Shown one piece after another: positions 1 to 64,000 of a DNA stretch of 64,000 nucleotides (position 1 is the first letter of the stretch; each line of letters opens with the position of its first letter). The translations under genes were made by a program, and so were the position numbers. The notes under the pieces are model-generated. The model was given only the letters and a program-made list of their open reading frames with translations, was not told the DNA's origin and searched no databases. This stretch comes from Rhodovarius crocodyli (lineage in GTDB: Bacteria > Pseudomonadota > Alphaproteobacteria > Acetobacterales > Acetobacteraceae): assembly GCA_945901085.1 (NCBI GenBank), contig CAMDJV010000017.1, positions 1-64,000 on the forward strand. Direction: 5' to 3'.

Positions 1-254
1 GGGAAAAGTCCCGGCCGGCCGCTCGCCGGCGGCTCGAAGCGCAGCGCGCTGCCAAGCGCCGCCGCATCGGCCTCCACGATCACCAGATCCGCCTCGCCGG
101 CGCGGTGTTTTGCCGCGGTGGCGCGCAATTGGCCGGCGGTGGAGAAATGCAGAAAGCCGTCGCGCCGGTCATCTTCGCTGCCGGTATAGGCCCCGGCCTT
201 TTCGGCGGCCGCCCAATCGGTGCGGCGCACAAGGGTGTAGATATGGCGTTCCAT
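1..254 (-). CDS. DUF952 family protein (partial, 3' end outside window)
   Basis: This is the N-terminal part of a DUF952 protein, read from the ATG at 254 and running off the window edge after about 84 codons. The translation starts MERHIYTLVRRTDW and contains the family's typical GFLHFSTAGQL stretch and the leucine/valine-rich segment after it. DUF952 proteins are small (about 110-120 residues), cytoplasmic, and have no firmly established function. An AAGG-type ribosome binding site lies just before the ATG. Only 8 bp separate it from the stop codon of the hydrolase at 263-694, so it could be co-transcribed with the phage-like cassette. I regard it as a host gene because it has no phage association that I know of; in many alphaproteobacteria it sits near pyrD, which would lie outside this window. 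Confidence 0.85.
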   Translation of the reverse strand, partial: MERHIYTLVRRTDWAAAEKAGAYTGSEDDRRDGFLHFSTAGQLRATAAKHRAGEADLVIVEADAAALGSALRFEPPASGRPGLF

Positions 255-262
255 GCCGCCTT

Positions 263-694
263 TCACGCCGCCAGGCGATAGAGCGCAAGCCCCCCGGCCT
301 CGGCCAGCGGCATGCGGCCCACCGCCCAGCCCGGCAGGCTTTGGGCCTTGTGCCAATGGGTGGCGCCCGGCGCCATATCGGGCAGGGCGCCGGCCAGGGC
401 ACGGGCCGCCACCCGGCGGCACATGGCCAGATGGGCATTCTCCGGCCCCGCCCCCCAGGCCGCGCCGCCGGGGTGCCAGCAGCCGAACTGGAAGGGAGCG
501 CGGCAGACCGCGACGATCATCGCCGGGCCATCCTGGGCCAGCGTCCCTTGGGCAAAGCGCAGCCGGGCCTCATCGCAGGCCATGGCCATGCGGGCGCGGC
601 GCAGCACGAGGGCGGCCAGCGCCTCCACGCCGCGCAGCGCGCAGCCCGCGGCCTCGGCATGCAGGGTGCGGGCGAGAATCTCGGTGGGGTTCAT
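263..694 (-). CDS. SleB-type cell wall hydrolase (lysis gene of particle cassette)
   Basis: A 143-residue protein of the SleB cell wall hydrolase family. Family features visible are the N-terminal ARTLHAEAAG segment with the putative catalytic glutamate, followed by a helix GVEALAALVLRRAR and the FQFGCWHP motif near residue 70, which matches the FSCW-N signature of the family. Such enzymes cleave peptidoglycan; phages and gene transfer agents use them for release or entry. There is no signal peptide, so export would need a holin-like partner, and the gene upstream (691-984) encodes a small membrane protein that could fill this role. The start ATG overlaps the stop of that gene as ATGA, indicating translational coupling. 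It is the last gene of the cassette before the host DUF952 gene. Confidence 0.8.
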   Translation of the reverse strand: MNPTEILARTLHAEAAGCALRGVEALAALVLRRARMAMACDEARLRFAQGTLAQDGPAMIVAVCRAPFQFGCWHPGGAAWGAGPENAHLAMCRRVAARALAGALPDMAPGATHWHKAQSLPGWAVGRMPLAEAGGLALYRLAA

Positions 695-984
695 CGGCGG
701 GTGGCTTCCTCGAGTTTTTCTTCGATACGGATGAGGTGATCGGTGATGCGCTGATCCACGCCGCGCATGAGCGAGAGCGGCACGTAGCTGCGCGCCACCT
801 CCAGCTTGAAGGCGGCCAATTCATCGCGGGTGCGGGCCAGCCCATCGGTCTGCCGCAGGTCGCCGCGCTCGATGCGCCGGTCCAATTCGCGCCGGATGCC
901 ATGCAGCATGCAGAACAGCACGATGAGCATTTTGGTCTGCAACACCATGACGATCAGGGCTGGGGGGATTTCGGGGGAATTCAT
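691..984 (-). CDS. small membrane-anchored protein, holin/spanin candidate
   Basis: A 97-residue protein with one hydrophobic segment at about residues 8-28 (PALIVMVLQTKMLIVLFCML) followed by a charged, probably helical C-terminal part that ends in a glutamate/lysine-rich coiled-coil-like stretch. I do not recognise a family. Its position between the large terminase and a cell wall hydrolase, and its coupling to the hydrolase by an ATGA overlap, suggest a lysis role such as a holin or a spanin-like factor, as found after the terminase genes of T7-like phages. That role is inferred from size, topology and neighbours only. The frame is intact and codon use resembles the neighbouring genes. Confidence 0.65.
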   Translation of the reverse strand: MNSPEIPPALIVMVLQTKMLIVLFCMLHGIRRELDRRIERGDLRQTDGLARTRDELAAFKLEVARSYVPLSLMRGVDQRITDHLIRIEEKLEEATRR

Positions 985-1021
985 GTTAAGCTTCTCCAGT
1001 CAGGGCCGGGGGCCTTGAGCG

Positions 1022-1312
1022 ATGCCGGGGGGCTTTGGGGTGAATTGGAACGAGCCTTATCTTGAAACCTGCTGCCGCTCGGCGCTGCACCGGCTTTTGC
1101 TGGTGGCGGCGCTGGGGCGGCCGGATGGCCTGAAGGATGGGCCATGCCTGGCGAGGCTGGCCGGCATGGGCTTGGCCGCGCCCAGGGCGGATGGGCGATG
1201 GGAGATCACCGCCCTCGGCCAGGCGCGCCATGGCGAGTTGGTCAATCCCCACCGCGCCAGGAAGGCGGGCGGGGCGGCGGCGGCAGGCGGGGCAGGCGCA
1301 CCGGCTCGCTGA
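1022..1312 (+). CDS. possible small winged-helix-like protein, antisense to cassette
   Basis: A 96-residue frame on the strand opposite to the cassette, filling the 257-bp gap between the large terminase and the small membrane protein. The middle part (residues about 10-75, ending in WEITALGQARHGELV) looks like the end of a small helix-turn-helix protein of the type often annotated as hypothetical in alphaproteobacterial phages. The last part is an alanine/glycine-rich tail that overlaps the 3' end of the terminase gene by 71 bp in antisense. The start could be the ATG at 1022 or the GTG at 1040. The opposite orientation is odd, and no clear ribosome binding site is present, so this is a tentative call. 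Confidence 0.4.
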   Translation: MPGGFGVNWNEPYLETCCRSALHRLLLVAALGRPDGLKDGPCLARLAGMGLAAPRADGRWEITALGQARHGELVNPHRARKAGGAAAAGGAGAPAR

Positions 1313-2678
1313 GGATCAGCCCGGCGATCGCATCGAGCGCGTCATCGCGCGCCGCCTTATCCTCGGGCCGCCATTCGGCCATTTCATCGGGCAGCGGCCC
1401 GGCCATCACCCGCTCATGTGCGAGCAGCCGCCGTGCGGCCAGCAGCGGGTCGAGGGCGGCGAGGATGCGCTCATGCTTGGCGCGGCGGCTGACATGCTCG
1501 CGCACATGGCAGGCGACCCGCGCCTGGGCGAGGGCGCGGCGCAGCATGGCGGGCAGGAACTTGCCGATGCCATTGGTCTCGACATGCACGGCGGGCAAAT
1601 GCAGCTCCGCGGCGATGGCGGCCACCCGGTTGCATTGCTGGGTTGCGCTGTCCTCGGCCTGGTTCGGGTCATGCGTCAGCCAGGTGAGGCTATGCAGGTA
1701 GTAATGGCCCTCGGCATCGGTATAGGCGGCGGCCAGGACGGAGCCATCGCCACCATCGGGCCGGCCGAAGGCGGGGTCCCAGAAGCCACCGCCTGAGACC
1801 ATGCGCCGGCCCATCAGATGCAGCTGCGCTAGGCCATTGGCCTCGCGGTAATCGGGCTCGGCGCGGTAATGGATGATCAGGGCCGGGTCGAGGCGCAGAT
1901 GGGCATCGCGCACCGCGCGCAGCTGCATCTGCCGGGCGAAATGCAGCGGGCCCACCCGCAGCCGCAGCGCCTCGATGCTGGGGGCTGGGAAGCGCTCGGG
2001 CCAGGCGCTGCGGCCTTGGCTGTCGAGCAGCGGCATGGCCAGGCGGTGATAGCCCGCCAGCAGCGGCTCATCGGCGATGCGGTAGATGCTCTGCGTGGTG
2101 TGCGGCGTGCCGACGAAGATTTGCGTGCCACCGGGCACGAGCACGAATTCGCACTCGGCCAGGCGCTCGCGCATATCTTCGCGCTTGGCCTGGGTGTCGC
2201 AATTGCCGGCGACCTCGACATCATCGCAGATGATCATCTCGGCCCGCGCGCCGGTGATATTGCCGGTGAGCCCCTGCGCCAGCATCGAGGGGTCGCGCAG
2301 CACGCCGCGGCGGGCCACGGTGAAGCGATCGGCGGCCCAGGCATCTTCGCCATCGGGCAGCAAATGCTCGCAGAGCGGGTGGCGCTCGATGATGCGCCGA
2401 ACCTGGCTGACCATCTTGCCGGCCAACGCCTGATCGGCCGCCAGCACCAAAATCCGCGCCTCGGGGTTGCGCTGCAGCCACCAGGCACAAAACAGCCCCA
2501 CCAGGGAGGATTTGCCCGAGCCGCGAAAGGCCATCAGCAGCAGCCGATGATCGCCCGCCGCCACCCTCGTATCGCACCAGCGCGCGATGCGGCGGTGATG
2601 TGCGGGCGTGCCCATGCCCTGCGTCTCATTCCAGACCCAGACGAATTCAATGAAGTCACTCTTGGGCTTCGGTGTCAT
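1242..2678 (-). CDS. phage terminase large subunit (T7 gp19-like)
   Basis: A 478-residue DNA-packaging motor. The N-terminal ATPase domain has a Walker A motif FRGSGKSS at residues 51-58 and a Walker B motif MIICDD at about 148-153. The C-terminal nuclease domain shows FWDPAFG near residue 300, HVETNGIG near 360 and a late aspartate pair in KAARDDALDAI near 445, the acidic residues expected for RNase H-fold terminase nucleases. The enzyme threads DNA into procapsids through the portal and cuts it. The start ATG at 2678 was chosen because the upstream extension of the frame is antisense to the tail fibre gene; GGAG lies about 10 bp before it. It overlaps the TerS candidate by 23 bp. All key motifs are intact, so packaging capability seems preserved. 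Confidence 0.92.
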   Translation of the reverse strand: MTPKPKSDFIEFVWVWNETQGMGTPAHHRRIARWCDTRVAAGDHRLLLMAFRGSGKSSLVGLFCAWWLQRNPEARILVLAADQALAGKMVSQVRRIIERHPLCEHLLPDGEDAWAADRFTVARRGVLRDPSMLAQGLTGNITGARAEMIICDDVEVAGNCDTQAKREDMRERLAECEFVLVPGGTQIFVGTPHTTQSIYRIADEPLLAGYHRLAMPLLDSQGRSAWPERFPAPSIEALRLRVGPLHFARQMQLRAVRDAHLRLDPALIIHYRAEPDYREANGLAQLHLMGRRMVSGGGFWDPAFGRPDGGDGSVLAAAYTDAEGHYYLHSLTWLTHDPNQAEDSATQQCNRVAAIAAELHLPAVHVETNGIGKFLPAMLRRALAQARVACHVREHVSRRAKHERILAALDPLLAARRLLAHERVMAGPLPDEMAEWRPEDKAARDDALDAIAGLILSEPVRLPRLPPPPRPPSWRGGD

Positions 2679-2970
2679 CCGATGTGATCTCCGGTCTGTC
2701 ACCCGCCAGCGCGCGGCGGGCATGGGTGAGCATGGCGGTGTGCTGGTCCTGGTTGTTCTGAGCGGTGCCTCCATCGAGTTTGAGCAGCGCGTCGATATGG
2801 GTGATGGCGGCGCGGGCTGCGGTGTGGCGGGCGAGGAAGGCCCGGGCGTGATCGGGGTCCTGGGATGCGATATCGGCATGCAGGAAGGCGAGGTATTCGG
2901 CGAAGACGTGACGGGCCTGGGCGGCGATATCGACACCCAGGCCCTTTTGCCTGCGGCGGCGGGGGAGCAT
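2656..2970 (-). CDS. TerS candidate (small terminase-like protein)
   Basis: A 104-residue, mostly helical protein with an arginine/lysine-rich start (MLPRRRRQKG) and an acidic C-terminus. I cannot assign it to a family by motif. Its size and its position immediately upstream of, and overlapping, the large terminase match the small terminase subunit of T7-like phages (gp18), which recognises DNA and regulates the packaging motor. The overlap of 23 bp with the terminase gene implies translational coupling. It begins 7 bp after the stop of the tail fibre gene. In a domesticated particle, relaxed TerS specificity would lead to packaging of host DNA, so this protein is worth testing; the function given here is positional inference. 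Confidence 0.6.
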   Translation of the reverse strand: MLPRRRRQKGLGVDIAAQARHVFAEYLAFLHADIASQDPDHARAFLARHTAARAAITHIDALLKLDGGTAQNNQDQHTAMLTHARRALAGDRPEITSDDTEAQE

Positions 2971-2977
2971 GCGCCGC

Positions 2978-5353
2978 CTAGACCCGAGGTTTTACGGCGC
3001 GGACATACAGCGTGCCGGCATCGATGGTGATGCTGCCGCCGCTGATGTTTTGCGCGGTGACACGCAGTTGATCGGCGCCGGCGGTGCCGCCCACAGCGGC
3101 GTGGAAGATCACGCCGCCATTCTGGAAGCCGGCGGTCTTGGCAAAACTCGCATTGACAAAATCGCCCTGGCGCAGGCCTGGCAGCGTCACGTCGCGCGTG
3201 GCGGTGGCATTGGCGGCCAGGGCGGGTATCGTCCAGCCGGTATCGGTGGCGGTGTATTCGCGCACACCCCAGCGGCGGCTGCCACCGAAGAGCACCGTGG
3301 GGGCATAGATGGCGGGGGTGTAGAGCCGGAGCGCCGTGATCACCGCGCTGGGCGAACCGCCACGCACGCCGATCAGCGCGAAGCGCGCATCTCCATGCAG
3401 GGTGACACGTTGCAGCTGGTTGACGGCATAGCCACCGGAGAGGCTGTCCAGATTGGCATTGCCCTCCCACCACATGGTGGGCGAGCTGACCCAGAGCGCG
3501 TTCATATTGGAGAAGAGCAGCGATGAGGTGACGCCCAGCACATTCTCCGATGCATCGAATTGCTGGATGACGGGGCGCAATTCGCTGCCCTCTGCGGCGA
3601 TGAAGAACTCCTTGCATTGCGCGCAATCCACCACGAAGCCCAGGGCGCGCGAGGTGGGGATGCCGATGCTCTCGGCATTGAGGATGAAGTTGTTAAGGCC
3701 GGCAAAGCATAAGCCATCCAGGGTGGTGGGCGCGCCCGCGGGGTTGCCGGAGAGCACGGCCATGCCTTCAAAGCCCACCCCGCCCGGACCATCGATGGTC
3801 TGGCGGAAGGCGCGGGTGCGGATATTGGCGGCCTCGGCGATCAGCCGGGGCGTGGCATGCGCGGCTGCGGCCTGGTGCAGCGACAGGACGCTCGCCCCGG
3901 CGCGGGTCGCGCCATTGGGGTAATGCACGCCATTGCCGGTGAAGCCATAGGTGCCGGTATAGCCGACCTCATAGAGGCAATCATTCGCGCCGCCGGTGTG
4001 GCGCGCCACATATTCGCTGCATTGCTCCATGCGGATGGAGCGCGCGGTGATGCAGCGCGCATCGGCCACATCGACCAGGAAGGGGATGGCATCCACGCTG
4101 CCCGGGGTGCCATGGCGCTGCAATTCGAAGGCGGGGCCGAGGAAGAGGTGCTGATTGTGCCGGTCATAGCCGCCATCGGCGCAGGAGAAGCGCACGCCAA
4201 AGCGGCCGATGGTAGGGTTCACCCCCGAGGCCACGGCGAAATGCCCACCCAGATAGGTGATGGAATTGTTCCAGCCGGCGGCGCTGCCGGTGCGCACATC
4301 GAGGCCGATCTTGTTATTGGCGATGCGGCCCAGATGCAGGGTGCTATCTTCAAAGCCGCGCTGGTCGCCCAGGCTGCGCAGGCCAATTGTGAAGCCCTCG
4401 GCCTGCAAAATCTCGACATGGCTGGCATCGAGGTTGCGCAGCACAATGCCGATATCGGCCTCGTCGGACCAGTCGGACTGGCTGGCGCGCAACACCCGCA
4501 AGCCCTCATAGCGGCGATTGGCATTGCGTACCTCGCCGCCGCTGCCCAGGGTGAGCGCCGCCTGGCCATCCGGCCCGGCATAGAGGATGACCCCGCGCAT
4601 GGTCAGCCCCGCCGCATCGCCTGGCAGGTTGAGCGCCATGGTGGTGCGATGGGTGCCCTCACCGATGAAGAGGTGCTTGCCGCTGGCCGCGGCGGCATTC
4701 ATGGCCGCCTGCAGGGCCAGGCCATCATCGGTGGCGCCATTGCCGGTGGAGCCGAAATCGCGGGCCGACAGGGTCTCGGAGAATTTATCCTCGGCACTGC
4801 GCGGCACCGCGCCGGGATAGGCGCTGGTGATGGTGCCACCCTGGGGGAAGACAGTGATATCGCCCGTTGCATCGAAGCCCAAAATCCGGTTGGCGCGGGC
4901 TTCGGCCAGGGGCAGCACGGTGGCGGCGTATTCCGAGGGGTCAAGGCGGATCGTCCCGCTCAACCCATCCTGTGCCTCCTGCAGGGCGGCCACCTGATAA
5001 TCGAGTTCGTCGTTCAGGATGCGCGCGCGCAGCACGCCATTCTGCTGGAAATCGGTGTTGCGTAGGATCTTCAGATGGCGGCGGAGGGTGATGCGCGTTC
5101 CAGCCCCGGGCGGCTGGTCGAACAGCACCTGGCCCCCTTCGGAGAGCCCGGCGCCGGTGATGGAAAAGCCGGTGAAGACCAGCAACCCGTTCAGCCGCAC
5201 CTCGAGGTCGGCGCTGCTGAAGATCGGGAAGGGGTAGGTGAAGGCGGTTTGCACGCCATTCGCGGCGTATTGGATGCGCGGCGCGACATCGCCGTTGCGG
5301 CTGTGGTCGGCCAGGGTCGGCTCGGCTCCTGAGGGATTGCGGTTGGCGGGCAA
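2978..5353 (-). CDS. tail fibre/spike protein with T7-like anchor and pectate-lyase-like domain
   Basis: A 791-residue structural protein. Residues about 26-130 (RIQYAANGVQTAFTYPFPIF and the following beta-rich part up to a helix ending LDYQVAALQEAQDG) match the N-terminal particle-binding domain of T7 gp17-type tail fibres. Residues about 198-225 (DFGSTGNGATDDGLALQ) are the start of a pectate-lyase-3/right-handed beta-helix domain typical of phage tail spikes, followed by a long beta-rich region. The protein would bind, and perhaps degrade, surface polysaccharide. The frame opens at a TTG at 5353 with no strong ribosome binding site; an internal start is possible. Longer than T7 gp17 (553 residues) because of the beta-helix. 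The array of 80-bp repeats lies immediately upstream. Confidence 0.85.
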   Translation of the reverse strand: MPANRNPSGAEPTLADHSRNGDVAPRIQYAANGVQTAFTYPFPIFSSADLEVRLNGLLVFTGFSITGAGLSEGGQVLFDQPPGAGTRITLRRHLKILRNTDFQQNGVLRARILNDELDYQVAALQEAQDGLSGTIRLDPSEYAATVLPLAEARANRILGFDATGDITVFPQGGTITSAYPGAVPRSAEDKFSETLSARDFGSTGNGATDDGLALQAAMNAAAASGKHLFIGEGTHRTTMALNLPGDAAGLTMRGVILYAGPDGQAALTLGSGGEVRNANRRYEGLRVLRASQSDWSDEADIGIVLRNLDASHVEILQAEGFTIGLRSLGDQRGFEDSTLHLGRIANNKIGLDVRTGSAAGWNNSITYLGGHFAVASGVNPTIGRFGVRFSCADGGYDRHNQHLFLGPAFELQRHGTPGSVDAIPFLVDVADARCITARSIRMEQCSEYVARHTGGANDCLYEVGYTGTYGFTGNGVHYPNGATRAGASVLSLHQAAAAHATPRLIAEAANIRTRAFRQTIDGPGGVGFEGMAVLSGNPAGAPTTLDGLCFAGLNNFILNAESIGIPTSRALGFVVDCAQCKEFFIAAEGSELRPVIQQFDASENVLGVTSSLLFSNMNALWVSSPTMWWEGNANLDSLSGGYAVNQLQRVTLHGDARFALIGVRGGSPSAVITALRLYTPAIYAPTVLFGGSRRWGVREYTATDTGWTIPALAANATATRDVTLPGLRQGDFVNASFAKTAGFQNGGVIFHAAVGGTAGADQLRVTAQNISGGSITIDAGTLYVRAVKPRV

Positions 5354-5385
5354 TGGCCCGGCCCATGCCCGAAGTTGCGGATCAA

Positions 5386-5627
5386 AAAGGGGGGTCTAGG
5401 GGGGACCCTGTCCCCCCTTCGCCCGGCGCGGGAGGGTTGGCGTGGCGGCTGCCGTGCCGGGCGACAAAGGGGGGTCTAGGGGGGACCCTGTCCCCCCTTC
5501 GCCCGGCGCGGGAGGGTTGGCTTGGCGGCTGCCGCGCCGGGCGACAAAAAGGGGGGTCTAGGGGGGACCCTGTCCCCCCTTCGCCCGGCGCGGGAGGGTT
5601 GGCGTGGCGGCTGCCGCGCCGGGCGAC
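5386..5627. repeat. three tandem 80-bp units, each with two hairpins
   Basis: Three head-to-tail copies: 5386-5465, 5466-5547 (two extra A) and 5548-5627. Copies differ at only a few bases. Each unit contains a G/C-tract hairpin with arms GGGGGGAC and GTCCCCCC around CCT, and a second hairpin with 12-bp arms CGCCCGGCGCGG and CCGCGCCGGGCG; copy 1 carries a single T in the second arm that still allows a G-U pair. Directly after the array a 14-bp element GCGACAAATTGCTA occurs twice. The array lies in the gap between the gp14-like gene and the tail fibre gene, in which nothing else was found. Confidence 0.95.
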
Positions 5628-5649
5628 AAATTGCTAATGCGACAAATTG

Positions 5650-6090
5650 CTACTGCAACAAATTGTTCAGCGCGCCGCCAAAACTCCGCCCTGCACGGAT
5701 AATGCTTGTGAGATTGGCTTCAGGGTTCAGCAGCGAGGCGCGGCCGGAAGCAAGCTGGGCGCGAAACACCGTATCGGAGGCAGTGGCCGCCGCCGCCGCA
5801 TCGGAGGTCAGCCCGTTGGTGATGGCTGCGGCAGAGCCATCATCGGGCGCCACACCCGATGAGGCGAGCCTCGCGCGGGTTGAGGCGATGTTGCGCGCGA
5901 GCTGCAATTGGCGGTTCCTGACCTCGGCCTGCTGCTGGGCGATGAGCTGGTTCTGCCGCTGCACCTCCACCGCCTGACTGGCCTCGGCCTGGGCGAGCTG
6001 GGTGGCGCGTTGGGCCTGCCGGGCGCGCTGTTGCGCGTAGATGGTGGCACCCGAGCCCAGCAGGGTGCCGATGGAAGAGAGTGCGGCCAT
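5650..6090 (-). CDS. internal virion-like protein (T7 gp14 position)
   Basis: A 146-residue protein with a glycine-rich hydrophobic N-terminus (ALSSIGTLLGSGATIYAQQ), a long glutamine/alanine-rich coiled coil at about residues 20-75, and a conserved-looking stretch RARLASSGVAPDDGSA followed by an alanine-rich helix. This pattern is characteristic of podovirus internal core proteins of the gp14 type, which form part of the ejection apparatus in the outer membrane. T7 gp14 is somewhat longer (196 residues). The gene overlaps the stop of the gp12-like gene by one base (TGATG). The large core proteins gp15 and gp16 that should follow it are missing, so this is the only ejection-type protein in the cassette. 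Assignment is by architecture and position. Confidence 0.65.
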   Translation of the reverse strand: MAALSSIGTLLGSGATIYAQQRARQAQRATQLAQAEASQAVEVQRQNQLIAQQQAEVRNRQLQLARNIASTRARLASSGVAPDDGSAAAITNGLTSDAAAAATASDTVFRAQLASGRASLLNPEANLTSIIRAGRSFGGALNNLLQ

Positions 6091-7970
6091 CAGGTGGTGA
6101 TCCTCATCTCGGTAGTGATGGAAAGCAGGGTGAGCGGCAGGGGCGTGTCATCGGCGATGCGCCACAGCGGCTGGGTGGCGTCGCGCCGCCAGCCCAGGGC
6201 GCGCAGCCGGGCATCGCCAGTGAAGAGCACCGGTGGCGCATCGAGCAGGGCGGTATCGAAGCGGCGGAAGGGCAAGCTCTGCGGCCCGCGGCCAAGATCC
6301 ACCGCCAGGCTCGCGGTATTGAGCAGCCGGAAGGTGATCGAAATCAGCCGCAGCGGCGTGGCGCGCATGCCCATCGCGCCCCCCAGATCAACCGGCAAGG
6401 GTTCGATCACATGGCTGAAGCGCAGCCCGATCTGCACCCTATGCGCCGGCTCATCGAGGGTGATGGTGCCGGCATTGACCAGCTTATCCTGCACCGGCGC
6501 GCCATCGGCCAGCACGCCCACTTCCTGGCCTTCCAGATGCGCAAGCCCGCTCCACGCCGCCGCCGCATTGGCCATGCTGCCGGTCAATGCTGCATCCAGC
6601 GCCAAGGTGTCATCGAAGCGCTCCAGCCGCTGTCTGCCCGCGCGTTCGACCACGGCCCAGATGGTGCCCTCAATATCGGCCAAGGCGCGGAACATCCCAT
6701 TGGTCTGTTGGCCCGACCAGGCCAGCACCTGCTCGGTGCGGTAGAGGGTGAGGGTGGCGAGGCTGCCATCTTCCATCGCCACATGCAGCAGCCGGCGCAG
6801 CTGGTCATAGGCCAAGCTGATGGGCGTGTGCATGAGATGGGCCGCCACCAGCGCCAGGTCATTGGCCTGATAGGCCTGCTGGATATCGGTATAGGTGAAT
6901 TCATAAATGCCGCGGCCGCTGCGGGCGGCGAAGATCGTGCTGCCATCCACATCCACCGGCTGCACCAGCCGCGCCACCGGGCTGCCGATGCGCGTCTGCC
7001 GGGTGAGCTGGATGGAGGATGGCGTGAGCGGGTCGCCGCTCACCATCCATTCGCCGCCCGAGGTGAAGACCTGCAGGTTGCGGCCGGAGAAGACGCCACG
7101 AATGGCATTCACCTGGTCGCTCATCAGGCCAAAGCTGATCGCCTCATCATCCAGCCCGGTGCCGGTGGAGAAATTATACAGATCACCAGTGCGCGACAGC
7201 CATAGCCGGTTCGGCAGATCACGCGAGCCGCCGATCACCAGCCTGTCCTGATGAAAACAGACGCAGACCGGCCAGCCGCGCAGCGTGCTGAGCGCGCCTT
7301 CCTCCCAATCAAAGGTGGCGGTGGTGCCGGGTAGCGTGTCCAGCACCTGGCCGCTCACCTGGGTTGTGGAGAGCACGGCGGCGATATCCACCCGCTGGCC
7401 ACCAATGCGCAGCCTTGTATGGGCATGCTCGGCGCTGAAGACGGGGGCCGAGGCGGTGATGGTGATGCTGCCCGTCACCGCGCTGGGGGTGAGGGATATA
7501 TCGAGGGCGGCGAAGCGATAGGTCGGCACCTCGGTGAATGGCCAATTGCCGATCGTCCAACTGCTATGGCTGCTGCGGGTGATGCGCAGCGGCGCCAGAT
7601 CAGGGTGGCAGATCAGCAGCGTATCGGCGCTCTGGGTATGGGCCAATTGCGGCAGCATCGCCTCCGTCCAGGGGGCGGCCAGCGAGGTGACCTCCGCATC
7701 GCCCATGAAGACCTGCAGCCGGGCGTGGCTGAGCACCAGCAGATAGGTCTGCTCGGTGTTGAACTCAAAGCCGATCAGCCTCGCCGGTCCGGGCAGGGTG
7801 GCGATATGGCGCAGCCCCGGCCGGCGGGTGAGCCCGCCGGTTGATTGGATGAAGACATTGCGCAAGAGCCCCGCCCCATTGGCATAGGCCCGCGTGTCCG
7901 GGCGGCCCAGCATGTCGGGCGAGAGTTCGCCGGCGGTGAAGTTCGATTTGAAGGCGCGGCTGGCGGACAT
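6090..7970 (-). CDS. tail tubular protein B-like nozzle protein (T7 gp12-like)
   Basis: A 626-residue beta-rich protein. It begins with the typical NFTAGELSPDMLGRPDTRAY...GLLRNVFIQSTGGLTRRPG signature of podovirus gp12-family nozzle proteins and contains PNRLWLSRTGDLYNF near residue 265, the hallmark of the central beta-propeller. These proteins form the hexameric tail nozzle that closes the DNA channel and binds the fibres. T7 gp12 is 794 residues, so this is a shorter family member. The start ATG at 7970 is preferred over an upstream TTG at 7976 because GAGGGG sits six bases before it. It follows the gp11-like gene after 2 bp, and its stop shares a base with the start of the gp14-like gene, all consistent with one operon. 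Confidence 0.85.
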   Translation of the reverse strand: MSASRAFKSNFTAGELSPDMLGRPDTRAYANGAGLLRNVFIQSTGGLTRRPGLRHIATLPGPARLIGFEFNTEQTYLLVLSHARLQVFMGDAEVTSLAAPWTEAMLPQLAHTQSADTLLICHPDLAPLRITRSSHSSWTIGNWPFTEVPTYRFAALDISLTPSAVTGSITITASAPVFSAEHAHTRLRIGGQRVDIAAVLSTTQVSGQVLDTLPGTTATFDWEEGALSTLRGWPVCVCFHQDRLVIGGSRDLPNRLWLSRTGDLYNFSTGTGLDDEAISFGLMSDQVNAIRGVFSGRNLQVFTSGGEWMVSGDPLTPSSIQLTRQTRIGSPVARLVQPVDVDGSTIFAARSGRGIYEFTYTDIQQAYQANDLALVAAHLMHTPISLAYDQLRRLLHVAMEDGSLATLTLYRTEQVLAWSGQQTNGMFRALADIEGTIWAVVERAGRQRLERFDDTLALDAALTGSMANAAAAWSGLAHLEGQEVGVLADGAPVQDKLVNAGTITLDEPAHRVQIGLRFSHVIEPLPVDLGGAMGMRATPLRLISITFRLLNTASLAVDLGRGPQSLPFRRFDTALLDAPPVLFTGDARLRALGWRRDATQPLWRIADDTPLPLTLLSITTEMRITT

Positions 7971-7972
7971 GC

Positions 7973-8542
7973 TCAACCCCTCACCGCGATCAGCGGAAAG
8001 TCGCGCATGGCGCGCGGCGTGGCCTGGGCGCTATCGGCATGGCGGGCGGCGCGCAGCTCGGCCTCGGCCTGGCTGAACAGCAGCTGCGCGCGTGAGGTTG
8101 CCTCGGTCAGCGGTATGCAGAATTCAGCGGCGAGGCGGGTGGCCAGGGCTGCGGCGAAGAAGGGCGGGAAGGCCGCCTCATCGGGCCGAAAAACATAGGC
8201 CAGCACCACCTGCTCGGCATCGCAATGCAGCCGCTCCTCCAAGATGCGATAGCGCAAGCCCTGGCTGGAGCCGGGGCTGCCGGCCGAGAGCACGCGCAAA
8301 AACCCCGCGGGCAGTTGGAAGGCGTATTGAAAATCGGCGGTGGGCACCGCGGCCAGGCGCGGCAGGCTCTCCTGGCCCGTGGCGAAGGACCAGGGGTGCA
8401 GCGAGAGCATGGCATCACGCGTGGCGGGGTAGAGATTGGCGGCCACCTCAGCCTCGGCGGTGCCTTCGTCGAGCGAGGCGATGGGCTGGGCGCCGATCTT
8501 GATCAGCGCGCGCGAGCACAGAGCGAGGGCGGTGAGGGCCAT
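7973..8542 (-). CDS. tail tubular protein A-like adaptor (T7 gp11-like)
   Basis: A 189-residue protein starting MALTALALCSRALIKIGAQPIASLDEGTAEAE, the characteristic opening of the gp11/gp4 head-tail adaptor family of short-tailed phages (helical, with the LGA/IGA-P-I motif). It would form the dodecameric ring joining the portal to the nozzle. T7 gp11 has 196 residues, nearly the same length. The ATG at 8542 is preceded by AGGAG at ideal spacing; the upstream open frame is non-coding. A strong hairpin lies 30 bp upstream, between this gene and the capsid gene. Downstream it is tightly packed with the gp12-like gene, and the two presumably are translated in stoichiometric amounts. Confidence 0.88.
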   Translation of the reverse strand: MALTALALCSRALIKIGAQPIASLDEGTAEAEVAANLYPATRDAMLSLHPWSFATGQESLPRLAAVPTADFQYAFQLPAGFLRVLSAGSPGSSQGLRYRILEERLHCDAEQVVLAYVFRPDEAAFPPFFAAALATRLAAEFCIPLTEATSRAQLLFSQAEAELRAARHADSAQATPRAMRDFPLIAVRG

Positions 8543-8571
8543 CGGAAACTCCTGACAGGGGAAAGGGGAAG

Positions 8572-8601
8572 GCGCCCCCGGGGCGGGTGGCCCCGGGGCG
8601 C
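8572..8601 (-). terminator. strong hairpin after capsid gene, possible partial terminator
   Basis: On the minus strand GCGCCCCGGGG pairs with CCCCGGGGGCGC (one bulged G) around a 7-base loop, followed by a pyrimidine-rich CTTCCCCTTTCCCC run. There is no classical U tract. It sits in the 70-bp gap between capsid and gp11-like genes, the position of the T-phi terminator in phage T7, so it may raise capsid transcript over the downstream tail genes or stabilise its 3' end. Confidence 0.5.
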
Positions 8602-8612
8602 GCTGGCAGGCG

Positions 8613-9449
8613 TTATTCCTTAGCGCGCATCCGCACAGCACCTTGGCTGTCGATCAGGCTCGCACCCTGGCTCATCATTGAATTGACGAAGAAGGCGGCG
8701 CGGTCACCATGCCAGGAGACATCGGTGATGATGTCCGAGGCGGCGGCATGGCCCACCGCCGTCTTGTGGTAGAAATAGCAGTAGCGCAGCGCGCCGATCT
8801 TGGTGAGGCCCGAATGCGGCATCCAGGTCGCCCCCAGCCATTGCTTGGCCTGGGTCATGCCCTTCCAGGGCAGGTTGTCCGGGCCAATATAATCGGCATT
8901 GGCGAATTCAGGGATCGCCAGCAGCTCGCTCCACTGCTTCCAGCCGACGACGGCGTAGCGATGGCCGTCATCGGGCACATCGGCCGCACCCAGCGCCTGG
9001 AAGGCGAGCAGGACCTTGGCCTTGGTCAGCCCGTCATTATCGGTCTCGCCCGTGCCGGTGCCCAGCGCCTCATTGGTGGAGGTGTCGAGGGCGGCGATGA
9101 TCAGCTCATCGCTTTTGCGGCCCAGCGCATAGGCGCCGGCATTGGCAACGACGGCGCGCTCGTCGAGGTTGGTTTTCAACTCGTCGAATTTGTCGATCCA
9201 GTCGCCGGCGTAATGATCCTGCAAAAAGCATTCGACGCTGGTGTGGTCGAGGTTCATCACCGGCACGATGCCATTGCGTGACTTTGCTGAGGCGGTGCCG
9301 CTGCCGATCTTCTGGAACACCGTGGAGGCGCCGCGAATATCGGTCTTCGAGCGCACGGTGGTGCGCAGGCGGCTGCCCTGGCGCTGATAGGCCTCCTGCA
9401 CTTCAACCTGGTACTGCTTGACGAAAGCCTGGTCGATCGATGTGGACAC
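8613..9449 (-). CDS. major capsid protein (T7 gp10-like)
   Basis: A 278-residue capsid protein. The order between scaffold and tail adaptor and the sequence character (N-terminal helix SIDQAFVKQYQVEVQEAYQRQGSRLR, then GAYALGRKSDELIIAAL, and a C-terminal WHGDRAAFFVNSMMSQGASLIDSQGAVRMRAKE) fit podovirus HK97-fold major capsid proteins of the kind found in T7-like and related alphaproteobacterial phages. T7 gp10A has 345 residues. The start is a GTG at 9449 with AAAGGAG six bases upstream; the longer frame to 9533 is proline/arginine-rich and not convincing. A 300-bp gene-free gap separates it from the scaffold gene, leaving room for an extra promoter or processing site. Confidence 0.85.
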   Translation of the reverse strand: MSTSIDQAFVKQYQVEVQEAYQRQGSRLRTTVRSKTDIRGASTVFQKIGSGTASAKSRNGIVPVMNLDHTSVECFLQDHYAGDWIDKFDELKTNLDERAVVANAGAYALGRKSDELIIAALDTSTNEALGTGTGETDNDGLTKAKVLLAFQALGAADVPDDGHRYAVVGWKQWSELLAIPEFANADYIGPDNLPWKGMTQAKQWLGATWMPHSGLTKIGALRYCYFYHKTAVGHAAASDIITDVSWHGDRAAFFVNSMMSQGASLIDSQGAVRMRAKE

Positions 9450-9749
9450 CGGCTTCTCCTTTGCTGTGTGGCGTGGTGGGGGGGGTGGCCTGCGGCGCGG
9501 TTGGCCCTGGCGGGGCCGCGTCTTGGCCGGCATCGCGCGCCCAGGGGGCTGGGTTATGCGCGAGCAATAGGGGGTGCCCGCCGGCGCGAAGGGGATGGCG
9601 CGCTGGCGGGCACCGGGGGCGAGCCCGGTAGAGGGAGGGGTACCAGGCTCAAGCCCCGCGGCCAGGCGCGACCCGCGCTGCCTGGCCGTCTGGGGGGCTG
9701 AGCGTCTGATGCGGCCGGGGCTGGATCAGCCCCGCATCGCGATCTTCGT
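9450..9749. other. 300-bp gene-free gap between scaffold and capsid genes
   Basis: No convincing frame is seen on either strand. It contains two modest inverted repeats, ACCGGG/CCCGGT at about 9614-9634 and GCCAGGC/GCCTGGC at about 9660-9690. I see no consensus promoter. The unusual length in an otherwise tightly packed operon suggests a regulatory or RNA-processing role for the capsid transcript, but nothing here proves it. Confidence 0.5.
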
Positions 9750-10475
9750 TCAGCCATTCACCAATTTGCGGAAGCCTTCCGTTACCTTCTGCACGAAGGC
9801 CGGCTCGCGCTTTTGCCAGTAGCGCGGGTCGCGCATCATCTGGCGCAGCTCCGCCTCGCTGGGGGCGCTGAGGGGGGCGCTGTCGCGGGCCATGCTGGGC
9901 TCGGTTCCCGCCATCATCCGCTCCATGGCCAGCACCCCTTCGAAGGTGGTCGAGAGCGCCTCGAAGACCGGCTTTGGCAAATGCTGGCCGCCCCAGGCGG
10001 TGAGTTGCTTGGCGATGCGGCGGAAGCGCTCCTCGCTGCCATAATGCGTCACCAGCCGTTCCACCTGGCGCTCGGCCTCATAGGCCTGGGCGGCCTCGCC
10101 GATCAGCGGCAGCAGCCGCTCGGCGGCGAGGTCATAGACCAGCTGCGCCTGCGCCTGGGTGAAGCCAGCCTTATGCAGCATGTCATTGACCTCAGGGTCG
10201 ATGCCCAAGCCTTGCGGTGCATTCACCTGATAATCATTGGCCGATGGCGGTATGCCCATGGCGTCACGCCAGAGCGCCTGCTCCTCGGGTGAGGCGGCGG
10301 GGCCTGGGGGAATGATTTTCTGCGATAGACGCTTCTCCAACTCGCTATAGCTCTTCAGCAGCGCATCCACCCGGGTGGCGCCGGTGGCGCTGTCCCAGAA
10401 TTTTTCCGGCACATCGCTGGGGCGTGCCTGGGCGGGGGCGGCGGTCACGCCGGGGTCGAGGAGGCTGTCGGTCAT
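9750..10475 (-). CDS. capsid assembly scaffolding protein (T7 gp9-like)
   Basis: A 241-residue hydrophilic, helix-rich protein. The N-terminal region is proline/alanine-rich and then reads PEKFWDSATGATRVDALLKSYSELEKRLS (about residues 23-51), the motif that opens many podovirus scaffolding proteins; the C-terminus ends in a short helical region (PAFVQKVTEGFRKLVNG) of the type that binds the coat protein. The protein would direct procapsid assembly inside the shell and leave before packaging. T7 gp9 has 307 residues. It starts 27 bp after the portal stop and lies upstream of the capsid gene, the same order as T7 genes 8-9-10. Confidence 0.85.
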   Translation of the reverse strand: MTDSLLDPGVTAAPAQARPSDVPEKFWDSATGATRVDALLKSYSELEKRLSQKIIPPGPAASPEEQALWRDAMGIPPSANDYQVNAPQGLGIDPEVNDMLHKAGFTQAQAQLVYDLAAERLLPLIGEAAQAYEAERQVERLVTHYGSEERFRRIAKQLTAWGGQHLPKPVFEALSTTFEGVLAMERMMAGTEPSMARDSAPLSAPSEAELRQMMRDPRYWQKREPAFVQKVTEGFRKLVNG

Positions 10476-10502
10476 GGGGGGCTCCGGATACGGGTTGCGG
10501 GT

Positions 10503-11963
10503 TCAGGCTGCGGCGGGGGCAGAGGTAGGCGCAGAGGTAGGCGCAGAGGTAGGGGCTAGGGGCACCAGCACTTCGGCCGGGGCACCCAGGGTATGGGCGA
10601 GCCATCTTGTGGCGGCGGCAGCATCCACCTGCGCCGCCGCAGCGCCGCCGATCTTCGCCACGGCGTCGAGAAAGAGCAGGGTATTGGCGGCATCCGCGCG
10701 GCCCTGCACCCGGGCGAGCGGGCTTTCATAGCGCAGCCGCGCGCCATGGCCGTCGAGCAGCACGGGCGGCACCTCGCCGCGGCGGGCCAGAATGGCGAGG
10801 CTGCGGGCGATCATCGGCGTCAGCAATTCGGTCTGCAGCCGGCCATAGGTGGCGCCGAGCAGACGGGCGGTCTGGGCGCTGCGCTCGAGCACCTCGGTCG
10901 CCGTCATGCGGGCATCCTGTGGCGTGTTCAGCCGGTCGGCCAGCAGGGCGGAGCGGATGCGGGCGCGCAAATCATTGAGCACCAGCTGCGAGACATCGAA
11001 ATTGCCAGGTGCCGCGAGGGGGGTCAGGCCCGCACTGCCCGGCGCCTTGGGAATGATGGCGCCGGGGATGAGTTCGATGGTGGCGGGGTTGAGCACCCCA
11101 TCATCCTCAGCCAGCCAAATGCCGGTGCAGGCGATGGAGGCGTTTTTGAGCACCAGTTCGACCACGCGATTGGCGGTGCGAATATCCGGCAGCGCCTTGC
11201 CCACCGGGCCGCGGCCATAGATCTCGCCAGGCGCCTTCAGCCAGCGAAAGGCGATGAAGGGGCTCTCGGCAAAGCCACCCTGCGCCAGCAGCATGGGCGT
11301 ATCGCCATCCAGCACGGCGGCGTAGCGGGTGCCATTGCTGTCGGGCCAGACCGCCTCGACCACGCGATAGGTCTGGCCGCCGCCATCATGCTTTACCATG
11401 GCCTCGGGCAGTTCGGCGAAGGGAAAGCGGCGCAGAATCTCGGCCATATCCTGCCGGGTTTCGCGGAAGATCGTGGTGAGCCGGCCGGAGGGGCCCTCCT
11501 CCAGCACCGCCGACATGATGGGAATGGCGGTGAAGCGCAGCGCCGAGGCCTCACCCAGCGGTGCCTCCTCCACCATGATCACCCCGGTGCCGGTGATGAC
11601 CAGATCGAGAAAGGCCTGGTGCATCTCGATGGCGAAATTCGAGCGGTCAAAGGCGGTTTGCAGGATGCGGGTGGTGCCCTCCAGCGCAAAGGCCATGGCC
11701 GGGCCGGCCTCGGTTTCGGCCATGGCATCGGCGGGGGCTAGGCCAAACCAGCGCGACCAGGGCGGGGTAAGCTCGGCCAGCAGCGAGGCGGCCAATTGCT
11801 CGGCCGCGTCGGCGGCGGTGGCATCATAGAGGCTGGCCTGCAGATCATGGCGCGGCAGCACATGGTCATAGGCGTCACGCCAGCTGCTTTCATGCGGGCG
11901 GCGGCGGTCGAGAGCGCGGGCCTGGCGGGCCAGAATTTCACCGGGGGAAATGGCCTGGGTCAT
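10503..11963 (-). CDS. head-tail connector / portal protein (T7 gp8-like)
   Basis: A 486-residue portal protein. The N-terminus (EILARQARALDRRRPHESSWRDAYDHVLPRHD) and the following LTPPWSRWFGLAPAD near residue 70 are characteristic of T7-type head-tail connecting proteins, as is the internal segment EIYGRGPVGKALPDIRTANRVVEL. T7 gp8 has 536 residues. The portal forms the dodecameric DNA entry channel and binds the terminase. The start ATG at 11963 is followed directly by a good MTQAISPGEIL sequence; the longer frame upstream overlaps the 73-aa gene and is discarded. The C-terminus ends in three copies of a four-residue APTS repeat encoded by a 12-bp tandem repeat (10,519-10,555), a likely slippage site. 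Confidence 0.92.
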   Translation of the reverse strand: MTQAISPGEILARQARALDRRRPHESSWRDAYDHVLPRHDLQASLYDATAADAAEQLAASLLAELTPPWSRWFGLAPADAMAETEAGPAMAFALEGTTRILQTAFDRSNFAIEMHQAFLDLVITGTGVIMVEEAPLGEASALRFTAIPIMSAVLEEGPSGRLTTIFRETRQDMAEILRRFPFAELPEAMVKHDGGGQTYRVVEAVWPDSNGTRYAAVLDGDTPMLLAQGGFAESPFIAFRWLKAPGEIYGRGPVGKALPDIRTANRVVELVLKNASIACTGIWLAEDDGVLNPATIELIPGAIIPKAPGSAGLTPLAAPGNFDVSQLVLNDLRARIRSALLADRLNTPQDARMTATEVLERSAQTARLLGATYGRLQTELLTPMIARSLAILARRGEVPPVLLDGHGARLRYESPLARVQGRADAANTLLFLDAVAKIGGAAAAQVDAAAATRWLAHTLGAPAEVLVPLAPTSAPTSAPTSAPAAA

Positions 11964-11967
11964 GGCG

Positions 11968-12189
11968 TTATTCCCCCAGCAGCGATTTGCGGGGCAGGCC
12001 GGTCGGCCGCGGGTCCAGCACACCACGGGGCGATGTGACGATGGTGCCCTGGATACCGCGCCGGGCGCGATTTCGGGTCTCGCTTGCCGTGGCCTGGACC
12101 ACATCGGCCGCGGCCGGTGCGATGGGCTGCGGCGGGGGCACTGGCGGGTCGACACGAACCGGCTTTGGCGCTTTCAAAAGGCTGCCCAT
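11968..12189 (-). CDS. small proline-rich phage protein with conserved RK-LLGE end
   Basis: A 73-residue protein: MGSLLKAPKP start, a proline-rich linker at residues 14-26, an arginine-rich helix (ETRNRARRG) and the ending GTIVTSPRGVLDP...RKSLLGE. Small proteins with this layout and the same TSxRGVL and RKTLLGE ending occur immediately upstream of portal genes in many alphaproteobacterial T7-like phages; the function is not known to me. Four bases separate its stop from the portal start. It lies in the same reading frame as the upstream gene without an intervening stop codon, but has its own ATG preceded by GGAGAGA-like purines, so it is probably also translated independently. Confidence 0.75.
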   Translation of the reverse strand: MGSLLKAPKPVRVDPPVPPPQPIAPAAADVVQATASETRNRARRGIQGTIVTSPRGVLDPRPTGLPRKSLLGE

Positions 12190-12768
12190 CGGCGTCTCTC
12201 TCCTCGGCATCGGGGACGAAAAAAAGGCCAGCACCCGCGTGAGCGGGCCTGGCCGGGTGTGATGGTGATGGTGATGGCGTAGCGGGATCGATCCGGGCGC
12301 AACTCGCCCGTTGATGAGATTGTGATAGCCCAGGCCCGCACCGATTGTCAAGCTTTTTTTCCTTTTATGCGGTTGTGCCTCAAGTGCGCGATACAACCCA
12401 TTCGGCGTGAGCGCGAAGGGGGCTGCATCCCCCAGCAGGGCCCGGCAGAGGCCCACGCAATTCATCGGCAGCATGCTGGGCAGCAGACAGGGGCGGGCCC
12501 GCCCGGCTGGGAATGGCCCCAAGGGGTTGAGCCCCGCGCGGCGGTAAAACGCCGGAAGATCGAAATCCGCCGGCACATCCACCCGGCCCAGCACCAGGCA
12601 GCCGGCGAGCGGGTCCATCACCAGCCAGCCCGAATCATCGTGCAAAGCGGCGAAGCAATGCCGAAAGCCAGGCCGCAGCAGGCGCTGCCAGGCCATATCC
12701 GCCCCGCCCCCGAAGATGATCCAAACCTGCTGGCGCTGCGCCGTGGCGCGGTGGGAGGGGCGAATCAT
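11968..12768 (-). CDS. conserved hypothetical cassette protein; frame reads through into the next gene
   Basis: The frame starts at an ATG at 12,768 (MIRPSHRATAQRQQVW) that overlaps the upstream stop as ATGA. The first 145 or so residues look like a real globular protein with FGGGADMAWQRLLRPGFRHCFAAL, a DPLAGCLVLGRVDVP strand region and MNCVGLCRALLGDAAPFALTP, a tail I associate with papain-like or unassigned small phage proteins. No stop codon follows: the frame passes through the promoter-like sequence and the terminator, encodes six consecutive histidines, and enters the 73-aa gene in phase, giving 266 residues in total. Either the natural stop was lost and a fusion protein is made, or the terminator and independent start limit it. 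Function unknown. Confidence 0.6.
   Translation of the reverse strand: MIRPSHRATAQRQQVWIIFGGGADMAWQRLLRPGFRHCFAALHDDSGWLVMDPLAGCLVLGRVDVPADFDLPAFYRRAGLNPLGPFPAGRARPCLLPSMLPMNCVGLCRALLGDAAPFALTPNGLYRALEAQPHKRKKSLTIGAGLGYHNLINGRVAPGSIPLRHHHHHHTRPGPLTRVLAFFSSPMPRRETPMGSLLKAPKPVRVDPPVPPPQPIAPAAADVVQATASETRNRARRGIQGTIVTSPRGVLDPRPTGLPRKSLLGE
12219..12254 (-). terminator. hairpin plus seven-T run inside the operon
   Basis: On the minus strand GGCCAG and CCCGC pair with GCGGG and CTGGCC (one small asymmetric bulge) around a TCAC loop, followed by TTTTTTT. This is a typical intrinsic terminator placed just upstream of the 73-aa gene and downstream of a promoter-like sequence, so it may act as an attenuator ahead of the structural genes. 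Confidence 0.6.
12322..12351 (-). promoter_or_regulatory. sigma70-like promoter ahead of the structural genes
   Basis: On the minus strand a perfect TTGACA (12,351-12,346) is followed after 18 bp by TATCAC (12,327-12,322). The sequence lies in the 3' part of the conserved hypothetical frame, about 70 bp before the intrinsic terminator. The -35 box is a full match, the -10 box matches four of six positions. Confidence 0.45.
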
Positions 12769-13175
12769 GGCCGCAGGCTGGTGACCGTGGCAAAGCCCGG
12801 ACCCACCACTATCCCTTTGATTCGCAGAGGCCATTCCAGCCGCGACAAGGCCTCGCGCCACAGCGCGGCATCACCACGCTCGCTCGGCGCATGCAGGTTG
12901 GGTGAATAGCCCCGTTCCCCCCAGCGGCGCAGCACCCGGCCATGGCTGAGGTCGATACGGCGTTGGCGATAAAGCCGGTCGAGGCAGCGCACCACATCAT
13001 CGGGCTCGCAGGGGCGGATGGCGCTGCCGCGGCCAGCCACGATGCGCGCACCATCTTGCCGCGCAACCAGGGCGGCCATGGTCCAAAACCACGCCTCCTC
13101 GGCGCTGCGAAAGGGTTCGGATTGGGTGATGGAATGCAGCACGGGGCTATGCTGTGGGCGGGGGGCGATGGCCAT
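12765..13175 (-). CDS. conserved hypothetical protein, first gene of particle cassette
   Basis: A 136-residue basic protein without membrane segments. It contains FRSAEEAWFWTMAALVARQDGARIV (about residues 22-46), RPCEPDDVVRCLDRLYRQRRID (about 54-75) and a C-terminal LEWPLRIKGIV. I recall similar proteins annotated as hypothetical in many Rhodospirillales genomes, often near phage-like genes, but know no function; the CEPxDV and YRQRRI parts suggest a small regulatory or nucleic-acid-binding fold. It is the first gene after the SOS box and therefore the likely immediate-early product of the cassette. The ATG at 13,175 follows AGAGGA by nine bases, and its stop overlaps the next start (ATGA). 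Confidence 0.7.
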   Translation of the reverse strand: MAIAPRPQHSPVLHSITQSEPFRSAEEAWFWTMAALVARQDGARIVAGRGSAIRPCEPDDVVRCLDRLYRQRRIDLSHGRVLRRWGERGYSPNLHAPSERGDAALWREALSRLEWPLRIKGIVVGPGFATVTSLRP

Positions 13176-13195
13176 GGGGGGATGTCCTCTTCCTG

Positions 13196-13210
13196 GAACG
13201 AAACCAGAAC
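13196..13210 (-). promoter_or_regulatory. SOS (LexA) box controlling the particle cassette
   Basis: On the minus strand the sequence is GTTC-TGGTTTC-GTTC, a perfect match to the alphaproteobacterial LexA box GTTC-N7-GTTC. It lies 21 bp upstream of the first cassette gene. A weak promoter (TTGCAA, 17 bp, TTAAGT) would place the box over the -10/+1 region, where LexA binding would block transcription. Confidence 0.75.
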
Positions 13211-13297
13211 TTAAACTTTAGGTTGTATGCATTGCAAGAGCGAAAGCGTGTTATTTTCCTATTGCATCCAGAATCAACACCTAGGATAATCACCCTC

Positions 13298-13945
13298 ATG
13301 CGACATGATGACGTCTGGCGGGCGATCGACGCCATCGCCGCTGAAAATGGCCTCTCGGCGTCCGGCCTCGCCCGACGCTCAGGGCTCGACCCGACCGCCT
13401 TCAACCCATCCAAACGGATAGGGCCCGACGGCCGCGCCCGGTGGCCCTCCACCGAGAGTGTGGCCAAGGTGCTCGCCGCCACCGGCACCGGGGTGGATAG
13501 TTTTGCCGCCCTGGTCTCCGGCCAGGCGCCCAATATGGCGCGCCCACGCGGCGGCTCCGCCCGGCGCATCCCGCTCATCGGGCTGGCCCAGGCCGGTGGT
13601 GATGGCTTCTTCGATGATGCGGGCTTTCCGGTCGGTGGCAGCTGGGATGAGATTTCCGGCCCCGATGTGGCCGATCAGAACGCCTATGCCCTGGAAATTT
13701 CAGGCGAATCCATGGAGCCTGTGTTCCGTGATGGCGATATGGTCATCGTCTCGCCAGGCGCGCCGGTGCGCCGGGGGGACCGTGTGGTGGTGCGCACCAA
13801 GCTCGGCGAGGTGATGGCCAAGCAATTGATCCGCCAAAGCGCCAAGCGGATTGAACTGCAAAGCCTCAACCCAGCCCATCCCAATTACAATTTCGATCTG
13901 TCGGAGGTGGCCTGGGTTCACCGCATCGTCTGGGCCAGCCAGTAA
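13298..13945 (+). CDS. XRE-family helix-turn-helix, S24 (LexA-fold) regulator
   Basis: A 215-residue repressor-like protein. Residues about 1-75 form an XRE-type DNA-binding domain (SASGLARRSGLDPTAFNPSKR at 20-40). Residues about 90-215 are an S24/LexA-fold domain with an AQAGG cleavage-type site near 98-101, catalytic serine in GESMEP (Ser138) and lysine in EVMAKQL (Lys175), so RecA-stimulated self-cleavage is possible. The N-terminus differs from LexA itself. Closely similar proteins with the DPTAFNxSKR signature are, as I recall, common chromosomal genes of Alphaproteobacteria, so it is probably a host gene, but its divergent position next to the cassette promoter makes it a candidate regulator. 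The ATG at 13,298 gives the family's usual start; the longer frame to 13,154 is rejected. Confidence 0.85.
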   Translation: MRHDDVWRAIDAIAAENGLSASGLARRSGLDPTAFNPSKRIGPDGRARWPSTESVAKVLAATGTGVDSFAALVSGQAPNMARPRGGSARRIPLIGLAQAGGDGFFDDAGFPVGGSWDEISGPDVADQNAYALEISGESMEPVFRDGDMVIVSPGAPVRRGDRVVVRTKLGEVMAKQLIRQSAKRIELQSLNPAHPNYNFDLSEVAWVHRIVWASQ

Positions 13946-13957
13946 GGCTGGGCGCCT

Positions 13958-15295
13958 TCAGGACGCGGCGGGCAGGGTAATCAGGGCCGCAAGCCCGCCC
14001 TCCCGGCGGTTGCGCAGCGTCACATCGCCGCCATGGGCGCGCAGGATGTTGCGGGCAATGGTCAGTCCGAGGCCACTGCCGCCGGTTTCGCGGTTGCGGC
14101 TGCCCTCCAGCCGGCGGAAGGGCTGGAAAGCGGTTTCCAGTTCACTTTCCGGGATGCCCGGGCCATGATCCTCGATGCTGATTCGCGCGGCATCGGCCTC
14201 GTTGGCCAGCGTCAATCGGGCATCACCGCCATAGGCCAGGGCATTGCCCACAAGATTGGCCAGCGCCCGCTTCAGCGCGGCCGGGCGGCCTTGGGCGCGC
14301 AGCCGCTCCGGCCCTTCATAGATGATCCCATCGGCCCTATCGGGGGCGGTATCGGCGGCCTCATCCAGCACCGTCTGGCACAGCGCGGCGAGGTCGAAGG
14401 CCACCGAAGGCTCGGTTGCCGCATCATCCCGGGCGAAGGCCAGGGTTGCATTGATCATCGCCTCCATCTCACTGAGATCGGCCAGCATTTTGCGGCGCTG
14501 GTCATCATCCTCCATGAATTCCGCGCGCAGCCTTAGCCGGGTGATGGGCGTGCGCAGGTCATGGCCGATGGCGGCCAGCATCTGGGTGCGGTCATCGACG
14601 AAGCGACGGATGCGGCTGGCCATGGTGTTGAAGGCGCGCGCGGCGGTGGCCGTCTCGCTCGGCCCTTCCTCGGGCAAGGGGGGCGCATTGACGTTGCGGC
14701 CCAGCGCATCGGCTGCGGCCGCCAGCGCCGCCACCGGCCGAATCATCCGCCGCACACCCCAAAGAATCAGCGCCACCGCACAGCCGCTCATCGCAATGAA
14801 GGCGGCCAGGAAGGTATCGCTATGCCAGGGCCGGGCATGGGGGGGCTGCACCCGCAGATTGAGCCAGCCGCCATCGATGAAGCGCATGGAGAGCACGAAA
14901 CCATCGGGGGGGATACCGGCCACCAAAATCTCCCGCGGCCGGAATCGGGCGGGGCCAAAGGAGGGCGGCGGGCCATTGAGGCGGAAGCGATGGGCCACAT
15001 GCTCATTGACCGGCGGCATACCGGCCCGCACGGCTGTCTGCGCGTCAAAACTGGCCGTCATGCCCGCAGGCATCTCCAGATCAGCCAGGAAGGCAGCCCG
15101 GCGCTCGGGTGGCATCACCACCATGTTGCGCCACAGCGCAAAGCCGCGCCCGGCGATCTCGCGCGACTGGATGATGGATTGCAGCTCCACCCGGTCCAGC
15201 GCATGGATCGTCAGCCCCGCCGCCTGCACGATGAGCAGCCCAATCAGCAGCAGCAGCGCAGTGCGCCCGGCGAGGCTGCGTGGCCAGAGCGTCAC
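13958..15295 (-). CDS. sensor histidine kinase (EnvZ/OmpR-type)
   Basis: A 445-residue membrane kinase. Transmembrane segments are seen at about residues 11-32 and 162-182, enclosing a periplasmic sensor region of about 130 residues; a HAMP linker follows. The HisKA motif GHDLRTPITRLR carries the phosphorylated His245, and the ATPase domain shows an N box near 345-355 (NLVGNALAYGG), DHGPGIPE near 375 and GGSGLGLTI near 415. It phosphorylates the response regulator encoded just upstream; the start overlaps the regulator's stop (ATGA). The signal it senses cannot be told from the sequence. Its 3' end faces the S24 regulator gene with only 12 bp between the stops. Confidence 0.95.
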   Translation of the reverse strand: MTLWPRSLAGRTALLLLIGLLIVQAAGLTIHALDRVELQSIIQSREIAGRGFALWRNMVVMPPERRAAFLADLEMPAGMTASFDAQTAVRAGMPPVNEHVAHRFRLNGPPPSFGPARFRPREILVAGIPPDGFVLSMRFIDGGWLNLRVQPPHARPWHSDTFLAAFIAMSGCAVALILWGVRRMIRPVAALAAAADALGRNVNAPPLPEEGPSETATAARAFNTMASRIRRFVDDRTQMLAAIGHDLRTPITRLRLRAEFMEDDDQRRKMLADLSEMEAMINATLAFARDDAATEPSVAFDLAALCQTVLDEAADTAPDRADGIIYEGPERLRAQGRPAALKRALANLVGNALAYGGDARLTLANEADAARISIEDHGPGIPESELETAFQPFRRLEGSRNRETGGSGLGLTIARNILRAHGGDVTLRNRREGGLAALITLPAAS

Positions 15296-16008
15296 GCCCT
15301 TTCGACCGTGGTGGAAAGCACATAGCCGCCACCACGCACCGTCTTGATCAGATTGGGGTTGCGGCCATCATCCTCCAGCTTGCGGCGCAGGCGTGAGACG
15401 GCGACATCGATCGCCCGGTCAAACGGCCCGGCCTGGCGGCCACGCAGCAGGTCCATCAACATATCCCGCGTCAGGATGCGATTGGGCCTTTCGACCAGCG
15501 CTGCCAGCAATTCATACTCGCCACCGGTCAGCGGCACCTCGGCGCCATCGGGGTTGAGCAGGCGCCGCCGTCCGGGCTCCAAGACCCAGCCGGCGAATTG
15601 GATGGGCCGCGCATCGGCCTCCAGCGCCGGCCCCTCGCCACTGGTGCGGCGGAGGATGGCGCGGATGCGCGCCAGCAATTCCCGCGGGTTGAAGGGTTTT
15701 TGCACATAATCATCAGCGCCCAGCTCCAGGCCAACGATCCTGTCCGTCTCCTCGGCCATCGCGGTCAGCATCAGGATGGGCACATTGGACTGGCTGCGCA
15801 GCCAGCGGGCGAAATCGAGGCCCGGTTCGCCGGGCATCATCAAATCCAGCACCACGATATGATACCGCCCCAACGGCCAGAGCCTGCGCGCCTCGCGCGC
15901 ATCGCGCGCGGCGGAGACCCGCATCCCCTGCTTTTCAAGGAAACGGCCCAGGAGTTCACGGATTTCGCGGTCGTCATCGACCACGAGGATATGCGGCTGT
16001 GCGTCCAT
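15292..16008 (-). CDS. OmpR-family response regulator
   Basis: A 238-residue regulator. The receiver domain has the acidic pocket at Asp11-Asp13, the phosphoacceptor Asp55 in IVVLDLMMPG and Lys104 in QKPF. The C-terminal winged-helix DNA-binding domain (about residues 135-235) contains LTGGEYELLAALVERPNRILTRD and the wing RRKLEDDGRNPNLIKTVRGGGYVL. It is co-transcribed with the kinase that follows. The start MDAQPHILVVDDD is conventional. The 139-bp gap to the divergent dehydrogenase gene holds the promoter for both; no obvious direct-repeat operator was identified. Target genes are unknown. Confidence 0.95.
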   Translation of the reverse strand: MDAQPHILVVDDDREIRELLGRFLEKQGMRVSAARDAREARRLWPLGRYHIVVLDLMMPGEPGLDFARWLRSQSNVPILMLTAMAEETDRIVGLELGADDYVQKPFNPRELLARIRAILRRTSGEGPALEADARPIQFAGWVLEPGRRRLLNPDGAEVPLTGGEYELLAALVERPNRILTRDMLMDLLRGRQAGPFDRAIDVAVSRLRRKLEDDGRNPNLIKTVRGGGYVLSTTVERA

Positions 16009-16147
16009 GGCTGTTACAATAGGCCAATTGGGCGCCGATGCTCAGCGCCAAATCACCCGCTTCATTGCAGCATGTTGCGGCAGCCCTCCCGGTATCAATT
16101 TGTTGCTTACGGTTCCCGCGCGGCAAAATTCGGTCTATCGCCCCCCC

Positions 16148-17167
16148 ATGCGCGCACTCCGACTCTTCACCGAACGTGACCTCCGCCTGGCCGAGATTGA
16201 GCCACCACCTCCACCCGGGCCCGGCGAGGTGCGGCTGCGGGTTCGGGCGGTGGCGCTCAACCATATCGACCTTTGGGGCTTTCGCGGCATGGCATTCGCC
16301 AAGCGCGTCCTGCCCATCACCGTGGGTGTGGAGGCGGTGGGCGAGGTTATCGGCTGCGGCGAGGGTGTGAGCCTGCCGTTGGGTGGGCTCATGGTGCCCT
16401 ATGGCGCCATCACCTGCGGCACCTGCCCGGCCTGCCGCTCGGCCCAGGATAATCTGTGCGAAAGCATCGCCGGCCTGCGCGGCTTTCACGTCGATGGCTT
16501 CGCGCAGGAGGAGGTGAATGTCCCCGCCCGGCTCTGCGTGGCCGTGCCCAAGGGCGTCTCGGCCGAGGATGCCAGCACCGCCGCCGTCACCTATGCCACC
16601 GTGCAGCACATGCTGTTCGACAATGCGAAATTGCAGCCGGGTGAGACCATCGTGGTCCATGCGGTGGGTTCGGGCATTGGCACCATCGCGGTGCGCATGG
16701 CCAAGGCGATGGGCTGCACAATCATCGGCACCATCGGCTCCGAGGGCAAGCGCGCGGCGGCCGAGGCGCTGGGCGTGGACCATGTGGTGAACTACGCCAC
16801 CGACCGTTTCGAGAGCCTGGCCCGGCGGGTGACCAATAAGCGCGGCGTGGATGTGGTGTTCGAGCATGTCGGCGCCTCCACCTGGGCGGCCTCGCTGCTG
16901 TCGCTGCGCATGGGCGGGCGGCTGGTCACCTGCGGCTCGACCTCGGGCGTCTCGGCCGAGACCAATCTGATGATGCTGTTCCAGCGGCAATTGCGGATTT
17001 TCGGCAGTTTTGGCGCGCCCATACGCTGCGTGGCCGAGGGGCTGGAGAAGATGGCGGGCGGCATCACGCCGGTGATCGACAGCGTGCTGCCGCTGGAGCG
17101 CTTCGCCGAGGGTCTGGCGCGGCTGGAAGAGCGAAAAGTCTTCGGCAAGGTGGTCATTACCCTGTGA
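16148..17167 (+). CDS. zinc-binding alcohol dehydrogenase/quinone reductase family protein
   Basis: A 339-residue medium-chain dehydrogenase/reductase. The catalytic GroES-like domain at residues about 25-130 includes the structural-zinc cysteines in CGTCPACRSAQDNLC; the Rossmann domain follows with VHAVGSGIGTIAVRMAKAMG (about 170-190), binding NAD(P)H. The LNHIDLWGFRG segment is typical of the quinone-oxidoreductase-like branch, so substrate could be an alcohol, aldehyde or enone. The ATG at 16,148 gives a normal start (MRALRLF); the longer frame is rejected. Its stop overlaps the GTG start of the acyltransferase gene (GTGA), showing an operon. Its role beside two envelope-type genes is unclear. 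Confidence 0.88.
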   Translation: MRALRLFTERDLRLAEIEPPPPPGPGEVRLRVRAVALNHIDLWGFRGMAFAKRVLPITVGVEAVGEVIGCGEGVSLPLGGLMVPYGAITCGTCPACRSAQDNLCESIAGLRGFHVDGFAQEEVNVPARLCVAVPKGVSAEDASTAAVTYATVQHMLFDNAKLQPGETIVVHAVGSGIGTIAVRMAKAMGCTIIGTIGSEGKRAAAEALGVDHVVNYATDRFESLARRVTNKRGVDVVFEHVGASTWAASLLSLRMGGRLVTCGSTSGVSAETNLMMLFQRQLRIFGSFGAPIRCVAEGLEKMAGGITPVIDSVLPLERFAEGLARLEERKVFGKVVITL

Positions 17168-18063
17168 AGCCCTGGCTGGTTCTCGCCGGCGAGTGGCTTC
17201 TCGCCATGCTGGTGCGTGGCATGTATCTGGTGATGCGGGCCATGGGGTCGCGCTTTGGGCCCGCGATGGGTGCTGCGGTGGCGCGTGGGATCGGGCCCCT
17301 CACCCCCACCCATCGCATCGCCCTGGCCAATCTGCGCCTCGCATTCCCTGAGCGGGACGAGGCCTGGATTGCCGCCACCGCCCGCGAGGCTTGGGATAAT
17401 CTCGGCCGCACCGCCTGCGAATATGTCCATTTGCCGGCCATCATGGCGGGCACCACGCCGCAGGGCCTCGGCCCCCGGCTGGAATGCGATGCGGCCACCG
17501 AGGCGCTATTCCTGCAATTGCATGCGATGGCCCGCCCGGTGCTGGTCTTTGGCGCGCATCTGGCCAATTGGGAATTGCCCGCCGTGGTCTCGCACGCCAT
17601 CGCGCAAAACTCCGCGATCCTCTACCGCACGCCCAATAACCGCTTCATCGCCGCCGATATCACCGCTATGCGCGAGCCTATGATGGGCAAGCTGATCCCC
17701 GCCGGTGTGGCAGCGCCAATCCGCATGGCCGAGGCGCTCTATGCCGGCGTCAATCTGGGCATGCTGATCGACCAGCGTTTCGGCCGCGGGCCGATAGTGC
17801 CATTCTTTGGCCATCCGGTGGCGGCCAATCCCTTCATCGCGCGGCTGGCCGGGCGGTTTGGCGCACCGGTCTATGGCATGCGCGCCATCCGGCTGGGCCA
17901 GGGGCGGTTTCGCATAGCCCTTGAAGGGCCCTTCGAATTGCCGCGTGACGCCAGCGGCCGGGTGGATGTGACCGCAGCCACCGCCTTGCTCAACCATGTC
18001 ATCGAGGGTTGGGTCCGCGAATATCCCGGACAATGGCTCTGGATGCATCGGCGCTGGCGCTGA
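17164..18063 (+). CDS. LpxL/HtrB-like lysophospholipid or lipid A acyltransferase
   Basis: A 299-residue membrane-anchored acyltransferase of the LpxL/LpxM (Kdo2-lipid A acyltransferase-like) family. A hydrophobic N-terminal anchor (about residues 1-30) is followed by the catalytic H-X4-E motif HLANWE near residue 125, and by a second block LIDQRFGRGPIVPFFG near 200, both typical of the family. It would transfer an acyl chain to a lipid A-like or ornithine/phospholipid acceptor at the inner membrane. The start is a GTG overlapping the previous stop, and the next gene's ATG follows its stop immediately, so the three genes form a tightly coupled operon. The precise acceptor cannot be read from the sequence. 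Confidence 0.85.
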   Translation: MKPWLVLAGEWLLAMLVRGMYLVMRAMGSRFGPAMGAAVARGIGPLTPTHRIALANLRLAFPERDEAWIAATAREAWDNLGRTACEYVHLPAIMAGTTPQGLGPRLECDAATEALFLQLHAMARPVLVFGAHLANWELPAVVSHAIAQNSAILYRTPNNRFIAADITAMREPMMGKLIPAGVAAPIRMAEALYAGVNLGMLIDQRFGRGPIVPFFGHPVAANPFIARLAGRFGAPVYGMRAIRLGQGRFRIALEGPFELPRDASGRVDVTAATALLNHVIEGWVREYPGQWLWMHRRWR

Positions 18064-19920
18064 ATGGCGGGGCTGTTGCGCTGGCTTGCGGTCGCAGCGC
18101 TCGCCCTGGCGGTTTCCTATAGCTTCAACAATTCGCCGGTTTTCCTGCAATTCAGCGTCCAGGCCGATACGCTCTACCCGGCGCTGCTGGCGGAGGAATT
18201 GCGCGCGGATCTGGGGGCCGCGCTGCGCTTCACGCCCTCGCGCACCCCGAGTTTCCTGCCCGATCTGCTGGTGGCGGTCACCATCGATGCCGTGACAGGC
18301 AGTTGGCGGCTGGCCTTCTGGCTGCTGGGGGCGGCGGCTTTCATCCTGCTGGCCGGGCTGGGCGGGGGGATTGCTGCGCTGATCACTGGCCGCCGGCTGG
18401 GCGCCTGCGCCCTCACCTTGGCGCTGCCGATGGCGCTGCTGCTGCTCGCTGGGTTGGGCTTTCACCTTTGGGCCTCGGGCGAGCAGCGCCCGATGGAGGT
18501 GTTTGACGCCCATCTCCCGGTCAACCCGCAAACCCTGCTGATGCTGCCCATCTGGCATGGCGGGGGCTTCGTGATTGGTCTTGGGGTGGTGGCCCTGGCC
18601 TGGCGCAGCGTCTGCCATAATGGCTCGGCCTGGCTACTGGTGGGGCTGCTGATTCTCAGCGCCGGGGCGGCGGCCTCGAACATCATCACCATCGCCCATG
18701 CCGTTCTGCCGGCAATGATCGCCCTGGCCGATGGGGTCTGGCGCGGTGCCATCCGGCGGCGCGTGGCCGCCCTGGGCGCGGCCATGGCCATGGCGCTGGG
18801 GGCGGGGTTGGGCGTCTGGCTCGGATCGCTCTCCAAGCGCATGGATCTGCCGCTCACGCCCTCGCAGGGCTGGGGCGAGGCGGCATGGGCTGCCATCCTA
18901 GCCCTGCCAGGCCAGCCGGTGATCTTGGCCATGTTGCTGGCCGCACTGCCCCTTGCCTGGGCCTTCCTCTCGCCCCGCCGGGCATCGGCCTTGCTGCCGC
19001 CGGCTGCCCAGCCCGCGGCGCTGCGCTTTTTTATTGTGGTGGCCGCCGCCGCCTGCAGCGCGGCGCTGCTGATCAGCATGGCGCTTTATGCCGGGCCGAT
19101 GAGCTGGCGCTACGCCATGCCGCTGGCCTGGTGGCCGGTGATTCTGGGCGCCGCCTTCCTACCGCCGCGCGCATGGCTCTGGCCGGCCTGGCTGCTCGCA
19201 GGCGGGGTGGCGGCGGCCCAGGGCGGCAGCAGCCCGGCCATCATGCGCTGGCAGCACCCCGCCACCGCCTGCCTGGATGCGGCTGACCCTGGCATGCAAT
19301 GGCGCGCGGGGCTCGCAGCCTATTGGCATGCCCGCACCATCGCAGCGACGGGCGGCTGGCGGCGACAGGTGGAATCCACCGATTTCGGCGATGCCCGGCC
19401 GCTTTTATGGATCGCCGACCCGCGCAGCCATGTTCAGGCCCGCCATGGAACGCCGGGCACGCCGCCGCCCTATCGCTTCATCTACATGGCCGGCATCGAC
19501 GCCGAAGCCATCACCGCCATCCATGGCCCGCCAGAGCGTATTCTGCCCTGCGGCGATACGCCGATCTGGGTTTTTCCGCCCGATTGGCAGCCGATGAATT
19601 GGTTGATCGCCATGGCCGACCCGCTGGTGCCTGAGGCGCTGGCCATTGGCCGGCAGGTCTGCATCGCCCCCGCGCGCGTCTCCGCCGAAGGCCTGGTGCT
19701 CGATCTCCCCCCCGGCGCCTTTCGCATTGCGCTGACCGGGGAGGCGCGGCTGCGGCTGAGCGATGCACACAGCGGTGTGCCACTGGGCGAGGTGGCGCCA
19801 CTGGCCGAGATCACCCTCAGGCGCGCAACCCGGCTGCGGATCAGCCCTGTGGATGCAGCACCGCTGCAAAGCCTGGTGATTGCACCAGCGCGGCCAGCGC
19901 CAATCCCCGCTTCCTGTTAG
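18064..19920 (+). CDS. polytopic membrane protein of unknown function
   Basis: A 618-residue protein with a signal-like N-terminus and about nine to ten hydrophobic segments in residues 1-400, followed by a soluble C-terminal part of about 210 residues with tryptophan/proline-rich motifs (YRFIYMAGIDAEAI, WVFPPDWQPMNW). The layout resembles membrane glycosyltransferases of the GT39/PMT-like class or related lipid-modifying enzymes, but I see no diagnostic catalytic motif and do not assign one. It starts directly after the acyltransferase stop, suggesting an envelope-related role. Its TAG stop codon is formed by the first bases of dispersed repeat copy A1. Confidence 0.75.
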   Translation: MAGLLRWLAVAALALAVSYSFNNSPVFLQFSVQADTLYPALLAEELRADLGAALRFTPSRTPSFLPDLLVAVTIDAVTGSWRLAFWLLGAAAFILLAGLGGGIAALITGRRLGACALTLALPMALLLLAGLGFHLWASGEQRPMEVFDAHLPVNPQTLLMLPIWHGGGFVIGLGVVALAWRSVCHNGSAWLLVGLLILSAGAAASNIITIAHAVLPAMIALADGVWRGAIRRRVAALGAAMAMALGAGLGVWLGSLSKRMDLPLTPSQGWGEAAWAAILALPGQPVILAMLLAALPLAWAFLSPRRASALLPPAAQPAALRFFIVVAAAACSAALLISMALYAGPMSWRYAMPLAWWPVILGAAFLPPRAWLWPAWLLAGGVAAAQGGSSPAIMRWQHPATACLDAADPGMQWRAGLAAYWHARTIAATGGWRRQVESTDFGDARPLLWIADPRSHVQARHGTPGTPPPYRFIYMAGIDAEAITAIHGPPERILPCGDTPIWVFPPDWQPMNWLIAMADPLVPEALAIGRQVCIAPARVSAEGLVLDLPPGAFRIALTGEARLRLSDAHSGVPLGEVAPLAEITLRRATRLRISPVDAAPLQSLVIAPARPAPIPASC

Positions 19921-20020
19921 AGCCTGTTTCGTTCGCCTTGGCTCACTGCATGGGCTCTAAACCTTTGTTTATATTGTATTTTTATCCGCTTAAGCGATTC
20001 CGTTTGAGCGGATGTTGCTC
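19918..20020. repeat. dispersed repeat family A, copy A1
   Basis: A 103-bp element beginning TAGAGCCTGTTTC, almost identical in layout to the copy at 35,786-35,888, with an internal imperfect palindrome (TCCGCTTAAGCG-ATTC-CGTTTGAGCGGA in two arms). It fills the entire gap between two convergent genes: its left end provides the TAG stop of the membrane protein and its right end abuts the CTA that is the stop of the cupin gene. It may serve as a two-way terminator. Confidence 0.85.
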
Positions 20021-20509
20021 CTAGCTCTTATGGATCGGATCAATCCACTTCACCGCCTCAGGCTTCTCCACCGGCTCAATATCAAGATTAACCACCACCG
20101 CCTCATTGTCGCTGCGCACCAGCACACATTGCAGTGTCTCATCGGTGGAGGCGTTGATCTCCTGATGCGGCACATAGGGCGGCACAAAGATGAAATCGCC
20201 AGGCCCCGCCTCGGCGACATATTCCAAATTCTCACCCCAGCGCATCCGGGCACGGCCGGAGACGATATAGATCACGCTCTCCAAGGCACCATGATGATGC
20301 GCGCCAGTCTTGGCATTGGGGTGGATATGCACCGTGCCGGCCCAGATTTTCTGCGCCCCAACCCGGGCGAGGTTGATGGCGGCGGCGCGGTTCATGCCGG
20401 GGGTCTGGGCGGTATTGCTGTCCAGACTATCGCCGGGGATGACCCGCACGCCGGAATGTTTCCAGCCATCGGGGGGCGTGTCGTGGCTGTGGTGGCCATC
20501 ATGGGGCAT
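20021..20509 (-). CDS. cupin domain protein
   Basis: A 162-residue single-domain cupin. The metal-binding motif 1 is seen as HHHGALESVIYIVSGRARMRWG (about residues 71-92, shown in two parts: histidines in GAHHHGALE, then the strand) and motif 2 as PGDFIFVPPYVPHQEINAS near 103-121, supplying the final histidine. The histidine-rich N-terminus (MPHDGHHSHDTPPDGW) could bind metal. Cupins of this type include isomerases, dioxygenases and regulatory proteins; substrate cannot be told. It is the last gene of a GST-DsbA-cupin operon, 12 bp after the DsbA-family gene, suggesting a role with glutathione- or thiol-dependent detoxification. Confidence 0.85.
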   Translation of the reverse strand: MPHDGHHSHDTPPDGWKHSGVRVIPGDSLDSNTAQTPGMNRAAAINLARVGAQKIWAGTVHIHPNAKTGAHHHGALESVIYIVSGRARMRWGENLEYVAEAGPGDFIFVPPYVPHQEINASTDETLQCVLVRSDNEAVVVNLDIEPVEKPEAVKWIDPIHKS

Positions 20510-20521
20510 GGTTGAGCTCCT

Positions 20522-21181
20522 TCATGGTGTTGGCAGCAAGCCTTTTTCCCGCAGCAGCGCCTCACCGCGGCGAAAGGCGGCGGCCATCTGCGCCGGCGGC
20601 ATGGCTCCGCTGAACAGGATATGGCCGGCCAGCGCAAAGCTGGGAACGCCATTAATGCCCATCCGGCGGAAATTCGCATCCTCGGCCAGCACCTCATCCT
20701 CGCATTCATTCGAGGCAAGGAAACCTGCCGCATCCAGCCCCAGCGTGGCCGCCAGTTCGGTCAGCACCGCATCATCGCCAATATCGCGGCCCTGCTGGAA
20801 ATAGGCCTGGAACATCGCATCGACCATGGCATTTTGCTGGCCATGCCGGTCGGCGAATTTCGCCAACCGATGCGCCTGCACCGTATTGGGCGTGCGCTTT
20901 TGCCGGTCCATCCGCAATGTGAGGCCCGAGGCAGCGCCCGAGGCCGCCACCTGCGCGTCCAATTCCTGTGAGCGGGCGAGGCTGCCGAATTTCTGCGTGC
21001 GATAGGCCGCCCGCTCCACGCCCGCGCGCGGCATGTCGGGGTTGAGCTGATAGGGGTGCCAATGGATATCGGCGGCCCAGCCCAGTTCCTCCAGCGCGGC
21101 GGCCAGATTGGCCCGGCCGATCCAGCACCAGGGGCAGATCGCGTCGGAGACGATATCGATGCGCATCGTCATCGCATTCAT
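20522..21181 (-). CDS. DsbA-family oxidoreductase (FrnE-like)
   Basis: A 219-residue thioredoxin-fold protein of the DsbA/FrnE branch. The active-site CPWC motif is at residues 16-19 (DAICPWCWIGR), and the cis-proline loop is in GVPSFALAG near residue 180. There is no signal peptide, so it acts in the cytoplasm, as FrnE proteins and 2-hydroxychromene-2-carboxylate isomerases do. The family's roles include thiol oxidoreduction and polyketide or aromatic ring isomerisation. Its start overlaps the stop of the GST gene by 4 bp. Neighbouring GST and cupin genes point to metabolism of an aromatic or electrophilic compound. Confidence 0.9.
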   Translation of the reverse strand: MNAMTMRIDIVSDAICPWCWIGRANLAAALEELGWAADIHWHPYQLNPDMPRAGVERAAYRTQKFGSLARSQELDAQVAASGAASGLTLRMDRQKRTPNTVQAHRLAKFADRHGQQNAMVDAMFQAYFQQGRDIGDDAVLTELAATLGLDAAGFLASNECEDEVLAEDANFRRMGINGVPSFALAGHILFSGAMPPAQMAAAFRRGEALLREKGLLPTP

Positions 21182-21864
21182 GGCGCATAGCCCTTGGCTG
21201 CCATGGCCATGCCGCCAAACAGGCCAAAGCCGCGCTCGCGCCAGGCATGCACCGGGTCATCGCTGGCCAGCAGCTTGAAATCGCTCACGCAGCGCGCCCA
21301 TTGCAGGCTGCCCAGCACGATATAATCGGCATAATTGGGCACATCGCCGCCAATCCAGGCTTGCTTGGCCAGGATCATCCGCAGCGGTTGCAGCACCTTG
21401 CGAAAGGCCGGCAATTCCGCCTCGCGCCCGGCCTGCACCGCCTCCAGGCTCATCCCGAAGCGCGCCTCGCGGCTTTGCCGGAAATAGGCCTGATCATCCG
21501 GCCCCAGGCAGGCATGGATATCCAGCACCACCAGCCGGGCCAGGGCAGGGTGCAGCACGCCATCGGCCCATGCATTGATGAAGCGCACCGGCCCGGGCGC
21601 GCCGCCGAAGAGGCTCGGCCGGTCCGGATACTGCGCCTCCAGCCATTCGGCGATGGTCCATGAATCGCTCAGCACCGTATCGCCATCGACCAGCACCGGC
21701 ACCGAGGCCTGGCCGGAAAAGGCCAGCCGCTCCTTCTCGGTGAAGCGCCAGGGCGTGCCCTCCACCTCCAGGCCCTTATGGGCCAGGGCCAGGCGCGTGC
21801 GCCAGCAAAACGGGCTGAAGCGCTGCTCCGGATCGGCCCCGGCCAGTTCGTAAAGGGTTCTCAT
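21178..21864 (-). CDS. glutathione S-transferase family protein
   Basis: A 228-residue GST. The N-terminal thioredoxin-like domain contains FSPFCWRTRLALAHKGL (about residues 15-31), with the FCWR-type glutathione site, and the binding loop ASVPVLVDGD near 53-62 followed by LSDSWTIAEWLEAQYP. The helical C-terminal domain completes the fold. It likely conjugates glutathione to an electrophile or acts as an isomerase. The ATG at 21,864 (MRTLYELAG) is preferred over one three codons upstream. It is the first gene of the operon with the DsbA-family and cupin genes and is divergent from pobA, 75 bp away, so a shared promoter region is likely. Confidence 0.9.
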   Translation of the reverse strand: MRTLYELAGADPEQRFSPFCWRTRLALAHKGLEVEGTPWRFTEKERLAFSGQASVPVLVDGDTVLSDSWTIAEWLEAQYPDRPSLFGGAPGPVRFINAWADGVLHPALARLVVLDIHACLGPDDQAYFRQSREARFGMSLEAVQAGREAELPAFRKVLQPLRMILAKQAWIGGDVPNYADYIVLGSLQWARCVSDFKLLASDDPVHAWRERGFGLFGGMAMAAKGYAP

Positions 21865-21939
21865 CGCCCACACCTCTGTTGCGTCTTTCTCATTGTAGGG
21901 CCATTTCGCTGAGAGCAGGAATTGGGGCAGGGCTGGGTT

Positions 21940-23118
21940 ATGCGCACGCAGGTTGGCATTATTGGCGCGGGGCCGGCCGGGCTGCTGCTCGCCCGCCTAT
22001 TGCAGGCCCGCGGCGTGGATTGTGTCGTGCTCGAAGCGCGCGACCGCGCCTATGTCGAAGGCCGCATCCGTGCCGGGCTGCTGGAGCAGGGCAGCGTTGA
22101 TACCCTCACCGAGGCGGGCGTGGCCGAGCGCCTACACCGCGAAGGCCTCGCACATGACGGGCTGGAACTGCGCTTCGAGGGTGAGAACCACCGCATCGAC
22201 CTCGCCGCCATCACCGGCAAGCGGGTCACCATCTATGGCCAGCAGGAGGTGGTGAAGGACCTCATCGCCCAGCGCCTGGCCGATGGCCTGCCGCTGATCT
22301 TCGAGGCCGAGGGCGTCGCCGTGCACGACATCGCCAGCAACCGCCCCAGCATCACCTGGCGCGAGAATGGCACGGCCCGGCGGCTCGAATGCGACATCAT
22401 CGCCGGCTGCGATGGCTTTCACGGCATTTGCCGCGCCGCAATCCCTGCCGCCGATCTCACAATCTTTGACCGCATCTACCCCTTCGCCTGGCTGGGCATC
22501 CTGGCCGAGGCCGCGCCGGCCAGCCATGAACTCATCTATGCCCGCCACGCCGATGGCTTCGCCCTCGCCACCATGCGCAGCGAGAGCCTGAGCCGGATGT
22601 ATGTGCAATGCGCCCCCGATGAGGATTTGGCGCAATGGTCCGATGCGCGGATTTGGGACGCCTTGCACCGCCGCCTCGCCCGCACTGGCCTGCCCAGCCA
22701 GGTCAATGAAGGGCGGATCATCCAAAAGGGCGTCACCGCCATGCGCAGCTTCGTCGCCGAGCCCATGCGCTTCGGCCGCCTCTTCCTCGCCGGTGATGCC
22801 GCCCATATCGTGCCGCCCACCGGCGCCAAGGGGATGAATCTGGCCATTGCCGATGTGCGCATCCTCGCCGCCGCCCTCGCCGCATTTTTCGCCGGGCGGG
22901 GCGAGGCGCTGATGGATGATTACAGCCGGCTCTGCCTGGAGCGAATCTGGAAGGTACAGCGCTTCTCCTGGTGGATGACCCAGATGCTGCATCGCGGCGA
23001 TATGAATGACGGTTTTGAGCATCGCGTGCAGGTGGCCGAGCTGCGCTACCTCTGCGGCAGTGACGCCGCCCGCGCCACCCTGGCGGAGAATTACGTCGGC
23101 CTGCCCTACGCGATGTAG
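21940..23118 (+). CDS. pobA: 4-hydroxybenzoate 3-monooxygenase
   Basis: A 392-residue FAD monooxygenase converting 4-hydroxybenzoate to protocatechuate with NADPH and oxygen. The FAD GxGxxG motif is GAGPAG near residue 9, followed by the PobA-specific RIRAGLLEQG near 45-54, the DG motif in GCDGFHG near 158 and GDAAHIVPPTGAKGMNLA near 285. Length fits the family (about 390). The ATG at 21,940 gives the standard start MRTQVGIIG; an upstream in-frame ATG adds six residues and is rejected. No pobR-type regulator or protocatechuate dioxygenase gene is nearby. A perfect hairpin with arms GCAGGAAAC lies 90 bp downstream and may terminate the transcript. Confidence 0.93.
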   Translation: MRTQVGIIGAGPAGLLLARLLQARGVDCVVLEARDRAYVEGRIRAGLLEQGSVDTLTEAGVAERLHREGLAHDGLELRFEGENHRIDLAAITGKRVTIYGQQEVVKDLIAQRLADGLPLIFEAEGVAVHDIASNRPSITWRENGTARRLECDIIAGCDGFHGICRAAIPAADLTIFDRIYPFAWLGILAEAAPASHELIYARHADGFALATMRSESLSRMYVQCAPDEDLAQWSDARIWDALHRRLARTGLPSQVNEGRIIQKGVTAMRSFVAEPMRFGRLFLAGDAAHIVPPTGAKGMNLAIADVRILAAALAAFFAGRGEALMDDYSRLCLERIWKVQRFSWWMTQMLHRGDMNDGFEHRVQVAELRYLCGSDAARATLAENYVGLPYAM

Positions 23119-23206
23119 CGCGGCACCCGGCTGGGATGCGCAGGCTGCTGAAAAGCGAGCGGTGCGCTAAAGTAAAATCGAGTGGATTTGTCCCTCGAGC
23201 ACCCCA

Positions 23207-23227
23207 GCAGGAAACTTAGTTTCCTGC
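23207..23227. terminator. 9-bp perfect hairpin after pobA
   Basis: Arms GCAGGAAAC and GTTTCCTGC around a TTA loop, followed by a T-rich stretch (TTCGTTTGATTTATTT). It could terminate pobA transcription, though the T run is interrupted. Confidence 0.45.
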
Positions 23228-23359
23228 ACCTTCGTTTGATTTATTTAATTATCATTGTTTATGTTGTATAAATATTATAAACGCAAAATATTTTTATCTT
23301 TGTAGTGAGCCTTCTTTACAAGGGCAGGCTCTAAAAATATCAAAGCTCCAGGAAAATCC

Positions 23360-23375
23360 TCGACATATATGTCGA
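23360..23375. promoter_or_regulatory. 16-bp perfect palindrome TCGACATATATGTCGA
   Basis: A perfect palindrome in AT-rich DNA 165 bp upstream of the large glycosyltransferase start. Palindromes of this length are typical binding sites of dimeric regulators; no regulator gene is adjacent. The rest of the 420-bp gap 23,119-23,539 contains the family C repeat parts and AT-rich sequence with no gene. Confidence 0.4.
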
Positions 23376-23539
23376 CCCTGCTGGGAGAGCGCGATCGGGC
23401 AAAGCCCTTTCGTTCTTTTTCTCCGCATCAGCGTTTTTCCGCCTCCTGTTAGGCAAGGCATCGCCGAACAAACATGCTATGGAATTTGTGGCGTGGCCCT
23501 CATGGTCGCCATGCGTGCTTCCGCCATGTTGGAGTGTCG

Positions 23540-26500
23540 ATGGGCATGAATGGTGATGATCACCCCGCCACCAGGGCTGGCCTGCTGGCATTATTGGCCC
23601 GCCACCTGCCGCCGGGCCTGATGATCGCGTTGGATGGACCCCCCCCCGAAGGCCTGCTCCGTCACTTTCCTCAGGCGCGGCTCGCCACTCTGCCCGATGC
23701 CATGGATGACGGCGCGCCCGCGCCCATCGACTTGCTGCTCCACCCCGAAGACACCGCCTTGGGCGATATGCAACCGGCCCTATGGGCGCGCTTGCCGCCC
23801 GGCTGCGTCATCATCACGCCCCTGCCTGCCGCGCTGCACCGCAGCTTCGCCATCGCCGCCTCGCGCCGCTTTGGCCCCACCCGCCCGGGCCGCCTATTTG
23901 CCTGGGCGAGCTGGGCGATCCTGCTGCCGCCGGCCGGAACCGATCCTGCCTCCGATGCGATGGCGGAGGCCATGCCCGGCATGGGCGCAGCCGCACTGCC
24001 CGACGCGACGGCGAGGTTCCAGATCATCATCGACAACCTCGCCGACCGCCTGGCCCAGGGCAGCGACGTCATGCTGCATGGCGTGATCTACAATCGCGAT
24101 GCCGGCATGCTGGATTTTGACCAGGCGCAGCATCACCCTTTGCGGCTGGCGGCCAGGCTGCGGCGCCATGGCCACCCCACCACCCTGGCGGAGCCGCGCG
24201 CTGTGCTTGCCTCGCCGGCGCTGCTGCCGGCGGGGGGGCGAATGCGCTTCACGCTGCGCCTGCCCACCGCCGATCTGCCACAGGGTGATTACCGGCTGTG
24301 TATCGATCTCGTCCGCGAGGGCTTGCACTGGTTCGAGGATCTGGGCCACCCGGTGCTGTCTATGGCGCTGGAGATATCCCCTGGCCTGCCATCGCAGGGC
24401 GAGGCGGTGCCCCCGGCATTGATGCGCGAACTCGCGGTGCTGGGCACCATGCTGCGCCAACCCCATTGGATCGCCGAGCCGCTCTTTGCCGAGATTCGCC
24501 GCGCCGCGCCATCGCCCCGCAAGCCTGCCCCTGCCCAGGACGAGCCGGATGAAGCGCTGCTGCAGGTGGTCAATGCGCCCATCGCCTTGGCACAGGGCTG
24601 CGCGGTGCCGATCACCCGAATGATGCTGCATCTGCGCGCCAGCCTGCGGCTGGAGGCGCGGTGGCATCTGCGCACGGCGGAGAATCGTTTCGCCTTCCTG
24701 TGCTGGTATGTGCGTGACGCACCCGGCCATGTCGCCAGCGGCGGCGTGCCGGTGCCACAGGCGATCAGCGGCTTTCTCAATGCCGATGCCTTGCCCGATT
24801 GGGCCGCGCCGCTTGGGCTTTCCCGGCTGATCTTCCATCATTGGCGCAGCGGCCACCACGCGCCGCATCTGCTCGACCCGATGATGGTACAGGCGCTGCT
24901 CTTCGCCTGGGTGACGGAGGAAATTCCGTATTACCACATGGATGCAGCCCTGGTGCCGGAAGCCGCGCTGGCGCTGCTCGAGAGCCTCGCCCCTGGTCAG
25001 CCCTCCCCTGGCATCATCTCCTGCTTTGCCAGGCTGCAACATGGCGGTAGCGCCCTGCTGCGCGAGCGCCATGACCTGACCACAGAGGAGGGCCAATTGG
25101 GCTGCGTTTTCGCGCTGCTCATCAGCCCGGCGCCGCAGATGTGGCGCCTCCGCCTATTGGGGGCGGCGGCGCTGCGCCATTTCGCCGAAAAGCTGGATGA
25201 CCATCCAGAGGCGCTGACGCGAATGGAATTCCTGATGGCCGCCTGTTGCGGTGTGCTGGGCGGGGGGGCTGGCGAGGCTGAACCCATCTGGCGCTCTTCT
25301 CGCCTGCAGCATTGGTTTGCCGGGCTCGTCTGCCAGCTTCGGCCGGATTTTCGCCGCTTCTCCTCGCTCTATCGCCAAGGCCAGGGCGGGGCTGGCCCGA
25401 TACCGCGCGCGCCGCGCTGCACGGTGATCGGCATGGCCGATTCCGCCACAGGGCTTGGGGTGAATCTGCGCATGACCACCCAGGCGCTGCGCCGCATCGG
25501 CATCCAGCCAGTGCTGCGTGACCTGAGCCAGGGCCTGCCGGAGGTCTCACTCCCCCCGCTGCCTGCCGCCACCGCGGAGGTGATGATGCAGCGCGATGTG
25601 GTGATCATCCACATCAATGCCGATCAGGCGCCGCAAATCCTGGCCCATCCTGCCGGTGGCGGCCGGCCGGGCAGCTATCGCATCGGCTTTTTCCTGTGGG
25701 AGATGGAGGTGCTGCCACAATCGCACCGCCTGGCGCTGGATCTGCTGGATGAGATCTGGGTGCCATCGGCCTATCTCGCCCGGGTCTATGCCGCAGCCTT
25801 CGACAAGCCAGTGATCAATATGCGCAAGGGCATCACCCTGCCAGCCACCATCCCACCCCTGCCCAGGGCGCGCTATGGCATCGAGGCTTCAGCCTTTTGC
25901 TTTCTCTGCTCCTTCGATTTCCACTCCGCGGTGGAGCGCAAGAACCCCATGGCGGCGGTGCAGGCCTTCCAATTGGCCTTTCCGCCCGGGGATGACAGTG
26001 TGCGGCTGGTCATCAAATCAACCGAATTCGTCGCCGATCATTGGGGCGACCCGCATGGGCAATGGCAGGCCCTGCAGGCAGCCTGCCTCGCGGATTCGCG
26101 CATTCATCTCATCGTCGAGGCGATGGGTTTTGATGATTACCTCGGCCTGATCGCCGGCACCGATTGCGTGGTCTCGCCGCATCGGGCGGAAGGCTTTGGC
26201 TATCTGCCCGCTTACGCCATGCTCTTGGGCAAGCCGGCCATCATCACCGATTATTCCGGCACCCAGGAATATTGTGACGAGACGACGGCCTTTCCGGTGC
26301 GCGCCACCCTCCGCCCGGTCCAACCGGTGGAGGCGTATTATCCGATGGAGGGCGCCTATTGGGCGGAGGTGGATGTGCCGCATATGGCCGAACGCATGCG
26401 CGAGGTGCTGGCCGACCCGGCCGCCGCCCAATGGCGCGCCGCCGCCGGCCGCACAAGATTGCAGCAGGAATTCAGCGAGGCCGCCCTGGCCGCCCGCTAC

Positions 26501-26545
26501 GCCGACCGTCTTCGCGCCCTGGGCGCGATAGAGAGGGATTGGTAG
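23540..26545 (+). CDS. large multidomain glycosyltransferase (C-terminal GT4-like)
   Basis: A 1,001-residue cytoplasmic protein. Residues about 1-170 contain an alpha/beta region; about 165-290 is a beta-sandwich resembling the Wzt C-terminal polysaccharide-binding domain (VMLHGVIYNRDAGMLDFDQ); about 300-620 is helical and unassigned; about 630-1000 is a GT-B glycosyltransferase of the GT4 type with ADSATGLGVNLR, WVPSAYLARVYAAAF, and the nucleotide-sugar site VVSPHRAEGFGYLPAYAMLLGKPAI ... YSGTQEYC (given as two separate parts). It probably adds a sugar to an O-antigen or exopolysaccharide. The ATG at 23,540 is chosen because GGAG lies six bases upstream. It stands alone between an AT-rich leader and a desaturase-like gene. 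Confidence 0.82.
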   Translation: MGMNGDDHPATRAGLLALLARHLPPGLMIALDGPPPEGLLRHFPQARLATLPDAMDDGAPAPIDLLLHPEDTALGDMQPALWARLPPGCVIITPLPAALHRSFAIAASRRFGPTRPGRLFAWASWAILLPPAGTDPASDAMAEAMPGMGAAALPDATARFQIIIDNLADRLAQGSDVMLHGVIYNRDAGMLDFDQAQHHPLRLAARLRRHGHPTTLAEPRAVLASPALLPAGGRMRFTLRLPTADLPQGDYRLCIDLVREGLHWFEDLGHPVLSMALEISPGLPSQGEAVPPALMRELAVLGTMLRQPHWIAEPLFAEIRRAAPSPRKPAPAQDEPDEALLQVVNAPIALAQGCAVPITRMMLHLRASLRLEARWHLRTAENRFAFLCWYVRDAPGHVASGGVPVPQAISGFLNADALPDWAAPLGLSRLIFHHWRSGHHAPHLLDPMMVQALLFAWVTEEIPYYHMDAALVPEAALALLESLAPGQPSPGIISCFARLQHGGSALLRERHDLTTEEGQLGCVFALLISPAPQMWRLRLLGAAALRHFAEKLDDHPEALTRMEFLMAACCGVLGGGAGEAEPIWRSSRLQHWFAGLVCQLRPDFRRFSSLYRQGQGGAGPIPRAPRCTVIGMADSATGLGVNLRMTTQALRRIGIQPVLRDLSQGLPEVSLPPLPAATAEVMMQRDVVIIHINADQAPQILAHPAGGGRPGSYRIGFFLWEMEVLPQSHRLALDLLDEIWVPSAYLARVYAAAFDKPVINMRKGITLPATIPPLPRARYGIEASAFCFLCSFDFHSAVERKNPMAAVQAFQLAFPPGDDSVRLVIKSTEFVADHWGDPHGQWQALQAACLADSRIHLIVEAMGFDDYLGLIAGTDCVVSPHRAEGFGYLPAYAMLLGKPAIITDYSGTQEYCDETTAFPVRATLRPVQPVEAYYPMEGAYWAEVDVPHMAERMREVLADPAAAQWRAAAGRTRLQQEFSEAALAARYADRLRALGAIERDW

Positions 26546-26585
26546 CCCCCCTACCGGTGCGCCCCGGCCGGCCCATATCCACGCC

Positions 26586-27368
26586 ATGTTGACGCATGAG
26601 CCCATGCTGCGCCTGGGCGCTTTTCTGGCCATCCTGGCCCTGCTGCTGCTGGCGGAAATGCTGGCGCCCTGGCGGGTGGCACGCCCCTTGGGCGCGCGGC
26701 GCTGGTCGCATCATTTTGGGCTTTTGATGCTGGGCGCGCTGCTGGCCCGCCTGCTGGTGCCGGCCGGGGCGATGGGGGCGGCCTTCTGGGCCCAGTCGCG
26801 CGGATTGGGGCTGCTGCCCATGCTGGATCTGCCGCTTTGGGCCGCCATGGCCGTGAGCGTCGTGTTGCTCGACCTGCTGATCTATTTCCAGCACCGCCTC
26901 TTCCACGCCGTGCCGCTGCTGTGGCGGCTGCATCGGGTGCATCACGCCGATACCGAGATGGACGCCACCACCGGGCTGCGCTTTCACCCGCTGGAATTGC
27001 TGCTCTCGGTGTTCATCAAGATGGCGGCGGTCATCGCCCTGGGGGTCCCGCCTGAGGGCGTGCTGCTCTTCGAGGTCATGCTCAACGCATCGAGCATGTT
27101 CGAACACGCCGCCATCACCCTGCCACCCAGGGCGGATGCTGCACTGCGCCGGGTGATCATCACCCCCAGCCTGCACCGCATCCATCATTCGGAGCGGTTG
27201 GAGGAAACCAACAGCAATTTCGGCTTCAACCTCAGCCTATGGGACCAGTGGTTCGGCACGCTGCGGCGGCATCATCAGGGCGCATTGCGCTTGGGGATCG
27301 GCCGCTATGGCCAAAAGCGCGACCAGCGGCTGGACCAATTGCTGCTGCAGCCGCTGCGCCGGGATTAA
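26586..27368 (+). CDS. sterol desaturase/fatty acid hydroxylase family protein
   Basis: A 260-residue membrane di-iron enzyme family member. Four hydrophobic segments precede and flank the histidine clusters HRLFH near residue 103, HRVHH near 117 and HRIHHS near 198, the metal ligands of the family. Such enzymes hydroxylate or desaturate hopanoids, sterols, carotenoids or fatty acids. It starts 40 bp after the glycosyltransferase stop on the same strand and may be co-transcribed. Substrate cannot be assigned from the sequence; a lipid of the outer membrane is plausible given the neighbour. Confidence 0.88.
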   Translation: MLTHEPMLRLGAFLAILALLLLAEMLAPWRVARPLGARRWSHHFGLLMLGALLARLLVPAGAMGAAFWAQSRGLGLLPMLDLPLWAAMAVSVVLLDLLIYFQHRLFHAVPLLWRLHRVHHADTEMDATTGLRFHPLELLLSVFIKMAAVIALGVPPEGVLLFEVMLNASSMFEHAAITLPPRADAALRRVIITPSLHRIHHSERLEETNSNFGFNLSLWDQWFGTLRRHHQGALRLGIGRYGQKRDQRLDQLLLQPLRRD

Positions 27369-27383
27369 GGCGGGGCCTCCCCC

Positions 27384-28346
27384 TCAGCCAGGCCGCCAGG
27401 CCGGGGGCGGTGTGCTGCCAATTTGCCCGGTGATGCTGCCATAAGCCTCTGGCCGACGATGGGCGGCGAAGTTGAAAATAGTGCTGCGCCCCAGCGCGCA
27501 CATGCCCAGATCAGCCTCAACCGTGATCAACTCATCCTGCCAACTGGTCGCCTGGGCCATGATCTCGCCCTGCGGGTTGACGATAATGGAATGGCCGAAA
27601 AGTTCGTGCCCATCCTCAGTCCCCGCCTTGGCGGTGGCAACAGCGAAGCAGGCATTCTGATAGGCGCCGGCGCGGATGGAGAGATGGCTATGCTCCACCC
27701 GCAAATGATGCGCCTCAAAGCCGCGATTATCCATGTTCAGGCTGGGCGTATTGTAGCCGAGCATGACGAGTTCCACCTGCTGCAACCCCATCACCCGCCA
27801 GGCCTCGGGCCAGCGGCGATCATTGCAGATCATCATGCCGATATTGGCCTCGGTGTCGCCCAGCGGCGCGCGGATCACCGGAAAGCCCAGATCGCCCACC
27901 TCGAAATAGCGCTTTTCCAGATGCTGGACCTTGCGGATAGGGTCGAAATCGCGGTGCCCGGGCAGGTGCACCTTGCGGTATTTCAGCACCGTCTCGCCGC
28001 TCGGATACACATAGATGGCCGTGTTGAAGTGATGCCCATCCGGCGTCTTTTCCGCATAGCCGAGATGAAAGCCGATGCCGTATTTCTTCGCCGCCTCAAA
28101 CAGCGGCGCCGTGGCATTGGAGGGCATGGAGGTCTCATACCAATGCGCGGCATTGGCGATATCCTCCTCATACCAGCGCGGGAAGAAGGTGGTGAGTGCG
28201 AGTTCGGGGAAGACCACCACCTGCACGCCGCGCTGATGCGCCTTTTCCATCAGCCGCAGCATGCGGCCCACCGCCACTTCGCGCCCTTCGGCCTTCTGAA
28301 TGGGGCCGAGCTGGGCTGCGGCGATGACGAGTTTTCTGTCGCTCAT
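27384..28346 (-). CDS. N-carbamoyl-D-amino acid hydrolase (first of two paralogues by position)
   Basis: A 320-residue nitrilase-superfamily enzyme that hydrolyses N-carbamoyl-D-amino acids to D-amino acid, CO2 and ammonia. The catalytic triad is visible as Glu48 (FPELALTTFFPRW), Lys125 (KYRKVHLPG) and Cys174 (MMICNDRRWPE), and the whole pattern matches the Agrobacterium D-carbamoylase. It is encoded just downstream of a second, similar hydrolase (start overlapping its partner's stop by 4 bp) and a hydantoinase gene, so together they would convert hydantoins to D-amino acids. Catalytic residues are intact in both paralogues, which suggests different substrate ranges or oligomer formation rather than decay. 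Confidence 0.88.
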   Translation of the reverse strand: MSDRKLVIAAAQLGPIQKAEGREVAVGRMLRLMEKAHQRGVQVVVFPELALTTFFPRWYEEDIANAAHWYETSMPSNATAPLFEAAKKYGIGFHLGYAEKTPDGHHFNTAIYVYPSGETVLKYRKVHLPGHRDFDPIRKVQHLEKRYFEVGDLGFPVIRAPLGDTEANIGMMICNDRRWPEAWRVMGLQQVELVMLGYNTPSLNMDNRGFEAHHLRVEHSHLSIRAGAYQNACFAVATAKAGTEDGHELFGHSIIVNPQGEIMAQATSWQDELITVEADLGMCALGRSTIFNFAAHRRPEAYGSITGQIGSTPPPAWRPG

Positions 28347-29293
28347 GCGATGGGCTCCACGCCGGCCTGTTCCACAATGCGGCCGTAATGCTGCGGCCGG
28401 CGATGAAAGCCGAAGTCAAAAATCTTACCCGGCCCCTTGCCCTGCATGCATTTTTCGAAGTCGCATTCGGCGATGATGATCTCGTCCTCCAGCGTCTTGG
28501 CCTGGGCCAAAATCATCCCGTTGGGGTCCACAATCACGCTGCCGCCAATCAGCCCCGCGCCATCCTCCACCCCCGCCTTGGCCACGGCCACGGCGAAGGT
28601 CGCGTTGAAATAGGCATTGGCCTGGGCCGAGAGAATCGAATGGAAGGTGCGGATTTCGAGATTCTCCGCATCGCCGCCATTGGGGTCATAGGCGGCGGAG
28701 TTATAGCCGAGCACCATCAGTTCCATCCCCTGCAACGCATAGCAGCGCCAGGCCTCCGGCCAGCGGCGGTCATTGCAGATCAGCATGCCCATAATGGGCG
28801 CGCCCCATTCCTGGGCGCCGCGAAACGCCTGAAAGCCGCCATCGCCATATTGGAAATAGCGCTTTTCCAGCTGCTGGTAGCGGTTGCCCGGGCGCGGCTC
28901 CACCGAGCCTGGCAAATGCACCTTGCGGTATTTGCCCAAAATAGCGCCATCCGGCCCCACGGTGATGGCGGTGTTGAAACGCTGCCCATCCTCGGTGAGT
29001 TCGGCATAGCCAAGATAAAACCCCACCGCCAATTCCCGCGCCCGGTCGAACAGCCTTTGGCAATTCGGGTTGGGCATGGCGCGCTCATACCAGGTGTCGA
29101 GTTCCTGCGTGGTCTCCATCAGCCAGCGCGGGAAGAAGGTGGTCAGCGCGAGTTCGGGGAAGACGACCATTTGCGCGCCCTGCGCTGCCGCCTGCTCCAG
29201 CAGCGCGATGAGGCGGTCAAGCGTCTGCGCGCGGTTATCCGCGCGCTGGATGGGGCCGGTCTGGGCGCCGGCGATGATGAGAGAGCGTGTCAT
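28343..29293 (-). CDS. N-carbamoyl-D-amino acid hydrolase (second paralogue)
   Basis: A 316-residue paralogue of the enzyme at 27,384-28,346, with catalytic Glu47 (FPELALTTFFPRW), Lys124 (KYRKVHLPG) and Cys173 (LICNDRRWPE). The two share the family core but differ clearly in the substrate-facing region between residues about 130-165 and 195-215, where this copy has GSVEPRPGNRYQ and AAYDPNGGDAENLE. The ATG at 29,293 gives MTRSLIIAGAQTGPIQ; the longer frame upstream is antisense to other sequence and rejected. It lies 64 bp downstream of the hydantoinase gene, on the same strand, so the three form one catabolic unit. Confidence 0.88.
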   Translation of the reverse strand: MTRSLIIAGAQTGPIQRADNRAQTLDRLIALLEQAAAQGAQMVVFPELALTTFFPRWLMETTQELDTWYERAMPNPNCQRLFDRARELAVGFYLGYAELTEDGQRFNTAITVGPDGAILGKYRKVHLPGSVEPRPGNRYQQLEKRYFQYGDGGFQAFRGAQEWGAPIMGMLICNDRRWPEAWRCYALQGMELMVLGYNSAAYDPNGGDAENLEIRTFHSILSAQANAYFNATFAVAVAKAGVEDGAGLIGGSVIVDPNGMILAQAKTLEDEIIIAECDFEKCMQGKGPGKIFDFGFHRRPQHYGRIVEQAGVEPIA

Positions 29294-29357
29294 GGCGGAA
29301 AGCTGCCCCCACGCCCCCGCGCTGGCAAGGCTCAGCCGGTCAGTTCCGCGCAGCCGC

Positions 29358-30731
29358 TCATGCCCAGAATTGCTCGCGATGTTGGCGCCGCACGAATTGC
29401 CCCGTGCCGGGCCGTGCCAGCACGCTCTGGCCATCCCAGATTTTCGCGCCCCGCAGATAGGTCGCCGCCACCCGTGCCCGCATCGCCCGGCCGTGATAGG
29501 GCGACCACTTGGCATCTTCCCGGTCCTGGATATCGGCCTCATCGAAGACAAAATCGCCGCGCTCCAGCACGCAGAGATCAGCGTCAAAGCCGAGTCGGAT
29601 TGCGCCCTTTTTCGGGTAGAGCCCATGGAACTTCGCCGGCCGCTCGGCGCAGAGCGAGGCCATCAGGCTCAGCGGCAGCCCCCGTTCCAGCAGCAGCGTG
29701 GCCATCAGCGGTGCAAAGCTCTGCATGCCGGTCAGCCCCGCGCCACAGGCGAAAATATCGCCATTATAGACCTTCTTGGAGCGGCCCCAGGGCGCGTGAT
29801 CGGTGCTGACATAGCCAATCTTGCCAGCGGCCAGCACGCCCCACATCCGCTCCACCTCCTCCGCCGTGCGGAAGGGCGGGTTGCATTTGCCGAAGCCGGC
29901 GAGGCGCACCAGGTCCTCCTCGGTCATGCAAAGATACTGGATGCAGACCTCGCCCGAGGTCTTGGCACCCTGGTTGCGGAACATCTCGGCCAAATCCAGG
30001 CCGCGCGCCAGCGAGGAATGGGCGATATGCACATGCGCCCCCGTCTCCATCGCCATCTCGAAGATGGCGAGGTCCGCCATGGTCTCACACAGCGGCGGGC
30101 GGGTACGGGCATGCATGATCGGGTCGGTCCGCCCCGTGGCGATCGCCGCCGCAATGGCGCCCTCCACAATCTCCTGATCCTCATTATGGATGCCCACCAT
30201 CAGCCCGGTCTGGGCAATCCGGCGGAAGGCCTCGACCATGGTGGTATTGTCGATGCGCGGGAATCGCGTGGCGTCATATTCATAGGTCGAGAGCTTGAAG
30301 GAACAGGCCCCGGCCTCGGCCAGGCCGGCAATGGCATCAAGGCCATTATGCTTGGTGATGGTGCCATAGAGCGCCATATCCACATGGCTGGTGCGGTTCA
30401 CCCATTCCACCTTCTCGCGGAAAATCGCCGCATCGGTGGTGGCGCGCGGCACGTCATAGGGCATGTCAACGCAGGTGGTGACACCGCCGGCAGCGGCCGA
30501 CATTGAGGCGCCCTCAATGCCAGGAAAACCCACGGCACTGCCGGTATGCATATGCCCATCCACCAGCCCGGGCAGGATGAGCATGCCGCTATGGTCCAGA
30601 ATTTCGGCCGCTGGCGGCAGCGCGCCCTGGCCGATGGCGGCGATCACCTCGCCGCGGATGGCGACATAGCCGCGCTCCATCACGCCCTCGGGCAGAACCA
30701 CATCACCCTTGATCACTCGGTCGAACTGCAT
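29358..30731 (-). CDS. D-hydantoinase/dihydropyrimidinase-family amidohydrolase
   Basis: A 457-residue cyclic amidohydrolase. Metal ligands are seen at His60 and His62 (DGHMHT), the carboxylated Lys146 (SFKLSTYEY), His182 (GIHNED), His238 (HIAHSS) and Asp311 (STDHAPW). The GKCNPPFR motif is typical of hydantoinases, dihydropyrimidinases and allantoinases. It opens cyclic ureides (hydantoin, dihydropyrimidine or allantoin type); its two downstream neighbours hydrolyse N-carbamoyl-D-amino acids, so D-hydantoinase activity fits best. It is divergent from the prpD-like gene with 71 bp between the start codons. No transporter or racemase is adjacent. Confidence 0.87.
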   Translation of the reverse strand: MQFDRVIKGDVVLPEGVMERGYVAIRGEVIAAIGQGALPPAAEILDHSGMLILPGLVDGHMHTGSAVGFPGIEGASMSAAAGGVTTCVDMPYDVPRATTDAAIFREKVEWVNRTSHVDMALYGTITKHNGLDAIAGLAEAGACSFKLSTYEYDATRFPRIDNTTMVEAFRRIAQTGLMVGIHNEDQEIVEGAIAAAIATGRTDPIMHARTRPPLCETMADLAIFEMAMETGAHVHIAHSSLARGLDLAEMFRNQGAKTSGEVCIQYLCMTEEDLVRLAGFGKCNPPFRTAEEVERMWGVLAAGKIGYVSTDHAPWGRSKKVYNGDIFACGAGLTGMQSFAPLMATLLLERGLPLSLMASLCAERPAKFHGLYPKKGAIRLGFDADLCVLERGDFVFDEADIQDREDAKWSPYHGRAMRARVAATYLRGAKIWDGQSVLARPGTGQFVRRQHREQFWA

Positions 30732-30802
30732 AATGCCCTCATCTTGTTGGTCTGTAGATCAGCCGCTACAGCAATGCGCAGTCAGGCATGAGGAAACACG
30801 CG

Positions 30803-32344
30803 ATGCAATTGCACGAGGTCAAGGTTCATCCCTCCAAGGCGCTGCTCAAGCGCGAAGACCAGCTGGCCTGGAAGATGGCCGGTGTCGCCACCGATAAGGT
30901 CGCCGTCCAGAAGGACGTGGCCGAGATGATCATCAACCGGGTGATCGACAATGCCGCCGTGGCCATCGCCTCGGTCAATCGCCGCCCCGTGGTCTCCGCC
31001 CGCGGCATGGCGCTCGGCCACACCAAGAAGGGCAGCGGCGCCACCGTCTTTGGCATGCCCAGCACGGCCACCGTCAGCCCCGAATGGGCGGCCTGGGCCA
31101 ATGGCACGGCGGTGCGCGAGCTGGATATGCACGACACCTTCCTCGCCGCCGATTACTCCCACCCCGGCGACAATATCCCCCCCATCCTCGCCGTGGCGCA
31201 GGCCATGGGCCGCTCCGGCCGCGATTTCCTGCGCGGCGCGGCGACGGGCTATGAGCTGCACATCAACCTCGTGCGGGCGATCTGCCTGCATGAGCATCGC
31301 GTGGACCATATCGCCCATCTCTGCCCCGCCTCGGCGGCCGGCATTGGCACGCTGCTCGGCCTCAAGCAGGAGGTGGTGTTCCAATCCATCCAGCAGGCGC
31401 TGCACACCTCCATCTCCTTCCGCCAGAGCCGCAAGGGCGAGATCAGCTCCTGGAAGGCCTATGCCCCCGCCCATGCCGGCAAGCTGGCCATTGAGGCGGT
31501 GGACCGCTGTATGCGCGGGGAAGGTGCACCTTCGCCGATCTATGAGGGTGAGGACAGCGTCATCGCCTGGGTTCTGGCCGGCCGCACCCAGGCCGACAGC
31601 AAGGGGCGCAAGACGGTCTATGACCCCGTCTATTACCACGTGCCGCTGCCCGCCGCCGGTGAGGCCAAGCGCGCCATCCTGGACAGCTACACCAAGGAGC
31701 ATTCGGCGGAGTATCAGAGCCAGGCGCTGATCGACCTCGCCTTCCGCATGCGCGGATCGATCACCGATTTCGAAGCGATCGAGAAGATCACCATCCACAC
31801 CAGCCATCACACCCATTACGTGATCGGCACCGGTGCCAATGACCCGCAGAAGATGGACCCCAAGGCCAGCCGCGAAACGCTCGACCATTCCATCATGTAT
31901 ATTTTCGCCGTCGCCCTGCAGGATGGCTCCTGGCACCATGTGGACAGCTACGAGCCCAAGCGCGCCGGCCGCAAGGACACGGTCGCCCTTTGGCACAAGA
32001 TCGAAACCCGCGAGGCGCCGGAATGGACCGAGCGCTATCACTCGAAGGATCCCGATACCCTGGCCTTCGGCGGCCGGGTTGAGATCCTGTTCAAGGATGG
32101 CTCGACGCTGGTCGATGAACTGGGCGTGGCCAATGCCCATCCGCGCGGCGCCCGCCCCTTTGCCCGCGAGCAATACATCCACAAGTTCCGCAGCATGACC
32201 GATGGCATCATCACCGCGCGGGAGGCCAATCGCTTCCTCGAGGCGGTGCAGAACCTGGCAAAGCTGCCAGCGGGCGAATTGGGTCAGCTCAATATCGCCC
32301 TGCCCAAGGGGACGCTGCTGGAGGCGAAGCCGGGGATATTCTAA
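30803..32344 (+). CDS. prpD: MmgE/PrpD family protein, probable 2-methylcitrate dehydratase
   Basis: A 513-residue member of the MmgE/PrpD family. The sequence contains the family stretches [28 protein letters not shown] (in two parts: the ELDMHDTF region near 110 and SHPGDNIPP near 125) and [21 protein letters not shown] near 220. PrpD dehydrates 2-methylcitrate in propionate oxidation. The start at 30,803 is preferred because GAGGAA lies eight bases before it, inside the longer frame from 30,788. A citrate/2-methylcitrate synthase gene follows on the same strand after an opposed esterase gene, so a methylcitrate function is likely although the two are not in one operon. The iron-free PrpD type fits the lack of a nearby acnD. 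Confidence 0.85.
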
Positions 32345-33300
32345 ACCCCGATCATGGCCAGCCCCACCCGGCCGACAAGGCCATAGGGGTTGGCCATGGT
32401 CTCGATGATTTCGAAGTGATTATAGCCCTCGCCGCGTATGGCCTGAACCGGCTTGCCGGCGGCGGCCACATCCCTGGCAAAATCCCGCGCCATGCGCTGG
32501 AATTCCGGTGTCTCCAGGCTGCCATGCATCACCATCACCGGCGCATGCAGCCGGGCGATATGGCGCTGGGGTGAGAGCGCCTCCTCCATCGCATCGGTGA
32601 AATTCACATAGCGGCTGCGGGCCGAGAGCCGCGCGCCACGCAGATCATACAGCCCGCTCACCAGCAACCCGCCCTTGAGCACATCTGCGGCCAGGCCCCA
32701 GCCGGACCAATCCGTCGTCAAGGCAACTGCTGCCATATGCGCCCCCGAGGAGTGGCCGGCGATAAAAATCCGCCCAGGGTCGCCACCAAAACCCGCAGCA
32801 TTGCGCGCAACCCAGGCCACAGCCTGGCAGATCTGCTGCGCGATGGGCAGCAGGTCTCCGCCCATATCCTGCACGGCGGCGAAATCGGGCACCACAAAAT
32901 GCACCCCCGCACGCAGCATGCATTCGGCCGGGAAGGCATAATCGCGCGCAAGCCCGCCACGCCATGCCCCGCCATGGATGAAGATCAGCACAGGCGCCGG
33001 CGCGGCGGCGCTGGTGCGGTGGATGTCCAATTGTTCGATGGCAGCACTGCCATAGGCCTCGCGCTGCGGTGCCCCCATGGCTGCGCGCGCCAGGGCACTG
33101 TTGGAGGCATAGCGGCCCAGCACCTGGTCACGATTGGGCGCATAGGCGCCCTGGTCATAGGCGGCATCGAGGGCTGCCTGGTCCATATCGCGCCAGACCA
33201 GCGGCCCACGGGCCGGGGCCTGCTGCGCGCTGGCCTCGGCTGCCGGCAAGGGTGGGGTGGCGGCCGATGCGGCGCGGCGTGGGATGGCGGAGTGCATCAT
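32341..33300 (-). CDS. alpha/beta hydrolase (esterase or arylformamidase-like)
   Basis: A 319-residue alpha/beta hydrolase. The oxyanion-hole HGGAWRGG lies near residue 107, the nucleophile Ser in GHSSGAH near 185, with acidic and histidine residues ([10 protein letters not shown] near 295) toward the end. HGG plus GxSSGA is typical of carboxylesterases and of N-formylkynurenine formamidase. The start is uncertain: ATG pairs at 33,300 and 33,297 follow GGGAG; the first about 35 residues are alanine/proline-rich and may be an export signal or an over-extension. It lies opposed between prpD-like and prpC genes and its stop overlaps the prpD-like stop region. Function in propionate metabolism is not implied. 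Confidence 0.8.
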
Positions 33301-33450
33301 CGGCTCCCTGTTCGGCGCCAGGATGGCGGCGGCAGCACCGCGCTGCAACGCCCCGCGCGGCATGGGATTCGCGGTGAAGCCCGTGGCGCAATTGCGCGGG
33401 CCAAACACAGGCGTAGAGTGCGCCGCACAATCAACGCATCGAGGAATGCC

Positions 33451-34581
33451 ATGAGCGAAGCCGTCGAAGTCCGCAAAGGCCTGGTGGGGGTCTATGCGGA
33501 TGATTCATCCGTCTCGAAGGTGATGCCCGAGACCAATAGCCTCACCTATCGCGGCTATGCCGTGCAGGATCTGTGTGAGCTCTCCAATTTCGAGGAGGTG
33601 GCCTATCTGCTCTGGCATGGCGAATTGCCCAATGCCGCGCAATTGGCCGCCTTCCAGGCCGAGGAGCGGGCCAATCGTGCGCTGAGCCCGGCCACGCTGC
33701 GGGTGCTGCGCGAATTTCCCCGCAATGCCCACCCGATGGACATGATCCGCACCGCCATCTCCTTCATGGGCATGGAGGACCCTGAGGTGGCCGATGTGTC
33801 GGACGCGGCGCAGCGGCGCAAGGCCATGCGCATTCTGGCCAAGGCGCCGAGCGCGGTTGCCGCCGCCAACCGCCTGAGCAAGGGGCTCGAGCCCATTGCC
33901 CCCGATGCCGCGCTGCCCTTCTGCGAGAATTTCTTCAACATGGTCTTCGGCAGCGTGCCGAAACCCGAGGTCATCAAGGCTTTCGACGTCTCGATGATTC
34001 TCTATGCCGAGCACACTTTCAACGCATCGACCTTCGCCGCCCGCGTGGTCACCTCCACCATGGCCGATATGCATGGCGCGATCGTGGGCGGTATCGCCGC
34101 ACTCAAGGGCCCGCTGCATGGCGGCGCCAATGAGGCGGTGATGCACATGCTCAGCGAAATCCCATCCCCCGATGTGGCCGAGGCCTGGCTGCGGCAGCGC
34201 TTCGACCACAAGGCGCTGGTGATGGGCTTTGGCCATCGCGTCTATAAGAGCGGCGATAGCCGCGTGCCGACGATGAAAAAATACGCCGAGATCATGGCCG
34301 AAGTGGTGGGCGACCGCCGCTGGATGAACACCTCTGCCGTGCTGGCGCGGGTGATGCTGGCCGAGAAGAACATCCATCCCAATCTCGATTTCCCCGCCGG
34401 CCCCGCCTATTTCCTGATGGGCTTCGACATCGCGATGTTCACGCCGATTTTCGTCTGCAGCCGCATCACCGGATGGGCCGCGCATGTGCTCGAACAAGGT
34501 GCGGATAACCGGCTGATCCGGCCGCTATCGCACTATACCGGGCGTGAGCAACGCAGCGTTGTGCCGATGAGCGCGCGCTGA
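33451..34581 (+). CDS. prpC: citrate synthase/2-methylcitrate synthase
   Basis: A 376-residue type-II short citrate synthase. Catalytic His223 (LHGGANEAV), His262 (GFGHRVYK) and Asp313 (NLDFPAGPAY) are present. Length (about 375) and the sequence KGLVGVYADDSSVSKVMPETNSLTYRGY (N-terminus, shown in parts: KGLVGVYADDS and SLTYRGYAVQDL) match the PrpC/bifunctional 2-methylcitrate synthase group rather than the longer hexameric GltA. The nearby prpD-like gene supports condensing propionyl-CoA with oxaloacetate. The ATG at 33,451 follows GAGGAATGCC. Downstream, arms GGTCACGCG and CGCGTGACC at 34,595-34,622 form a hairpin that may end the transcript. Confidence 0.9.
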   Translation: MSEAVEVRKGLVGVYADDSSVSKVMPETNSLTYRGYAVQDLCELSNFEEVAYLLWHGELPNAAQLAAFQAEERANRALSPATLRVLREFPRNAHPMDMIRTAISFMGMEDPEVADVSDAAQRRKAMRILAKAPSAVAAANRLSKGLEPIAPDAALPFCENFFNMVFGSVPKPEVIKAFDVSMILYAEHTFNASTFAARVVTSTMADMHGAIVGGIAALKGPLHGGANEAVMHMLSEIPSPDVAEAWLRQRFDHKALVMGFGHRVYKSGDSRVPTMKKYAEIMAEVVGDRRWMNTSAVLARVMLAEKNIHPNLDFPAGPAYFLMGFDIAMFTPIFVCSRITGWAAHVLEQGADNRLIRPLSHYTGREQRSVVPMSAR

Positions 34582-35047
34582 ATTGCAGCCCTGAGGTCAC
34601 GCGTTGTGATGCGCGCGTGACCGCGGGCTTAGCAAAAATACTACCAACTTGTTCGAAAGTGTTTGACAGGCGCGCGGCGCATTCAGATAGCGTCGATTCA
34701 TTCGCGCAGTTGACGCGCGATTCGCGCGAATGCGGATCGGGTTTCACGTCAGCGGCGCGCGATGGAAAAGGGAAAAGCTGAGCCATGTCGGGCGCGATGA
34801 CGACACTCTCCCGTCAGCATCGGAGGTGCCATTCGGCAGCGGAATTACAAGCCGCGAATGCCGCCATGCGCCATGCTCGTATAGCCTATGCGGTTATCCC
34901 TGGCCCGGCTTGGGGCTGCCCCATCGCCTGCGCGAATGTCGCGCTGAACGCGCTGGACGGTTTCCACATGCCAATCCACGGCCTCGCTGCGAGGCTGCCG
35001 TGACACACCCGACTGACCAGATGATTTCATCCAAGGAGACATCACAC
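34582..35047. other. 466-bp intergenic region with hairpin, promoter-like sequence and palindrome
   Basis: No gene is seen. It contains the GGTCACGCG/CGCGTGACC hairpin (34,595-34,622), a TTGACA box (34,663-34,668) followed after 17 bp by GATAGC, and a 12-bp palindrome ATTCGCGCGAAT (34,720-34,731). These presumably end prpC transcription and drive the histone-like gene. Confidence 0.5.
34663..34691 (+). promoter_or_regulatory. promoter-like sequence upstream of histone-like gene
   Basis: TTGACA, 17-bp spacer, GATAGC. The -35 box is perfect, the -10 box is weak. It is the best candidate promoter for the gene at 35,048, giving a leader of about 350 bases. Confidence 0.4.
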
Positions 35048-35722
35048 GTGACCGACGAAACCCAGACCACAGCGCGCGCCCAAGCCATGGCCGTTGCAGC
35101 ACCCAAGCGCGCCGCCAAGCCCGCCACCGCGCGCAGCCGTGCCGCCGCCAAGAGCCCTGCCGCCAAGGCTGCGCCGGCCAAACCCGCCGCGCCGAAGAAG
35201 GCCGCTGCCAAGGCTGCGCCCGCCGAGGCCGCACCCGCCAAACCCGCTGCGCCGAAGAAGGCTGCCGCCAAGGCTGCGCCCGCCAAAGCCGCCGCGCCGG
35301 CGAAGGCTGCTGCCAAGGCTGCGCCCGCCAAAGCTGCCGCGCCGAAGAAGGCCGCCGCCAAACCCGCACCCGCCGAGGCCGCTGCGCCAAAGAAGGCCGC
35401 TGCCAAGGCTGCGCCTGCCAAACCCGCCGCGCCGAAGAAGGCCGCCGCCAAAGCTGCGCCCGCCAAGGCTGCGCCGGTAAAGGCGGCACCCGCTGCCAAG
35501 AAGCCCGCCGCCAAGGCTGCCGCCGCGGCGAAGAAGGCTCCGGCCAAGGCCGCAGCGCCCGCCCCGGCCAAGAAGGCCGCGCCGAAGAAGGCCGTAGCCA
35601 AGCCCGCCGCGGCAGCACCCGCCGCCGCAGCGGCTGCGCCCGCAGCACCCGCCGCCAAGAAGAAGGCCGCCCCCAAGGCGGCAAAGACAACCGCCTCCTC
35701 CGGCGGCAGCAGCGCGGGCTGA
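35048..35722 (+). CDS. alanine/lysine/proline-rich histone H1-like protein
   Basis: A 224-residue protein of extremely biased composition, almost only Ala, Lys and Pro with short repeats of the type PKKAAAKAAPAK that recur about eight times between residues 40 and 160. It has no globular fold and resembles eukaryotic histone H1 tails and bacterial HC1/AlgP-like DNA-binding proteins, so non-specific DNA compaction is likely. The start is a GTG at 35,048 preceded by AAGGAG nine bases upstream; an ATG nine codons earlier is possible. A perfect intrinsic terminator follows 25 bp after the stop. Because of the repeats, other frames are also open through this region but are artefacts. Confidence 0.85.
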   Translation: MTDETQTTARAQAMAVAAPKRAAKPATARSRAAAKSPAAKAAPAKPAAPKKAAAKAAPAEAAPAKPAAPKKAAAKAAPAKAAAPAKAAAKAAPAKAAAPKKAAAKPAPAEAAAPKKAAAKAAPAKPAAPKKAAAKAAPAKAAPVKAAPAAKKPAAKAAAAAKKAPAKAAAPAPAKKAAPKKAVAKPAAAAPAAAAAAPAAPAAKKKAAPKAAKTTASSGGSSAG

Positions 35723-35747
35723 TACCACCAACCTCGCTCATTCTGAG

Positions 35748-35781
35748 AAGGCGCCGCCCTGCAAGGGGCGGCGCCTTTTTC
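35748..35781 (+). terminator. strong intrinsic terminator
   Basis: A perfect 12-bp stem AAGGCGCCGCCC / GGGCGGCGCCTT around TGCAAG, followed by a run of T. It ends the histone-like gene transcript and could also act on transcripts from the other strand. Confidence 0.9.
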
Positions 35782-35785
35782 GTTC

Positions 35786-35888
35786 AGAGCCTGTTTCTTT
35801 CGCCATGGCGCACTGCACAGGCCCTAAGCCTTTGCTTGTCCGGCATCTTTATCCGCTCAAACGATTCCGTTTGAACGGATGATGCTCT
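35786..35888. repeat. dispersed repeat family A, copy A2
   Basis: A 103-bp copy closely matching A1. Ends AGAGCC...GCTCTA; the inner palindrome has arms TCCGCTCAAACG and CGTTTGAACGGA around ATTC. Its right end provides the stop codon TAG (read on the minus strand) of the SnoaL-like gene. Confidence 0.85.
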
Positions 35889-36480
35889 AACGCGACAGTG
35901 GTGCGCCGCCCAGCCAGGCCCGGCCATCGGCATAAAGCTGCTCCACCTCAGGCCCCTTCAGGCCGGGCATGTCGCGCTTCACCGCATAGCCGATGGAGGT
36001 CTGCAAATAGGCGAGGTGACGATAGCCTTCAGGAAATTGCACCAGCAGCGCTCCATCGAGCGAGAGCTTCGCATCGGGTGCCAGAGGGTCCATCCGGTCC
36101 TTCTCGTAGATGGGTTGCCGCAGCAATACCTTCCACGCGCCCTCATGGCGCTCGACAAAGTCGTAAAACCGGCCGGTGCAGACCACATCGACCATCACGC
36201 CATGCACTTCCGCGCGCTGGCTGATCGTCATCTTGGTCTGCGAGATCGCCCGCTCTCCAACGATTTCGCTGCTATGGCCGCCCAGAAAATGCAGGATGGA
36301 AACACCGCGGTTCCAGCCAGCGATCGAAGCCTCGATGAACTCCGCCGCCGTGCCCTGTTTCCAGGTCGCCATCATCCGCCCCTGAGGGTGCCAGCAGGTG
36401 GCAAAGCGCGCCCAGTCACCCGCGTCACGCCACACCGCCCAATTCTCGATGAGTTGGCGGATTGCCAGCGCGTCGCTCAC
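35887..36480 (-). CDS. SnoaL/NTF2-like protein
   Basis: A 197-residue protein of the SnoaL-like (NTF2-fold) superfamily. The opening SDALAIRQLIENWAVWRDAGDWARFATCWHPQGRM is the standard start of the family's cone-shaped domain; the strand VVCTGRFYDFVERHEGAWKVLLR follows. Family members are polyketide cyclases, dehydratases or ligand-binding proteins; substrate is unknown. The start is taken as a GTG at 36,480 overlapping the nitroreductase stop as GTGA, giving VSDALAI; a five-codon longer ATG start at 36,495 is the alternative. Its TAG stop is part of repeat copy A2. Confidence 0.8.
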   Translation of the reverse strand: MSDALAIRQLIENWAVWRDAGDWARFATCWHPQGRMMATWKQGTAAEFIEASIAGWNRGVSILHFLGGHSSEIVGERAISQTKMTISQRAEVHGVMVDVVCTGRFYDFVERHEGAWKVLLRQPIYEKDRMDPLAPDAKLSLDGALLVQFPEGYRHLAYLQTSIGYAVKRDMPGLKGPEVEQLYADGRAWLGGAPLSR

Positions 36481-37070
36481 AGCGCGGTATTCCATGTGCC
36501 GCGGAACAGCATGGTCTCCGCCGGGCGGCGGCCGCGCGCGGCCGCCTCACGCTCGGCGAGCTTTTCCGGCAGCATGCTGGCGGGCCCAGGGAAGCCCAGG
36601 GTGAAGGCCGTCACCGGCGCGTGGCCGGCGGGAATGGCCAGCGCCGCGCGCGCCGCAGCACCATCAAAACCGGCCATGCCATGCATCTGCATGCCCCGGG
36701 CCGAGGCCTCGATGGCCATATTGGCGGTGGCGGCCCCCACATCATGCCAGGCGTGCTTATTGGCCTCGCCATTATGGGCGAAGTTTTCCCGGGCGATGGA
36801 GTAGAGCAGCACCGGCGCAGCCGCGGCCCAGGCCTGGTTGAAGGGCATCAGCGTGGCCAGCATGGCGGCATGCTCGGCCGTGCCATGGCGGGCGACAATG
36901 AAGACCCAGGGCTGGTCATTAAAGCAGGAGGAGGCCCAGCGGCCGGCCTCCAGCACCGCCAGCAGCGCCTCGTCGGAGACGGCGGTATCGGCATAGGCGC
37001 GCGGCGACCAGCGCTGGGCAATGGCGGGCAGCAGGCTATGGCTGGTGGGGGCGGGGCGGGGTTGGGTCAT
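36477..37070 (-). CDS. nitroreductase family protein
   Basis: A 197-residue FMN-dependent nitroreductase-fold enzyme. The opening RWSPRAYADTAVSDEALLAVLEAGRWASSCFNDQPW (given here in parts: RWSPRAYAD and EAGRWASSCFNDQPW) carries the FMN-binding arginine/serine pattern of the family, and the C-terminal GFPG region follows. It would reduce nitroaromatics, quinones or similar with NAD(P)H. The ATG at 37,070 has AGGAG six bases before it; the longer frame is rejected. Its stop overlaps the SnoaL-like gene's GTG start, so the pair is translated together. Confidence 0.87.
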   Translation of the reverse strand: MTQPRPAPTSHSLLPAIAQRWSPRAYADTAVSDEALLAVLEAGRWASSCFNDQPWVFIVARHGTAEHAAMLATLMPFNQAWAAAAPVLLYSIARENFAHNGEANKHAWHDVGAATANMAIEASARGMQMHGMAGFDGAAARAALAIPAGHAPVTAFTLGFPGPASMLPEKLAEREAAARGRRPAETMLFRGTWNTAL

Positions 37071-37120
37071 CGCGGGCTCCTGTGGATGCCAGCCCCGCGT
37101 GCCAGCGCCCCCGCGCCGCG

Positions 37121-37753
37121 TCAACCGAAAGTGGTCAACAGATCATCCACCTGGGCTGGGGTCAGCGCCCGCGCATCCTGGCCGCGCAGCAGCAGCGCCA
37201 GCCTGGCCGCCTCCTCCAACTCCTCGGCAGCGGCCACGGCATCGCTCAGCGTGGCCCCACTCACCACCGGGCCGTGATTGGCCAACAGCACCGCGCGCGC
37301 GGTCTTGGCGGCCTGATGAATGCCATCCTCCATCGCCGGGTCCCCCGGGCGGTGATAGGGCAGCACGGGCAGGCTGCGCCCCACCCGCATAACGAAATAG
37401 GGCGTGAGCGGGGGTATGGGCGCGCTCTCCCCCACCGCGGCGAGGCATGCGATGGCCGTGGCATGGGTGGAATGCAAATGCACCACCGCCCCCGCCTGCG
37501 GCCGCGCCGTCAACACGGCGCGATGCATGAACACCTCCTTCGAGGGTTTTTGCCCGCCAATATGGTTCCAGCCCAGATCCAGCTTGCTGATACCGGCCGC
37601 ATCAAGCCGCCCCAGCGAGGAATTGGTCGGCGTGATCAAATAGCCATCCGCCAGCCGCACGGAGATATTGCCGGCACTGCCCACCGAAAACCCACGGGCA
37701 AACAGGCTGGCGCCCAATTCCACCAGCAAGGCGCGGGTGGCGGCCTCATCCAT
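37121..37753 (-). CDS. otnC: 3-oxo-tetronate 4-phosphate decarboxylase (class II aldolase family)
   Basis: A 210-residue class II aldolase. Zinc ligands are in VVHLHSTHATA (His92, His94), with the catalytic Glu73 in QKPSKEVF and a further histidine in ANHGPV near residue 160; NISVR and PTNSSLGRL in the N-terminal half bind phosphate. Together with the kinase encoded upstream it matches the OtnC/OtnK pair that degrades four-carbon acid sugars: OtnK phosphorylates 3-oxo-tetronate and OtnC decarboxylates the product to dihydroxyacetone phosphate. The start overlaps the otnK stop by 8 bp. An isomerase (OtnI) or dehydrogenase (LtnD) is not in view. Confidence 0.87.
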   Translation of the reverse strand: MDEAATRALLVELGASLFARGFSVGSAGNISVRLADGYLITPTNSSLGRLDAAGISKLDLGWNHIGGQKPSKEVFMHRAVLTARPQAGAVVHLHSTHATAIACLAAVGESAPIPPLTPYFVMRVGRSLPVLPYHRPGDPAMEDGIHQAAKTARAVLLANHGPVVSGATLSDAVAAAEELEEAARLALLLRGQDARALTPAQVDDLLTTFG

Positions 37754-39002
37754 GGTTGAAGGCCTTCACGAAGAAATCCCGCGCGCCAAAATTGCCGCTC
37801 TTCAGGGCCAGATGCAGCGAGGGCCCTTGGCCCTCGGCATAGGTCCAGGGCACGCCGGGGTCGATCTCCTCGCCAATCCGCAGCGAGCGCAGCCCCAGGC
37901 GCTGCACCACCGCACCCGAGGTCTCGCCACCCGCCACAAGAAGCCGGCGCACACCGCGCGCCACCAGCGCCTCCGCCACCAGGGCCAGCGCCTCCTCCAC
38001 CAGGGCGCCGGCCGCATCACGGCCCAGCTTCTGCTGCAGGGCCGCCACCTTCTCAGGCGGCGCGGAGGCAGCGATCAGGATGGGCTCGGCGCCAATCCGC
38101 CCCTCCATCCAGGCGATGGCCTGGGCGGCGAGGGCAGCGGCATCGGGCGTGGCCAGCGCGTCCAGCTCCAGGCTGGGCATGTGTTCGCGCGCAAGGCCGA
38201 TCTGCCCCAGCGTGGCGCGCGAGCAACTGCCCGCCAGCACCGCGGCAAAACCGCCATGCGGCGGCAGGGTGGCGGCATCCTCGCGCAGCGGCAGCAGCCC
38301 GGCGCGGCGGAAATTCTCCGGCAGCCCCATCGCCACGCCCGAGCCGCCGGTGATCAGCGGATGCAGCGCCGCTGCCTCGCCGATATCGAGCAAATGCTGG
38401 TCGGTGATGGCATCGATGATGGCGTAGTGCTTGCCCCATTCCCGCAGCTTGCCCATTTCGCTGCGAATGGCGCCGGCCCCGCGATCGACGGTGGCAAAGG
38501 GCACCAGCCCCACGCCATGGCGCGTCTGCCCCGCCAGCACGCGGACCAGATTGGCGTCGGTCATCGGCGTGAGGGGGTGGTTCTCCATCCCGCTCTCATT
38601 GAGCAGCGCACCGCCGACAAAGAGATGGCCCTGATAAATCGTCCGCCCATTGGTGGGGAAGGCCGGGCAGGCGAGCGCGAAACCAGCATCGAGCCGCTTC
38701 ATCAGCGCATCCGCCACCGGCCCGATATTGCCGGCCGGCGTGCTGTCAAAGGTGGAGCAGTATTTCCAGAAGATCTGCCGCGCCCCAGCCGCCAGCAGGC
38801 TGTCACAGGCGGCGAGCGACCAGGCGATGGCATCCTCCACCGGGGCGGTGCGCGACTTCAGCGCCACCACCACGGCATCGGCTTCGGGCAAGGGCCCCTC
38901 GGGCACCCCAATCACCTGCACGGTGCGCATGCCCGCGCGCACCAGCGTGGCGGCGAGATCGGTGGCGCCGGTGAAATCGTCGGCGATGCAGCCCAGCAGC
39001 AT
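37746..39002 (-). CDS. otnK: 3-oxo-tetronate kinase
   Basis: A 418-residue kinase of the OtnK (DUF1537) family. The N-terminal GCIADDFTGATDLAATL (residues 4-20) is the substrate-binding signature and the C-terminal VAGGETSGAVVQRLGL region binds ATP; KYCSTFDSTPAGNIGP near residue 80 is also characteristic. It phosphorylates 3-oxo-tetronate for the decarboxylase OtnC encoded immediately downstream. The ATG at 39,002 follows GGGAG eight bases upstream; the longer frame is rejected. The pair forms a two-gene operon with no dedicated transporter adjacent, although a tartrate/D-malate dehydrogenase lies 2 kb away. Confidence 0.9.
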   Translation of the reverse strand: MLLGCIADDFTGATDLAATLVRAGMRTVQVIGVPEGPLPEADAVVVALKSRTAPVEDAIAWSLAACDSLLAAGARQIFWKYCSTFDSTPAGNIGPVADALMKRLDAGFALACPAFPTNGRTIYQGHLFVGGALLNESGMENHPLTPMTDANLVRVLAGQTRHGVGLVPFATVDRGAGAIRSEMGKLREWGKHYAIIDAITDQHLLDIGEAAALHPLITGGSGVAMGLPENFRRAGLLPLREDAATLPPHGGFAAVLAGSCSRATLGQIGLAREHMPSLELDALATPDAAALAAQAIAWMEGRIGAEPILIAASAPPEKVAALQQKLGRDAAGALVEEALALVAEALVARGVRRLLVAGGETSGAVVQRLGLRSLRIGEEIDPGVPWTYAEGQGPSLHLALKSGNFGARDFFVKAFNHG

Positions 39003-39089
39003 GATGTTATCTCCCTGAGCCCCGATTATGCCCCATTGCCGCGGTGCGATCATCCGGGGGGCTCGGCAAAAACCCCAATCCGCCGTGGC

Positions 39090-39812
39090 TCAGCCCAAAA
39101 ACGGCATCAGCGCCATCAGCAGGCCGATCAGGATGGGCTGATGCAGCAGATAAATCGCCAGGCTATGCCGGCCCGCCCAGGCCAGGGCCGGCCCAGGCTG
39201 GTCACGCGCCTGCCAGTGCCAAAGGCGCCCAGCCGCCCCGCCCAGCAGCCACCGCCCGGCCAGCATCCCCAGCAGCACAAGGCCAAACCAGGGGAAGAGC
39301 GGGATATAATCAGCGCTGGGTGCCACTTTGGTGGCCAGGCCCAGAAACAGCCAGCCCTTGGCGTTGAAGGCCGCATCGCGCAAAACCCCGCCGCCCAACA
39401 GCATGAAGCCCGCCAGCACCGCCAAGGCCCAATCAGGCGCGCGCAGCAGCGGCAGCGCCAGCAGCCCCGCCAAGGCCATGCAATGCAAAATGCCAAAAAT
39501 GATCACGCCCTGAGGCTCAAACCACCAACTGGCCAAGCTCACCAGTGCGGCGGCAGCGCCGATCCGCCCGACCCGCGCCAGATAGGGCCCGATCCGCAGC
39601 CCCTCCCGCGTGGCCAGGCTGAGGCTCACACCCGACAGCAGCAAAAAACTGCCCGCCACCAACCGGGCCAGCAGCATCCAGCCCGGCTCCGCCGCCACCG
39701 CCACCGCAATCAGCCCAAAGGCGCTGAGGTCCCAGGCGATATGGAACACGGCCATGCCGCACAGCGCCACGCCGCGCGCGACATCAAGGGCGGGCAGGCG
39801 GGCGGGTTTCAA
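39090..39812 (-). CDS. DUF1624 (heparan-alpha-glucosaminide N-acetyltransferase-like) membrane protein
   Basis: A 240-residue polytopic membrane protein. It begins RLPALDVARGVALCGMAVFHIAWDLSAFG, the family signature with the conserved histidine in the first membrane helix region, and has seven to eight hydrophobic segments ending in HSLAIYLLHQPILIGLL. Family members transfer acetyl groups across the membrane to sugars; substrate here is unknown. Its start overlaps the phytanoyl-CoA dioxygenase stop by 4 bp, so both are in one transcript. Nothing suggests truncation. Confidence 0.85.
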   Translation of the reverse strand: MKPARLPALDVARGVALCGMAVFHIAWDLSAFGLIAVAVAAEPGWMLLARLVAGSFLLLSGVSLSLATREGLRIGPYLARVGRIGAAAALVSLASWWFEPQGVIIFGILHCMALAGLLALPLLRAPDWALAVLAGFMLLGGGVLRDAAFNAKGWLFLGLATKVAPSADYIPLFPWFGLVLLGMLAGRWLLGGAAGRLWHWQARDQPGPALAWAGRHSLAIYLLHQPILIGLLMALMPFLG

Positions 39813-40681
39813 ACCGCGGGCGTTGCGAAGAACTTGTTCTTCAGCGCCTTCTGGTTCTCATAAATCGAGCCCTGCAAATCCGCCGGCGGCAGCGGCAGGC
39901 GCACCGGCACATCGGCCAGGCGTGGCGCCAGGCTGGGCTGGCCTGCCACCATCAGCCGGTCATAGGCCTCGATACCACCGGGGAAGCCCAGCAGCGGCCA
40001 GGCATCGGCGGCGCGGAACTGCATCAGAAAGAAGCGCCGCTCGCGGTTGGAGGTATTGGGCGCCGAAGCATGCGCCGCGCGCACATGATGGATGGAGATC
40101 GAACCCGCCCGCCCGGTCAATGGTATCGCCGCGCCATAATCCAATTCGCCCTTGGTGGGGTCCATCGCGCCACAGAACCGGCCCTCGAAGTGATGATCAT
40201 ACACCGGGCCGCGATGGCTGCCCGGCACGATCAAGAGCGGGCCATTGGAGAGTTCCATATCATCCATCATCACCCCCACGGCGGCGAGATCATCATTGGT
40301 ATGGGGGTAGAAGGCCCAATCCTGATGCCATTCCACCGCGGCGCCGAAGCCGGCCGATTTCATGTTCAGCTTTGAGGTGTCAAAGCGGATATCCGGTCCC
40401 CAGAGCGATGTCAGGCAGGCGATGATCGCCGGGTTGCGCATCAGCCGCGCATAGGCGCCATGATGCAGATGCGGCGCCTTGATCCGCCGCACCCGGGGCT
40501 GGCCGGGGCTGTGGCTATCCTCGAGGTCATAGATGTTATCATGCGTGGTCAGTTGGGCGGAGCGGGCGACGAAGCCATCCGTCACCTCCCGCAGCTCGGC
40601 CAGTTCAGCCGGGTTCAGCACATCGGGCACGACGATGGCACCGACGCGGTTATATTCCTCGATCTGGGCTGCGGTCAGCAT
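39809..40681 (-). CDS. phytanoyl-CoA dioxygenase family protein (PhyH)
   Basis: A 290-residue Fe(II)/2-oxoglutarate dioxygenase. The iron-binding HxD is His119-Asp121 in EWHQDW; the distal histidine is in HHVRAAHASAP near 200 with a following arginine (NTSNRERR) for 2-oxoglutarate. Such enzymes hydroxylate acyl-CoAs, ectoine or secondary metabolites. The AGGAGGAG ribosome binding site lies in the 3' end of the adjacent solute-binding-protein remnant. The gene overlaps the DUF1624 gene. Substrate is not predictable. Confidence 0.87.
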   Translation of the reverse strand: MLTAAQIEEYNRVGAIVVPDVLNPAELAELREVTDGFVARSAQLTTHDNIYDLEDSHSPGQPRVRRIKAPHLHHGAYARLMRNPAIIACLTSLWGPDIRFDTSKLNMKSAGFGAAVEWHQDWAFYPHTNDDLAAVGVMMDDMELSNGPLLIVPGSHRGPVYDHHFEGRFCGAMDPTKGELDYGAAIPLTGRAGSISIHHVRAAHASAPNTSNRERRFFLMQFRAADAWPLLGFPGGIEAYDRLMVAGQPSLAPRLADVPVRLPLPPADLQGSIYENQKALKNKFFATPAV

Positions 40682-40684
40682 GGC

Positions 40685-40863
40685 TCAACTCCTCCTGAGA
40701 TGGCGCTGCGCCGCGCGCACCGCCTGACGCATTGAATCCTGCGCCGAAGTTTGGCCGGTGGCCACCCGGGCGAACATATCCACCAGCACCCAATTCGCTG
40801 CCTCGGCGCCCCTGACCGCGGCAAGGCTGCCGCGGCGGTTCAGGCTGTCCATGGCGCAGTCCA
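40685..40863 (-). pseudogene. C-terminal remnant of an ABC solute-binding protein
   Basis: A short frame ending at 40,685 reads GAEAANWVLVDMFARVATGQTSAQDSMRQAVRAAQRHLRRS, which resembles the C-terminal end of family 1 extracellular solute-binding proteins (the NWVLVDMFARxATGQ-S-xD pattern). Only about 55-60 residues remain; upstream of them the sequence is unrelated and runs into the dehydrogenase gene. No permease or ATPase gene is nearby. It is best explained as the leftover of a deleted transporter gene whose end now carries the ribosome binding site of the dioxygenase gene. Confidence 0.55.
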
Positions 40864-40889
40864 CGGCCCGTTCGACTGCAAGGCTAAGC

Positions 40890-40910
40890 CCCGCCCGCTG
40901 GCGGGGGCAA
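40890..40910 (-). terminator. hairpin downstream of tartrate dehydrogenase gene
   Basis: GCCCCCGCC pairs with GGCGGGGC across a short loop just after the stop at 40,918. There is no T run, so it is a weak terminator or mRNA end stabiliser. Confidence 0.4.
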
Positions 40911-40917
40911 CGCCCCA

Positions 40918-41988
40918 TCACGCCCGGCTGACGGCCTCTGCCAGTGCCCGGCCCACATCCACCGTGCCGGCATTGCCGCCCATATCGCGCGTGCGCGGGC
41001 CACCCTCGGCCAGATGCACCTCGATGCAGCGCACGATGGCATCGGCCGCCTCCTTCTCGCCCAGATGCTCGAGCATCATGGCACCCGACCAGATCTGGCC
41101 GATGGGGTTGCAGATCCATTTGCCCGCAATATCCGGCGCCGAGCCATGCACCGGCTCGAACATGGAGGGAAAGAGCTTCTCCGGGTTGATATTGGCCGAG
41201 GGCGCAATGCCAATGGAGCCCGCCACTGCCGGCCCCAGATCAGACAAAATATCACCGAACAGGTTGGAGCCCACCACCACATCGAACCAATCCGGATGCT
41301 GCACGAAATGCGCGCAGAGGATGTCGATATGGAACTGGTCGGTGGTAACCCCCGGATAGCTCTTCGCCATCTCGGCAAAACGCTCATCCCAATAGGGCAT
41401 GGTGAAGGTGATGCCGTTGGATTTGGTCGCCGAGGTCAGCTTCTTGCGCGGCCGGGTCATCGCCAGTTCGAAGGCGAATTTGATGATCCTATCCGTGCCC
41501 ACCCGGGTGAGGATGGATTGCTGCGAGACAAATTCGCGCTCCGTGCCGGGGAACATCCGGCCACCGACGGAGGAGTATTCGCCCTCGGTATTCTCGCGCA
41601 CCACATAGAAGTCGATATCAGCCGGGGTGCGGCCGGCCAGCGGCGTGCGGGCGCCGGGCATCAGCTTGCAGGGGCGCAGATTCACATATTGGTCGAAGCC
41701 GCGGCGGATGGGGATGAGCAGCCCCCAGAGCGAGACATGGTCCGGCACGCCCGGCCAACCCACGGCGCCCAGGAACACGCTGTCGGATTTCGCCAGCTGG
41801 TCCAGCCCGTCATCGGGCATCATCTTGCCGGTCTGGGCATAGGTCTCGCAGGACCAATCGTAATGGGTCAGCTCCAGATCAAAGCCGAAGCGGCGGGCGG
41901 CGGCATCGAGCACGCGCAGCCCCTCGGGCGTGGTTTCCTTGCCGATACCATCGCCTGGGATGACGGCGATGTGGTGCTTGCGGGTCAT
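40918..41988 (-). CDS. tartrate dehydrogenase / D-malate dehydrogenase
   Basis: A 356-residue decarboxylating dehydrogenase of the isocitrate/isopropylmalate family. The nucleotide region HIAVIPGDGIGKE opens the protein; the substrate motif NLRPCKL near residue 106, the tyrosine in VVRENTEGEYSS near 135, and the C-terminal GSNLFGDILSDLGP and FEPVHGSAPDIAGK match TtuC/DmlA. It oxidises tartrate or D-malate with NAD+ and Mn2+. The ATG at 41,988 is preceded by GGAGGAAGCGCC. It stands alone; an adjacent solute-binding-protein remnant may mark a lost uptake system. Confidence 0.9.
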   Translation of the reverse strand: MTRKHHIAVIPGDGIGKETTPEGLRVLDAAARRFGFDLELTHYDWSCETYAQTGKMMPDDGLDQLAKSDSVFLGAVGWPGVPDHVSLWGLLIPIRRGFDQYVNLRPCKLMPGARTPLAGRTPADIDFYVVRENTEGEYSSVGGRMFPGTEREFVSQQSILTRVGTDRIIKFAFELAMTRPRKKLTSATKSNGITFTMPYWDERFAEMAKSYPGVTTDQFHIDILCAHFVQHPDWFDVVVGSNLFGDILSDLGPAVAGSIGIAPSANINPEKLFPSMFEPVHGSAPDIAGKWICNPIGQIWSGAMMLEHLGEKEAADAIVRCIEVHLAEGGPRTRDMGGNAGTVDVGRALAEAVSRA

Positions 41989-42014
41989 GGCGCTTCCTCC
42001 TGAATGATTCCCGG

Positions 42015-42869
42015 TTACGCCGGGTGCCGCCTTCCGGCAAGCCGCTGCACCACCAGCAGCGCTGGCAATATCAGCGCAATGAGCATCACCGCGAGCGCTG
42101 GGCGCGGCGCCAGATCGAGGTTGAAATTCGCCATGAAGATCCGCCCGGCGGGCAGCTTCGTGGCATTGGCATACCACAGATATTCCAGCCCCGCCGTGGC
42201 GAAGCCCACCAGTAGCGCTGCCCCCGCCAGCAGCCAAACCCCCAGCGCCAGCGGCTTGGGCAGCAGCCGCCAAACCACCAGCCAGAGCAGCAGCCCCGCC
42301 ATTACCAGCGGCTCGGAGGCATTGCTCTTGGCCTGGATCATCGCATGCAGCACCGCCAGCACGGCGAGCGGAAAGACAATGCGATGCAGCCGCTTCCAGC
42401 CCCGGCCGAGATAGCGCACCCAGCCATCGGTTGAGGTCAGCCCCAGCAGCAGCAGCCCCAGCACCGCCACGAAGCCGATGGTCAGATAAAACCGCCGGCT
42501 GATCTCCTCGACGATCTTGCCCAGCATACCATCCTGATCGACCACATACAGCGCCACATGCAGCCCCACCCAGCCCAACGCGCCCAAGCCCAGCATGCGC
42601 CGCAGTTGAAAAAGCCGCGGCCATTCCAGCACCCGCCCCATGGGCGTGATGGCCAGGCTGATCAGCAGAAAGCGCAGCGCCCAGCGGCCGGTGAAATCGG
42701 TGATCTCCTCCAGATCGCCCAATTCATCATGCAGCCAGTCCCATATCGGCCAGAGCATGGGCAGCAGCATGGCCGCCAAGGCGGCGATGCGCAGTCGGCT
42801 CAGCCGGCCGCGCCCATCCCGCCAGGGAATAAAAAATCCACGATCGGGCAAGACTGAGTTGAGCGGCAT
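42015..42869 (-). CDS. msrQ: MsrQ-type heme-binding membrane subunit
   Basis: A 284-residue ferric-reductase-like membrane protein. Six or so hydrophobic segments are present, with [18 protein letters not shown] (about residues 70-87), a conserved histidine in [11 protein letters not shown] and another in [16 protein letters not shown] that would bind heme. MsrQ delivers electrons from the quinone pool or flavin to the periplasmic methionine sulfoxide reductase MsrP. The ATG at 42,869 is chosen because the upstream frame is not convincing. Unusually, no msrP gene is adjacent; MsrP may be encoded elsewhere or the protein serves another partner. Confidence 0.82.
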
Positions 42870-42879
42870 GCCCAGCACT

Positions 42880-43791
42880 TCAGGCCCAGCCGCGGCGCAG
42901 GATTTCCCCCGCGACCCGCCCGGTTTCATCCAGCGCAGCACGCGGGGGCGGCGCCGCCCCGCCGAGTGGCGCTGCCAGCCCCGCAGCAATCAGCCCCCCC
43001 GCCAGGGCGCGATGGCGCGGCCCCACCCCCTCAAGGCCGGCGATGAAGAGCGGGCTCGTGGTCATCAGCGCCTCCGAGAGCATCGAAATCGAATCCGCCG
43101 TCACCACCAACCTATCAGCCAGCGCCAGAATGGCGGTGTAGGGGTTGGGGCCGGCGGCACCCCAGCGATACAGATGGTGCGGCATGGGCGCCAATGCATC
43201 CGCCAGCGCGACCGAAGCCGCATCGCCGGTGCGGCGCGAGGTGGTGGCAATCACGCTGCCACCCAGCCCTGCCACCATGGCGCCAATCGCCGCAGCCTGC
43301 TCCGGGTGCATGCCCATGCCCCGCACCGGCCCGCCCAGCAGCAGCCCGGTGATGGGGCGCGGCAGCCGGGCGAGCTCCGCAAACCCCGCCGCCGCGCCCG
43401 CCATCGCCGCCGGGGTAAGGCGATGCGCCGCCCCCTGGATGAGCATGATGTTGTCGGCCGCGCTCGGCCGGTCATGCCGGCCGATCACCAACAGGTCGAA
43501 ATCCGCCGCCCCCAGGCCCGGGCGCATGGCATGCACATTGCGCGCGCCTCGCGCCCGCAGCCAGCGCGACACCGGCGCCGCCCGCCGCCCCGCCGAGATC
43601 ACCAGCGCCGGCCAGGGTGGCTGAAAGGCCGAGCGATCAGCCAGCCCCGCCAGGCTCGGCCAAGGCCAGGGCAGCCCCGCCCAACGCCCGAAGCGCAGCG
43701 GCACGCGGCGAAACGGCCGTTCCAGCCGCTCGGCAATGCCCAGCGCCTGCGCCGCCGTGCCGGCCCGTGGGTCTTCCAGCACCCAGATCAT
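42880..43791 (-). CDS. ELM1/GtrOC1 family protein (predicted glycosyltransferase-like)
   Basis: A 303-residue protein of the ELM1 (DUF1022) family, which is related to GT-B glycosyltransferases. [21 protein letters not shown] begins the protein, [15 protein letters not shown] follows near residue 68, and [16 protein letters not shown] near 235 is the typical nucleotide-sugar-like site. Bacterial members are thought to act in envelope biosynthesis, but no reaction is established. It starts divergently from pyrE and ends 10 bp before the msrQ start, so it is probably co-transcribed with msrQ. Confidence 0.85.
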
Positions 43792-43842
43792 GGACGCGCC
43801 AGAGCCCGCGCGTTAATCCTGCTCCAGCACGGAGACCATTTG

Positions 43843-44568
43843 ATGACCACGCAACACGCCTCTGACTGGGACCGCGACGCAGCCTTGACCACGGCGCGCA
43901 TCCTGCTGGAAATCAAGGCGGTCAATTTCCGCCCTGAGGAACCCTACACCTTCACCGCTGGCTGGAAGAGCCCGGTCTATATCGATTGCCGCAAGATCAT
44001 CTATTACCCCCGGGCGCGCGCCCGGATTTGTGACCTCGGCGCCGAGAAGATCGGCCGCCATGTCGGCTATGAGACCATCGAATGCGTGGCCGGCGGCGAG
44101 ACCGCGGGCATACCCTTCGCCGCCTGGATGGCGGATAGAATGATGGCGCCCATGGCCTATGTCCGCAAAAAGCCCAAAGGCTTTGGCCGCAACGCGCAGA
44201 TCGAGGGCGATGTGCCGGTCGGCAAGCAGACCTTGCTGGTCGAGGACCTCACCACCGATGGTGGCAGCAAGATCCAATTCGCCAATGCGCTGCGCGAGGC
44301 CGGGGCGATTTGCGACCACACTTTTGTGGTGTTCTTCTACGGCGTCTTCCCCGGCAGCTTCGAGGATATGAAGGGCATGGGGCTGCAACTGCATCACCTC
44401 TGCACCTGGTGGGATGTGCTCGAGGTCTGCAAGGAGCGGCCGTATTTCGAGGAGAGCGCGCTCAAGGAAGTGCGCAAATTCCTGGAAAACCCGGTGGCAT
44501 GGAGTGCGGCGCGCGGCGGCGTGGCAAGCCGGGAAGAGGCGCGGGCCTATAAGGCAGCCAAGGGCTGA
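43843..44568 (+). CDS. pyrE: orotate phosphoribosyltransferase
   Basis: A 241-residue enzyme that joins orotate and PRPP to give orotidine 5'-phosphate in pyrimidine synthesis. It contains [12 protein letters not shown] near residue 46, the [14 protein letters not shown] lysine loop near 108 and the PRPP-binding signature [13 protein letters not shown] near 132-144. The ATG at 43,843 is normal for the family. Its stop overlaps the start of the binding protein gene (TGATG), so the transporter genes that follow depend on its transcript. Catalytic residues are intact. Confidence 0.92.
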
Positions 44569-46214
44569 TGCGCGCCCTCGTCGCGGCGCTGCTGGCCCTG
44601 GGCTTTGCCGCCGCGGCGCAACCGCGTGATGTGCTCACCATCGGCATCACCCAATACCCCTCCACGCTGCATCCCAATATCGAGAATATGGCGGCCAAGT
44701 CCTATGTGCTGGGCTTCACCCGCCGGCCGATGAATGCCCGCGATGCCGATTGGGCCTTGGTCTGCCTGCTGTGTGAGACGCTGCCCAGCCTTGAGAATGG
44801 CCAGGCCGCGCGCGAGACCACGCCCGATGGCCGGCCGGGCATTCGCGTCACGCTGCGCCTGCGCGAAGGGCTGCGCTGGGGCGACAATACCCCCATCACG
44901 GCAGATGATCTGCGCTTCGCCTGGGAGGCAGGGCGGGACCCTGCCACCGGGTTCGGCCCCGCCGAATTCTATCGCAGCGCCTATGAGCTGATCGTGGTGG
45001 ACCCGCGCACCGTTACGCTGCGCTTTGACCGGCTGACCTTTGATTTCGCCGCGATGGGCGATTTCCAGCCACTGCCCGCGCATATCGAGCGGCCGATCTG
45101 GCAGGCCGACCCGCGCGCCTATCGCACCCGCACGCAATACGACACCAACCCGGCCAATCCAGGCCTGTGGTCGGGGCCCTATCGTGTGGCCTCGGTGCAG
45201 CCCGGCTCGGGGGTGAATCTGGAGCGCAACCCGGGCTGGAATGGCGCCACGCCCGCCTTCCGCAGCATTCGCATCCGCACGGTGGAAAACACCACGGCGC
45301 TGGAGGCGCAACTGCTTTCGGGCCAGCTCGATATGATCGCGGGGGAGTTGGGTTTGCCGGTGGAACAGGCCGCCGCCCTGCAGCGGCGCGCCCCCAGCCG
45401 CTTTCGCTTCGAATTCCGACCCGGGCTGATCTACGAGCATATCGATACCAATCTCGACAATCCGATCCTGGCCGATCGCCGGCTGCGCCAGGCCTTGCTT
45501 TTGGCGCTGGATCGCCCGCGCATCGTGGCCCAGCTCTTCGAGGGGCGGCAGACGGTGGCGCATGGGCTGGTGAACCCGCTGGACGCGATGGCGGACCCCG
45601 ATATCCGGCAATATCCCTATGACCCCGCCCGGGCGGTGGCGCTGCTGGAGGAGGCGGGCTGGCGGCTGGCGCCCGATGGCATCCGCCGCAACGCGGCGGG
45701 CGAGCGGCTCTCGCTCGAACTCATGACCACCGCTGGCAACCGCTCCCGCGAGCAGGTGCAGCAGGTGCTGGCGGCGATGTGGCGCGCGGTGGGGGTTGAG
45801 GCTCGGATTCGAAACGAACCACCACGGGTGTTCTTTGCTGAGACCCTGTCGCGCCGGCGGCATCAGGCGCTCGCCATGTTTGCCTGGATTTCCTCGCCGG
45901 AGAATGTGCCGCGCGCCTCGCTGCATAGCGATGAAATCCCCCGCGCCGAGCGCAATTTCTCTGGGCAAAACTATCCAGGTTTCCGCCATGCCGAGATGAA
46001 TGCGCTGCTGGAAGCCCTGCCCATCGAACTCGACCCGGCCGCAAGGCGGCCGCTGTGGAACCGGCTGCAGGCGATTTATGCCGAGGAACTGCCCTCGCTG
46101 CCGCTGTGGTTCCGTCAGGATGCCCATATCTGGCCGGCCTGGCTGGAGGGGGTGCGGCCCACCGGGCATCTTAGCCCTTCCAGCCTCTGGGTGGAGCAGT
46201 GGCGGGTGCGATGA
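44568..46214 (+). CDS. peptide/dipeptide ABC transporter substrate-binding protein (SBP family 5)
   Basis: A 548-residue periplasmic binding protein of family 5. A signal peptide is clear ([18 protein letters not shown], cleavage after the alanines). Motifs of the family include TLRLREGLRWGDNTPITADDLRFAWE near 100-125 (in two parts, LRWGDNTPIT and DDLRFAWE), LRQALLLALDR and YDPARAVALLEEAGW. It binds oligopeptides or similar ligands for the two permeases that follow. Translationally coupled to pyrE. No ATPase gene follows, so the transporter must borrow one. Confidence 0.88.
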   Translation: MRALVAALLALGFAAAAQPRDVLTIGITQYPSTLHPNIENMAAKSYVLGFTRRPMNARDADWALVCLLCETLPSLENGQAARETTPDGRPGIRVTLRLREGLRWGDNTPITADDLRFAWEAGRDPATGFGPAEFYRSAYELIVVDPRTVTLRFDRLTFDFAAMGDFQPLPAHIERPIWQADPRAYRTRTQYDTNPANPGLWSGPYRVASVQPGSGVNLERNPGWNGATPAFRSIRIRTVENTTALEAQLLSGQLDMIAGELGLPVEQAAALQRRAPSRFRFEFRPGLIYEHIDTNLDNPILADRRLRQALLLALDRPRIVAQLFEGRQTVAHGLVNPLDAMADPDIRQYPYDPARAVALLEEAGWRLAPDGIRRNAAGERLSLELMTTAGNRSREQVQQVLAAMWRAVGVEARIRNEPPRVFFAETLSRRRHQALAMFAWISSPENVPRASLHSDEIPRAERNFSGQNYPGFRHAEMNALLEALPIELDPAARRPLWNRLQAIYAEELPSLPLWFRQDAHIWPAWLEGVRPTGHLSPSSLWVEQWRVR

Positions 46215-47134
46215 GGCTTTCCGCCCGGTTGGTGCAGATATTGGTCACAGCGGCGGCATTGTCCTTCGTGTTCTATATGCTGCTGGGCCTGATGCCGGGC
46301 GACCCGATTGACCTTGCCATCATGGCCGACCCACGGCTGACGGCGGAGGATGCGGCCAGGCTGCGGGCCTTGCATGGGCTCGACCAACCCTTGCTCGGCC
46401 GATACCTCGCCTGGGCCGCGGCGGTGCTGCGGGGGGATTTTGGTTTCTCCCGCCTCTTTGCCCAGCCGGTGGCGGCGCTGCTCTGGCCGGCGCTGCTCTC
46501 CACCCTGGTGCTGCTGGGCTGGGCGGTGGGGCTGGCGGCTTGCCTGGGGGTGGGGTTGGGGGTGCTGGCGGCGCTGCGGCCGCGGCTCTCGCCCGCGGTG
46601 CAGGGGCTGGCGCTGCTGGCCCAGGCGATGCCGGGGTTTTGGTTGGGCATCATGCTGATCATCCTCTTTGCCGTGTGGTTGGGGTGGTTGCCGGCGGGCG
46701 GCGCGGCGGAGGAAGGGCAGGGCGATTGGCGGTTCCTGCTGCTGCCGGTGGCGACGCTGGGCTTTGGCCAGATGGCAGCCTATGCACGGCATGCTGCGGC
46801 GGCGATGCAGGGGGCGCTGGGCGAGCCATGGATACGCTCGGCGCGGGCGCGGGGGGCTTCGGAGATGCAGGTGGCTTTTGGCCATGCCTTGCCCAATGCC
46901 GCCGTGCCGCTGCTGGTGCTGCTGGGGCTGGATGCCGGGGCGCTGGTCTCAGGGGCGGTGATCACCGAGACCCTTTTTGCCCGGCCCGGCATGGGCAAGC
47001 TGATCTTCGATGCCATCATGGGCAATGATTATAATCTGGCCCTGCTGGCGCTGCTGGTGGTGGCGGTGGTGACCATGCTGGGCTCGCTGGCGGCGGATCT
47101 GGCGCAGCGGGGCTTGGACCCGAGGCTGCGATGA
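46211..47134 (+). CDS. DppB-type ABC transporter permease
   Basis: A 307-residue inner-membrane permease. The opening with signal-like TM1, then FVFYMLLGLMPGDPIDL, RYLAWAAAVLRGDFGFS and the EAA-type loop GEPWIRSARARGASEMQVAFGHALPN (near 215-240, in parts) match DppB/OppB. Six membrane segments are seen. The start is the ATG at 46,211 overlapping the previous stop. It pairs with the DppC-like permease encoded next. Confidence 0.9.
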   Translation: MRLSARLVQILVTAAALSFVFYMLLGLMPGDPIDLAIMADPRLTAEDAARLRALHGLDQPLLGRYLAWAAAVLRGDFGFSRLFAQPVAALLWPALLSTLVLLGWAVGLAACLGVGLGVLAALRPRLSPAVQGLALLAQAMPGFWLGIMLIILFAVWLGWLPAGGAAEEGQGDWRFLLLPVATLGFGQMAAYARHAAAAMQGALGEPWIRSARARGASEMQVAFGHALPNAAVPLLVLLGLDAGALVSGAVITETLFARPGMGKLIFDAIMGNDYNLALLALLVVAVVTMLGSLAADLAQRGLDPRLR

Positions 47135-47937
47135 AGCTCTATGCCGGGCTGGCCATTCTGGGTGGCATGGCGGCGCTGGCCCTGCTGGCACCGGGGCTTA
47201 TGGGGCATGACCCTTTCCTGCCGGACCTGTTCAACCGCTATGCCGCCCCCTCGGCCGCGCATTGGCTGGGCACGGATGATCTGGGGCGGGATGTGTTGCT
47301 GCGGCTGCTGCATGGGGCGCGGGTTTCGCTGGCGGTGGGGCTGGGGGCGGCGCTGATGGCCTTGCTGGTGGGGGGGCTGGCCGGGCTGCTGGCGGCCTGG
47401 GCCGGGGGGGTGACGGATGCGGTGATCATGCGCCTGGCCGATGCTTTGCTGGCGCTGCCGGCGCTGCCCTTGCTGGTGGTGCTCTCGGCACTTGATCCCG
47501 CGATGATCGGGCTGCCGCGGGGGGAGGCGGGGGCGGATATTCTGCGCATTGCCACCATTCTGGCGGCTTTTGGCTGGGTGGGGGTGGCGAGGCTGGCGCG
47601 CTCGGCCGCGCTGTCGGTGTTGGCCGCGGATTTTTGTCGGGCGGCGCGGGCCTTGGGTGTGTCTGAATTCCGGCTGTTGTGGCGGCATGTGCTGCCGCAG
47701 CTGGTGACACCTTTGGCAGTGGCGACGGCGCTGGCGGTGGGCGGCGCCATTCTGGCCGAGAGCGCGCTCAGCTTTCTGGGCCTGGGCATTGCGCCGCCGG
47801 CGGCGAGCTGGGGCAATATGCTGGCCAATGCGCAGGAGGCGGTGTTTGTGGCGCCCCTGGTGGCGCTCTGGCCGGGGCTGGCGATTTTGCTGGCGGTGGC
47901 GGGGTGTTCGCTGGTGGCGGATGGGTTGCGGCGGTGA
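47131..47937 (+). CDS. DppC-type ABC transporter permease
   Basis: A 268-residue inner-membrane permease. HWLGTDDLGRDVLLRLLHGARVSLAVG near residue 45 is the DppC/OppC hallmark, and the EAA loop is CRAARALGVSEFRLLWRHVLPQ near 172-193. It starts with the ATG overlapping the previous stop. It is the last gene of the pyrE-transporter unit; transcription ends near the hairpin at 48,124-48,153. DppD/DppF-type ATPases are missing downstream. Confidence 0.9.
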   Translation: MKLYAGLAILGGMAALALLAPGLMGHDPFLPDLFNRYAAPSAAHWLGTDDLGRDVLLRLLHGARVSLAVGLGAALMALLVGGLAGLLAAWAGGVTDAVIMRLADALLALPALPLLVVLSALDPAMIGLPRGEAGADILRIATILAAFGWVGVARLARSAALSVLAADFCRAARALGVSEFRLLWRHVLPQLVTPLAVATALAVGGAILAESALSFLGLGIAPPAASWGNMLANAQEAVFVAPLVALWPGLAILLAVAGCSLVADGLRR

Positions 47938-48123
47938 CTGGCGCGGTTACTGAAAACATTGAAAAATTGCGCTGTTCGCGCGAAATGGTGGTATTCGGAC
48001 AAATTGGTTTGCAACCCGGGCGGCGGGCGTATTGCCGCCCTTTTGGGCGGGCGGACAGATGCGATTGTCGAAACAGCAATCGCCGAATATAGGATTTTAT
48101 TCTAAATATTGCAAGGCTGATCT

Positions 48124-48153
48124 GGCCTGCCCCGCCTGATGGCGGGGCAGGCC
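48124..48153. terminator. perfect 13-bp hairpin between convergent genes
   Basis: Arms GGCCTGCCCCGCC and GGCGGGGCAGGCC around TGAT. It lies between the convergent permease and RTX-PhoX genes, 10 bp after the latter's stop, and may terminate both. There is no long T run. The remainder of the gap 47,938-48,163 contains no gene. Confidence 0.7.
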
Positions 48154-48163
48154 TTAACGCCTA

Positions 48164-50365
48164 TCAGCCGAAGAAGATGTAGTCCGTGCCGAACTGAATG
48201 CTCGGCAGCTGGGCCTGGGTCAGGCCGTTGAAGGTCACCGAAGTGTCGACCAGGCCATTGCCGTCGAGGTCGGCATTGAGTGTCACGCCCTTGAAGCCGG
48301 TGGCACCATCACTCGCCACCCAGTTGAACTTGCTCACATTCGGCTTGTAGCCCCAGATGGTCAGGGTTTCGCCGGCCGAGAAATCGGTGATGGTGGACCA
48401 GGTGTTGCTGGTGGCGGCAGCGCGGCCATCGACGAAGAACTTATCGGTGCCAGCGCCGCCGGTGATGAAGTTGGAGCCCAGCCCGCCATCGATCACATCA
48501 TTGCCGCCAGCGCCATTGATGCCATCGTTACCGGCGCCAGCATTGACGAAATCGGCCTTTTCAGTGCCGAGCACGGTATCGGCGAAGGCGCCACCGAGGA
48601 ACTGGTTCACGAGGCCCGAGACCGGACCGGTATAGGCATCGGCCACGGCGTAGAGGTTCTTGCCAGCGATATTGGCGTAGATCAGGCCATTATCGCTTGC
48701 GCTGCCTTGCAGGGAGGTGACGCTCACCGCCGCTGCAGTGCCGAACTTAACCTGTTCGACATTGGTCAACTGATCCATGCCGTCGGCGCCCTTGATCAAC
48801 ATCACGCCGTCACGGAAGCCCATGCGATAGGCGGATTGGGCGCCGGAGAAGTTCGCCGTATCGGTGCCAGCGCCGCCATCGATCGTATCATTGCCGCCGC
48901 CGCCGGTGATGCTGTCATTATTCGCCAGGGCGTTGATGGTTTCGCCGACGAAGGTGCCGGAGATGGTATCAGCGGCGGCGCCGCCATTGAGCAGGGTGCT
49001 GATGGTCATCAGTTGCAGCTGGCCATCTTCGACCACTTCGGTCGAATTCGCACCGGGGAAGGTGTAATGCGCCTGCGAGGCGACGAGGTAGGCCTTGGTG
49101 GTGGCGCTGCCGAACATGTCGGTCACGTCGATCACGCCCGATGTCTCATCATCGATGGTGAAGGGCGCGGTGGCGGAGATGCCGGTATCGCCGAAGCGGG
49201 CGCTGTCGTGCCGGGCGATCTCGGTCAGAACGTCGGTGGACGGGTCGTAATGCCAGATTTTCGCCGCGGCGGCGAAGTTGCCCGGGTCCTCTTGCAGGAT
49301 CAGCGTGCCATCGGGCGAGACGGTGAGGTTGTCGAACATCACCTGGCCTTCGGTGCCATCCAGCAGTGCCTTGTAGGTGCCGCCCTTGCTGGGGTCGGTG
49401 GCGTCGACGAAGTCGAGCGCCCAGAGCCGCGAGGGTGTGGTGGTGGAGGCGGTGGTGGCGAAGTAGAAGCGGTTGGGGTTGATGGTGTCCCAGGCGCCAT
49501 CTTCCGGGCGGAGCCATTCGGTGACGCCGGCGGTGCCGCTTTCGGTCTGCAGCTCGGCGCCGGTGCGGTTGGTGGCGTTCTGCAGCGAGGCGAGGGTGAA
49601 GCTGCCGCTGAGTGGCGTGCCGCTGGCGGCCTCGGTGCGGAAATCGGCCTTGACGCCGTAGAGGCTGCCATTGGTCAGGCCGGCCTTGTCGAGGGTAGAG
49701 CCGGTGGACTGCTTGGTACCGACATACATGTAAACTTGGCCGGGGGTCGTGTCATCGGTCGACATGACCACCGTCTTAGCGCCGGTATAGGGGTTGGCCA
49801 TCACGTTTTCGAAGGAGAGATTGCCCAGCCGGGGCAGCTCATACATGCTGCCGGCATCGCTGCCGGTGATGATGACGGCCATGGGCCGACCCTCGGCGCC
49901 GCTCTCCTCGCCGGTGAGGAAGAGGCGGGACTGGGTGCCCAGGCCGGTGGCGGCGTCATAGAAGGCGGAGACGGGGGCGAGATCGGCCGAGCAGAAGCGC
50001 GACATCGCGACGGTCGAGAGGTCGTAGGTCTGGGTCGTGCTGTTCCAGAGATATTCCTTGCTAACGGCGTCCGAGCCCGAGACGACGCCCAGCGTTGCCT
50101 TGTCGACGATCAACTGGGAGACGTAGGCGCCCTTGGCGCCATGGTCGCGCACGACGCCGAGGGTTTCCCTCATCTCATGGGCAATCAGGACTGTGACGGT
50201 GCCATTGCCATTGTCGAAGGCGCCCATGCCGTCCATGACGCCGCCCAGGAGCCAAGCGGAGCCATCCGCCTTGGTGCCGGCGGTGTCGCCAGCCGAGAGG
50301 ATGGCGCGGAACTGGACGTTGGATTGGCTGGCGGTGAGATAGGGGGTTTTGGTGGCGTAGTACAA
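48164..50365 (-). CDS. PhoX-like (DUF839) protein with C-terminal RTX repeats
   Basis: A 733-residue secreted protein. Residues about 1-460 form a DUF839/PhoX-like beta-propeller (VLIAHEMRETLG, EDGAWDTINPNRFYFATT), and about 465-690 contain RTX glycine-rich calcium-binding repeats (NDSITGGGGNDTIDGGAGTD near 495 and GNDGINGAGGNDVIDGGLGS near 640). There is no N-terminal signal, so export by a type I system through the C-terminal RTX part is expected. PhoX phosphatases release phosphate from esters in the periplasm or outside. The start is a TTG at 50,365 with a strong GAGGAG seven bases upstream. It is the partner of a second, Tat-exported PhoX encoded upstream. Confidence 0.82.
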   Translation of the reverse strand: MYYATKTPYLTASQSNVQFRAILSAGDTAGTKADGSAWLLGGVMDGMGAFDNGNGTVTVLIAHEMRETLGVVRDHGAKGAYVSQLIVDKATLGVVSGSDAVSKEYLWNSTTQTYDLSTVAMSRFCSADLAPVSAFYDAATGLGTQSRLFLTGEESGAEGRPMAVIITGSDAGSMYELPRLGNLSFENVMANPYTGAKTVVMSTDDTTPGQVYMYVGTKQSTGSTLDKAGLTNGSLYGVKADFRTEAASGTPLSGSFTLASLQNATNRTGAELQTESGTAGVTEWLRPEDGAWDTINPNRFYFATTASTTTPSRLWALDFVDATDPSKGGTYKALLDGTEGQVMFDNLTVSPDGTLILQEDPGNFAAAAKIWHYDPSTDVLTEIARHDSARFGDTGISATAPFTIDDETSGVIDVTDMFGSATTKAYLVASQAHYTFPGANSTEVVEDGQLQLMTISTLLNGGAAADTISGTFVGETINALANNDSITGGGGNDTIDGGAGTDTANFSGAQSAYRMGFRDGVMLIKGADGMDQLTNVEQVKFGTAAAVSVTSLQGSASDNGLIYANIAGKNLYAVADAYTGPVSGLVNQFLGGAFADTVLGTEKADFVNAGAGNDGINGAGGNDVIDGGLGSNFITGGAGTDKFFVDGRAAATSNTWSTITDFSAGETLTIWGYKPNVSKFNWVASDGATGFKGVTLNADLDGNGLVDTSVTFNGLTQAQLPSIQFGTDYIFFG

Positions 50366-50744
50366 AATTGCTCTCCTCGATAACCGGTTGCGAAGCTATC
50401 GGTCGAGCCGTCCAAAGGGCTGCGGTGGCGCCGCGCCTTATCGCCGTGGATACAGTTCGATTTCAAAGCTTCGATCGGCGAACTTTTGACGCAATGAGGC
50501 GGTGGGTCTTTGTTAAAGCGGCGTCAGTTTGAGGAAATATTAATGACGGTTCAGCTATCTACAAGGTAAGATTTTTTCCCTACGGAGAGGAGTGGCGCAA
50601 ATTAATCAGTTTACTAATTTTTTTTATTTGATTTTATTGTTGATTTGCTGCCTTGAGTGTTGTCCAGCCTCAGCCAAAGAAGATGTGGCTGGGGCAATGC
50701 AGGGCGGCCTGGATTGGCCGCCCGAAGCTTTGTGTGCCCGACTT
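50366..50744. other. 379-bp AT-rich gap between two PhoX genes
   Basis: No gene is seen. It holds a T-rich block near 50,620-50,645, a hairpin with arms GGGCGGCC/GGCCGCCC at 50,702-50,723 after the upstream gene's stop, and the TTG-start promoter region of the RTX gene. A CCGTCAT half-site of the Pho box type was noticed but has no good second half. Confidence 0.5.
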
Positions 50745-52706
50745 TTAGCCGATTACCCCGCCATCCTTCTTCACAATGGCGATCACCGTGGGCCGGGGCG
50801 GCATGGCGGGGTCAAAATCCGGCCAGCGGGTGGAGGGGTTGTTGAAACTGCTGCCGCTATCCTCGCCGGGGTGCTGAATGGCCAGAAACAGCGTCTTGTT
50901 GTCGGGGGTGAAGGTGGGGCCGCAGACTTCGGCGCCGCTTGGTGCCTGGTAGAAGAGTTTTGTCAGCGCCCGGCCGCCGCCCATGGTATCGGCGGCATAG
51001 AGCCCATCGGCCACGCCGGCGGCACTGGGTGCGCCGTCGGTTGCGATCCAGATGCGGCCCTTGCTGTCGAAGGCGCAATTATCGGGGCAGGAGAGCCAGC
51101 CCTGGTCCGAAGTGGCGCGGTGATAGCGTGCGCCCACATCCTGGCCTGGTTTGCCGGCGAGGAGGAAAATCTCCCAGCGCGCCTCCAGCCCCGCATGGTC
51201 CACGGCAGCGGTGCCAGCGCCGGGGGGGATGATTTCCAGCACATGGCCATGGGCGTTGCGCGGGCGTGGATTGGCGGCATTGGCGGTGGTGCGGCTGGCA
51301 TTATTGGTGAGCATGACATAGACGCGGCCCGTGGCGGGGTTGGTCTCCACATCCTCTGGCCGGTCCATCGGCGTGGCGCCCAGCAGGTCCGCCGCGCGGC
51401 GGGTTTCTATCAGAACATCGCCTTGGTTGTGGAAGTTGTTGGCGGAGGTGAGCGGGCCTTCGCCATGGGTGAGGGGCAGCCAGCGCAGCGTGCCATCATC
51501 CTCGAATTTGGCGACGTAGAGCGTGCCCTCATCGAGCAGGTCGCGATTGGCGCTCAGATCATTGGGGTTCCAGGGCCGGGCGGTGACGAATTTATAGACG
51601 TAATCATTGCGCTCATCATCGCCCATATAGATCACCACGCGGTCATCGGGTGCCACGGCATGGGTGCAGCCCTCATGCTTGAAGCGGCCAAGGGCAGTGC
51701 GCTTGATGGGGGTGGAGTTGGGGTCGAAAGGGTCGATCTCGACGATCCAGCCGAAGCGGTTGGGCTCATTGGGCTCACGGTCGAGCGAGAAGCGCGGCAC
51801 ATGTGCGGCCCAATTATAGACCGGCTGGCGGGGGATGCCGTAGCGCCGATAGGCTGCTGCCTGCTCGCCGGTGGCGGCGGCTTCGCCGGAGAAATAGGCG
51901 TTGAAATTCTCCTCGGTGGTCAGCACCGTGCCCCAGGGGGTATTGCCGCCGGCGCATTGGTTCAGCATGCCCAGCACCCTTGTGCCGGTCGGATCATTAT
52001 TGGTGCGCATGCGCGGATGGCCGGCGGCGGGGCCGGAGAGGCGCATGGGTGTCTCAGCAGTGATGCGGCGGTTGAGCGTGCCGCCGGGCAGGCTTTGCCA
52101 CCGGCCATTCACCCGGCGGATTTCGACCAGGCTGCCGCCATGGGCCATCATCTCAACCGCTGCTTGTTCGGCCGTGGTCTGGCGATTGGAGACCGGCCTG
52201 CCATCGGTGCTGGGGAAGATGAGGCGGGTTGAGGTGTATTCATGGTTGACCCAAAGCAGGCCGTGATCCGAGCCATTGCTGCCGCGGGGCAGGGGGATGA
52301 AATCCAAGAAATCATTGTTGTAGCCGAATTGCAGGGCCTGGGCCTGTGCGGTCTGGCGCATCGGGTCGAAGGCGGGGGCCTGGGGCAGCACCGGGTCGCC
52401 CCAGCGGATGACGTGCTGAATCTCATAGCCCTCGGCCACCGCATCGGTTTGCGCCATCTGGTGGTGCAATTCGGGGAAGGTGAGGGTGCTGGGGCCGCCG
52501 GTCATCGGGATTTGGGCGGTTCGCAGCTGTGATTGGGCGATTTGCGCCGTGGCATCCTCGATCAGTTGATCGGCCAGGGCGGCGGCGGCCCCGGCCCCGG
52601 CCAGGCCGCGCAGCGCCGCGCGGCGTGACAGGCGGGCGGCCACAACCTCGGCGATTCCTGCGCGGGGGCTGGGGTTGCTGCCGATGTCTTCGATCTCGTC
52701 GCTCAT
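50745..52706 (-). CDS. phoX: PhoX-family alkaline phosphatase, Tat-exported
   Basis: A 653-residue DUF839 protein. The N-terminus carries a twin-arginine motif (SRRAALRGLAGAGAAAALA, residues about 27-45), so the folded protein is exported to the periplasm with its metal cofactors. The body contains LWVNHEYTS near 150, EENFNAYFSGEA near 265, CTHAVAPDDRVVIYMGDDER near 350 and CPDNCAFDSKGRIWIATDG near 540, motifs of PhoX, a calcium/iron phosphatase. It hydrolyses phosphate monoesters. It lies just upstream of the RTX-type PhoX on the same strand with 379 bp between. The MSDEIEDIGSNP start is typical. Confidence 0.9.
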   Translation of the reverse strand: MSDEIEDIGSNPSPRAGIAEVVAARLSRRAALRGLAGAGAAAALADQLIEDATAQIAQSQLRTAQIPMTGGPSTLTFPELHHQMAQTDAVAEGYEIQHVIRWGDPVLPQAPAFDPMRQTAQAQALQFGYNNDFLDFIPLPRGSNGSDHGLLWVNHEYTSTRLIFPSTDGRPVSNRQTTAEQAAVEMMAHGGSLVEIRRVNGRWQSLPGGTLNRRITAETPMRLSGPAAGHPRMRTNNDPTGTRVLGMLNQCAGGNTPWGTVLTTEENFNAYFSGEAAATGEQAAAYRRYGIPRQPVYNWAAHVPRFSLDREPNEPNRFGWIVEIDPFDPNSTPIKRTALGRFKHEGCTHAVAPDDRVVIYMGDDERNDYVYKFVTARPWNPNDLSANRDLLDEGTLYVAKFEDDGTLRWLPLTHGEGPLTSANNFHNQGDVLIETRRAADLLGATPMDRPEDVETNPATGRVYVMLTNNASRTTANAANPRPRNAHGHVLEIIPPGAGTAAVDHAGLEARWEIFLLAGKPGQDVGARYHRATSDQGWLSCPDNCAFDSKGRIWIATDGAPSAAGVADGLYAADTMGGGRALTKLFYQAPSGAEVCGPTFTPDNKTLFLAIQHPGEDSGSSFNNPSTRWPDFDPAMPPRPTVIAIVKKDGGVIG

Positions 52707-52870
52707 GCTATTGTCCTGTTTTGGTACAATATTTATAAAATATGATTGGGCATAATGTAGTGAAGCTTAGGTGACGCTTGCATCGGGGCGCTGCAGCCCG
52801 TTCTGGAGCGGCATGGTTATGGAGGCTGCAACAGCATTGGCCCTTGCCGGTTTGGAGGTTGCTTTTAGCA

Positions 52871-52963
52871 GGCTGCTGAAAAGCGAATAGCGAGGGACTG
52901 CAAGATCGAGGGGCAAAGCCCTTTCGCGCTCTTTTCCTCCGCCATCAGAGCTTTTCAACAGCC
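52871..52963. repeat. dispersed repeat family C, complete copy C2
   Basis: A 93-bp element with terminal inverted repeats GGCTGCTGAAAAGC and GCTTTTCAACAGCC (13 of 14 pair). The middle contains GGCAAAGCCCTTTCG. Parts recur at 23,143-23,457. The short length and terminal repeats are MITE-like. Confidence 0.75.
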
Positions 52964-53014
52964 GGTGAGAGCATGATGCATTGAAGCGGCATCACCGAAA
53001 ACGCTGAGCCACGC

Positions 53015-53117
53015 TAGCATTTTCAAGCCTTGTGGCTTCGCAAGGCGACTCAGAAAATGCGGTAAAACAAAGGCTAGAGCCGTTTCACCGTCTTCGCTCT
53101 CGGTGAAATGGCTCTAA
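53015..53117. repeat. dispersed repeat family B, copy B1
   Basis: A 103-bp element with two strong hairpins: GCCTTG...CAAGGC and CCGTTTCACCG...CGGTGAAATGG. It matches copy B2 (59,642-59,747) throughout. Its right end GCTCTAA lies 5 bp from the stop codon of dnaE2. Confidence 0.85.
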
Positions 53118-53121
53118 ACAT

Positions 53122-56237
<3,116 letters not shown>

Positions 56238-56241
<4 letters not shown>

Positions 56242-56456
56242 CGCGGGATATGCTCCGTGGTGCTGGGGGCGGCGAGGTCGGGGCGCTTCATCAGCACGAA
56301 GCCACTGGCGCGCAGATGGCGCACCAGCCGCTCGGCGGTGACGCGGGCCATGGCGGTATCGGCGTCATGCACCCGCCGGCGGCCCTCATAGCGCAGACCA
56401 TGCGCCAGGGTGGCGGCGATTTCCTCCTCGGAGGCGGGGCGAAGCGTGTCGGTCAT
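56238..56456 (-). CDS. 72-aa protein embedded between imuB and dnaE2
   Basis: A small, charged, probably helical protein ([59 protein letters not shown], given in shorter parts: [36 protein letters not shown]). Its start codon follows the imuB stop with no gap and its stop overlaps the dnaE2 GTG start, so it is translated in register with both partners. I do not recognise a family. The strict coupling in an SOS mutagenesis operon suggests an accessory to the mutasome, for example a small adaptor or regulator, but no motif proves this. Confidence 0.8.
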
Positions 56457-58076
56457 TCAGAAGAGCCCATGCAGAAACCAGCGCAGATCGCCCGTCGCCT
56501 CGTCCTGGCCATCGCCGCGGCGGAACAGCCAGTAGCGGCGGCCGGCCTCATCCTCGACCTGCCAGTAATCGCGCAGCGCCGTGGTTTCGGCCTCATGGCG
56601 CCACCACTCGCCTCTGATGCGCTCGGGGCCATCGGCGCGGCGGATGCGGCGGCGCTGGCGCTGCCAGGTGAAGGCGGCGGGCGGGCCATCGGGCAGCGCG
56701 GCGATGGCCTCGATGGGGAAGGGGGGGGTGAAGACGCGCACCGGGCGCGGCCAATCCAGCGGCCAGGTGGAGGGTGGTGCGGTGAGGGGCGGCACGCGGC
56801 GGGCCGAACGCTCGGGCACATCCGAAGGGGTGGGCGCCATGCGAAACACCCGCCCCTCGCCTAGCCGGTTGCTCAGCCGGTCCACCAGGGCGGCGATATC
56901 GCCGTGCGGTGCCCCGGCAAAACCCGCGCTGGATTGTTGTGGCCGCAATGGTTCGGCCAGGGGCACGACCAGGCGCATCGCCTCGATGCCGAAGCCCGGC
57001 GCCACGGTGTCGAGTTTTTCGCACAGCATGCGGGCGAGGTGCAGCGGCGCGCGGGAGGGTTTTGCGGTGCCCACCCGCAGCGATTGCACGCTGCCATCGA
57101 CGCGCTCGAAATGCATATCGAGGATGCGCGCGCCGCGGTCGATGCGGGCGAGTTCGTCGCAAAGCGCCGCCACCAGGCGCTGGATGGCGATGGCGAGCGC
57201 CTCGGCGGTCAGCAGGGGTTCGAGGAAACTGGTGCGCTGGCGCAGCACCGCCTCGGGCAGCCAGGGGGTGATGGGCTCGCCCTGCAAGGCAGCGTCCAGC
57301 GCCTGGTGCGGGGCGGTGCCGAAGCGGCGGGTGAGGGATGCGCGGGGCATCTCGGCCAATTGGCCGATGCGCTCCAGCCCTAGCAGGGCCAAGCCTTGCA
57401 CCATGTCTGGCGGGAGGCGGAGGGCGGCCAGGGGCAATGCCGCCAGGGCCGCGGCCTCCTCGCCCGCGGGGACAATGCTGGGGTTCTGGCCAAAGCGGGC
57501 CAGGGCCCAGGCCGCGCCCGGGGTGCCGGCCAGCGCGGCGCGGGCGGCGTAACCGGCGGCCTGCAATTCGCCCAGCAGATCGGCCAGCAGCGCCTCCTCG
57601 CCGCCCCGCAGATGGGCGCAGCCGGTGATATCGAGCAGCAGAGCGGCCTCGGCGGGGGCGGCCAGCAGGGGGGTGTAGCGCAGGCACCAGGCGCCGAGCG
57701 CCTCCAGTGCTGCCTGATCCGCCAGGGGGGCGGCCTCATGCACGGCGAGGCCAGGCAGCCGGGCCTCGGCCTCGGCCAGGGGCATGCCGGGGCTGATGCC
57801 CAGCGCCTGGGCCGCCGCATTGGCGGCGGCCACCACCTGACGCCGGCCATTATGCGCGCGGGTGACCAAGGGGCCTTCGGTGAGGCCTTTGGGCAGCCCT
57901 TGGGTATCAGGCGCGGCGGCGGATTTTGTTGCGGCCAGCGGCCGGTATGAGCGCGGGTGCATATTCCGGCTCGGGTTCGTATTCGTATTCAAGCTCGGCC
58001 ACTGTTGTGGCAGAGGGGGCGGCGCCAGCCGATCGGTCGATAATGTCGGCAACCACACCGAGATGACCCGTCGCAT
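56457..58076 (-). CDS. imuB: ImuB-like Y-family polymerase homologue
   Basis: A 539-residue ImuB. It begins RVISVWLPTLSTDRLAP, typical of ImuB, and continues with the Y-family-like body (ALGAWCLRYTPLLA, GARILDMHFERVDGSV) and a C-terminal region that would contain clamp-binding residues. ImuB lacks the catalytic acidic residues of active Y-family polymerases and serves as a bridge between DnaE2, ImuA and the beta clamp. Residues about 20-65 form an unusual proline/asparagine-rich insertion (PPLPQQWPSLNTNTNPSRN) that is encoded in the overlap with imuA. The ATG at 58,076 is chosen for MRRVISVW. Confidence 0.88.
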   Translation of the reverse strand: MRRVISVWLPTLSTDRLAPPPLPQQWPSLNTNTNPSRNMHPRSYRPLAATKSAAAPDTQGLPKGLTEGPLVTRAHNGRRQVVAAANAAAQALGISPGMPLAEAEARLPGLAVHEAAPLADQAALEALGAWCLRYTPLLAAPAEAALLLDITGCAHLRGGEEALLADLLGELQAAGYAARAALAGTPGAAWALARFGQNPSIVPAGEEAAALAALPLAALRLPPDMVQGLALLGLERIGQLAEMPRASLTRRFGTAPHQALDAALQGEPITPWLPEAVLRQRTSFLEPLLTAEALAIAIQRLVAALCDELARIDRGARILDMHFERVDGSVQSLRVGTAKPSRAPLHLARMLCEKLDTVAPGFGIEAMRLVVPLAEPLRPQQSSAGFAGAPHGDIAALVDRLSNRLGEGRVFRMAPTPSDVPERSARRVPPLTAPPSTWPLDWPRPVRVFTPPFPIEAIAALPDGPPAAFTWQRQRRRIRRADGPERIRGEWWRHEAETTALRDYWQVEDEAGRRYWLFRRGDGQDEATGDLRWFLHGLF

Positions 58077-58767
58077 CGCAAGCCTCCACATCCCATTCAC
58101 CGGGTTCGGCGCCCCGGGCGCGCATCAATTCCAGCCGCCATCGCGCCCGGGCCAGGCCGGGCACGCGGCGCAAGGGGGGGGCGCTGGGCAGTGCCGCCAC
58201 CCGCCAGCGTGTATGGGCCGAGCAGGGCTCCTCCAGCGCCGGGTCATCCGGCCGCCGACTGCGGCGCAGGAGGAAGGCCAGCCCCCCGCCGCGCTCGGCC
58301 GCCAGGCTCAGCCGGCGGGAGGCGCTGAGCGAAAGCCGGCCCGTCACCTCGCCCACCACACCAGCCAAGGCTGGCTCGCGCAGGCCCTCCTCCATCACCT
58401 GCAGCACCGCCTCCACCCGCCCGGCTTCGGCATAGAGCAGCCGGTCCGGCGGCAGGCCGGCCATGGCGAGGCCGGGGGCGAAGAGGTCACACCGCTCCAT
58501 CGCCCATAGGATGGGCCCGCCGAGGCGCGCCATGCAGCCGGCGATGAACAGCGCCGCCGCGGTGCCATGCTCGACCTCGGGGCCGCGCCCCGCTGCCTCA
58601 TGCAGCGCGCCGCGTGCCAGCCCGCCCTGCGGCAGGGCGGCATCCAGAGCGGGATGGCCGAAAGGGTGCGGGCCGTGCGCGGGGGCAAGACCGCCCCGTT
58701 CCAGGGCGGCGATTTTGGCGCGAAGGGCTGCCACCGGGTCTGCAAGGCGGGGGGAGGGCTGCGGCAT
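57907..58767 (-). CDS. imuA: ImuA-like RecA-fold protein
   Basis: A 286-residue protein of the ImuA/SulA-RecA-like family. MPQPSPRLADPVAALRAKIAALERGG opens it (in parts); HPFGHPALDAALPQGGLARGALHEAAG near residues 30-55 and the DRLLYAEAGRVEAVLQVMEEGL region near 110 are typical. ImuA binds ImuB and supports SOS mutagenesis. Its C-terminal WDVEACDATGHLGVVADIIDRS is followed by an extra tail (ELEYEYEPEPEYAP) encoded in a 170-bp overlap with imuB. The start ATG at 58,767 is chosen because the alternative upstream start at 58,779 lies inside the SOS box. No ribosome binding site is evident, so it may be leaderless. Confidence 0.85.
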   Translation of the reverse strand: MPQPSPRLADPVAALRAKIAALERGGLAPAHGPHPFGHPALDAALPQGGLARGALHEAAGRGPEVEHGTAAALFIAGCMARLGGPILWAMERCDLFAPGLAMAGLPPDRLLYAEAGRVEAVLQVMEEGLREPALAGVVGEVTGRLSLSASRRLSLAAERGGGLAFLLRRSRRPDDPALEEPCSAHTRWRVAALPSAPPLRRVPGLARARWRLELMRARGAEPGEWDVEACDATGHLGVVADIIDRSAGAAPSATTVAELEYEYEPEPEYAPALIPAAGRNKIRRRA

Positions 58768-58773
58768 GAATGA

Positions 58774-58788
58774 GAACATAAGGCGAAC
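58774..58788 (-). promoter_or_regulatory. SOS (LexA) box of the imuA-imuB-dnaE2 operon
   Basis: On the minus strand GTTC-GCCTTAT-GTTC, a perfect GTTC-N7-GTTC box, 6 bp before the imuA ATG. It is the same class of site as at 13,196-13,210 and is the expected LexA target for this operon. Confidence 0.85.
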
Positions 58789-58849
58789 AATTGCCCTTGG
58801 GAAGAGCCAACCGCTATTCTGCTGCCAGATAGAGTCATCGGAGGCAGGG

Positions 58850-59644
58850 ATGCCGATACAGCCCATCATCATCGATAGCGTGACCCGCTTTGGGCCCGAG
58901 GCGCGCGGCGCCGTGGTGGCTGGAGGCTCGCATGCCGGGCGCTATGCCGCCACCCTTTGCGCGCGGGCCGGCGTGGCCGCGGTGCTGCTCAATGATGCCG
59001 GCTTTGGGCTGGACCAGGCGGGGATTGCCGGGCTGGCATTGTTGCAGTCACTGGGCATGCCGGCCGCTGCCGTCTCGCATCGCAGCGCGCGCATCGGCCA
59101 TGGCGGCGATACCGCGACATGCGGCGTGATCTCCAGCCTCAACGATGCCGCCCGGGGCTGTGGTCTCAGCGAGGGGATGAGCGGGGCGGAGGCGCTGGCC
59201 CGGCTCTCGGTGGGGCTGCCGCCTTGCCCCGCGCCGCCGCCGGCCAGCGAAAGCCGCCACAACCTGCCCGGCTGCATCGCCATCGACAGCGCCTCGCTGC
59301 TCACGGCCGAGGATATTGGCGCCATTGCGCTGATCGGCAGCCATGGCGGGCTGCTGGGCGGGCGGGCGGAGACGGCGGCAAAATTCCCGGTCTTCGCCGC
59401 GCTTTACAATGACGCCGATGGCGGGCTGGAGGGCGCGGGCCATACCCGCCTACCCGCGCTCGAAGCTCGGGGCATCGCTGCCGGCACCGTCTCGGCCTGG
59501 ACGGCGCATATTGGCGATGGGATGTCCTGCTGGCAGGGCGGTGTGGTCTCGGCGCTGAACCCCACGGCCAGGCGCCTGGGTGCGCGGCTGGGTGATAGCG
59601 CGCAGGGTTTTGTGGCGGCGATGCGCCAGGCGCGCGGCGATTAG
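58850..59644 (+). CDS. protein with two homologous halves, function unknown
   Basis: A 264-residue soluble protein built of two similar halves. First half: GGSHAGRYAATLCARAGVAAVLLNDAGFGLDQAGIAGL (about residues 24-61, in parts) and SHRSARIGHGGDTATCGVISSLN; second half: GSHGGLLGGRAETAAKFPVFAALYNDADGGLEGAGHTRL and AHIGDGMSCWQGGVVSALN. The paired GSHGG, NDAGxGxxGAG and ARIGDG motifs suggest an internal gene duplication. I do not know a reaction; similar proteins are annotated as hypothetical. A GGAGG site precedes the ATG at 58,850. It diverges from imuA with only 82 bp between starts, so its promoter may be influenced by LexA. Its TAG stop is formed by repeat copy B2. Confidence 0.82.
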   Translation: MPIQPIIIDSVTRFGPEARGAVVAGGSHAGRYAATLCARAGVAAVLLNDAGFGLDQAGIAGLALLQSLGMPAAAVSHRSARIGHGGDTATCGVISSLNDAARGCGLSEGMSGAEALARLSVGLPPCPAPPPASESRHNLPGCIAIDSASLLTAEDIGAIALIGSHGGLLGGRAETAAKFPVFAALYNDADGGLEGAGHTRLPALEARGIAAGTVSAWTAHIGDGMSCWQGGVVSALNPTARRLGARLGDSAQGFVAAMRQARGD

Positions 59645-59747
59645 AGCATTTTCAAGCCTTGCGGCTTTGCAAGGCGACTCGGAAAATGTGGAAAAACAAA
59701 AAGCTAGATCCGTCTCACTGTCTTCGCTTTCGGTGAAACGGCTCTAA
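59642..59747. repeat. dispersed repeat family B, copy B2
   Basis: A 106-bp element closely similar to B1. It starts TAGAGCATTTTCAAGCC and ends GCTCTAA. Its two ends supply the TAG stop codons of both convergent neighbours, so it fills the whole space between them. Confidence 0.9.
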
Positions 59748-61261
59748 GCCGCGCGTCTGCGGAAGATGCCTAAGACGGCGCGGCGGATGGCGATATTTGC
59801 CGCCGGGATGCTCATCACCAGGGTGAAGATGACGATCACCGCCAGCACCGCCGAGATCGGCCGGGTGAAGAAGGGGGTGAGATCGCCATCGGAGATCACC
59901 AGGCCGCGCCGCAGGGATTTGTCCATCAGGTCACCCAGCACCAGCCCCAGCACGAAGGGGGCTGGGTGGTAGCCATAGCGGCGCAGGAAGAAGACGGCCA
60001 CGCCCACGCCCAGCATGGTCCATACGTCAAACAGACGTTGCGCGATGGAGAAGCTGCCCACGACGCAGAGCACGAAGATGATGGGCATGATGATGCTGCG
60101 CGGCACCGTCAGAATCTTCAGCAGCGGCCGCACCAGGAACAGCCCGAAGAACAGAATGCCCAAGGTCGCATAGACATTCATCGCCACCACGTCATAGACG
60201 AAGCTTGGGTTCTCGATCATCAGCATTGGCCCGGGCTTCACGCCATGGATCATCATCGCCGCCAGCAGCACCGCAGCCGGCGCGCTGCCGGGGATGGCCA
60301 GGGCCAGGGCGGGGATGATGCCGCCGGGGATGGAGGCATTGTCGCCGGTCTCAGCCGCGATCAGGCCTTCCACGCTGCCATGGCCGAATTCCTCGGGGTT
60401 TTTGCTGGCGCGTTTGGCCGCAGCATAGCTGGACCAGGCGGCCATATCCTCACCCACACCGGGCAGGATGCCGATATAGACGCCGATCACGCCCGAGCGC
60501 AGCACGGTCTTCCAGTATTTCAGCACGTCGGAGATGCGCGGCAGAATGCTGTCCACCGCGTAGACCCGGGCCTGCTTGAAGCGCTCGCCCATCACCGTCA
60601 GCACCTCGGCGCAGCCAAAGGCGCCGACCAGGGTGGGGATGAGCGAGAGGCCGCCGGCCAGATTCGGGTCGCCATAGGCGAAGCGTTCATGGGCGTGGAT
60701 GCCATCCTGGCCGATCAGCGCCACGAAGAGGCCCAAAATGCCCATGATCCAGCCCTTGAGCGGGTCTGAGCCGGTGATGGAGCCTGACATCATCACGCCG
60801 AACAGGGCCAGCCAGAAGAATTCATAGGATTGGAAGGTGAGCGCCACCTCGCCCAAAGCCGGCGTCAGGATGGCCAGGCAGACAATGCCGAAGAGCGAAC
60901 CCGCCACCGAGCCGGTGGTGGCAATGCCCATGGCACGCCCGGCCTCGCCCCGCTTGGCCAATTGGTAGCCATCGAGGCAGGCGGCGGCATTGGCCGCGGT
61001 GCCGGGAATATTGAGCAGAATGGCGCTGCGGCTGCCGCCATAGATGGTGCCGACATAGGCGCAGATCAGGATGAGGATGGCATCGCCCGCCGGCAGGCGG
61101 ATGGTCAGCGTGGTCAGCAGCGAGATGGCCAGCGTGGCGGAGAGGCCGGGCATGCAGCCGATGAGAATGCCCAGCAGCGTGGCGCCGAAGGTATAAACCA
61201 GCGCGCGCGGCTCGGCGAAGGTCAGCATCGACTGCCCCAGCAGGGCGAGACCTTCAAACAT
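59744..61261 (-). CDS. tctA: tripartite tricarboxylate transporter large permease
   Basis: A 505-residue membrane permease of the TctA family with about 11-12 hydrophobic segments. The TctA signature is present in GCMPGLSATLAISLLTTLTIRLP near residue 35 and GTIYGGSRSAILLNIPGTAANAA near 70-92, with a mirrored second half (GILPGVGEDMAAWSSYAAAKRA). It imports a carboxylate using the solute-binding TctC and the small TctB. The ATG follows the tctB stop directly. Its stop codon lies in repeat copy B2. The binding protein's ligand is not known. Confidence 0.92.
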   Translation of the reverse strand: MFEGLALLGQSMLTFAEPRALVYTFGATLLGILIGCMPGLSATLAISLLTTLTIRLPAGDAILILICAYVGTIYGGSRSAILLNIPGTAANAAACLDGYQLAKRGEAGRAMGIATTGSVAGSLFGIVCLAILTPALGEVALTFQSYEFFWLALFGVMMSGSITGSDPLKGWIMGILGLFVALIGQDGIHAHERFAYGDPNLAGGLSLIPTLVGAFGCAEVLTVMGERFKQARVYAVDSILPRISDVLKYWKTVLRSGVIGVYIGILPGVGEDMAAWSSYAAAKRASKNPEEFGHGSVEGLIAAETGDNASIPGGIIPALALAIPGSAPAAVLLAAMMIHGVKPGPMLMIENPSFVYDVVAMNVYATLGILFFGLFLVRPLLKILTVPRSIIMPIIFVLCVVGSFSIAQRLFDVWTMLGVGVAVFFLRRYGYHPAPFVLGLVLGDLMDKSLRRGLVISDGDLTPFFTRPISAVLAVIVIFTLVMSIPAANIAIRRAVLGIFRRRAA

Positions 61262-61759
61262 TCAAGGCAACCTCACCAGGAAGATTTCCTGGAAAATAAG
61301 CGTGATGGCGGCAGCGCCGATGGCCCCGACCAGGGCCGCGCGGATGATGCCATAGCGCAGCGTGCCGGCGGCCTTATGGTCGGGGTATTCAAACAGGATG
61401 ATGGCCAGGAAGAGGAAGAGCCCCGCCCCCAGCCAGAAGGGCGGGCCATGCCCCAGCGCACCCACGCCAAAGCCCACACAGAGCAGGAAGGCCAGCGCCA
61501 CCCGCCAGGGCTCGGCCACGCCGCCATCATTGCCTTCCAGCGCCACGCCCTCGGCCATGGGTGCGCGGCGAAAGAACAGCACCACGCCGAAAATGCCCAG
61601 GATCAGCCCCAGCAGCCCGGGCACCAGGCCTGGGATGGTATAGGGGTTGATGCCCTGTTCCTCGAGCCTGGGCATGCGCCAGGATTCGAAGGCGATGGCC
61701 AAGCCCAGGGCCAGCCAGAACAGGCCAAAGGGCCTGTCATGGGTGCCGCGCACGCTCAA
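61262..61759 (-). CDS. tctB: tripartite tricarboxylate transporter small permease
   Basis: A 165-residue membrane protein with four predicted membrane helices, TctB family. FGLFWLALGLAIAFESWRMPRLEEQGINPYTIPGLVPGLLGLILGIFGV (given in short parts: SWRMPRLEEQGINPYT, PGLVPGLLGLILG) is the family opening. It assists TctA in carboxylate uptake. The start overlaps the tctC stop (ATGA). Length is usual for the family. Confidence 0.88.
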   Translation of the reverse strand: MSVRGTHDRPFGLFWLALGLAIAFESWRMPRLEEQGINPYTIPGLVPGLLGLILGIFGVVLFFRRAPMAEGVALEGNDGGVAEPWRVALAFLLCVGFGVGALGHGPPFWLGAGLFLFLAIILFEYPDHKAAGTLRYGIIRAALVGAIGAAAITLIFQEIFLVRLP

Positions 61760-62766
61760 AGCCGCTGAATGCCCACCGTATCGGGCGAAACCCGCGCGGT
61801 GCCGGCATCATGGTAGAGCCAGGCGGTTTGCCGCACCATGATCCAGGCGCGGTCGAAGGCTTCCTGGCTATGGATGGGGGAGAGCACGGCGGCGCGGGCT
61901 TCGGCGTATTCGCGCAGCCGCGCGCTGCTGGCCATTTTCTGCTGCCAGACCATGGTGGCGGTCTGGGTCACCACCTCGGGCACATCCTTGGGGAACCAAA
62001 GGCCGAAATAATTCAGCGGTGCTGGGATATTGGGCAGCCATTGGCGAATGGAGGGAATGGTGCCGAAGCCTTGCAGCGTGACCGGCTGTTCGCTCTGCAC
62101 CGCGAGGGGGATGAGGCGGCGGCCGCGGATCATTTCGGCCATCTCGACCAGCAATTGCGCCACCACCGGCACCTCGCCGGCCACGGCGGCCAGCACGGCG
62201 GGGTTGCCGCCATCATAGGTGGCGTGGCGGTAATTGACCCCAGGGGCTGCGGCCTTCACCGCTTCCATGATGTTGCGCCCGGCGGAGGATTGCCCGGCCG
62301 TGCCCACCGCCACGTCGCGCCGGGTCTGCAGGGCGTTCAGGAGTTGGCCGAAATCGGTGAAGCCGGCGCGCGGATTGGCCGAGATGGTGTTCACATTGGC
62401 CACGGTGAAGAAGAGGTTCCAATCCGACAATTGGGTGTCGAGCAGGCCGAGCACCTTGTAGCAGCCCACATCGACCGCCGCGCCGGCGGCCCAGGTGTAG
62501 CCATCGCGCGCGGCCTGCAGCACGTTGCGGGTGCCGATGGAGCCTGAGGCGCCGGGCTGGTTCACCACCACGAAGCGCTGGCCCAGCGCATCCTCCAATT
62601 CGGCGGCGGCAATGCGGGCCATCTGGTCGGTCGAGCCACCGGCGGCCCAGGGCACGACGAGCGTGACCGGGCGTTCAGGGCGCCACGGAAATGCCTGGGC
62701 GCGGGCGTGCATGGCGGGCAATGCAAGGGCGGTGCCGAGGATCGCGCGGCGGTTGAGTTCACGCAT
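61756..62766 (-). CDS. tctC: Bug-family tripartite tricarboxylate binding protein
   Basis: A 336-residue periplasmic receptor of the Bug/TctC family. A Tat-like or Sec signal is present (RELNRRAILGTALALPAMHARAQA). The body reads RPVTLVVPWAAGGSTDQMARIAAAELEDALGQRFVVVNQPGASGSIGT (in parts: VVPWAAGGSTDQMAR, VNQPGASGSIGT), the Bug signature. It delivers a carboxylate or small organic acid to TctAB. The ATG at 62,766 follows GGAAGGA. It is the first gene of the operon. Its ligand is not predictable; Bug genes are numerous in Roseomonas-like genomes. Confidence 0.9.
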   Translation of the reverse strand: MRELNRRAILGTALALPAMHARAQAFPWRPERPVTLVVPWAAGGSTDQMARIAAAELEDALGQRFVVVNQPGASGSIGTRNVLQAARDGYTWAAGAAVDVGCYKVLGLLDTQLSDWNLFFTVANVNTISANPRAGFTDFGQLLNALQTRRDVAVGTAGQSSAGRNIMEAVKAAAPGVNYRHATYDGGNPAVLAAVAGEVPVVAQLLVEMAEMIRGRRLIPLAVQSEQPVTLQGFGTIPSIRQWLPNIPAPLNYFGLWFPKDVPEVVTQTATMVWQQKMASSARLREYAEARAAVLSPIHSQEAFDRAWIMVRQTAWLYHDAGTARVSPDTVGIQRL

Positions 62767-62858
62767 GTTTGTTGTCCTTCCCTGGATGGGCACCAGCCTG
62801 GGGCGGGGCCGCGCCCGGCGTCAAGAGAAGCGAACCGTTTGGTTACCTAAAATTGCCT

Positions 62859-63668
62859 TCAGCCAAATTCCGGCCCCAGCACGGCCACGCATGCCGGGCC
62901 TATCGGCGGCAAGGGCTCACCCAGCACCATGCGGGTGAAGGGGCGCATGGGGGCGGCGAGTTCGGCCTCCAGCCAGGGCAGGAAGGCCTGGCCGTCGCGC
63001 AGATCGGCGATGCCGCCATCGGGCAGGGCAGCGGCCATGAGCGCCTGAGCGTGCGGCGCTGTCTCGGCCCAGAGCGGCCCGGCCTGGCGCCAGCGCGTGC
63101 CATCGCGCCCCAGCACGGCGGCAGCGATCCGCCCGCCCGCCTCGATCACCCAGCCCGGGTTGCGGGTGAGCATGCGGCGCAGCAGCCAGGCACGGTCGGC
63201 GCCGAAATGCTGCGCATCGAGCGCCAGCACGGCGGGGATATCGGTCTCGGTCATCGGGCGTGGGCCGGGGAGGCGGGGCAAGGGCGGGATGTGCCAGCGG
63301 GAAAAACCCCAGGCATCGGTGAAACCCATGCGACGATAGACCTCGCGGCCATCGGGCGTGGCGTCGAGGGCGATGGAGGTGGCGCCGGCCGCGTGCAGGC
63401 TCGCCACCGCCCATTCCATGCCGGCACGGGCCAGGCCCTGCCGGCGCAGGTCAGGGCGCACCAGCACCATGCCGATCCAGGCGATGGCAGGGCCGTAACG
63501 CAGCGTGGCCACGGTGGCGGCGAGTTCGGGCTGGCCGTCATCGCAGGCCATCACCGCGCCGTGTTCGGTAAAGACCTGCCAATCGGCCAGGGTCTGGTTC
63601 CAGCCGATCAGGCTGGAGAGCGCTTTCGCCCGCGGCAGGGCCGAGGGCGAAAGCGGTGCTAGTCGCAT
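62859..63668 (-). CDS. GNAT family N-acetyltransferase (two-domain)
   Basis: A 269-residue acetyltransferase. The first half (WIGMVLVRPDLRRQGLARAGMEWAVASL near residue 80) has the Q/RxxGxG/A acetyl-CoA loop; the second half reads PMTETDIPAVLALDAQHFGADRAWLLRRML, a second GNAT-like segment, as in the GCN5-related proteins with tandem domains. Acceptor is unknown. The start at 63,668 (MRLAPLS) is chosen by overlap with the upstream gene's stop at 63,659. It likely shares the promoter of the small protein upstream, and so the palindromic operator at 63,921-63,945. Confidence 0.82.
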   Translation of the reverse strand: MRLAPLSPSALPRAKALSSLIGWNQTLADWQVFTEHGAVMACDDGQPELAATVATLRYGPAIAWIGMVLVRPDLRRQGLARAGMEWAVASLHAAGATSIALDATPDGREVYRRMGFTDAWGFSRWHIPPLPRLPGPRPMTETDIPAVLALDAQHFGADRAWLLRRMLTRNPGWVIEAGGRIAAAVLGRDGTRWRQAGPLWAETAPHAQALMAAALPDGGIADLRDGQAFLPWLEAELAAPMRPFTRMVLGEPLPPIGPACVAVLGPEFG

Positions 63669-63898
63669 TCGCAGCCCGGTGCGGGTGCGATGCTGGCGCG
63701 CACCACGTGATGATCCACCCATTCCGCCACCAGCCGCCGCGCCTCGGAGAGCGAGGCCTCGGGATGATGCACCCGATAGAGTGTGGTGCAGGCCTGGAAG
63801 GCGGCGAAATCCTCGGCTCCCGTGTCGCGCAGCTCACGATAGGCGGTCACCACCGCGCGTTCGCAGCGGCGGGCGATATGGCTGTGGTCGCGACCCAT
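63659..63898 (-). CDS. 79-aa protein upstream of GNAT gene, unknown
   Basis: A small protein with histidine/cysteine content at both ends (HSHIARRCERAV and PAPGCECD) and a helical middle with VHHPEASLSEARRLVAEWVDHHVV. The His/Cys-rich ends could bind metal. I do not recognise a family. The ATG at 63,898 is preceded by GGGAGG six bases upstream; a longer version starting at 63,919 is less likely. It overlaps the GNAT gene by 10 bp. A strong palindrome lies 23-47 bp upstream of the start, overlapping the expected promoter. Confidence 0.7.
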   Translation of the reverse strand: MGRDHSHIARRCERAVVTAYRELRDTGAEDFAAFQACTTLYRVHHPEASLSEARRLVAEWVDHHVVRASIAPAPGCECD

Positions 63899-63920
63899 GG
63901 GCGGCCTCCCGGTTGACATG

Positions 63921-63945
63921 CGAGTGATTTGCGAATCACTCGCAA
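63921..63945. promoter_or_regulatory. palindromic operator, Fur/Irr-like
   Basis: Two overlapping perfect palindromes: CGAGTGATT-TGCG-AATCACTCG (63,921-63,942) and TTGCGAATCACTCGCAA (63,929-63,945). The TTGCGAxxxxxTCGCAA core resembles Fur-type boxes of alphaproteobacteria. It precedes the 79-aa gene on the minus strand. Identity of the regulator is not proven. Confidence 0.45.
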
Positions 63946-63987
63946 CAATTTCAACGATAGCCAGAATTCAATGGCCGTTCAAGTGTT

Positions 63988-64000
63988 AGAGCCTGTTTCC
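63988..64000. repeat. dispersed repeat family A, start of a third copy (window edge)
   Basis: AGAGCCTGTTTCC at the very end of the window matches the first 12 bases of copies A1 and A2. It is cut off by the window end. Confidence 0.6.

Follow-up and report, generated by a model that had tools for sequence, protein, structure and literature searches.

The window analyzed here, a 64,000-nucleotide stretch, is the first 64 kb of contig CAMDJV010000017.1 of a 3.85-Mb Rhodovarius assembly (GCA_945901085.1), and its base 1 is a contig end. Profile HMM searches of its open reading frames demonstrated that positions 263–13,945 hold a T7-type head, short-tail, packaging and lysis cassette, preceded by a LexA box and a divergent S24 repressor gene. 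All frames of the cassette are open, and its GC content is like that of the rest of the window. The features and the evidence for each of them are listed in the table below.

Features of the T7-like cassette and its borders (positions in the 64,000-nucleotide window)
Position	Strand	Feature	Evidence
3..254	-	DUF952 gene, cut by the contig end; host flank	PF06108, E 5e-18
263..694	-	Endolysin-like cell wall hydrolase (Hydrolase_2/SleB type)	PF07486, E 3e-4, below the curated cut-off; phrog_938, E 1e-3
691..984	-	Small membrane-anchored protein ahead of the lysin (holin/spanin candidate)	phrog_29007, E 4e-19; conserved hydrophobic N-terminus and helical C-terminus in relatives; role inferred from place
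1242..2678	-	Large terminase (TerL), T7 type	phrog_38, E 4e-78; NF033889 equivalog, E 9e-124; Walker A GxGKS and acidic positions invariant in 14 relatives
2656..2970	-	Small-terminase candidate, about 100 aa, no DNA-binding domain recognised	phrog_31793, E 1e-7; same place before TerL in most loci
2978..5353	-	Tail fibre with T7-like N-terminal domain	phrog_1640, E 8e-26; conserved end to end in 40 loci
5650..6090	-	Protein at the gp14 position (internal virion protein candidate)	No HMM match; place, and 35–61% identity in relatives
6090..7976	-	gp12-like tail/nozzle protein	phrog_376, E 3e-147
7973..8542	-	gp11-like tail adaptor	phrog_394, E 9e-47
8613..9449	-	Major capsid protein	PF19821, E 1e-78; start set by alignment
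9750..10475	-	Scaffold, T7 type	PF05396, E 2e-15
10503..11963	-	Portal (head-tail connector)	PF12236, E 7e-121
11968..12192	-	About 70-aa phrog_831 protein just before the portal	phrog_831, E 1e-7; in frame with the gene before it in this window
12337..12768	-	About 145-aa protein with invariant His and Cys; papain-like hydrolase is a weak lead only	Class-wide alignment; AF2 model, pLDDT 83; no significant PDB match
12765..13175	-	First gene of the operon: new 136-aa protein family, candidate activator or antiterminator (function inferred)	No Pfam, NCBIfam or PDB relative; AF2 model all-helical, pLDDT 83
13196..13210	+	LexA (SOS) box GAACN7GAAC / GTTCN7GTTC	Exact match; 0.5 expected by chance in the whole window
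13298..13945	+	HTH plus S24 peptidase repressor, divergent from the operon	PF00717, E 9e-23; invariant Ser-Lys pair and Ala-Gly site in 15 relatives

The first-pass annotation had described this region as an SOS-controlled T7-like late-gene cassette between host genes, and these results confirmed that observation. Several details were corrected, however. The frame described as gp14-like is suggested to be gp14 only by its place, and the identity of the small-terminase candidate likewise rests on position. The S24 gene, which had been taken as a host-type flank, is a conserved member of the module, and the SOS box was located at the position given in the table. No integrase, RNA polymerase, replication gene or gp15/gp16-type ejection protein was recognized among the cassette frames, nor was an integrase, polymerase or replication gene recognized in the neighboring genes scanned, although the left side in this genome is limited by the contig end. 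The histidine kinase–response regulator (HK-RR) genes beyond S24 were not counted as part of the system, because their strong matches are limited to the own genus.

To determine whether the cassette is specific to one strain, a capsid search was performed in 299 genomes of the family Acetobacteraceae. The capsid gene was found in 78 of the 299 genomes and in 24 of 102 genera, nearly always as a single copy, whereas 221 genomes had no capsid match. Forty loci of up to 20 kb were fetched, and they showed the same order from S24 to the lysin, most of them complete. One locus (L044) lacks S24 and the first gene in the fetched stretch, and a few lack a recognizable lysin or small-terminase candidate. 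Stops inside the alignments cluster at gene ends, and the structural frames are thus open. DUF952 and/or pyrD lies downstream of TerL on the same strand in 31 of the 40 family loci and in several other families, with DUF952 often followed by pyrD, although Rhodovarius crocodyli has ABC-F and uvrC there. The site is therefore often, but not always, the same. The cassette is a conserved chromosomal set, not a strain-specific prophage.

The distribution was then examined across the class with a capsid profile. Of 387 alphaproteobacterial genomes, 91 gave a hit, about 64 of them strongly (E below 1e-50), in about 30 families with genomes of 0.9 to 7.3 Mb. Of 40 further loci, most show the same order at 54–67% capsid identity, with rearrangements in some of the smallest genomes, and eight that were chosen for weak or second capsid hits are T7-like prophages or mosaics. 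Genomes of about 0.9 Mb (coded G354, G453, G598, G658 and G532) keep the capsid gene, which is striking for reduced genomes; a study of gene transfer agents (GTAs) in endosymbionts (George et al., 2022; PMC9254644) may overlap with these small-genome carriers. No capsid relative was found in 72,556 plasmids.

In several families, portal and scaffold are not next to the capsid. A portal profile found a portal in 25 of 25 capsid-bearing class genomes tested, often at a large distance from the capsid (134 kb, 153 kb, 244 kb and 1.25 Mb) or on another contig. Most of these portals are single and open, but two genomes gave two pieces, and in one of them (G338, C2:1262470-1280784) the pieces are about 17 kb apart, so the gene seems interrupted by an insertion. 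The split is recurrent: one half consists of S24, the first gene, the His/Cys gene, portal and scaffold, and the other of capsid, tail, TerL and lysis genes. A prophage whose capsid and portal lie this far apart cannot transmit itself as one unit, and from the retention of both halves, nearly all intact, we infer that selection acts through the host. This dispersal was seen only in the families with split loci; the unsplit 13-kb cassette of Acetobacteraceae might itself fit into one capsid, and self-packaging is not excluded there.

A particle tree (capsid, gp11, gp12 and TerL) was compared with an RpoB tree of the same 28 genomes. The two trees share 12 of 25 splits (shuffled mean 0.2, maximum 3), with a Mantel r of 0.83, and of 0.90 within Acetobacteraceae, although low-support deep branches of the two trees disagree. 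The particle proteins evolve about 2.8 times faster than RpoB. dN/dS by a simple counting method was 0.08 for S24, 0.16 for capsid, 0.16 for portal, 0.18 for TerL, 0.19 for gp11, 0.24 for gp12, 0.25 for the fibre and 0.41 for the small-terminase candidate. These results indicate that the gene set is inherited with the chromosome and is under purifying selection.

The LexA box lies in the interval between S24 and the first gene, close before the latter, in 34 of the 40 family loci. Boxes also occur in the same interval in several other families, and before the capsid in some split loci. Two further exact LexA-type boxes are present elsewhere in the window, at 21846–21860 and 58774–58788. A conserved ATCCTAGG...CAATAGG element between the LexA box and S24 (window 13211–13297 and the S24 interval of relatives) is possibly the S24 operator. 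The Ser-Lys pair and the Ala-Gly site kept in S24 are those of self-cleaving repressors. SOS control is therefore likely on sequence evidence.

The 136-aa family encoded by the first gene tracks the system. It occurs in 46 of the 387 genomes, 41 of which have the capsid (P about 3e-33 if genomes were independent, which they are not), including 0.9-Mb genomes where it lies on another contig. The protein is predicted to form four helices, and its role as a regulator is inferred from its place. A fold search gave no significant match (best E 1.7), and a Q21 antiterminator at E 6.9 in that list is not evidence. The fold search for the His/Cys protein was equally negative (best E 1.1), and the papain-like names among its hits are not evidence either.

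Compared with isolated phages, the closest is Pelagibacter phage EXVC031P Hodr, a 34-kb T7-like phage with homologues of portal, scaffold, capsid, gp11 and gp12 in the same order but a capsid only 45% identical. In a capsid tree, the cassettes group apart from Hodr and most prophages, with two exceptions nested inside: a 5-kb human faecal scaffold and a mosaic second copy. The scaffold, an unverified “Bacteriophage sp.” record (MT838907; 54% capsid identity), lies next to a 1.6-Mb alphaproteobacterial genome and is probably host cassette DNA. One class genome (G059) holds a second, divergent element with a cassette-like capsid (about 50%) but a far more distant portal (30%), which is either a mosaic prophage with a cassette capsid or a diverged copy. 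Another genome (G047) that has the conserved cassette also carries a separate T7-like prophage (capsid about 36%), and this prophage possesses the gp15- and gp16-like ejection proteins that are missing from the cassette. In IMG/VR, 530 viral-contig relatives were found, many of them 12–13 kb long, and these look like the cassette called as a provirus.

Among described GTAs, the RcGTA-like agents (Rhodogtaviriformidae) are also structural, packaging and lysis genes kept as single-copy chromosomal genes in Alphaproteobacteria, with vertical descent, purifying selection and sometimes several loci, but they are siphovirus-like and have different marker families. The RcGTA marker PF13547 (the GTA TIM-barrel tail protein) was found in 40 of the 387 genomes, but neither in the window genome nor in any of the genomes with strong capsid hits, while a Caulobacter control was positive. 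A published survey found no RcGTA-like cluster in Acetobacterales, Azospirillales or Rhodospirillales (PMC6821227). BaGTA (Bartogtaviriformidae) is an independent domestication in Alphaproteobacteria with core-like conservation, described from one genus with an HK97-type capsid and next to a run-off replication origin (PMC9662315). FpGTA of Faecalibacterium, a gut Firmicute, is a proposed podovirus-like GTA encoded in two operons, for which packaging was observed (PMC12946183). A report of Bradyrhizobium particles with even host coverage (PMC10127595) could not be tied to this cassette.

The first-pass annotation had inferred a non-replicating, DNA damage-induced podovirus-type particle that may package host DNA, and that interpretation is largely supported. 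The conservation of the block in related genomes and its dN/dS, which had been named beforehand as checks, came out in its favor; the distribution is far wider than proposed, and the split loci add an argument that could not be made from the window alone. We consider the cassette to be a domesticated, vertically inherited podovirus-type particle system, domesticated independently of RcGTA, that works like a GTA, and this reading as a whole is held with fairly good confidence. In this view, LexA and probably the self-cleaving S24 repressor would keep the system off; on DNA damage, the first gene and then the head, short-tail, packaging and lysis genes would be expressed, capsids would be filled with host DNA by the T7-type terminase, the cell would lyse, and particles would adsorb to kin through the conserved fibre. 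The comparisons demonstrate domestication, conservation, gene content and the LexA box, whereas induction, particle production, random packaging of host DNA, its delivery and the role of the first gene are inferred. We are highly confident that the system is domesticated and kept for the host, and only moderately confident that it packages and transfers host DNA. The absence of gp15 and gp16 makes delivery uncertain.

A domesticated particle with another job, such as a PBSX-like killing or lysis particle, or one that packages DNA but cannot deliver it, is unlikely but remains possible. SOS control, the lysis genes and the missing ejection proteins would fit such a particle. However, the packaging motor is complete with invariant catalytic positions, and the fibre is conserved along its whole length with low dN/dS, which we infer is not expected of a weapon aimed at varying strains. 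An ordinary or recently decayed prophage, or repeated insertion of related phages at one hotspot, is very unlikely: although all structural genes are of phage origin and similar 12–13 kb blocks are listed as viral contigs, this reading is contradicted by the intact split loci and the host-congruent tree, and the single copy, the lack of a recognized integrase, the absence from plasmids and the distance to the closest phage capsids also count against it. A diverged RcGTA- or BaGTA-type agent, despite the same kind of gene content and inheritance pattern, is equally improbable given the absence of PF13547 from the window genome and all genomes with strong capsid hits, a TerL that is a T7 equivalog and a PF19821 capsid, whereas BaGTA is described with an HK97-type capsid.

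The cassette is thus a strong candidate for a short-tailed kind of GTA in many families of Alphaproteobacteria in which the RcGTA marker was not found. It is somewhat more likely than not that it represents a further independent GTA lineage, of T7 type: an SOS-induced particle kept for a very long time across alphaproteobacterial lineages that lack RcGTA, so that the two particles would divide the class between them. It might be the unidentified source of the particles with random 10-kb host DNA reported after mitomycin C treatment in Azospirillum lipoferum and strain B510, whose genes are not settled (PMC3899980). The finding also means that many 12–13 kb “viral” contigs in virus databases are probably host genes. 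A conserved podovirus-type particle in orders reported to have no RcGTA-like cluster, found in no strong carrier together with the RcGTA marker and apparently under SOS control, would mean that such particles were domesticated independently and then kept, and it would make the question of what selects for GTAs (repair, exchange or lysis) testable with a second, unrelated system.
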